Of a DNA stretch of 21,174 bases, positions 1 through 21,174 are shown piece after piece. The notes below the pieces were generated by a model, which was not told where the DNA came from, did not search any database, and worked only from the letters and a program-made list of their open reading frames with translations. This DNA is from a virus: IMG/VR virus record IMGVR_UViG_3300021338_000072, positions 1 to 21,174 of that record; one strand, given 5' to 3'. The translations under genes were made by a program, and so were the position numbers. Positions within the stretch are counted from its first letter, which is position 1, and every line of letters begins with the position of its first letter.

Positions 1-1095
1 ATGAACATCACAATCAAACTGGACAAATCAAAAAGAGCGTCGAACGACCAAGGCCATCCCGTAATAGTCTATATTACTGCAAATTACGGAGAAAAAAAGA
101 TAAGAACCGAGTATAGGGCCAAAAAAAACGAGTGGAACGAAAAACTGTCCGAACCTACCAAAAAACACCCGGATTACATAAACCTACACAGGTATATCAC
201 AAAATTGAAGTCAAGGATAAACGATGTGATATACGAGTCCACCAAAAAAAGATTGAGCATACAGGATTCCGTGGATATGTTGTTTCGGAAAAACAGCGAT
301 AGGTTCTATGATCTGGCAAAAGAGGGACTCCCTAAGTTCTCCACCAAAATGAGTGCGCTTAACTCTTTCAATGAGTTTGCTCCAAATATCAGGATGGACG
401 AGCTGGATATGAAGCTTGCTAAAAAATACGTGGCGCAAAGAATCAAAAAGCATTCCCCCGGAGGCGTGGACTCATATAGACGTTCGTTAAAAGCCCTATG
501 GAACACACTTAGTACAGAACCCAACCCGTTCAAGTTCCCTATCAGCATCCCCGACAAAGAACAACGTGTAGCCACCACGAAGGATTTAAAGAAAATGAAA
601 AAGGCCAAACTAGAGGGGATGGCAGCTTTTTATCGTGACTGTTGGCTTTTGATGTTCTACTTAGGAGGGATAGATTTGGAGGTATTGGCAAGATTGAAGA
701 AAGACAATATAGTAGGGGATAGGGTCAATTTCAATAGGTCTAAAGGTAATTCGGAAACGTTCTGCTCGAATATCATACTTCCAGAGGCCCAAAAGATAAT
801 CGACAAATACATGGAAGATTATTTTGTCCCCATCCACAAATACAATTACAGGGAGTTCAGGAGCAACTTTTCAAGGCGTTTTAAGGAGGTTTGCAAGAAA
901 ATGGCCCTTACGGCACAGTTGACCCCTAAAAACGTAAGACATACGTTCATAGATAGGGCACAGCAGCTTTTAATCGATGAAAGGGTAACAGCACAGATAG
1001 TAGGGCATAAGATACGTACAACTACAAGTATATACACAAATGAGTTTCCTAGAAGTGTTCAGGACGAGGCCCATGCTAAGATAATAACTCTTTAA
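1..1095 (+). CDS. int: Tyrosine recombinase / phage integrase
   Basis: 364 aa. Catalyses site-specific integration and, with a directionality factor, excision of the prophage. The N-terminal ~85 residues look like an arm-type DNA-binding domain, residues ~90-180 a SAM-like core-binding domain, and ~190-364 the catalytic domain. Visible catalytic landmarks are K248 (RSKG), R313-H314 (NVRHTF), the VGHK box around H336 and the nucleophile Y345 (SIYTNEF). The usual first Arg of box I is replaced: the motif reads LGGIDLE, with D225 at that position, and the first His of HxxR is K310. Substitution of the first Arg is known in Bacteroidota integrases such as IntDOT. The gene is convergent with the excisionase-like gene, overlapping it by 20 nt. 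The window begins exactly at its ATG, so its promoter is not seen. Confidence 0.95.
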   Translation: MNITIKLDKSKRASNDQGHPVIVYITANYGEKKIRTEYRAKKNEWNEKLSEPTKKHPDYINLHRYITKLKSRINDVIYESTKKRLSIQDSVDMLFRKNSDRFYDLAKEGLPKFSTKMSALNSFNEFAPNIRMDELDMKLAKKYVAQRIKKHSPGGVDSYRRSLKALWNTLSTEPNPFKFPISIPDKEQRVATTKDLKKMKKAKLEGMAAFYRDCWLLMFYLGGIDLEVLARLKKDNIVGDRVNFNRSKGNSETFCSNIILPEAQKIIDKYMEDYFVPIHKYNYREFRSNFSRRFKEVCKKMALTAQLTPKNVRHTFIDRAQQLLIDERVTAQIVGHKIRTTTSIYTNEFPRSVQDEAHAKIITL

Positions 1096-1285
1096 AGTGG
1101 TATTCGAGTACGGATGACAATTCGAACTTAAGGTTTCGTTTGGAATCATCCACTATGAAAAGTTCCCTGTTGAGACGAATCCACCTTTCTGACTTTCCGA
1201 TAATACGTGCGGCCCTAGAACTGGAAACGAACATCTTTTCCATTCTGACCCTATGAAGTGGCGGTATGTCCGTGGTGAACTTCAT
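1076..1285 (-). CDS. Excisionase-like small helix-turn-helix protein
   Basis: 69 aa. Residues ~20-40 (SSRAARIIGKSERWIRLN) form a likely helix-turn-helix, followed by a basic stretch and a short C-terminal helix. Size, basic character and position directly opposite the integrase 3' end fit a recombination directionality factor (Xis) of the MerR-like winged-helix type. AGAGG lies right before the ATG. It would be the last gene of the leftward operon, which is a sensible way to make it only when that operon is induced. I infer the role from position and fold and do not recognise a precise family; it could instead be a small transcriptional regulator. Confidence 0.65.
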   Translation of the reverse strand: MKFTTDIPPLHRVRMEKMFVSSSRAARIIGKSERWIRLNRELFIVDDSKRNLKFELSSVLEYHFKELLS

Positions 1286-1295
1286 CCTCTTTCTG

Positions 1296-1508
1296 TTATT
1301 GTCTTTTTTTAAACAATATTTTTTTATTCAACTTTCTTTCATCATAAATAGCCCAAGTGCATAGATGACTAATTATTGGGAACAAAACACAGATCACCAA
1401 CATCATAAATAAATCGGATGTGAAGTCCCTTTTTAAGGTGATACATCTTACCAAATACCAAGCACTATGAAGGCCCAATAAAACCCATAAAGAAACAATC
1501 CATACCAT
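1296..1508 (-). CDS. Small two-helix membrane protein
   Basis: 70 aa, family not recognised. Two hydrophobic segments are visible, at about residues 2-20 and 34-54, separated by a short charged loop (TLKRDFTSD) and followed by a strongly basic C-terminus (KKILFKKRQ). The positive-inside rule puts both ends in the cytoplasm. The gene sits just downstream of the secreted-protein gene, whose stop codon is one base from this start, so the two are probably co-translated. A pair of envelope proteins made together suggests a role at the cell surface, but no function can be assigned. Confidence 0.55.
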   Translation of the reverse strand: MVWIVSLWVLLGLHSAWYLVRCITLKRDFTSDLFMMLVICVLFPIISHLCTWAIYDERKLNKKILFKKRQ

Positions 1509-1509
1509 A

Positions 1510-2001
1510 TCAAAAAAATCTTTTCATTTTCCTTAATTTCCTCTGCCACTTCACATCCAAGACCAATCCTATCATCGCATAAGTCTCGAATCTGTACCCT
1601 TCCTTTAAAATATCCTTTGAATCCCTATAAGCCCCGTCCAAAGCGACCATCAGCCAGACCCCTTCGTCCAATCTGAACTGGTTTTCAATCGTTGCAACGG
1701 GATGTATGTCAAAATCGTCAAAGTTGTAACCTCCACCCACTCCCAAGTCAAGTCTATACCCTTTCTGCTCTATCCTGTTCTTCAAAAGGAGTTCTGCGGT
1801 ATAGTAGTTGTCAAGGTTCATTGTGGTGCTTCTAAAGTTCGCTGTGAGGCCCAACCTATCAAAGATTTGGGTATAGCCCACTTCCCATGCCATTGTGTTG
1901 CCGTCCCTTCTTTCCGAGACATCGACCACACCACCTGTGATATGAAGCTGTGAAAGTCCAATGAAAGGGGACAATATCAATATGTATGTAAGGGTTTTCA
2001 T
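1510..2001 (-). CDS. Secreted outer-membrane-like protein
   Basis: 163 aa. The N-terminus (MKTLTYILILSPFIGLSQ) is a good Sec signal peptide with probable cleavage near residues 17-18. The mature part alternates polar and hydrophobic residues in short stretches separated by D/N/G turns (for example RLDLGVGGGYNFDD and AMIGLVLDVKW), as in small outer-membrane beta-barrels. The C-terminus is basic and ends in FF. The leader CAACAGAAGAA is A-rich with a GAAGA core. Outer-membrane proteins carried by prophages often alter phage receptors or host surface properties; that role is inference here. No specific family recognised. Confidence 0.65.
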   Translation of the reverse strand: MKTLTYILILSPFIGLSQLHITGGVVDVSERRDGNTMAWEVGYTQIFDRLGLTANFRSTTMNLDNYYTAELLLKNRIEQKGYRLDLGVGGGYNFDDFDIHPVATIENQFRLDEGVWLMVALDGAYRDSKDILKEGYRFETYAMIGLVLDVKWQRKLRKMKRFF

Positions 2002-2020
2002 TTCTTCTGTTGTTTATTGG

Positions 2021-2470
2021 TTAATCAGGATTTCTTCCATCAAAAACTACTATCATGCTATCATGCATAGCAGGACTATTCTTTAAAAAATTCCCACCTT
2101 GTCCATAACCGATGAACTTAATTCGGCCCTTTACAAACCTTATTTCAGTTTTGTTTGGCTCAATGATATCATGATAAAGTTTTGTGCTTGTACTAACAGG
2201 AATCAATAGAACACATAGTTTTCCTTTTTTACTTTCTTCAATAGCTTTTAAAACAAAGTCAGTTTTTTCCTTTGCAGAATATGGCGGGTTTACAAAGTTC
2301 CTTTCTCCCCACTCTATTTCAAGTCCATTCCATAGACTGGTATCATGTCTCAACGGGCATGGGTCAAAATCAAAATCAAATTCTTCATCCAATGGACCGT
2401 AGATATAATCAGGGGTCTTCCAATGGTTGTTCTTAGATGGATTTTTCTGTCTGTTCGCCTTTTTTTCCAT
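2021..2470 (-). CDS. Phage DNA N6-adenine methyltransferase (Dam family)
   Basis: 149 aa. Transfers a methyl group from S-adenosylmethionine to adenine N6 in DNA. The layout matches the phage Dam family: W17-x-TP (19-20), the acidic stretch ending in FDFDPC (33-38), W54, and the catalytic NPPY motif at 61-64 inside FVNPPYS. LLIPVST (88-94) and the region around 111-123 complete the Rossmann core. It is at the short end for the family but has no visible truncation. Phages use such enzymes to evade restriction or to tune replication and packaging sites. It follows the 45-aa Cys-rich gene by 5 nt, with AAAGG between them. Confidence 0.88.
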   Translation of the reverse strand: MEKKANRQKNPSKNNHWKTPDYIYGPLDEEFDFDFDPCPLRHDTSLWNGLEIEWGERNFVNPPYSAKEKTDFVLKAIEESKKGKLCVLLIPVSTSTKLYHDIIEPNKTEIRFVKGRIKFIGYGQGGNFLKNSPAMHDSMIVVFDGRNPD

Positions 2471-2475
2471 AACCT

Positions 2476-2613
2476 TTATTGTTGCCTTGACTTTGTTGGT
2501 TCAAACTTTGGTACATCACACATTTTTGGGACCGGACAATCGCCCTGACAAGGTTCTCCTAACCCCTTTCTTCTTCGATAGCACCAAAAATGTCTGTTCA
2601 TGAACTTCTCCAT
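2476..2613 (-). CDS. 45-aa Cys-rich mini-protein
   Basis: Starts MEKFMNRHFWCYRRRKG and ends KSRQQ. A Cys cluster (C22, C26, C32 in PCQGDCPVPKMC) plus C11 could bind one metal ion. The ORF fills the gap between the Dam gene and the 67-aa gene: its ATG lies 2 nt before the previous stop, and its stop is followed by AAAGG and the Dam ATG. This packing is the main support for it being real. Family not recognised; no function proposed. Confidence 0.55.
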   Translation of the reverse strand: MEKFMNRHFWCYRRRKGLGEPCQGDCPVPKMCDVPKFEPTKSRQQ

Positions 2614-2615
2614 CA

Positions 2616-2819
2616 CTATTTATTTGTTGGTTCTACATTAAACCGATATACGTATTCACCCGTTTTCATTATCAACATAGTTTTTCCTCCGAACGGGAAC
2701 CAGTTTATTATTTCATATTCATTCCCTTGTACCAACTTATTTCCAACTTCCCCTATTTGCTGTGAATAGTTGGTTGATAGCTTTACTTTTAACCCTACCG
2801 ACAATTTAAAATCACTCAT
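2616..2819 (-). CDS. Small hypothetical protein, SH3-like composition
   Basis: 67 aa, not recognised. Rich in beta-type residues with glycine turns (VGLKVKLSTN, GNEYEIINWFPFGGKTMLI, YVYRFNVEP), compatible with a small beta-barrel of SH3 or KOW type; this is inferred from residue pattern only. Its ATG overlaps the stop of the upstream gene in an ATGA arrangement. Its 3' end contains one of three copies of a GAACCAACAAA string found at the ends of neighbouring genes. Confidence 0.6.
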   Translation of the reverse strand: MSDFKLSVGLKVKLSTNYSQQIGEVGNKLVQGNEYEIINWFPFGGKTMLIMKTGEYVYRFNVEPTNK

Positions 2820-3274
2820 GGTTCACTATTTGTTGGTTCTGTGGTATTCAATAGTTTCTCGGCTTTGGATTTGATGTAATCCAAACAATCGTTCCAACCT
2901 TTAGCAGCAGAAGGAGAATCAAAATCAGTATCTCCGTAGGTACATCCTGCTCTGCCACGTTCCTCATCGATTCTGGTTACCCATTCTAAAAATCCCCTAA
3001 GCCTTTCTATGGTCTGCTTTTGGGAGGTGGTTTGTTCTTTCAAATAATCAATGATGCGGCTATCTGGTACGCTTTCAAACCCCATCCAACTGCCTCTATC
3101 ATGGCAATATCTTTCCCAAACCCAATCATCACCATCATTTGTTGGCGTGGTATAACTATCGAATGGGCCTCCATAAGTATCTACCAAGACCCCTGATTCA
3201 TTTTCAATACTCATGAAGAAATCAAGCCCTGTAATTGGACAAACTCGATTTATCTTTTCCTTTGTAGTTTCCAT
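2816..3274 (-). CDS. Hypothetical protein
   Basis: 152 aa from the ATG at 3274; a GTG directly before it at 3277 is the alternative, but AAAGG is better spaced for the ATG. The N-terminal half is aromatic and acidic (DDWVWERYCHDRGSW) after a VCPITGLDFF motif that could form part of a small metal-binding turn. The middle (about 78-100) is a predicted helix with coiled-coil character. The C-terminal half contains KGWNDCLDYIKSKAEKLL. Composition is acidic and soluble. Family not recognised. It belongs to the tightly packed leftward operon. Confidence 0.65.
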   Translation of the reverse strand: METTKEKINRVCPITGLDFFMSIENESGVLVDTYGGPFDSYTTPTNDGDDWVWERYCHDRGSWMGFESVPDSRIIDYLKEQTTSQKQTIERLRGFLEWVTRIDEERGRAGCTYGDTDFDSPSAAKGWNDCLDYIKSKAEKLLNTTEPTNSEP

Positions 3275-3284
3275 CACTATTCCT

Positions 3285-3500
3285 TTATTGAGTTAATCCA
3301 TTTTTTTCTAAAACCTCCTTTAATGGTGAGTTTTTGCTTTTCCTACATTTTGAACATTGGCAATTTTCAATTCTGAATCTCCCACAACCAACATTGAAAA
3401 TCAATCCTTGGTTCATTCTTTTCCTATACTCCCCATTGTTAATCCACTTTTGCAATGTTTTTGGGTTTCTTATCCTGATTGTCCCGATATAATTTTCCAT
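3285..3500 (-). CDS. Small Cys-containing hypothetical protein
   Basis: 71 aa, basic. Four cysteines (C39, C47, C49, C52, in CGRFRIENCQCSKC) could hold one zinc ion. Residues 12-25 (NPKTLQKWINNGEY) resemble a short DNA-binding helix pair. The ATG overlaps the upstream stop as TAATG, which indicates translational coupling. A small nucleic-acid-binding protein is plausible, but the family is not recognised. Confidence 0.6.
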   Translation of the reverse strand: MENYIGTIRIRNPKTLQKWINNGEYRKRMNQGLIFNVGCGRFRIENCQCSKCRKSKNSPLKEVLEKNGLTQ

Positions 3501-3778
3501 TATCGAAGTGTTTGTTGTTCAGGGAGAAGCATTGATCCGTGAAGCGCATATTTGATTGCCTCTTCAATGGTTTCAAAATCTTGGTAGGTATCGCATGTAT
3601 GACCTCCTTCATCATAGGTAACCTCAATATTGAACCTCTTTAATTCCTCATCATCAGGCTCACCTAAAAAATGGTCGGTTGAAACGAATATTTCATGGTT
3701 CTTATAAGTGGCATGGAACTCATCCTTTGTTGATGTGATGATTTTGTCCTTTCTAAAAATGCATCCAGCTATTTTCAT
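3500..3778 (-). CDS. Hypothetical protein
   Basis: 92 aa, mixed alpha/beta. The N-terminus (MKIAGCIFRKDKIIT) and the segment YKNHEIFVSTDHFLG look like beta strands. The C-terminal part, DFETIEEAIKYALHG, is a clear helix of a type common in small phage proteins. The leader (CAATAAAGGAATAG) is nearly identical to that of the gene starting at 3274, giving the same AAAGG ribosome-binding core. Family not recognised. Confidence 0.62.
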   Translation of the reverse strand: MKIAGCIFRKDKIITSTKDEFHATYKNHEIFVSTDHFLGEPDDEELKRFNIEVTYDEGGHTCDTYQDFETIEEAIKYALHGSMLLPEQQTLR

Positions 3779-3799
3779 AGTCTATTCCTTTATTGGTTT

Positions 3800-4078
3800 T
3801 TAAAGTGCCTTTTCTATGGCTTGTTTCATTTGGGCGTAGCTTCTTTTGCTTTTTGCTTCGCCACATTCAACCTTCCTAACAAATTCCATACAAGCCTCCA
3901 ATAAGTCTGGTGCTGCTGCTATTAACTTGGCGTTGGCTTCTCCGTACACTCCATCAGTAACACACTCACCATCTTCATTAAATTGTATCTCATGTGTACA
4001 TAATCCAACTTTATAGGGGAGCTTAACCGCTTTCCACTCACCTTTAGTTCCTTTAAATTCTTTGGTTGCTGTTTCCAT
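3800..4078 (-). CDS. Conserved phage protein with the NAxLIAAAPDLLEA motif
   Basis: 92 aa. Starts with TKEFKGTKGEW, followed by a beta-rich middle and then EANAKLIAAAPDLLEACMEFVRK at about 47-69. The combination of a ..KGEW start and N-A-x-LIAAAPDLLEA is a very common signature of small early proteins in many unrelated phages; their function is unknown. The C-terminus is a helix (QMKQAIEKAL). The leader AAAAACAACAATACA is of the A-rich Bacteroidota type without a Shine-Dalgarno sequence. Confidence 0.75.
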   Translation of the reverse strand: METATKEFKGTKGEWKAVKLPYKVGLCTHEIQFNEDGECVTDGVYGEANAKLIAAAPDLLEACMEFVRKVECGEAKSKRSYAQMKQAIEKAL

Positions 4079-4091
4079 TGTATTGTTGTTT

Positions 4092-4619
4092 TTAGAAATA
4101 AATGTTCAAATCACCTGACCTCACTTTTTTAAGTGTCTCGGTCAATCTTTCAATAGACCTCTCGGATGATTTTATCCTGTATTTTTCGTTCTCGATTTCA
4201 TCCTGTATGCCATTGATTATCTTTTCGGCATTTCTTTCTGCACCCTTCTTCTTCACGAAAAACCTGTAGCAATGATGTTGATAGGAGAGGTCAAAAACAT
4301 CTTCATTTGAATAATATTTTGTGTCATGTTCATTTATCTCTTCAACATCGTCAAGGTTGCAGATGAACTTTAATTCGCCTTCGGAAAATGCTTCTTCGAG
4401 TGTTTTTCTCCTACTATATCCACCTCCTGTTTTAAAGCCATTATGCTTACTTGACCAATAAGTATCCAATAAGGAAAGACCTCCGTCATTGTTCTTGACT
4501 ACCACCATTTGACCATCAAAGCAATGGTACGGGTCATGCCTTTTTTTGCTTTCGTAGTTATTGTACCTGAAATGGTAAACATCGTTTTCCTTGATTTCTA
4601 TTTTTTCTTCGGTTTCCAT
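4092..4619 (-). CDS. Hypothetical protein with C-terminal coiled coil
   Basis: 175 aa from the ATG at 4619. An in-frame ATG 36 nt upstream exists, but it falls inside the preceding 50-aa gene, and the sequence before 4619 (TTAAAACCACATATC) matches the A-rich leaders used here. The N-terminal two thirds is rich in aromatic residues and His (YHFRYNNYESKKRHDPYHCFDG). From about residue 128 it becomes a long charged helix (EIENEKYRIKSSERSIERLTETL) typical of a coiled coil, so it probably oligomerises. Family not recognised. Confidence 0.6.
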   Translation of the reverse strand: METEEKIEIKENDVYHFRYNNYESKKRHDPYHCFDGQMVVVKNNDGGLSLLDTYWSSKHNGFKTGGGYSRRKTLEEAFSEGELKFICNLDDVEEINEHDTKYYSNEDVFDLSYQHHCYRFFVKKKGAERNAEKIINGIQDEIENEKYRIKSSERSIERLTETLKKVRSGDLNIYF

Positions 4620-4630
4620 GATATGTGGTT

Positions 4631-4783
4631 TTAATTGTTCCAAAAATATTCGCACCTGTCATCACCTTCCTTGGGTGAAAAATCAGCGTATGACTGCCTA
4701 TACTTATTAGGTTTTACCGTATACCTAAAGCATTTCATTTTGCTAGGGCAGTCCTCGTTTCCGCATTTACTTATGTCAGGCAT
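4631..4783 (-). CDS. 50-aa conserved Cys-motif phage protein
   Basis: Begins MPDISKCGNEDCPSKMKCFRY and ends CEYFWNN. The pattern C7-x4-CP-x4-KCxRY, then QSYADF (30-35) and C44-x-YF, is one I recognise as recurrent in small phage and plasmid proteins, presumably a zinc-stabilised fold; the function is unknown. It occupies exactly the gap between the genes at 4619 and 5026 and ends 11 nt before the next start. The four Cys are at 7, 12, 18 and 44. Confidence 0.68.
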   Translation of the reverse strand: MPDISKCGNEDCPSKMKCFRYTVKPNKYRQSYADFSPKEGDDRCEYFWNN

Positions 4784-4822
4784 GGTTTTCTTTTTTAATT
4801 GTTCCTTTCTATATGTGAGGGG

Positions 4823-5026
4823 TTATCCGTATGCTTCTCCATATCCATAATTGTACTTGGCTTCTCCCCACATTTCTAGGGTGAGTACCATCATATATTC
4901 AGAATCTGTTATGGTTTTTTCCGCTTCTTCTTTTGAAGTGAAAACCTTTTTTGTTACCAATTGTTCGGCATAATCCTCACCCTTTCCGTAATGAAATGCC
5001 ACTACATATAAATTCTCTGTATTCAC
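4823..5026 (-). CDS. Small hypothetical protein
   Basis: 67 aa, using GTG at 5026; no ATG precedes the main body. A beta strand (NLYVVAFHYG), a helix (SKEEAEKTITDSEY) and a second strand (MMVLTLEMW) give a ferredoxin-like pattern, with a Gly/Tyr-rich tail (KYNYGYGEAYG). Not recognised. Situated between the 95-aa and 50-aa genes of the leftward operon. Confidence 0.55.
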   Translation of the reverse strand: MNTENLYVVAFHYGKGEDYAEQLVTKKVFTSKEEAEKTITDSEYMMVLTLEMWGEAKYNYGYGEAYG

Positions 5027-5031
5027 GATTG

Positions 5032-5319
5032 TTAGGTTTTACTGGTTATTGTATCTGAAGAATCCTCGTAAAGCGGTTTTCCAGTGAAAGGACAGAACTT
5101 GGCGTAGACCATCATTTCCTTATAGGTCTTGGTGAACTTTTCTTCTCCTTTTTTACCCTTCTTTCCGCGATACATGCACGGTAACATTAAATGCCTACCG
5201 CTTCCTGTGATCCAAAAAGAAGAAGCATTAAACCCTGCTTCTGGATCGCCAGTTTTTTCACGAACCTTTTGCTCAACATTTTCAATGGCTTTCCAGTTCT
5301 CTTTGATTTTATTTTCCAT
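5032..5319 (-). CDS. Hypothetical protein with CPFTGKPL motif
   Basis: 95 aa. Helical N-terminus (KENWKAIENVEQKVREK), a basic loop (YRGKKGKKGEEKFTK), then AKFCPFTGKPLYED at about 73-86, a CPxCGxPL-like turn whose second Cys is replaced by Thr. Such turns occur in small zinc-ribbon-like phage proteins, but only two Cys are present here, so metal binding is doubtful. The leader AAAACATAAAACTGAATATC is A-rich. Family not recognised. Confidence 0.58.
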   Translation of the reverse strand: MENKIKENWKAIENVEQKVREKTGDPEAGFNASSFWITGSGRHLMLPCMYRGKKGKKGEEKFTKTYKEMMVYAKFCPFTGKPLYEDSSDTITSKT

Positions 5320-5337
5320 GATATTCAGTTTTATGTT

Positions 5338-5559
5338 TTACTTCTTCCGATTGTTTTTTGATGCGTATATGGCTTTCCACTCCTTTTCTGTGGGGACGTC
5401 AAAACTTCCATATGTATCCGCCATGAAATTCAACAGCAACCTCTCAAAAGGCATGTCCAATTTGCTTTCCTCGGTCTTGTAGAACTCGGAGATTATCTCG
5501 TCCGTTGTCCTTTCGTGTTTTCCGTCGATCCTGTTGTCCTTGTAAAATGTCAGTTTCAT
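5338..5559 (-). CDS. Small hypothetical protein
   Basis: 73 aa, predominantly helical (TTDEIISEFYKTEESKLDMPFERLLLNFMADTYG), with a basic C-terminus (YASKNNRKK). The leader contains GTAAAACATAAAA, repeated almost exactly before the next gene at 5319, so the two share a translation-initiation sequence. It is the first gene after the tRNA-like elements in the leftward direction. Family not recognised. Confidence 0.58.
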   Translation of the reverse strand: MKLTFYKDNRIDGKHERTTDEIISEFYKTEESKLDMPFERLLLNFMADTYGSFDVPTEKEWKAIYASKNNRKK

Positions 5560-5596
5560 CGTATATGGTTTTTTATGTTTTACTTCTTTAAAAAAA

Positions 5597-5747
5597 CATT
5601 GGAATAGGCGAGATTCGATACTCGCATTGGTCTGCCGTAATCCTAGGAATCACAGCCCCTTTCAGCGTACTATGGTCAATTACTCCGTTCACATGGCGCA
5701 CACTGGTAATACTTGCCGCTTATTGCGCTTATACCACTATTCCAATG
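5597..5747 (-). ncRNA. tRNA-like structured element A
   Basis: No ORF. The ends form a perfect 11-bp stem (CATTGGAATAG with CTATTCCAATG). Read on the minus strand, GGAATAG/CTATTCC is a 7-bp acceptor-like stem followed by T-G at positions 8-9 and, next to the 3' strand, a hairpin with stem GCGAG/CTCGC (5608-5625) and loop TATCGAAT. That loop is a T-arm with one inserted base relative to TTCGAAT. A 10-bp hairpin with three G-U pairs lies at 5634-5656. The total of 151 nt is about twice a normal tRNA. It could be a tRNA remnant with an insertion, a tRNA-like structured RNA, or a processing element of the leftward transcript. Confidence 0.42.
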
Positions 5748-5760
5748 AGTTGTAAATATT

Positions 5761-5918
5761 TTGGTTGAGCAAGGGTTTTCACCTTGACGAGACACTTTGA
5801 TTATTACCGGACATCCTCTTACTCACACAGCTTGCAATAAATGTTTTTATCGGAAATTATCTCTTGCAATAGATGTGTCTCTCACCGGGGTTAGCGTCTT
5901 ATTCCGCCACTCAACCAA
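5761..5918 (-). ncRNA. tRNA-like structured element B
   Basis: No ORF. Closed by a perfect 9-bp stem (TTGGTTGAG with CTCAACCAA). On the minus strand the start reads GGTTGAG-TG-GCGGAATAAGACGC, very close to the 5' half of a tRNA-Leu (GTGGCGGAAT...AGACGC) but with a shortened D-loop lacking GG. Next to the 3' acceptor strand is a 5-bp hairpin CAAGG/CCTTG with a 7-nt loop TGAAAAC, T-arm-like in size but without TTCRA. A 7-bp stem GAGACAC/GTGTCTC (5789-5795 with 5875-5881) closes a long central arm. Inside it, CTTGCAATAAATG and CTTGCAATAGATG repeat at 5831 and 5863. No anticodon arm is evident. Confidence 0.42.
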
Positions 5919-5926
5919 TTTTCTCT

Positions 5927-6229
5927 TTATTTTATAGTCAATAAAAAATCCCTGTTGTTCCTTATAAAGGATATTTCATCATCGCCCATTTTTTTCGCGA
6001 TCTTTAAAAAATCGTCTGACAACCTTGCGTATTCATTCAACCTTTCAACAAAAAAAATAACATCGCCACAACCCGGTTTTGTACTGGCATTGTTTGAAAG
6101 TCCATTAGATATTTTTCTGGAATAAAGAAACCATCCTAACTCCGTGTCTTGGCTCAACAACATAGTCCTCTTTATTTCAGTCCAGTTCTTTTTTACAGTA
6201 TGTATCATTATTAGAATATTAGTTGTCAT
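5927..6229 (-). CDS. Hypothetical protein
   Basis: 100 aa from the ATG at 6229; GTG at 6250 is the upstream alternative but would lie inside a hairpin. Mostly helical and charged, with KISNGLSNN, VERLNEYARLSDDFLKIAKK and a C-terminal NNRDFLLTIK. Not recognised. It is flanked upstream by a dyad and an intrinsic terminator, and downstream, after 9 nt, by tRNA-like element B. It is thus the only protein gene embedded in the structured RNA stretch. Confidence 0.55.
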   Translation of the reverse strand: MTTNILIMIHTVKKNWTEIKRTMLLSQDTELGWFLYSRKISNGLSNNASTKPGCGDVIFFVERLNEYARLSDDFLKIAKKMGDDEISFIRNNRDFLLTIK

Positions 6230-6237
6230 TTCAAAAA

Positions 6238-6298
6238 ATTGGAGTGGCACTTAACTGATACTTGATTTAATATTCTCGTTTTGAATCACCACTCCAAT
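6238..6298 (-). repeat. 10-bp inverted repeat in the 5' leader of the 100-aa gene
   Basis: ATTGGAGTGG (6238-6247) pairs perfectly with CCACTCCAAT (6289-6298). As RNA on the minus strand it begins in the terminator T-tract and ends 8 nt before the ATG at 6229. Its ends share ATTGG...CCAAT with tRNA-like elements A and B. Within it, ATTC/GAAT can form a second short hairpin where a D-arm would be. It may be a 5' UTR hairpin, or a third, shorter member of the same structural series. Confidence 0.5.
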
Positions 6299-6329
6299 AA
6301 AAAACCCCTTACCAAAGGGTGGCAAGGGG
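6298..6329 (-). terminator. Rho-independent terminator, leftward
   Basis: On the minus strand, stem CCCCTT-gcc-ACC, a short loop, GGT-AAGGGG, followed by TTTTTTATT. Six outer and three inner pairs with a 3-nt bulge. It lies between the leftward promoter and the 100-aa gene. Confidence 0.78.
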
Positions 6330-6411
6330 CAAACCGAATATTAACCAAACTAACTATGAAAAACTTTTACTCTACACAATCCCGCCATTCGGCCCCTTTT
6401 GGGATTGTTTC
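6298..6411 (-). ncRNA. Short leftward leader RNA with terminator (attenuator or sRNA)
   Basis: A transcript from the promoter at 6417-6448 would start near 6411 and meet a strong intrinsic terminator after about 110 nt. It contains an 8-bp hairpin ACAATCCC/GGGATTGT (6376-6383 with 6401-6408) and no ORF on this strand. Everything further left would be expressed only by read-through or antitermination. The alternative is a stand-alone small RNA. Confidence 0.5.
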
Positions 6412-6416
6412 TGAAA

Positions 6417-6448
6417 CAAATATATAACTAAAGTTCGGATAAAACAAA
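6417..6448 (-). promoter_or_regulatory. Bacteroidota-type promoter, leftward
   Basis: On the minus strand: TTTG (6448-6445), 20 bp, TATATTTG (6424-6417), an exact match to the -33/-7 consensus TTTG/TAnnTTTG. Predicted start near 6411. A half-site resembling the repressor operator (6430-6441) lies between the two boxes, so the promoter may be repressed in the lysogen. Confidence 0.75.
6430..6441 (+). promoter_or_regulatory. Repressor operator half-site
   Basis: AAAGTTCGGATA matches the left half and centre of the palindrome beside the repressor gene (AAAGTTnGGnTA). It lies within the spacer of the leftward promoter and just upstream of the rightward one. Binding by the repressor encoded at 9904-10314 is inferred from the sequence match only. 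Confidence 0.45.
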
Positions 6449-6454
6449 TAAAAG

Positions 6455-6485
6455 TTTGTAAAAAAGAAAATTAAAGTTATATTTG
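6455..6485 (+). promoter_or_regulatory. Bacteroidota-type promoter, rightward
   Basis: TTTG (6455-6458), 19 bp, TATATTTG (6478-6485): an exact match to the -33/-7 consensus. Predicted start near 6492. It is back-to-back with the leftward promoter, the -33 boxes being 6 bp apart. Confidence 0.78.
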
Positions 6486-6491
6486 TCTTGT

Positions 6492-6586
6492 CGTTGTGGT
6501 AGAACGAGGAAAGATTTTCGGGTGGCCAATAGTGAAACCCATAAAGCCTCTAACGTGACTACCACAAGCGTTAGGGGCTATTTTTT
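6492..6586 (+). ncRNA. ~95-nt small RNA
   Basis: Bounded by a consensus promoter and an intrinsic terminator, with no start codon opening an ORF of useful length. Its 5' end TTGTGGTAG (6494-6502) is perfectly complementary to CTACCACAA (6559-6567) in the terminator loop, so the RNA can form a pseudoknot or switch to an alternative pairing that disrupts the terminator. It may be a regulatory sRNA, or an attenuated leader for the plus-strand genes from 6867. Confidence 0.6.
6545..6586 (+). terminator. Rho-independent terminator, rightward
   Basis: AGCCTCTAACG (6545-6555) pairs with CGTTAGGGGCT (6569-6579) over 11 bp with one G-U pair; the 13-nt loop is followed by A and six T. It ends the small RNA that starts near 6492. 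Confidence 0.82.
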
Positions 6587-6611
6587 ATACCCCATTACAT
6601 AAGGAGTGTTT

Positions 6612-6818
6612 TTAGAATTTTGACTTACTCAAAAGAGCGGAACCGTCTATAAACAAGCGAGCGCATACGGGCAGGACTGACGGCCTTGCGGTAATTTTAT
6701 CCCATAGAGGAATGTTGGTGCCGTTATGCGTGCGAGGAACTGTTTTTGCAGTTGTGGGAAACCACCGTAACCGATTCTCCAATTCGAGAACAAACGCTTT
6801 GCTAGGTAAAATCTTCAT
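6612..6818 (-). CDS. Doubtful small ORF, unrecognised
   Basis: 68 aa. The leader AAAAGCAAAACC before the ATG is of the local type, which supports translation. The protein is basic with several Pro (WFPTTAKTVPRTHNG, ITARPSVLPVCARLFIDG). Base composition is visibly more G+C-rich than its neighbours, and the residue use (many R, P, few E) is unlike the other small proteins. It may be a recent insertion, a gene from elsewhere, or a non-coding stretch that happens to be open. It lies antisense between the small RNA and the plus-strand genes. Confidence 0.38.
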   Translation of the reverse strand: MKILPSKAFVLELENRLRWFPTTAKTVPRTHNGTNIPLWDKITARPSVLPVCARLFIDGSALLSKSKF

Positions 6819-6866
6819 GGTTTTGCTTTTAAGCGTAGCGTTTTCTTAAAATCCATTCGTGAACTA

Positions 6867-7070
6867 ATGATAGATAATATGATAATAAGTAAAAACGATA
6901 TCGAAAAACTTCAAACAGGAAATGGGGGTTATGATAAAAAAACACTTGCCCTTTTCGGGATAAAATGGCCCCCTAAAAAGGGTTGGAAAAAAAAGGCCAT
7001 CGGAAAAGAGGTGGACAAAGAAAAGTATATGCAACTATTGATTTCAAAAAGTGGAAAAGAAGAAACTTGA
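6867..7070 (+). CDS. Small basic protein with WPPKKGWKK motif
   Basis: 67 aa. Residues 18-44 (TGNGGYDKKTLALFGIKWPP, then KKGWKKKAIG) resemble a short motif I have seen at the ends of Bacteroidota phage and plasmid proteins: G-G/F-x-K-x-x-L-x-x-x-G-I-x-W-P-P-x-x-G-W. Its function is unknown; the Lys-rich tail suggests nucleic-acid contact. First of three overlapping or adjacent plus genes. The next gene starts with GTG 20 nt before this stop. Confidence 0.68.
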   Translation: MIDNMIISKNDIEKLQTGNGGYDKKTLALFGIKWPPKKGWKKKAIGKEVDKEKYMQLLISKSGKEET

Positions 7071-7395
7071 AGAAATAGGTTATAAGGTAATTGAAACCAA
7101 ATCCAGTTTGATAATAACCCACAAAGGTTATGATGTCGTCTACTGGAAAAAGAAACAATGGTTTTCGGGAAAGACCGTTCAGGACGGTAGGGGTATTGAT
7201 AATTTAATTGCTCAATTAGTGGGGGAAGATGAAAATGAAAAGCATGTTGATTTCTACCACAACAACCCGGAGAGCTACAACCACTTGATAGGAATATTCC
7301 AAAAGCACACCCAAATAAAATTGGAAGATTCAGCAAAAGAGAGGATCAAAGCAGAAATGAAAGCAAGGTTCAATATAAGTTTAACTAGAAAATAA
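7051..7395 (+). CDS. Hypothetical protein
   Basis: 114 aa with a GTG start overlapping the previous gene by 20 nt. The N-terminal half alternates strands and turns (YKVIETKSSLIITHKGYDVVYW, then KKKQWFSGKTVQDGRG). The C-terminal half is helical and charged (EDSAKERIKAEMKARF). Not recognised. Probably coupled to the WPPKKGW protein. Confidence 0.62.
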   Translation: MEKKKLEEIGYKVIETKSSLIITHKGYDVVYWKKKQWFSGKTVQDGRGIDNLIAQLVGEDENEKHVDFYHNNPESYNHLIGIFQKHTQIKLEDSAKERIKAEMKARFNISLTRK

Positions 7396-7400
7396 GTAAT

Positions 7401-7583
7401 ATGGATTATTCAACATCAAATGCCGATTATGTATTGGAGGATTTAAAAAAATTCAGCCTTAAGCTACCAAGAGGAACTGCAGGGGAGTTTAAAATGATCC
7501 TGCAACAAGTGGAACTCTTAGAGAAAGACATTTTAACCTATAAAAAACTTTTAGAAAGCACAATTGAGAAAAAGGCTGACTAG
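7401..7583 (+). CDS. Small helical protein
   Basis: 60 aa, all-helical prediction with heptad-like spacing (EFKMILQQVELLEKDILTYKKLLESTIEKK), suggesting a short coiled-coil dimer. It starts 6 nt after the previous stop. Its stop codon overlaps that of the convergent gene at 7580 by 4 nt, leaving no room for a terminator between them. Confidence 0.55.
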   Translation: MDYSTSNADYVLEDLKKFSLKLPRGTAGEFKMILQQVELLEKDILTYKKLLESTIEKKAD

Positions 7584-7777
7584 ATCACAAAGTTTTCATC
7601 ATTGTATTTAGGATGCTTTCTCACAATCAAGGAAACCATATTTTCTGAATAAACAATACTGATAACCAAGTATATAATGTCATTAAGCATAACACAGTCA
7701 TCCTTTTTTGGAGTAGTGTCTAGTTTGATGGTTCCGATTTCTACTAGGTTTTCAACAGACAAAAGAGTGATTTTCAT
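7580..7777 (-). CDS. Small hypothetical protein, beta-rich
   Basis: 65 aa from the ATG at 7777, preceded by CTTGAAAACCAAAGCC; an upstream in-frame ATG at 7834 would fall in the terminator of the neighbouring cassette. Residues are strongly beta-type (MLNDIIYLVISIVYSENMVSLIV) with a probable turn at TPKKDDC, like a small SH3-like or Tudor-like barrel. Not recognised. Confidence 0.5.
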   Translation of the reverse strand: MKITLLSVENLVEIGTIKLDTTPKKDDCVMLNDIIYLVISIVYSENMVSLIVRKHPKYNDENFVI

Positions 7778-7832
7778 GGCTTTGGTTTTCAAGGTGGGCA
7801 ATAAATATAACGAATAACTAAATATATAAAAC

Positions 7833-7852
7833 AAAAAAAGCCCTTTAAGGGC
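7833..7852 (-). terminator. Rho-independent terminator, leftward
   Basis: On the minus strand, GCCCTTAAAGGGC (7852-7840) followed by seven T. The short 5-6 bp stem is G+C-rich. It closes the DUF6169-like cassette and isolates it from the 65-aa gene downstream. Confidence 0.7.
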
Positions 7853-7876
7853 AGTATGTTCTTTGAAATATTGGGT

Positions 7877-8362
7877 CTAGGATTTATGGTTTTCCATAGA
7901 ATCAATCTCATCTTTGTAAGAGGCCATTATTCTGTTTTCATCGTAAACCGATGGGTGAAATATCAGGCACGTGTGTATCTCGTCATTTGGAGTTGAAATT
8001 ATGTGTGGCAATGCTAAAAGTTGACCATTTCCGTAGCAATTGTACCATCTTTTAAACTTGTCTTGTCTCACGTGGCCTTTTCCATCAAGATTGTCGCAAA
8101 CGTATGTCATCACCTCGTCAGCATTATCAAGTAGGTAGGTTTCTATAATGTGGCATACAGTAATACCCACCCTTATATCTAAAGGGGGTGGTTTTTGAGG
8201 TTCACAGAAAACACTTATTGTCCTTATAATTGAAACATCAGGAAAGTCAATTGGGAACTGTTCCATACGGACACCGAACTCATATCCGTAATCACTTTGG
8301 AACAAAAAAAGAGGGTAACCAGTACCCTCTCCTTGGTGATATTCGTAAATGCTATTCTGCAA
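7877..8362 (-). CDS. DUF6169-like protein
   Basis: 161 aa with a TTG start at 8362 that overlaps the end of the 44-aa gene. The layout matches what I know of this Bacteroidota family of unknown function: Y-x-F core strands, then TVCHIIETYLLDNADEVMTY, CDNLDGKGHVRQDKFKRWY (about 88-107) and a closing region with FHPS. The C-D-x-x-D-x-(K/R)-x-x-x-R-x-x-x-F-x-x-W motif is the most telling. The family is found scattered in accessory DNA. The only ATG nearby lies at residue 33 and would remove the first strands, so TTG is preferred. Confidence 0.62.
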   Translation of the reverse strand: MQNSIYEYHQGEGTGYPLFLFQSDYGYEFGVRMEQFPIDFPDVSIIRTISVFCEPQKPPPLDIRVGITVCHIIETYLLDNADEVMTYVCDNLDGKGHVRQDKFKRWYNCYGNGQLLALPHIISTPNDEIHTCLIFHPSVYDENRIMASYKDEIDSMENHKS

Positions 8363-8486
8363 CTTTGATTTCCCCGTTTTTTATTTTACGGCGTACTTCG
8401 TCGTTTCGTTCCCGTTTTTCCTCCATCATTCGGTAGAAAAACTGAACAACCTTGTTGGAAGTCTTAATTTCCTTAGCAGATTTCAT
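8352..8486 (-). CDS. 44-aa charged helical protein
   Basis: Begins MKSAKEIKTSNKVVQFFYRM and ends NGEIKVAE; nearly all helix, rich in K, R and E (MMEEKRERNDEVRRKIKNGE). The ATG is preceded by AACATAAAACC, a typical local leader. It overlaps the DUF6169-like start by 11 nt, so the pair is translationally coupled. A small charged protein coupled to a larger one recalls toxin-antitoxin or regulator-effector pairs, but nothing in the sequence proves this. Confidence 0.55.
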   Translation of the reverse strand: MKSAKEIKTSNKVVQFFYRMMEEKRERNDEVRRKIKNGEIKVAE

Positions 8487-8869
8487 GGTTTTATGTTTGT
8501 TAGTGATTGAGTTTCAATGCAAAATTAGTTTAATATATCAAAATATTTTTATAAAGCAATGCTAAAATCGTTGAAAACAATGCTCTCATGGATATTAAAA
8601 CACAAAATCAATGCCAATATTGCCTAAAATCCACGATCACAGACCCAATATTTATAATGAACCACAAAATTGACAAATGTCAAGAAAACACATTGTTTAA
8701 GCGAAAACCCTATAAAAAGTATGGTTTTTCTGCAATGTTCTATAAAATAAGTAGTGTATCTTGTGGGGCTTTCAAAGTTGATAAAACCTTGATAAGTTCC
8801 CTCCAAAACAACACTCAAAACATTGATTATGAGGTAATTTAATGGTGTATAACATTAAATTATCTTAAG
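8487..8869 (+). other. Gene-poor, A+T-rich intergenic stretch
   Basis: No confident gene in ~380 bp. An 84-codon plus ORF (8588-8842) and a 64-codon minus ORF overlap each other, and neither has a convincing leader or family. CAATGC occurs three times between 8516 and 8584, the last two 21 bp apart as CAATGCT, which might be protein-binding sites for the divergent genes. On the minus strand TAATTTTG (8527-8520) fits a -7 box for the 44-aa gene, but I see no -33 box at proper spacing. Confidence 0.4.
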
Positions 8870-8998
8870 ATGAAAAAAGCACTTTTGGCATTGATGCTGT
8901 TGTTCGGAACCTCAATTTTAGCAGTTTCCTGCACGGCTGACGAAGAAACATTACCAGTAGTAGTAGCAAGTGACAAGGACGAAGAACCAGACAAGTAG
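8870..8998 (+). CDS. 42-aa micro-lipoprotein
   Basis: MKKALLALMLLFGTSILAVS followed by C21: a basic n-region, a hydrophobic core and a lipobox (AVSC) make this a type II (lipoprotein) signal. The mature peptide would be only 22 residues and is very acidic (C-TADEET..., ending SDKDEEPDK). The Asp-Glu-Glu shortly after the lipid-anchored Cys resembles the lipoprotein export signal that sends Bacteroidota lipoproteins to the cell surface. Tiny lipoproteins made by other phages (for example Llp of T5) block phage receptors; that role here is inference. Its 3' end overlaps the GTG start of the membrane protein by 29 nt. Confidence 0.72.
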   Translation: MKKALLALMLLFGTSILAVSCTADEETLPVVVASDKDEEPDK

Positions 8999-9731
8999 TT
9001 TAGTTTTATTTATCATCACAATAGGGGTGGCTATTGCGGTCGCCCCTTTGGTACATATTGGTTTTCCTAGACAAAACGCAAAAGTTGAATCGTACAGTAA
9101 GGAGCTTGATAAATCAATTCAGATATTTGATGACGAACTTATTTTATTGCGCACCCAATACGACAACAAAGAAATATCTGCCGAAACATTTATTTCGCTC
9201 ACCGATTCAGTAAAAGAGAAAAGGGCCTCACAAGAAAAGGTCAACGAAAAACTATATGATGAAAAAGTGGAACAGGAAAGGGTTTTTGGGTGGAAGACCT
9301 GGAGGATATTTTTGATAGGCTTCGGCATAAGGATAGTCTACCTTTTCTTTTCGATAATAATAACACTTTTGGTAGTGTTCTTCATTAAGCCTGAAAAGGG
9401 CAAACTTAGAAACGCTTTGACAACGTTGCAGGTTTTTTGCTATGCAATATCCATATATGTAATAACATGGGTTTTCTGGCCTTCACAGGATTATCCAATT
9501 GAAACTTATTGGGTGGCTATGTTGCTGGGTTCCGTTATCCTTTCAATGGCCTTGGTAAGTTTCTTAATGTGGTATAGGTTCAAGATTGAAAGACTCCAAG
9601 AGATTTCCAAGAACCTGATAAGGTTTACATATAACATTGAAACGGTAGGTAGGTACATCATACCCGAAAAAAGGAAAAAATATAAAAGAGAGCGAACTGA
9701 ATTGGTAAATCAATCATTGGACAATGAATAA
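8970..9731 (+). CDS. Membrane protein with four helices and a coiled-coil loop
   Basis: 253 aa with a GTG start inside the lipoprotein gene; no ATG precedes residue ~183. Hydrophobic segments lie at about 11-32, 113-139, 149-170 and 181-202. Between the first two is an ~80-residue charged, probably coiled-coil segment (KELDKSIQIFDDELILLRTQ, then SVKEKRASQEKVNEK). The C-terminus is long, basic and cytosolic (EKRKKYKRERTE). Not recognised. The overlap with the lipoprotein suggests coupled translation and a joint envelope function. Alternatively the true product is a frameshift fusion of the two reading frames. Confidence 0.65.
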   Translation: MTRTKNQTSSLVLFIITIGVAIAVAPLVHIGFPRQNAKVESYSKELDKSIQIFDDELILLRTQYDNKEISAETFISLTDSVKEKRASQEKVNEKLYDEKVEQERVFGWKTWRIFLIGFGIRIVYLFFSIIITLLVVFFIKPEKGKLRNALTTLQVFCYAISIYVITWVFWPSQDYPIETYWVAMLLGSVILSMALVSFLMWYRFKIERLQEISKNLIRFTYNIETVGRYIIPEKRKKYKRERTELVNQSLDNE

Positions 9732-9918
9732 AAGAATAGAAAAAGCAAAGAAGTCCAAAATCTTTCCAGAGGAAAAGATTGACGAGTATTCATCCGACCT
9801 AAAAGACCTCATAGAGGAACATGAGCGCCAAAAGAACGAGGAGCTGAACAAAAAACTAATGGATGCCTATATGAAAAGGGATTCCCTTTTGGGCGAAATG
9901 AACCTACTTGGAACCTAG
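9724..9918 (+). CDS. Small coiled-coil protein
   Basis: 64 aa, highly charged, with long helices (EYSSDLKDLIEEHERQKNEE, then LNKKLMDAYMKRDSLLGEM). The ATG overlaps the end of the membrane-protein gene by 8 nt, so the two are coupled; it may assemble with the basic cytosolic tail of that protein. The 3' end overlaps the convergent repressor gene by 15 nt. Not recognised. Confidence 0.6.
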   Translation: MNKRIEKAKKSKIFPEEKIDEYSSDLKDLIEEHERQKNEELNKKLMDAYMKRDSLLGEMNLLGT

Positions 9919-10314
9919 TTCCTTTAGTTGTTTCTGCAACTTCTTGATGTCGTCCTGAATACTTTCCAGAATATTACTTTCCTTGGCTATCCTGCCTACT
10001 AGGTTCATAAATGCAGGTGATTCCTTCAAAGATTCTTCGTTCTCCTGAACCAACCGTATTATTTCATCCGTAGTAAAAGAACCACCTCCCCTAACATCAG
10101 AGTATAACATTTCCCCCTCACCAGTAATAAGCCACACAAGGTTTATGTCCGGGTGTTTTTCCGAAAGCCGTTCAAAGAAATCAAACTTTGGTCTGGTTTT
10201 TTCGTTTATCAGCTTCCCAATCGACACCCCAGAATAACCTACATCTTCCCCTAACTCCTCTTGGGTCAGGCGCTTATGCTTCATTACAAGGTGTATTCTA
10301 TTACCTAAAGACAT
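9904..10314 (-). CDS. CI-like XRE-family phage repressor
   Basis: 136 aa. The N-terminal helix-turn-helix (about 6-45: LTQEELGEDVGYSGVSIGKL) is followed by DINLVWLITGEGEML (56-70), a signature of Bacteroidota phage and conjugative-element repressors (INxxWLxTGxGxM). The C-terminal half is a helix/coiled coil (SIQDDIKKLQKQLKEL) for oligomerisation. There is no peptidase domain, so induction does not go through LexA-like self-cleavage of this protein. It is divergent from the rightward early operon, with the operator palindrome in between, and is expected to keep that operon silent. Confidence 0.85.
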   Translation of the reverse strand: MSLGNRIHLVMKHKRLTQEELGEDVGYSGVSIGKLINEKTRPKFDFFERLSEKHPDINLVWLITGEGEMLYSDVRGGGSFTTDEIIRLVQENEESLKESPAFMNLVGRIAKESNILESIQDDIKKLQKQLKELGSK

Positions 10315-10349
10315 TTGGTTGATGTGTTAAAGTTCGTAAAAATATTAAT

Positions 10350-10373
10350 TAAAGTTTGGTTATCCTAACTTTA
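10350..10373 (+). promoter_or_regulatory. Repressor operator palindrome
   Basis: The dyad fits TAAAGTTnGGnTAnCCnAACTTTA: 20 of 24 positions are symmetric, with the four mismatches placed symmetrically every 3-4 bases. It overlaps the -33 box of the rightward promoter. A partial copy, AAAGTTCG, starts at 10329 and another half-site is at 6430. It is the obvious site for the adjacent XRE repressor. Confidence 0.75.
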
Positions 10374-10386
10374 GTTATTATATTCG
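10355..10386 (+). promoter_or_regulatory. Early rightward promoter
   Basis: TTTG (10355-10358), 20 bp, TATATTCG (10379-10386), one mismatch to TAnnTTTG. The -33 box lies in the operator, so repressor binding would occlude it. It drives the operon starting at 10420; the predicted transcript start near 10393 leaves a ~27-nt leader. Confidence 0.65.
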
Positions 10387-10419
10387 TACTGTTGTTTTAT
10401 TACAGTAACATTCAAAGAT

Positions 10420-10827
10420 ATGCAAACCGAAGCTATTTACAACGACATGAAAGGGCAAAACCCGCAGATACTACAAAGTGTGTTCCTCAATGTAATGCAG
10501 TATGTGGAATGTGAAACCGGTGATAATTTGGATTCGGTGGCGTTCACCGCTTCGAACTACGGTTATACCATAGGGTTCTACGCAGAACAGTCCAACGGGC
10601 ATAAGTTGATTGTTGACGAGTTCGGGCATATGGTAAAGGGTGAATGGGTGGAGTGTGAACCTACCAATGAACAGATTGAATACTTGGAAAACCTTGTCAA
10701 AAAAGAGATAAAAAGGGTAACGGACTGGATGGAGGGTGAGAAACTTGAAGAAGCCTACGCCCTTCAACTTCAGGCCGATGAAATGAGGTACGGAACACCC
10801 GGGGCTATTTACGGAAAACATTATTAA
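10420..10827 (+). CDS. Hypothetical protein, first gene of the early operon
   Basis: 135 aa. An N-terminal helical part (AIYNDMKGQNPQILQSVFLN), a central beta region (AFTASNYGYTIGFYAEQSNG), and a long acidic-aromatic C-terminal helix (NEQIEYLENLVKKEIKRVTD, then WMEGEKLEEAYALQLQADEM). No HTH is seen, so it is not an obvious Cro. Being the first gene released on induction, it may be a regulator or an anti-host factor; this is inference. Family not recognised. Confidence 0.65.
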   Translation: MQTEAIYNDMKGQNPQILQSVFLNVMQYVECETGDNLDSVAFTASNYGYTIGFYAEQSNGHKLIVDEFGHMVKGEWVECEPTNEQIEYLENLVKKEIKRVTDWMEGEKLEEAYALQLQADEMRYGTPGAIYGKHY

Positions 10828-10846
10828 TCACTAAACGCCAAATAAG

Positions 10847-11062
10847 ATGGAAACAGCATTGAAACTTTTGTTGAATGGAAGACAAGCCACAAAGAGCATG
10901 TTGGTCACAGCACAAGAACGTCTTGAGTACGCAAAGTTCAAGAACGATGAAAAGGAAGTTTTGACAACGCAGGGCCTTGTTGATAATTGGAAGGAGAAAT
11001 TAAAGGAATATGATGTTGCCATTTCAGAACTGGGCCAAGGCAAAAAACTGAAAACAGCATGA
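10847..11062 (+). CDS. Small coiled-coil protein
   Basis: 71 aa, essentially one or two helices (ALKLLLNGRQATKSMLVTAQ, then ERLEYAKFKNDEKEVLTTQG). A helical-hairpin dimer is likely. Its stop overlaps the ATG of the next 47-aa gene (ATGA). Not recognised. Confidence 0.6.
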   Translation: METALKLLLNGRQATKSMLVTAQERLEYAKFKNDEKEVLTTQGLVDNWKEKLKEYDVAISELGQGKKLKTA

Positions 11063-11202
11063 TCTACAAGAGCATCAACAACGGAAAAGTGTTCACGACC
11101 AACAACGATGGTGTGATAGAGGTGTTCACAAGTGACGAAATGAAGAATTTAAGGCATGAGAAATGGTGGCAGAGGAAACTAAGATTGATAAAGGAACTAT
11201 GA
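11059..11202 (+). CDS. 47-aa hypothetical protein
   Basis: Starts MIYKSINNGKVFTTNNDG with a basic C-terminus (LRHEKWWQRKLRLIKEL). It fills the gap between its neighbours and is joined to both by ATGA overlaps, which strongly supports translation. Not recognised. Confidence 0.6.
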   Translation: MIYKSINNGKVFTTNNDGVIEVFTSDEMKNLRHEKWWQRKLRLIKEL

Positions 11203-11477
11203 CACGAAGGGAAAAGGAGAAATCGATATGGAGAAAGGTAGGGAAGTTGAAGAACAAAGCGGCCTATTGTAACGATGCAATGGCCTATTTGGAAGAGCAG
11301 GGATTCAATGCAATGGACGGTTTTTCCTTTTACACGAACTACATCTGTAGGAAGAGATTGCCCAACGAAAAAATCAAAATCGACTTTTTATATGACTTCA
11401 CAAGGGATTATAAGGGCAACGCTGACAGCGAAGCCGAAAAGGAAACCGAACCTGACACGCTGGATGTCAAAGCATAA
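11199..11477 (+). CDS. Hypothetical protein
   Basis: 92 aa from the ATG at 11199, which overlaps the preceding stop (ATGA); an in-frame ATG 36 nt earlier is inside the 47-aa gene and unlikely. Basic N-terminal helix (MTRREKEKSIWRKVGKLKN), a central NAMDGFSFYTNYICRKRLPN segment, and a strongly acidic tail (SEAEKETEPDTLDVKA). Not recognised. Confidence 0.6.
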   Translation: MTRREKEKSIWRKVGKLKNKAAYCNDAMAYLEEQGFNAMDGFSFYTNYICRKRLPNEKIKIDFLYDFTRDYKGNADSEAEKETEPDTLDVKA

Positions 11478-11554
11478 CGTAAGCGTGAACCACACATCAT
11501 TGAACTTTGGAACAGTGATAGCAATAGAATCAGAACATCTAAAAAACATTTGAA

Positions 11555-11965
11555 ATGGAAACAACAGAAAGATTTGAAAAAGCGGTGACCAAGCTTTATA
11601 AGGCTTTTCACGAAGGGGCGCTTAACGCATATAATTGCCATGCTTGTGCAGTTGGAAATATGTGTGATGGCTATGCTAAATGGGGTGTCAATTCCAGAAA
11701 TCGTATAGGTCAAATAACGGACATCAGATGTAAAGAACTTTCTAAATATGAGCTGTCTGAATTAGGCCGGGTCGAGAAAATATTTATGTCTTATTTTCCA
11801 GAGTCACATTTATCGGACAATAAAGAACTCCAATTCAAAGGCCTCTGCGCAGTAGTTGAATACCTGTGCGAACTGGACGGGATTCAAAATGTCATGGATT
11901 ATTCAAGTCTTTTTGAATACGATGAACAAGGGGCAAAGAAAGAACTTCAAACAGTATTCCCATGA
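11555..11965 (+). CDS. Conserved Bacteroidota protein with CxxCAVGNxC motif
   Basis: 136 aa. N-terminal FEKAVTKLYKAFHEGALNAY is followed by C28-x2-C31-AVGN-x-C37, then a mainly helical domain including LCAVVEYLCELDGIQ. I know this layout as a conserved family in Flavobacteriia and their phages. Some entries carry a misleading Na+-translocating NADH-quinone reductase subunit F label, for which nothing here gives support. The three close Cys suggest a metal or Fe-S site. Function unknown. Confidence 0.68.
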   Translation: METTERFEKAVTKLYKAFHEGALNAYNCHACAVGNMCDGYAKWGVNSRNRIGQITDIRCKELSKYELSELGRVEKIFMSYFPESHLSDNKELQFKGLCAVVEYLCELDGIQNVMDYSSLFEYDEQGAKKELQTVFP

Positions 11966-12045
11966 TCTTATTGATACCAAGTTTCCTACTCACCTGTATG
12001 GTATACTTAATGAAAAGAGAAACCGATAAACACAAGAAACGATGA
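11962..12045 (+). CDS. 27-aa micro membrane peptide
   Basis: MILLIPSFLLTCMVYLM followed by KRETDKHKKR: one transmembrane helix with a basic cytosolic tail. ATGA overlaps on both sides (with the 136-aa gene before and DUF551 after) support it as a real coupled gene rather than a gap. Function unknown. Confidence 0.55.
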   Translation: MILLIPSFLLTCMVYLMKRETDKHKKR

Positions 12046-12245
12046 ACTGGATTAGCGTAAACGAAAAGTTGCCGGAACATACATCTGATGTGCTTGTTTG
12101 TTACCCGCTGGTCGATGGATACATAGGAATGGCCTCTGCTTGTTATGATGAGGGAAAATGGTGGGATTATAAAGGCGACCAAGTGATCAGCATTTATCAA
12201 ATAACCCACTGGATGGAATTACCAGAACCTCCAAAACAAGATTAA
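12042..12245 (+). CDS. DUF551 family protein
   Basis: 67 aa with the full family pattern: W-I-S-V-x-E-x-L-P (3-11), V-L-V (17-19), a central YDEGKWWDY, and the closing THWMELPEPP (55-64). DUF551 proteins are common in phages of diverse bacteria and have no known function. Coupled to the micro membrane peptide in front by ATGA. Confidence 0.88.
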   Translation: MNWISVNEKLPEHTSDVLVCYPLVDGYIGMASACYDEGKWWDYKGDQVISIYQITHWMELPEPPKQD

Positions 12246-12247
12246 AA

Positions 12248-12337
12248 ATGGACTACTACACCAAAGGAATATTGATAATGCTTTTATATGCACTATTGGA
12301 TCTGTTGGTGTGGTTGTATGTGAAAAATAAACTGTAA
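12248..12337 (+). CDS. 29-aa micro membrane peptide
   Basis: MDYYTKGILIMLLYALLDLLVWLYVKNKL: a single, nearly complete transmembrane helix with short polar ends. It starts 2 nt after the DUF551 stop and ends 19 nt before the SSB-like gene, so it fits the operon spacing. Too short to classify. Confidence 0.48.
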   Translation: MDYYTKGILIMLLYALLDLLVWLYVKNKL

Positions 12338-12356
12338 AAACTTTAAAACGATAATA

Positions 12357-12992
12357 ATGGGATTAGAAACTATTGAAAGCAACAAGACCTATTTGACCAT
12401 TGTGAGGGGAACGCTCACGCAAAAGGTCGATGAAAACACTCCCAATGCCAAATTAAGAAAGTATGAAAAATCAGACGGCAGCGAAGGAGAGAAATGGGAG
12501 TTACAATACAAAAGTGTTTCTGGTGTAATCAACTCGCTTGATTTCAAGGATAGTGATTTTGGGGAGCAATTTGTAATTGAACTTAAAGATGTTGATGAAA
12601 CCTATTCCTTACAATTCCCTGTGGACAGTAAATACTTTTCGGATTTTGGAAAAAAGGTGTCGAACATCCATTTAGATATGGAGATTGTTTTAAGACCATT
12701 TGATTTTGAGCCAGAAGGGAAAAGGCGCACCGGAATTTCCATCATGCAGGAGGGGGTGAAAATAGAAAACTATTTCTGGGACAATGACAACAAAAAAGTG
12801 TTGCATGGTTTTCCTGTCCCTGAAAACAAAGGAGAAGGATTTGACAATGATGATTGGAAGGTTTACTTCATCGATGTAAAAAAGTTTCTTAAGAAACATG
12901 TTCAAGGAATAGTGCTTCCAGAATCATACACCCCACCGTTTGAGCCGGCAGACGACATCAACGAAGAAGACCCTGACGATTTACCATTTTAG
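12357..12992 (+). CDS. SSB-like single-strand DNA-binding protein (inferred)
   Basis: 211 aa. Beta-rich body compatible with an OB fold (YLTIVRGTLTQKV, KWELQYKSVSGVI, GEQFVIELKD), and a C-terminal acidic linker ending EEDPDDLPF. That tip closely resembles the DDDIPF tail by which bacterial SSB recruits partner proteins. It lies directly before a PD-(D/E)XK nuclease and NinG, the usual place for a recombination or replication SSB. I see no direct homology to bacterial SSB outside the tip, so the role rests on tip, size and context. Confidence 0.6.
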   Translation: MGLETIESNKTYLTIVRGTLTQKVDENTPNAKLRKYEKSDGSEGEKWELQYKSVSGVINSLDFKDSDFGEQFVIELKDVDETYSLQFPVDSKYFSDFGKKVSNIHLDMEIVLRPFDFEPEGKRRTGISIMQEGVKIENYFWDNDNKKVLHGFPVPENKGEGFDNDDWKVYFIDVKKFLKKHVQGIVLPESYTPPFEPADDINEEDPDDLPF

Positions 12993-12994
12993 CT

Positions 12995-13744
12995 ATGAAG
13001 ATTTTTTATAACGAAAAACTGCAACAGATCAACGTCCTTGACGAAAGGTTTTATACGGACGACAACGTTAGGTTCTATCCAAGCGCAACAACGGTATTGT
13101 CCGTGTATCCAAAGGGAGGTTATTTTCAAGAATGGTTGAAAAATGTAGGAATAAATGCTGATGAAATAAGGGATAGGGCGGCAGAGGTTGGTAGTAATGT
13201 CCATGACGCCATTGATAAATACTTGAAGGGTGGTGAAATCAATTGGTTCAATGAGCACGGATTAGAATTATACACATTGGAGGAATGGCAGATGATAAAC
13301 AAGTTCGTTGAATTTTGGGAAAGGTTCAACCCAGAACTTATTTCAACAGAGATAAGCCTAATATCCCATAAGATGAAATTGGGGGGTACTTTGGATCTGG
13401 TATGTAAAATAAACGATGAGATATGGTTGATAGACCATAAAACATCAAATGCAATACAAAAGACCCATGAGCTTCAATTAGCGGCTTATGTGGAACTATG
13501 GAACGAACTCAACCCAAAATTCCCGATTCAAAGAAAAGGGGTCATGCATTTAAAGGCCCAGACCCGAACCGAGGGAAAGAACGGAAAAATACAGGGTAAG
13601 GGGTGGAAACTCCATGAATTTGAAAGACCACAGGAAGAAGCCTATAGACTGTACAGGTATACACGGGCAATATGGGATGAAGAAAATCCAAATTACAGGC
13701 CCAAGAACCTTGTATATCCGGTTTCATTTAAAAGGACCGCATAA
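12995..13744 (+). CDS. PD-(D/E)XK nuclease (RecB/Cas4-like exonuclease)
   Basis: 249 aa. Conserved elements in order: SATTVLS (30-36), GSNVHDAI with H70, E119, GGTLD with D134, IDHKT with D147 and K149, and QLAAY (161-165). This is the PDDEXK_1/RecB-like layout H...E...GxxD...D-x-K...QxxxY. Such phage enzymes act as 5'-3' or single-strand exonucleases in recombination and end processing. It is 2 nt after the SSB-like gene, so both probably work on the same DNA ends. Confidence 0.85.
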   Translation: MKIFYNEKLQQINVLDERFYTDDNVRFYPSATTVLSVYPKGGYFQEWLKNVGINADEIRDRAAEVGSNVHDAIDKYLKGGEINWFNEHGLELYTLEEWQMINKFVEFWERFNPELISTEISLISHKMKLGGTLDLVCKINDEIWLIDHKTSNAIQKTHELQLAAYVELWNELNPKFPIQRKGVMHLKAQTRTEGKNGKIQGKGWKLHEFERPQEEAYRLYRYTRAIWDEENPNYRPKNLVYPVSFKRTA

Positions 13745-14097
13745 TGTTATTGATAGGAGCGCAGTTAGAGAGTTATCGAAGCCTTAAGGACAAAACGTTA
13801 AAGTTGAGTTTTGAGACACAAGAGCCCAATCCAGAGCAATTGGCACAGATAGCCAAGACTTCCCAAAAGTTCGGTTATCTAGCCTTTAAGGAAGATAATT
13901 TCAAGACCGATGAAATAGAGGTTCTGAACTCTTTGAAAGCTGACTATGATGAAAAAGGCAAGTCAAAGAGCCAACGGTTAAGGGCCGTACTCTACAAGAA
14001 TTTTGAGCAGGAGGATCTAGGGTACAAAGTATTCGATGATTACTACAACAGAAAGATGGAGGAACTGATAAACCACTTTAAAGGAAAGTTGGATTGA
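13744..14097 (+). CDS. Conserved phage protein of the recombination module
   Basis: 117 aa. The segment FGYLAFKEDNF (about 43-53), then GKSKSQRLRAVLYKNFEQ and a C-terminal YYNRKMEELINHFKGKLD, forms a pattern I recognise from Bacteroidota phages, where it sits beside recombination genes. Function not known. The start overlaps the nuclease stop as TAATG, and its stop is overlapped by the TTG start of NinG. Confidence 0.62.
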   Translation: MLLIGAQLESYRSLKDKTLKLSFETQEPNPEQLAQIAKTSQKFGYLAFKEDNFKTDEIEVLNSLKADYDEKGKSKSQRLRAVLYKNFEQEDLGYKVFDDYYNRKMEELINHFKGKLD

Positions 14098-14702
14098 AAG
14101 CTAAACCAAAAGCGTGTAAGGGTATAAATAAGGCCCACGGTTACGAGGGCTGCGGAAAGGAGGTGCTGAACAGGAAATTTGGATTGTGCCCTTACTGTTT
14201 TTGGGATTGGATGCAGAACACGGAAGGAGGGAGATTGCACTACAAAAAACAGTTCATCCCAAAAGTTGAATCAAGGACAAAAAAAGAAATAAGGAAAAAG
14301 GAAAGGCAGAGAAGGGAAGACCTAAAATCGATTGCAAGGTTGATACAGGAAACCAGAAAACCCTTCCAAAAGTTCATAAGATCAAGGGATGCCAATGATG
14401 CGTGTATAAGCTGCGAAACAACAACAGCGAAGATATGGCACGCAGGCCACTACAAAAAGGCCGAACTCTTCACAGGGCTGATATTCGACGAGGTGAACGT
14501 GAACAAACAATGTGAAAAATGCAACACCTTTTTGGACGGGAACGAAAGCGAGTACCGTGTCGGATTGGTAAAAAAATATGGTCAGGATGCGGTTTTGGAA
14601 CTGGAACAAAGGGCCAATGAATTGAGGGTTTACAGTTTTTCAAGGGAAGAACTGAAAGAATTGAAATTGAAATACCAAAGACTACTTAAAAAGCCAAGAT
14701 GA
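14094..14702 (+). CDS. ninG: NinG/Rap-like recombination protein
   Basis: 202 aa, TTG start (TTGA overlap with the preceding stop). An N-terminal zinc ribbon (C8, C20, C32, C35), a charged helix (61-90), and a C-terminal HNH-like core: C104-x2-C107, WHAGHY (115-120), N137-x-QC-x2-CN (140-144), then GNESEY. This matches the NinG family (lambda Rap), which promotes phage recombination by resolving branched DNA. Length is normal for the family. It belongs with the upstream SSB-like and nuclease genes. Confidence 0.85.
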   Translation: MKAKPKACKGINKAHGYEGCGKEVLNRKFGLCPYCFWDWMQNTEGGRLHYKKQFIPKVESRTKKEIRKKERQRREDLKSIARLIQETRKPFQKFIRSRDANDACISCETTTAKIWHAGHYKKAELFTGLIFDEVNVNKQCEKCNTFLDGNESEYRVGLVKKYGQDAVLELEQRANELRVYSFSREELKELKLKYQRLLKKPR

Positions 14703-15334
14703 TGAAAGTATTGAACCTTTACGCTTGCCTTGGGGGGAACCGGTATAAATGGGACGATGTAGAAGTAACTGCGGTTGAACATGACCCAGAACTGGCAAAA
14801 TTATACCAAAAGCGTTTTCCAAATGACGTGGTAATTGTAGGGGATGCGCACCAATATCTTTTAGATCATTATAAGGAGTTTGAATTTATATGGAGTTCCC
14901 CCCCATGTCCAACACATAGTAAGGTTCGATTTGCAAACACAAAGGCAAAGCCAATGTTTCCATCAATGATACTGTATGAAGAAATAATATTCCTGGAGAA
15001 TTTCTTCAATGGAAAGTGGTGTGTTGAGAATGTTACCCCATATTATGAGCCATTGATACCAGGAATAAAAAGAGGCAGGCACATCTATTGGACAAACTTT
15101 AGGCTTCCAAACGTATTGAGCGATAGAAAAGTAAAAGTGGGCAGCGGTAAGGATGAAGTGAAAAAGTTATGCGCATTCCACGAAATAGACCTTTCTGGTT
15201 ATAACGGTGAACAACGAAAGGACAAGATAGCAAGAAACCTTGTGGACTATGAGGCCGGTAAAACAATCCTTGATGCGGCAAGGGAAATAATAAGAAAGGA
15301 GAACGTAGAACAACTAGAACTATTTGAGCAATGA
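14699..15334 (+). CDS. DNA (cytosine-5) methyltransferase, short phage type
   Basis: 211 aa. Motif I is NLYACLGGNRYKW (6-18); motif IV is SSPPCPTHS with catalytic C70; motif VI is CVENV (108-112); RHIYWTNF (127-134) corresponds to motif VIII; and the C-terminal NLVDYEAGKTILDA to motif X. The target-recognition region between VIII and X is very short (about 65 residues), as in compact phage enzymes. It methylates cytosine at C5 in a short site that cannot be read from sequence. With the adenine methyltransferase at 2021 it gives the phage two kinds of DNA modification. Confidence 0.85.
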   Translation: MMKVLNLYACLGGNRYKWDDVEVTAVEHDPELAKLYQKRFPNDVVIVGDAHQYLLDHYKEFEFIWSSPPCPTHSKVRFANTKAKPMFPSMILYEEIIFLENFFNGKWCVENVTPYYEPLIPGIKRGRHIYWTNFRLPNVLSDRKVKVGSGKDEVKKLCAFHEIDLSGYNGEQRKDKIARNLVDYEAGKTILDAAREIIRKENVEQLELFEQ

Positions 15335-15591
15335 AACAGACAAGCATTCTAAGTTATCACGACCCATTGACAAGGGCCAACATGAAAAGTGAAACTGAAA
15401 GGATATTGGAGGTGTTCCAGAAATACCCAAAAAGGAAACTTACGGCCCATGACGTGGAGGAACTGTCCGACCTTAATTACTTCGTCATCCAGAAGCGTTT
15501 GAGCGTATTGGAAAGAAACCAGAAGATAAGGATATCCGGCGTAGAGCATTTGGGCAGATACCAAAGGACACAATACTCTTTAAGGGCATGA
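15331..15591 (+). CDS. Winged-helix DNA-binding protein
   Basis: 86 aa. TERILEVFQKYPKRKLTAHD is followed by VEELSDLNYFVIQKRLSVLERN (helix-turn-helix with recognition helix) and a beta wing (QKIRISGVEHLGRYQRTQYSL). This is the layout of a small winged helix similar to those in phage replication initiators and MarR-like regulators. It is joined by ATGA overlaps to the C5 methyltransferase before and the DnaA-like gene after, so a role in replication initiation or early regulation is likely. Confidence 0.68.
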   Translation: MKQTSILSYHDPLTRANMKSETERILEVFQKYPKRKLTAHDVEELSDLNYFVIQKRLSVLERNQKIRISGVEHLGRYQRTQYSLRA

Positions 15592-16013
15592 GGGATGTTG
15601 AAAGGATAATAAGCATTTCAAGGTCTGTAATGGGAGATTCTTTTTTGTCTCCCGGAAAAAAACAGGTCGATGTATATAAAAGGGCGGTTGTCTATAAAAT
15701 TTCAAGGGAGCTAACCGGATTTAGTTTGGAAAGTATCGGAGAAAAGGTCGGTGGGAGGGATCACGCAACGGTCAGGCACGGCATAATACTTTTTGACAAA
15801 GAAATAGCCAAGAAACCACATTTACGGCTTTATCATGATATGTACAGGGTGATAAGGAACAAAGCCAAGGCCGACATTCCCAGTTACGCAATAGAGGCGG
15901 CAACCACAAGTGAATTATTGGAGCATGTCATCATCAACCAACGTGCCCACATAAAAAAACTTGAAGACATACTCGATAAAATACCCAATACGGTGAAAAT
16001 TAAGTACGCATGA
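15588..16013 (+). CDS. Stand-alone DnaA domain IV protein (replication initiator-like)
   Basis: 141 aa. Residues 26-75 match DnaA domain IV: VYKRAVVYKISRELTGFSLE, then SIGEKVGGRDHATVRHG, including the DnaA signature GGRDHATV (55-62; GGRDHSTV in bacterial DnaA). The AAA+ ATPase domain III is absent. The C-terminal part (105-141) is a helix (SELLEHVIINQRAHIKKLED). It probably binds DnaA-box-like DNA, at a phage origin or to compete with host DnaA. Neighbours on both sides are replication-type genes, joined by overlaps. Confidence 0.83.
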   Translation: MRDVERIISISRSVMGDSFLSPGKKQVDVYKRAVVYKISRELTGFSLESIGEKVGGRDHATVRHGIILFDKEIAKKPHLRLYHDMYRVIRNKAKADIPSYAIEAATTSELLEHVIINQRAHIKKLEDILDKIPNTVKIKYA

Positions 16014-16300
16014 CACTCGAAGATCGCAAAATCGAATTTATTGCAGAAGTGCATACTACGGCACTTAATAAGTATTCCGATGAAATGTTACAGGATTTCA
16101 TTGAGTACTGGTGTGAGCCTAACAGAAGTGGTAAGAAAATGAGATTTGAGGCGCAGAACTTCTTTTCAATGGGCAGGAGATTGGCAACATGGGCTAGGAA
16201 CGAAAAGAAGTGGAACACTCCCAAGATAAAGGATATAAAGGTCAACAAACCGCAGACAATAACAGAACAATTGATCTATGGAACAACTGGTAAAAATTGA
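16010..16300 (+). CDS. Small replication-module protein with FxEYWxEPN motif
   Basis: 96 aa. Residues 26-61 (MLQDFIEYWCEPNRSGKKMR, then FEAQNFFSMGRRLATWARN) match the C-terminal segment often found at the end of phage and Bacteroidota replication-initiation proteins (F-x-x-YW-x-E-P-N...KMR-x-E...RR-L-x-TW). Here it stands alone, so it may act in trans with the winged-helix or DnaA-like proteins. Overlaps both neighbours. Confidence 0.7.
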   Translation: MTLEDRKIEFIAEVHTTALNKYSDEMLQDFIEYWCEPNRSGKKMRFEAQNFFSMGRRLATWARNEKKWNTPKIKDIKVNKPQTITEQLIYGTTGKN

Positions 16301-17009
16301 AGAAAAGGGGATGTCCGTCCCGTGTAAGGCCCTTCCAGAAGAAACACTGAACGCCCAAGTGGCAAAGTTGACACAATGGTTGGAGGTGCTTTTAGGGGTC
16401 AAGGACACTATTGACAACCACAAGCGGATAGCATCCGTGATGATTCAGATAAAAGAAAATGCATGGGGATTGTCCGTAAACCAGATAATGGAGGCTTTTA
16501 AACTCTATGTGGATGGGAAATTGCCATTGGAACCGATGTCCGGGTTTATAGACTCAATACACTTCAATAAGGTCATAAATGCCTACAAGCAACAAAAATC
16601 CCCAAAGGTCGACAATCGCCAGACAATGTACAATGTCAACGATTATTTCATCAACAACAAGAAATTGACCGATGAGGAAGGTAAGATAATATCCGGGGTA
16701 GTTGAGACATTCAACCATCTATATGATGTGGGGGTTTTGCCCAGTAGGACAGGGGCGAGTGATGTGGTGGTAGAGGCCTATGAAAAAATGATGATGTCGG
16801 CAGGTGGATTTTTATTGGCCCCGTTGATCGATGAAAGAAAGAAGCTGTATGAAGAGGGAATGAAGAAAACCCCTGCCTATAAAAGAATACAGGATGAAAT
16901 ATCCAGGATAAGAAAACAGAGCCATCCAGACCTATTGCCAAAGTTCAAACAATTGGTGCTTGAATCATTTTTTAGGAAGCAAAAAAGGCATTTAAGGGAG
17001 ATTTTATGA
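16278..17009 (+). CDS. Possible helicase-loader-like replication protein
   Basis: 243 aa, largely helical. The first half includes AWGLSVNQIMEAFKLYVDGK and FIDSIHFNKVINAYKQQKS, a layout I have seen in phage replication modules of Bacteroidota. The second half is charged (DERKKLYEEGMKKTPAYKRI) and ends with SFFRKQKRHLREIL. No Walker motifs, so not a DnaC-type ATPase. Position after the DnaA-like and YWxEPN genes suggests recruitment of the host DnaB helicase; this is inference. Overlaps the previous gene by 23 nt. Confidence 0.5.
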   Translation: MEQLVKIEEKGMSVPCKALPEETLNAQVAKLTQWLEVLLGVKDTIDNHKRIASVMIQIKENAWGLSVNQIMEAFKLYVDGKLPLEPMSGFIDSIHFNKVINAYKQQKSPKVDNRQTMYNVNDYFINNKKLTDEEGKIISGVVETFNHLYDVGVLPSRTGASDVVVEAYEKMMMSAGGFLLAPLIDERKKLYEEGMKKTPAYKRIQDEISRIRKQSHPDLLPKFKQLVLESFFRKQKRHLREIL

Positions 17010-17167
17010 AGAAATATGGTTTTCCACCTGAAAGAGAAGTTGATGTGGTAATGTACAAGCAGACCGACTACGCCAACGCACTTAGGCTAAAAAAGTCGGG
17101 CGAAGAAAAAGGATGGACCGTAAAAATCGGCCAAAAAAGATATTTAAAACAAGGTAATAAGATATGA
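17006..17167 (+). CDS. 53-aa basic hypothetical protein
   Basis: Starts MKKYGFPPEREVDVVMYKQ and ends KQGNKI. ATGA overlaps on both sides support it. The pattern TDYANALRLKKSGEEKGWTVKI gives a helix then a strand, as in the short nucleic-acid-binding proteins of phages. Not recognised. Confidence 0.6.
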   Translation: MKKYGFPPEREVDVVMYKQTDYANALRLKKSGEEKGWTVKIGQKRYLKQGNKI

Positions 17168-17370
17168 CACTCGACTACGAAAAACTGGAAAACGACATGT
17201 ACGCAATGGTAAGGGACAGGGAAAGTTCACAGGCCAAGGAAGCGAAAAGAATAGGGGTCGCCCCCAGCATCTTCAACAGCGTGAGAAGCTATTGTGACAT
17301 ACATATCTCCACCTACTTCAAACTGGTGGAATGGCTTGGAAAAGATGTTGATTATTATGTAATGAAATAG
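17164..17370 (+). CDS. Small XRE-type HTH protein (Cro-like)
   Basis: 68 aa. ESSQAKEAKRIGVAPSIFNS, then VRSYCDIHISTYFKLVEWLG, reads as a helix-turn-helix of the XRE class (helix 2 QAKEAKRIGV, helix 3 PSIFNSVRSYC, then the closing helices). A second small DNA-binding protein in the rightward operon could act as a late or Cro-like switch; the target is unknown. A ~60-bp gap follows before the next gene, without a clear promoter. Confidence 0.65.
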   Translation: MTLDYEKLENDMYAMVRDRESSQAKEAKRIGVAPSIFNSVRSYCDIHISTYFKLVEWLGKDVDYYVMK

Positions 17371-17429
17371 GTGTAAAAACTTGTATATCAGATAGTTTAT
17401 TCGTAAATTAAAGTAAATATAGGGTTGGA

Positions 17430-17849
17430 ATGGAAGCAAAGGAATTTAGGGTCGGAAATCTATTGAACTACACTACTGCCGAAGGTGATGTGTTGGAAAC
17501 ATCTTTGGATTGGCAGGATTTTAAATGGCTCGAAGAAGATAGAAAAGGTTTTGAGTCCGTGCACGATTATATCCCATTGACCGAAGACTGGCTGATTGAT
17601 TTTGGGTTTAAATTCAATGACGAGGATGACGCATGGCAAAATCACCTCCTACATATTGAAGAAAGGAACGAGGACAGGCATTTAGCGCCAGAGACACGAG
17701 AATTGTTAAAAGATTGTTTTGGAGTTTGGCTAATGCATCACAACTGTTTTTTGAGAGAAATAAAATATGCTCACCAACTCCAGAACCTGTATTTCGCACT
17801 CACAGGAAAAGAACTAACCAAGAAAGAACAATCAAAACCAACACCATGA
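17430..17849 (+). CDS. Conserved phage protein with HQLQNLYFALTGKEL motif
   Basis: 139 aa. N-terminal ELRIGN-like start (AKEFRVGNLLNY), a central PLTEDWLIDFGF, and a C-terminal EIKYAHQLQNLYFALTGKEL (about 109-128). This combination is a very common conserved protein of Bacteroidota phages and prophages; function unknown. Its stop overlaps the ATG of the zinc-ribbon gene. Confidence 0.82.
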   Translation: MEAKEFRVGNLLNYTTAEGDVLETSLDWQDFKWLEEDRKGFESVHDYIPLTEDWLIDFGFKFNDEDDAWQNHLLHIEERNEDRHLAPETRELLKDCFGVWLMHHNCFLREIKYAHQLQNLYFALTGKELTKKEQSKPTP

Positions 17850-18199
17850 GCGATAAGGAAAAGAAATATAAAAGCGATTTAGTTAGAGAAGGACTATGCT
17901 TGAATTGTAAAAATCCAGTTGGAAACGATGTGTTCACGGTATGTGATGATTGTTGGGATAAATATCCGCTAAAATCAGTTTTATCGAAAGAAGAGGCAAA
18001 AGCTGAAAATGTAGTTGATCAAATAAAAAACTCAACTTCTCTCGAAGCAATATTCCATTTGAATCAATATGTGAAACACCAAATGTCAAAAGAGTTGGAA
18101 GAGGCTGAAAAGGAATTTAATAAATGGTTTCCAACCCCAGGAAAAGAAAGGTATGGATTTGTTTGGCTATTGATCCGCCTAAAGAAAAAGATAGGATGA
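17846..18199 (+). CDS. Small zinc-ribbon protein
   Basis: 117 aa from the ATG at 17846 (ATGA overlap); a longer in-frame opening exists but lies inside the previous gene. C18-x2-C21 and C33-x2-C36 form a zinc ribbon (LCLNCKNPVGNDVFTVCDDC). The rest is helical and acidic (QMSKELEEAEKEFNKWF). Not assigned to a family; a nucleic-acid or protein adaptor is plausible. Confidence 0.62.
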   Translation: MSDKEKKYKSDLVREGLCLNCKNPVGNDVFTVCDDCWDKYPLKSVLSKEEAKAENVVDQIKNSTSLEAIFHLNQYVKHQMSKELEEAEKEFNKWFPTPGKERYGFVWLLIRLKKKIG

Positions 18200-18270
18200 A
18201 AGAGGTTATATTTTTATTTGTCGCCCTAAGCATTTTCGCTATCTGGATAATCTACGAAACCAACGACTAA
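18196..18270 (+). CDS. 24-aa micro membrane peptide
   Basis: MKEVIFLFVALSIFAIWIIY followed by ETND: one transmembrane helix. The ATGA overlap with the preceding gene suggests coupled translation. Third such peptide in the rightward operon. Function unknown. Confidence 0.5.
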   Translation: MKEVIFLFVALSIFAIWIIYETND

Positions 18271-18288
18271 ATCACTAAAGTAAAGGAT

Positions 18289-18573
18289 ATGGAAGATGAA
18301 ATACAATCACACCTAAACAATAATTACTGCTCCACTTACAATGAAGTTGGAGAGGAAATGTATTATAGGCCAGACGTAGAAGAGGCAATCAAAACTTTCA
18401 ATGCTGACACAATGGAGCAGAACGAGAGGCTGAGCAAAGCAATGTTGGATTCTGCCCATAACCTCATACAATTCGTAGCAGTGGAACTCCGAGGGGAAAA
18501 ACTTTCAGATGAAGACATTGAAAGCATGATACACGACTATGTCCATCCAAAGAAGGAAACCAAGAAGGAATGA
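18289..18573 (+). CDS. Hypothetical acidic protein
   Basis: 94 aa. Y/C-containing N-terminus (NNNYCSTYNEVGEEMYYRPD), then helices (EEAIKTFNADTMEQNERLSK; NLIQFVAVELRGEKLSDEDI) and a K/E-rich tail. Soluble, acidic, not recognised. ATGA overlap with the next gene. Confidence 0.6.
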   Translation: MEDEIQSHLNNNYCSTYNEVGEEMYYRPDVEEAIKTFNADTMEQNERLSKAMLDSAHNLIQFVAVELRGEKLSDEDIESMIHDYVHPKKETKKE

Positions 18574-18782
18574 TAAAGGACGGACAAGATTATTATTTAG
18601 TAGATGGAAAAAAGTGGAAGGTTGTTTTTACAAATCTATTTCAACCAAATCACTATGGAGTGTATTTCTGGACACCATCAATTGAAATATACAGAAATAC
18701 CAAATATGTTTTTGAAAAACGTTCAAGCGGGGTAGCATTTTACTTTCTCTTTTGGCTTTTGGAAATAAGGTATATAAAATGA
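18570..18782 (+). CDS. Small hypothetical protein
   Basis: 70 aa, rich in aromatics. Starts DGQDYYLVDGKKWKVVFTNL and ends with a hydrophobic run (GVAFYFLFWLLEIRYIK, about 54-70) that could insert in or bind to the membrane. Overlaps both neighbours by ATGA. Not recognised. Confidence 0.52.
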   Translation: MIKDGQDYYLVDGKKWKVVFTNLFQPNHYGVYFWTPSIEIYRNTKYVFEKRSSGVAFYFLFWLLEIRYIK

Positions 18783-18982
18783 AGTACCAAACAATGACAA
18801 GGGCAATAGACCCCAAAGATGGTGAACTAAAGACCTGGATAGGCCCACGCATCGAGGCCATATCAAGAATGGAAGCGGAGGAAAAGATAAAGGAGTTCGG
18901 CTATCTCCAGATAACTGGATTGATCCACACCGAAGTTGACGAGAAGACCGGGGAAAAGAAAGAACTTATGAATTGGAATTGA
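18779..18982 (+). CDS. Small hypothetical protein, last gene of the early operon
   Basis: 67 aa from the ATG at 18779, which overlaps the previous stop; the longer in-frame opening at 18752 lies inside that gene. MTRAIDPKDGELKTWIGPRI is followed by RMEAEEKIKEFGYLQITGLI and a charged tail: a beta-helix-beta pattern with conserved-looking GPRIEA. I have seen similar small proteins just before terminase genes in Bacteroidota phages, function unknown. Confidence 0.62.
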   Translation: MKYQTMTRAIDPKDGELKTWIGPRIEAISRMEAEEKIKEFGYLQITGLIHTEVDEKTGEKKELMNWN

Positions 18983-18987
18983 ACCTA

Positions 18988-19018
18988 TTGCATATGTTAC
19001 AGATTATCACTATATTTG
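18988..19018 (+). promoter_or_regulatory. Promoter of the packaging (late) module
   Basis: TTG (18988-18990, in ATTG), 20 bp, TATATTTG (19011-19018): an exact -7 box and near-consensus -33 box. Predicted start near 19025, at the edge of a 19-bp palindrome and ~22 nt before the ATG at 19047. Separates early from late genes. Confidence 0.7.
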
Positions 19019-19025
19019 CTAATGA

Positions 19026-19044
19026 CGATTATAATTTATAATCG
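19026..19044 (+). promoter_or_regulatory. 19-bp perfect palindrome at the late start site
   Basis: CGATTATAA-T-TTATAATCG, 9-bp arms around one base, between the -7 box and the ATG at 19047. It is positioned either as an operator that blocks the late promoter or as a 5' mRNA hairpin. It does not resemble the AAAGTT operator of the CI-like repressor. Confidence 0.65.
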
Positions 19045-19046
19045 AA

Positions 19047-19250
19047 ATGTCGAAGAACGCTATTGATTACGGGAAAAGCTTCGGAATCTGCTTTATAGAA
19101 ATAAAGAACGCAAACAGCACCGAGGCAAAGATATTGAGAGGCATCCTTAAGAACGAGGCCCAAAAGATAAACCCCCAAATCGAAATAGACTTCCAAGACT
19201 CAAGGCTATACTACAACGAGCCTAAACCCCTTTACCAAGAGATAGATTGA
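19047..19250 (+). CDS. Small hypothetical protein before terminase
   Basis: 67 aa, basic N-terminal half (KNAIDYGKSFGICFIEIKNA) and a helix (EAKILRGILKNEAQKI). It is first in the packaging operon, overlapping the terminase small subunit gene (ATGATG). Not recognised. Confidence 0.58.
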   Translation: MSKNAIDYGKSFGICFIEIKNANSTEAKILRGILKNEAQKINPQIEIDFQDSRLYYNEPKPLYQEID

Positions 19251-19759
19251 TGGCGAGCGAAAACCCATATAACCTTACGGACAAACAGAAAAGGTTCTGC
19301 GAGGAATACATGGTTGACCTTAACGCCACGCAAGCAGCGATCAGGGCTGGATATAGTGAAAAGACCGCATCCGAAGCGGGTTATGAAAACCTCAGAAAAC
19401 CTCAGATTGAAAATTATATCCTAGAACTTAAAAATGAAGTATCGGAGCGCAACAAAATAACCGTTGATGAATGCATCCAAATACTCGCCAATATTGCAAG
19501 AAATGACATTGCTGAGTTCTACGACGAAAACGGAAACCTAAAGGACATTCACTCCATTCCTAAAGAAAGCCGAGAAGCCATAGAGGAATTATCCACTTAT
19601 GAAGAAAAGCATGAGGGGATGGTAATTGGCCATATCAGAAAGATAAAATCCTCTGGAAAGCAAGCAGCAATAGATAAGCTACTCAAACATCTTGGCGGTT
19701 ACGAGAAAGACAATTCTCAAAAACAAATCTCATTCTACATAACGAACAGCAATGAATGA
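19247..19759 (+). CDS. terS: Phage terminase small subunit
   Basis: 170 aa. Residues 10-45 (LTDKQKRFCEEYMVDLNATQ, then AAIRAGYSEKTAS) are the classic Terminase_2 family N-terminal HTH that recognises the pac or cos site. The central helices (about 65-100) mediate oligomerisation, and the C-terminal segment (KQAAIDKLLKHLGGYEKD) the contact with the large subunit. ATG 19247 or 19250; both fit the overlap with the previous stop. Directly upstream of the large subunit. Confidence 0.93.
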   Translation: MMASENPYNLTDKQKRFCEEYMVDLNATQAAIRAGYSEKTASEAGYENLRKPQIENYILELKNEVSERNKITVDECIQILANIARNDIAEFYDENGNLKDIHSIPKESREAIEELSTYEEKHEGMVIGHIRKIKSSGKQAAIDKLLKHLGGYEKDNSQKQISFYITNSNE

Positions 19760-21174
19760 GCCAAATTGGTCTAAAATTCGATTGGAAGCTGTTTAACCCA
19801 AACTTCCACCATTTAGAAAAGGAGTTCAAAAACACCTATCGAAGATTCATTTGGCTTTACGGAGGTTCGTCTTCAGCTAAATCCTACTCGGTAGCCCAAG
19901 CAGTCCTTATAATCGGCAACCTTCTTGAAGGTACTGACACAATTGTTTTCAGGAAAGTGTCGTCCACCATTGACGAATCAATTTATAAAGACTTCAAATC
20001 CATTATTTCACAAATAGGACTGAGCAGTTTCTTCCAATGTCAATCAAAAAAGATAAAATGTATCAATGGCAGTGAGGTTGTTTTCAAAGGACTTGACGAC
20101 CCGGAAAAGATAAAGGGAATATCCAGGTTCAAAAGGGTGGTACTGGAAGAAATATCCGAATATGAACTGGAAGACTTCAAACAGATAAGAAAGCGTTTAA
20201 GGGGTATGGAGGGGCAGCAGATAATAGCCATGTTCAACCCAATCGACAAAGAGCATTGGATCAAGAAGGAAATATTCGACAACGAATCAAAAGCAGAACT
20301 TTCAAACTCACTTGTTGACCATAATGGAGTGCTTCAACTCAACATTGATGAAAAGTACACTTTTGTAACGGAGAAATGGGAGGGAGAGTCTATAACCATA
20401 GGTGATGAAACATATCCGTCCAATATTGTTGTTATTAAATCAACCTATCTGAACAATTTTTGGGTGGTTGGCTCCCCTTGTGGCACGTTCGGATTCAAAG
20501 ATATACAGACCATTGCGGATTTTGACCATGACAAGAGGACTGACTATGAATTTTATCAGGTCTACGCTCTAGGTGAATGGGGAATATTGAACAAAGGGGG
20601 GGAGTTCTATAAAGAGTTCAAGCCATCTAACCAAGTAGGTAGCTATAGATACAATGAAGAGCTTCCATTACACATTTCGTTTGACGAAAACGTTAACCCT
20701 TACCTTTCTTTATCGATTTATCAGGCACAGGACAAGAGTTCTTGGAAAATTGACGAGATATGTCTTGAACACCCTAAAAACACCTTAAAACACACCCTTA
20801 TGGAGTTTGAAAGACGTTATCCCGTAAATGCCGAAACGGTTTTCATCTATGGAGACAGAACCAGCCTGAAAGCAGACACTAAATTGGAGAAGGGGCAAAA
20901 CTTTTTCACGATAATAGAGGATGATTTAAAAAGGAAGGGGTATAAGCCATCACTTAGGCTGCCAAGAAAAAATCCAAGTGTTGCAAGTAGGGGCAATTTC
21001 ATCAATGAAATATTTTCTTCAAATATATTCGGGATAGATTATAAGGTGGGTGAGAACTGTCAAAAGACAATAAACGATTATCAAAGTGTAAAGGAGGCTT
21101 CGGACGGAACAAAATCAAAGGAAAAGGCCAAACACCCGATAACAAAGGTTACATACGAAAAATACGGACATTTA
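19756..21174 (+). CDS. terL: Phage terminase large subunit (partial, runs off the right edge)
   Basis: 473 codons to the window end with no stop. The N-terminal ATPase has a Walker A in the form GGSSSAKS (36-43, K42), an adenine-side FRK (65-67), a Walker B VVLEE (128-132), and the coupling motif around AMFNP (158-162). The nuclease domain begins near 300: SFDENVNP with D310 and YGDRTS with D367. The last residues KYGHL (469-473) match the point just before the third nuclease Asp in PBSX/Terminase_3 enzymes, so little of the gene is missing. It cleaves and pumps DNA into the prohead. The ATG overlaps the small-subunit stop (ATGA). Confidence 0.93.
   Translation, partial: MSQIGLKFDWKLFNPNFHHLEKEFKNTYRRFIWLYGGSSSAKSYSVAQAVLIIGNLLEGTDTIVFRKVSSTIDESIYKDFKSIISQIGLSSFFQCQSKKIKCINGSEVVFKGLDDPEKIKGISRFKRVVLEEISEYELEDFKQIRKRLRGMEGQQIIAMFNPIDKEHWIKKEIFDNESKAELSNSLVDHNGVLQLNIDEKYTFVTEKWEGESITIGDETYPSNIVVIKSTYLNNFWVVGSPCGTFGFKDIQTIADFDHDKRTDYEFYQVYALGEWGILNKGGEFYKEFKPSNQVGSYRYNEELPLHISFDENVNPYLSLSIYQAQDKSSWKIDEICLEHPKNTLKHTLMEFERRYPVNAETVFIYGDRTSLKADTKLEKGQNFFTIIEDDLKRKGYKPSLRLPRKNPSVASRGNFINEIFSSNIFGIDYKVGENCQKTINDYQSVKEASDGTKSKEKAKHPITKVTYEKYGHL

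What the first reader, a model, noticed from the sequence alone, without database searches (positions are those of the whole stretch)
5597..5918. Two consecutive ~150-nt tRNA-like RNA elements in a protein-free gap
Both elements have a perfect closing stem (11 and 9 bp) containing a 7-bp GG-initiated acceptor-like helix, then T-G at positions 8-9, and a 5-bp hairpin adjoining the 3' strand where a T-arm belongs. Element B begins like a tRNA-Leu (GTGGCGGAAT...AGACGC); element A has a TATCGAAT loop. Both are about twice tRNA length, lack a clear anticodon arm and do not share their central sequences. That combination suggests a family of phage tRNA-like structured RNAs or tRNAs with large insertions rather than random dyads. 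In A, a hairpin at 5634-5656 could be read with CUA in its loop, but position 33 would be C, so an amber-suppressor reading is weak.
Basis: partly seen in the sequence, partly recalled or inferred. Interest (0 to 1): 0.72.

Follow-up and report, generated by a model that had tools for sequence, protein, structure and literature searches.

The report
Phage tRNA look-alikes without anticodon arm
Two neighbouring ~150-base RNAs in this Bacteroidota phage copy the acceptor end and "elbow" of a tRNA but carry unrelated sequence where the anticodon should be, and many other phage sequences hold the same design, so they belong to a widespread but apparently uncharacterised class of phage RNA best known from phage T5.

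Summary
On the minus strand, A (5743-5600, 144 nt) and B (5916-5762, 155 nt) each have a perfect 7-bp GG-initiated acceptor helix, TG at positions 8-9, and a perfect 5-bp T-arm directly before the 3' strand. The window has two such strict elements; 300 shuffles average 0.01. Two independent seeds converge on a family: B's D-arm (GTGGCGGAANNAGACGC) and the T-arm type found in A (GCAGG-TATCRAAT-CCTGC). Each returned >100 viral-contig loci, most with a covarying acceptor, a tRNA-Leu-like D-arm, a central domain of any sequence and length, and the T-arm. Acceptor pairs change on both sides at 7/7 positions. A covariance model built without window sequence recovers A and B. Cultured relatives: an unannotated element in the phAPEC8 tRNA array, and T5 RNA1 and RNA3, annotated as tRNA-like RNAs. 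Decoding tRNA, tmRNA, intron and pseudogene readings are not supported. Best guess: tRNA-like processing yields stable non-decoding RNAs that occupy a host factor reading the tRNA top half. Identity is strong (~0.9); function is inferred (~0.35). No RNA evidence exists for this phage, and no close relative of it was found.

The parts
5600..5743 (-). Element A: tRNA-like RNA, 144 nt (GGAAUAG acceptor to discriminator A)
   Evidence: covariance-model hit with a model holding no window sequence, 29.3 bits, E 7e-5 in 132 kb and 1e-5 on the window alone; fold z -2.8
5737..5743 (-). A: acceptor 5' strand GGAAUAG, followed by U8 G9 (5736-5735)
   Evidence: sequence
5705..5735 (-). A: D-arm-like hairpin with expanded loop (GGUA...UACC around UAAG...)
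   Evidence: MFE; other members also have expanded or UAAG-type D-loops
5663..5705 (-). A: long central hairpin CAGUGUGC...GUACGCUG, in place of an anticodon arm
   Evidence: MFE
5629..5659 (-).
   Evidence: MFE
5608..5625 (-). A: T-arm GCGAG-UAUCGAAU-CUCGC with the family's 8-nt loop
5601..5607 (-). A: acceptor 3' strand CUAUUCC (discriminator A at 5600, no encoded CCA)
5762..5916 (-). Element B: tRNA-like RNA, 155 nt
   Evidence: carries the 17-nt family motif; covariance-model hit 23.3 bits, E 0.0026 in 132 kb and 4e-4 on the window; fold z -2.2
5910..5916 (-). B: acceptor 5' strand GGUUGAG, then U8 G9 (5909-5908)
5894..5907 (-). B: tRNA-Leu-like D-arm GCG-GAAUAAGA-CGC, the family motif
5787..5893 (-). 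B: variable central domain; long arm closed by GAGACAC (5881-5875)/GUGUCUC (5795-5789); holds a 21-nt direct repeat
   Evidence: MFE; repeat
5770..5786 (-). B: T-arm CAAGG-UGAAAAC-CCUUG (UGAAA-type loop)
5763..5769 (-). B: acceptor 3' strand CUCAACC (discriminator A at 5762, no encoded CCA)
6417..6448 (-). Bacteroidota-type promoter TTTG-N20-TATATTTG of the leftward transcript likely to carry B then A
   Evidence: pattern match, 0.14 expected in the window; inference that it drives A and B
6304..6330 (-). Intrinsic-terminator-like hairpin in the leader of that transcript

Best explanation
Identity (about 0.9): A and B are two members of a widespread family of phage-encoded tRNA-like RNAs that keep the top half of a tRNA-Leu-type molecule (7-bp acceptor, U8 G9, short D-arm, 5-bp T-arm) but have no usable anticodon arm; the space between D-arm and T-arm is filled by sequence of almost any kind and length. 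T5 RNA1 and RNA3 and an unannotated element in the phAPEC8 tRNA array are cultured relatives. Function (about 0.35, inferred): they are transcribed in phage operons, cut out by the host tRNA-processing machinery (RNase P at the acceptor 5' end, 3' trimming, CCA addition where not encoded) and persist as stable RNAs that cannot decode. Constraint lies on the elbow (D-loop and T-loop) and on acceptor pairing, so the likeliest role is to engage a host protein that reads the tRNA top half, as decoy or competitor. A tRNA-targeting defence factor or a tRNA maturation or quality-control factor is the leading candidate, because several members sit inside phage tRNA arrays of the kind known to counter such defences. 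Shown here: the architecture, its covariation, its spread and its context. Inferred: expression, processing, stability in this phage, and the decoy role.
For: Two strict elements in the window against 0.01 per shuffle. D-motif-seeded sites: 52 of 111 have perfect acceptor plus perfect T-arm, against 3.5 (max 9) with acceptors permuted; T-arm-seeded sites: 78 of 98 have a 7-bp acceptor plus U8, against 5.4 (max 12). Covariation in 20 short members: 97% of cells paired, acceptor 7/7 pairs changed on both sides, score 0.594 against 0.154 shuffled and at most 0.112 when slid. The model from those 20 recovers A and B, phAPEC8 and ZCKP1, T5 RNA3 and RNA1, and most of the seeding loci, some with two or more elements. 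D-loop and T-loop types are coupled: UA-type D-loops with UGAAA-type T-loops 16 to 2, other D-loops with UANNNAAU loops 26 to 2, Fisher p 2e-8. Neighbouring genes are mostly on the same strand (170 of 217 within 300 nt). 27 of 130 elements lie within 1 kb of a tRNA; the immediate downstream tRNA is Thr(UGU) in 7 of 20 cases, p 2e-4, and Thr(UGU), Asn(GUU) and Lys(UUU) are targets of the PARIS nuclease that T5 tRNAs counter (PMC12409363). NCCA follows 16 of 123 elements, against about 2 expected.
Against: No expression data for this phage. Most members, A and B among them, encode no CCA, and the discriminator base is variable. Most members (103 of 130) are not within 1 kb of a detected tRNA, so the tRNA-array argument covers a minority. 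The phAPEC8 element encodes no CCA although tRNAs in that array do. The decoy idea does not explain why the central domain is long (median total length about 125 nt). The model scores genuine tRNAs at roughly 10-39 bits, so A (29) and B (23) rest on motif, geometry and missing anticodon arm, not on score alone. Sequences are related to each other, so the D/T-loop coupling may partly reflect two lineages, and the loop classes were defined after seeing the data.
Confidence: 0.4

Rival explanations
1. Natural tRNA scaffold: the tRNA-like shell only stabilises and processes the RNA, and the variable central domain is the working part (antisense, guide, or protein-binding cargo).
For: The central domain is long and differs between members while the shell is kept. 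In A the central hairpins are stable and in B a 7-bp stem closes a long arm.
Against: Across 51 members the central domain is hardly more structured than dinucleotide shuffles (mean z -0.36), and it shows no excess antisense match to the phage's own sequence (9.6 against 9.6 nt). Members of 62-75 nt have almost no central domain.
Confidence: 0.27
2. Processing punctuation: the tRNA-like fold recruits RNase P and 3' nucleases to cut polycistronic phage mRNA, separating genes; the excised RNA has no role of its own.
For: Elements lie between co-oriented genes and keep the acceptor/T-arm helix that RNase P reads (established knowledge). In the window B and A sit between co-oriented small ORFs.
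Against: A minimal RNase P substrate needs no D-arm, yet the D-arm sequence is among the best conserved parts and is coupled to the T-loop. T5 RNA1 is annotated as a stable RNA.
Confidence: 0.18
3. Translation or charging role: a non-standard tRNA (for instance leucylated by LeuRS, which does not read the anticodon) or an interrupted or suppressor tRNA.
For: The D-arm is tRNA-Leu-like, discriminator A occurs in 54 of 125 members and in both A and B, and ACCA is encoded in 11 of 123.
Against: The discriminator is not conserved. There is no clear anticodon arm with a 7-nt loop in the 62-97-nt members. ARAGORN finds no tRNA in the window and Rfam no tRNA or intron family. The CUA reading in A has C at 33.
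Confidence: 0.1
4. Decaying tRNA-Leu genes (pseudogenes) acquired by phages.
For: The shell resembles tRNA-Leu.
Against: Acceptor pairing is 99% intact with compensatory change at all seven pairs and loop motifs are conserved across unrelated phages, which decay would not preserve.
Confidence: 0.03
5. Chance dyads in an AT-rich gap.
For: Short dyads are common.
Against: 300 shuffles: mean 0.01 strict elements, maximum 1, against 2 in the window, and family-wide covariation.
Confidence: 0.01

Closest known systems
Phage T5 RNA1 and RNA3 (AY543070; 'tRNA-like stable RNA with unknown functions', 'putative tRNA-like RNA')
   Same: acceptor and T-arm of a tRNA, tRNA-Leu-like D-arm in RNA1 (CCGGAAUUGGUAGACGG), 8-nt T-loop CAUCGAAU in RNA3, no decoding role assigned; RNA1 is annotated as 144 nt, as long as A
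   Different: T5 RNAs lie in a large tRNA array; the window phage has no detected tRNA. RNA1 has a normal 7-nt T-loop and the full GG-bearing D-loop; in the alignment to the model both lack one acceptor pair.
Unannotated element in the phAPEC8 / ZCKP1 tRNA array (Phapecoctavirus)
   Same: 7-bp acceptor, UA at 8-9, GCAGG-UAUCGAAU-CCUGC T-arm
   Different: only 77-78 nt; D-arm of the UAAG type; sits between tRNA-Asn and tRNA-Thr
Phage T4 small stable RNAs rnaC and rnaD (species 1 and 2)
   Same: small stable phage RNAs beside tRNA genes; rnaC has a T-arm-like 3' part
   Different: lack the GCGGAA..AGAC motif; not hit by the model
tRNA-Leu
   Same: D-arm sequence and T-stem
   Different: A and B lack the anticodon arm and the D-loop GG, are about twice as long, and are not called as tRNA by ARAGORN or Rfam
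tmRNA tRNA-like domain
   Same: acceptor plus T-arm with a long insert instead of an anticodon arm
   Different: G3-U70, the alanine identity pair, is present in 2 of 121 members; no tmRNA found by ARAGORN or Rfam in the window

Membership tests
Phage tRNA-like RNA family defined here | 7-bp acceptor helix directly following a 5-bp T-arm | tested here: met
   A and B, perfect Watson-Crick
Phage tRNA-like RNA family defined here | U8 then G/A9 | tested here: met
   UG in both
Phage tRNA-like RNA family defined here | D-arm GCGGAA(n)AGACGC or UAAG-type loop | tested here: met
   B exact motif; A a UAAG-type loop with an inserted hairpin, which is weaker evidence
Phage tRNA-like RNA family defined here | T-loop UANNNAAU or UGAAA type | tested here: met
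   A UAUCGAAU, B UGAAAAC
Phage tRNA-like RNA family defined here | recovered by a model built without it | tested here: met
   E 7e-5 and 0.0026; 1e-5 and 4e-4
T5-type tRNA-like stable RNA | tRNA top-half architecture without decoding arm | tested here: met
T5-type tRNA-like stable RNA | accumulates as a stable RNA | not testable with these tools
   needs RNA from infected or induced cells
Functional tRNA (Leu or suppressor) | anticodon arm with 7-nt loop and U33 in a cloverleaf that tRNA finders accept | tested here: not met
   C at 33 in the only candidate loop of A
tmRNA | G3-U70 pair | tested here: not met
   A has A-U, B has U-A at 3-70; 2 of 121 in the family
Intron-containing tRNA (group I or II) | match to an intron family | tested here: not met
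   no Rfam family at gathering score; the inserts are also short for a group I intron (own knowledge)
Rfam tRNA family RF00005 | gathering score reached | tested here: not met
   nothing up to E 10

The most novel reading that the evidence does not exclude
A very widespread and so far unrecognised class of phage RNA: non-decoding tRNA mimics that present the acceptor and elbow of tRNA to jam or mislead host tRNA-targeting defences or tRNA-handling enzymes, with a freely evolving central domain.
Probability: 0.25. Interest if true: 0.85.

Novelty: new variant of a known kind. Interest (0 to 1): 0.66.

Why it matters
Phage T5 and T4 have long carried small stable RNAs of unknown function. The results here turn the T5 tRNA-like ones from oddities into members of a family present in many unrelated phages, with a defined core (acceptor, D-arm, T-arm) and a model that can find more. 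Standard tools miss them: ARAGORN and Rfam do not report A and B and rarely report members elsewhere. Because cultured members exist in coliphages, and because phage tRNAs are now known to counter tRNA-cleaving immunity, their role can be tested directly in laboratory strains. The design also resembles the engineered tRNA scaffolds used to stabilise RNA in cells.

Tried and rejected
Close relatives of this phage: no useful DNA match in phage records, no exact match to A's T-arm, no relatives of the adjacent 107-aa or the 187-aa proteins; loci found through the exonuclease and methyltransferase genes show no such elements. So conservation within this phage's own lineage could not be tested. Antisense to own phage: no excess. 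Structured cargo: little or no excess. Conserved protein partner: the commonest neighbour cluster occurs in only 6 loci. A Watson-Crick contact between one D-loop base and T-loop position 4 gave p 0.014 in one of 16 tests and is not claimed. tmRNA: rejected on G3-U70. T4 rnaC/rnaD: motif absent. Literature: no paper describing the family was found in the open-access library; subscription papers, including the original T5 RNA work, were not searchable. Bacillota sample: most of the 25 hits in 199 genomes have tRNA length, and the three short ones read are ordinary tRNAs by ARAGORN; two hits are long members (118 and 142 nt), one of them among phage genes.

Full report
What was checked. The window is a 21,174-base virus record with an integrase at the left end, a Dam methyltransferase, a repressor-like regulator, NinG and a large terminase. 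One protein close to the finding is about 70% identical to proteins of Flavobacterium phages 23T, 1H and 6H and Riemerella phage GRAP2, and Bacteroidota-type promoters are present, so the host is most likely a member of the Flavobacteriales. Between 5560 and 5926 there is no ORF of 50 aa or more.

The observation. Reading the minus strand, element B runs from 5916 to 5762 and A from 5743 to 5600. Both start with GG, have a perfect 7-bp acceptor-like helix, UG at positions 8-9 and a perfect 5-bp hairpin directly before the 3' acceptor strand. Both fold better than shuffled sequence (z about -2.2 to -3.1). Under a strict definition the window holds two such elements and 300 shuffled windows hold 0.01 on average, never two. 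ARAGORN and Rfam report nothing.

A family. In a large share of them the motif is preceded by seven bases that pair, 60-240 nt downstream, with seven bases lying directly after a 5-bp T-arm. Many of those T-loops read UAUCGAAU, the loop of element A. A second, independent scan with that T-arm type (GCAGGTATCRAATCCTGC) gave 119 loci, again mostly with a matching acceptor and often with the same D-arm motif. Permuting acceptors between loci destroys the signal: 52 of 111 against 3.5, and 78 of 98 against 5.4. In 20 short members every acceptor pair changes on both sides while 99% of acceptor cells stay paired, and sliding or shuffling removes it. A covariance model from these 20, with no window sequence, finds A (E 7e-5) and B (E 0.0026) in a 132-kb search (window alone).

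Anatomy. Constant parts: acceptor helix of free sequence; U8 and usually G9; D-arm GCG-GAAnnAGA-CGC or a UAAG-type loop, sometimes with an inserted hairpin; T-arm usually near GCAGG/CCUGC with an 8-nt UANNNAAU loop or a UGAAA-type loop. Variable part: the stretch between D-arm and T-arm, so total length runs from 62 to about 250 nt with a median near 125. D-loop and T-loop types go together (16:2 against 2:26, Fisher p 2e-8), which suggests contact between the loops, with the reservations that the sequences are related and the classes were drawn up after seeing the data. A carries the UANNNAAU loop and B the UGAAA loop, so both sub-types sit side by side here. Loci with two or three members recur (for example L036, L056, L061, L063, L109).

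Known relatives. The phAPEC8 and ZCKP1 tRNA arrays contain an unannotated 77-78-nt member; in phAPEC8 it lies between tRNA-Asn and tRNA-Thr. In T5, RNA1 (144 nt) is annotated as a tRNA-like stable RNA of unknown function and RNA3 (73 nt) as a putative tRNA-like RNA; both align to the model and by eye share its parts. T4 rnaC and rnaD do not carry the motif.

Context. 27 of 130 members lie within 1 kb of a tRNA. Where a tRNA follows within 100 nt it is Thr(UGU) in 7 of 20 cases, more than its share of all tRNAs in these loci (p 2e-4), and Asn(GUU) precedes four members. Those tRNAs, with Lys(UUU), are targets of the PARIS nuclease AriB, which T5 tRNAs can overcome (PMC12409363). T5-like phages lacking the tRNA-rich region are viable but lose infectivity against retrons Eco2 and Eco7; there the effects were traced to ORF75 and tRNA-Tyr, not to tRNA-like RNAs (PMC11555353). 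No protein neighbour is common to the family. NCCA is encoded in 16 of 123 members (about 2 expected) and the discriminator is variable.

How it may work. Constraint on the elbow and acceptor, with none visible on the anticodon region, points to recognition by something that reads the top half of tRNA: RNase P, CCA-adding enzyme, other maturation factors, EF-Tu, or a tRNA-directed defence. I consider maturation as a tRNA followed by a decoy or competitor role most likely (about 0.35), a scaffold for the central domain next (0.27), and mRNA processing signals third (0.18). Central domains show little excess structure and no excess of antisense matches to their own phage, which weakens the scaffold idea without excluding targets in the host. 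A decoding tRNA, tmRNA, an interrupted tRNA, pseudogenes and chance are contradicted as set out in the rivals.

In the window, the leftward transcript probably starts at the promoter at 6448-6417, passes a leader with a terminator-like hairpin at 6330-6304, the 107-aa ORF, then B, A and a run of small ORFs. This is inference from sequence.

Limits. No relatives close enough to test A and B within their own lineage were found. Seeds were chosen from the finding, so the family census is partial and biased to members with those exact motifs. Model scores overlap with true tRNAs. The literature search covers open-access papers only.

Noticed in passing
window 6232-6298 (-): A third hairpin with the same start (AUUGGAGUGGUG...CCACUCCAAU then UUUUUU) but no T-arm; weak model hit (11.6 bits, E 0.44). 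Could be a terminator or a truncated relative.
   Followed up: partly
window 6295-6366 (-): Leader RNA ending in an intrinsic terminator, with a sub-threshold match to the Bacteroidetes FopS sRNA family (20.8 bits, gathering 56).
   Followed up: no
window 6455-6600 (+): Divergent Bacteroidota promoter followed by a short RNA in which GUGGUAG...CUACCAC could compete with a strong terminator-like hairpin, as in an attenuator.
   Followed up: no
window 6600-6866 (+): Second stretch without a clear gene, folding somewhat better than shuffles on the + strand (z -2.1) but not on the - strand (z 0.0); a 68-aa ORF on the minus strand overlaps it.
   Followed up: no
L157:2720-2867, L115:1729-1878, L243:3744-3953: In some members a tRNA or a tRNA T-arm seems to be embedded inside the tRNA-like element or its seed match, as if whole tRNAs can be inserted in the central domain.
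   Followed up: no
L095, L108, L156, L174, L210, L229, L257: tRNA-like element followed within 5-66 nt by tRNA-Thr(UGU) in otherwise different phages.
   Followed up: partly
L263:1501-1642 and L261:1501-1618: Long members (142 and 118 nt) in Bacillota genomes; the second lies between phage-type genes.
   Followed up: partly
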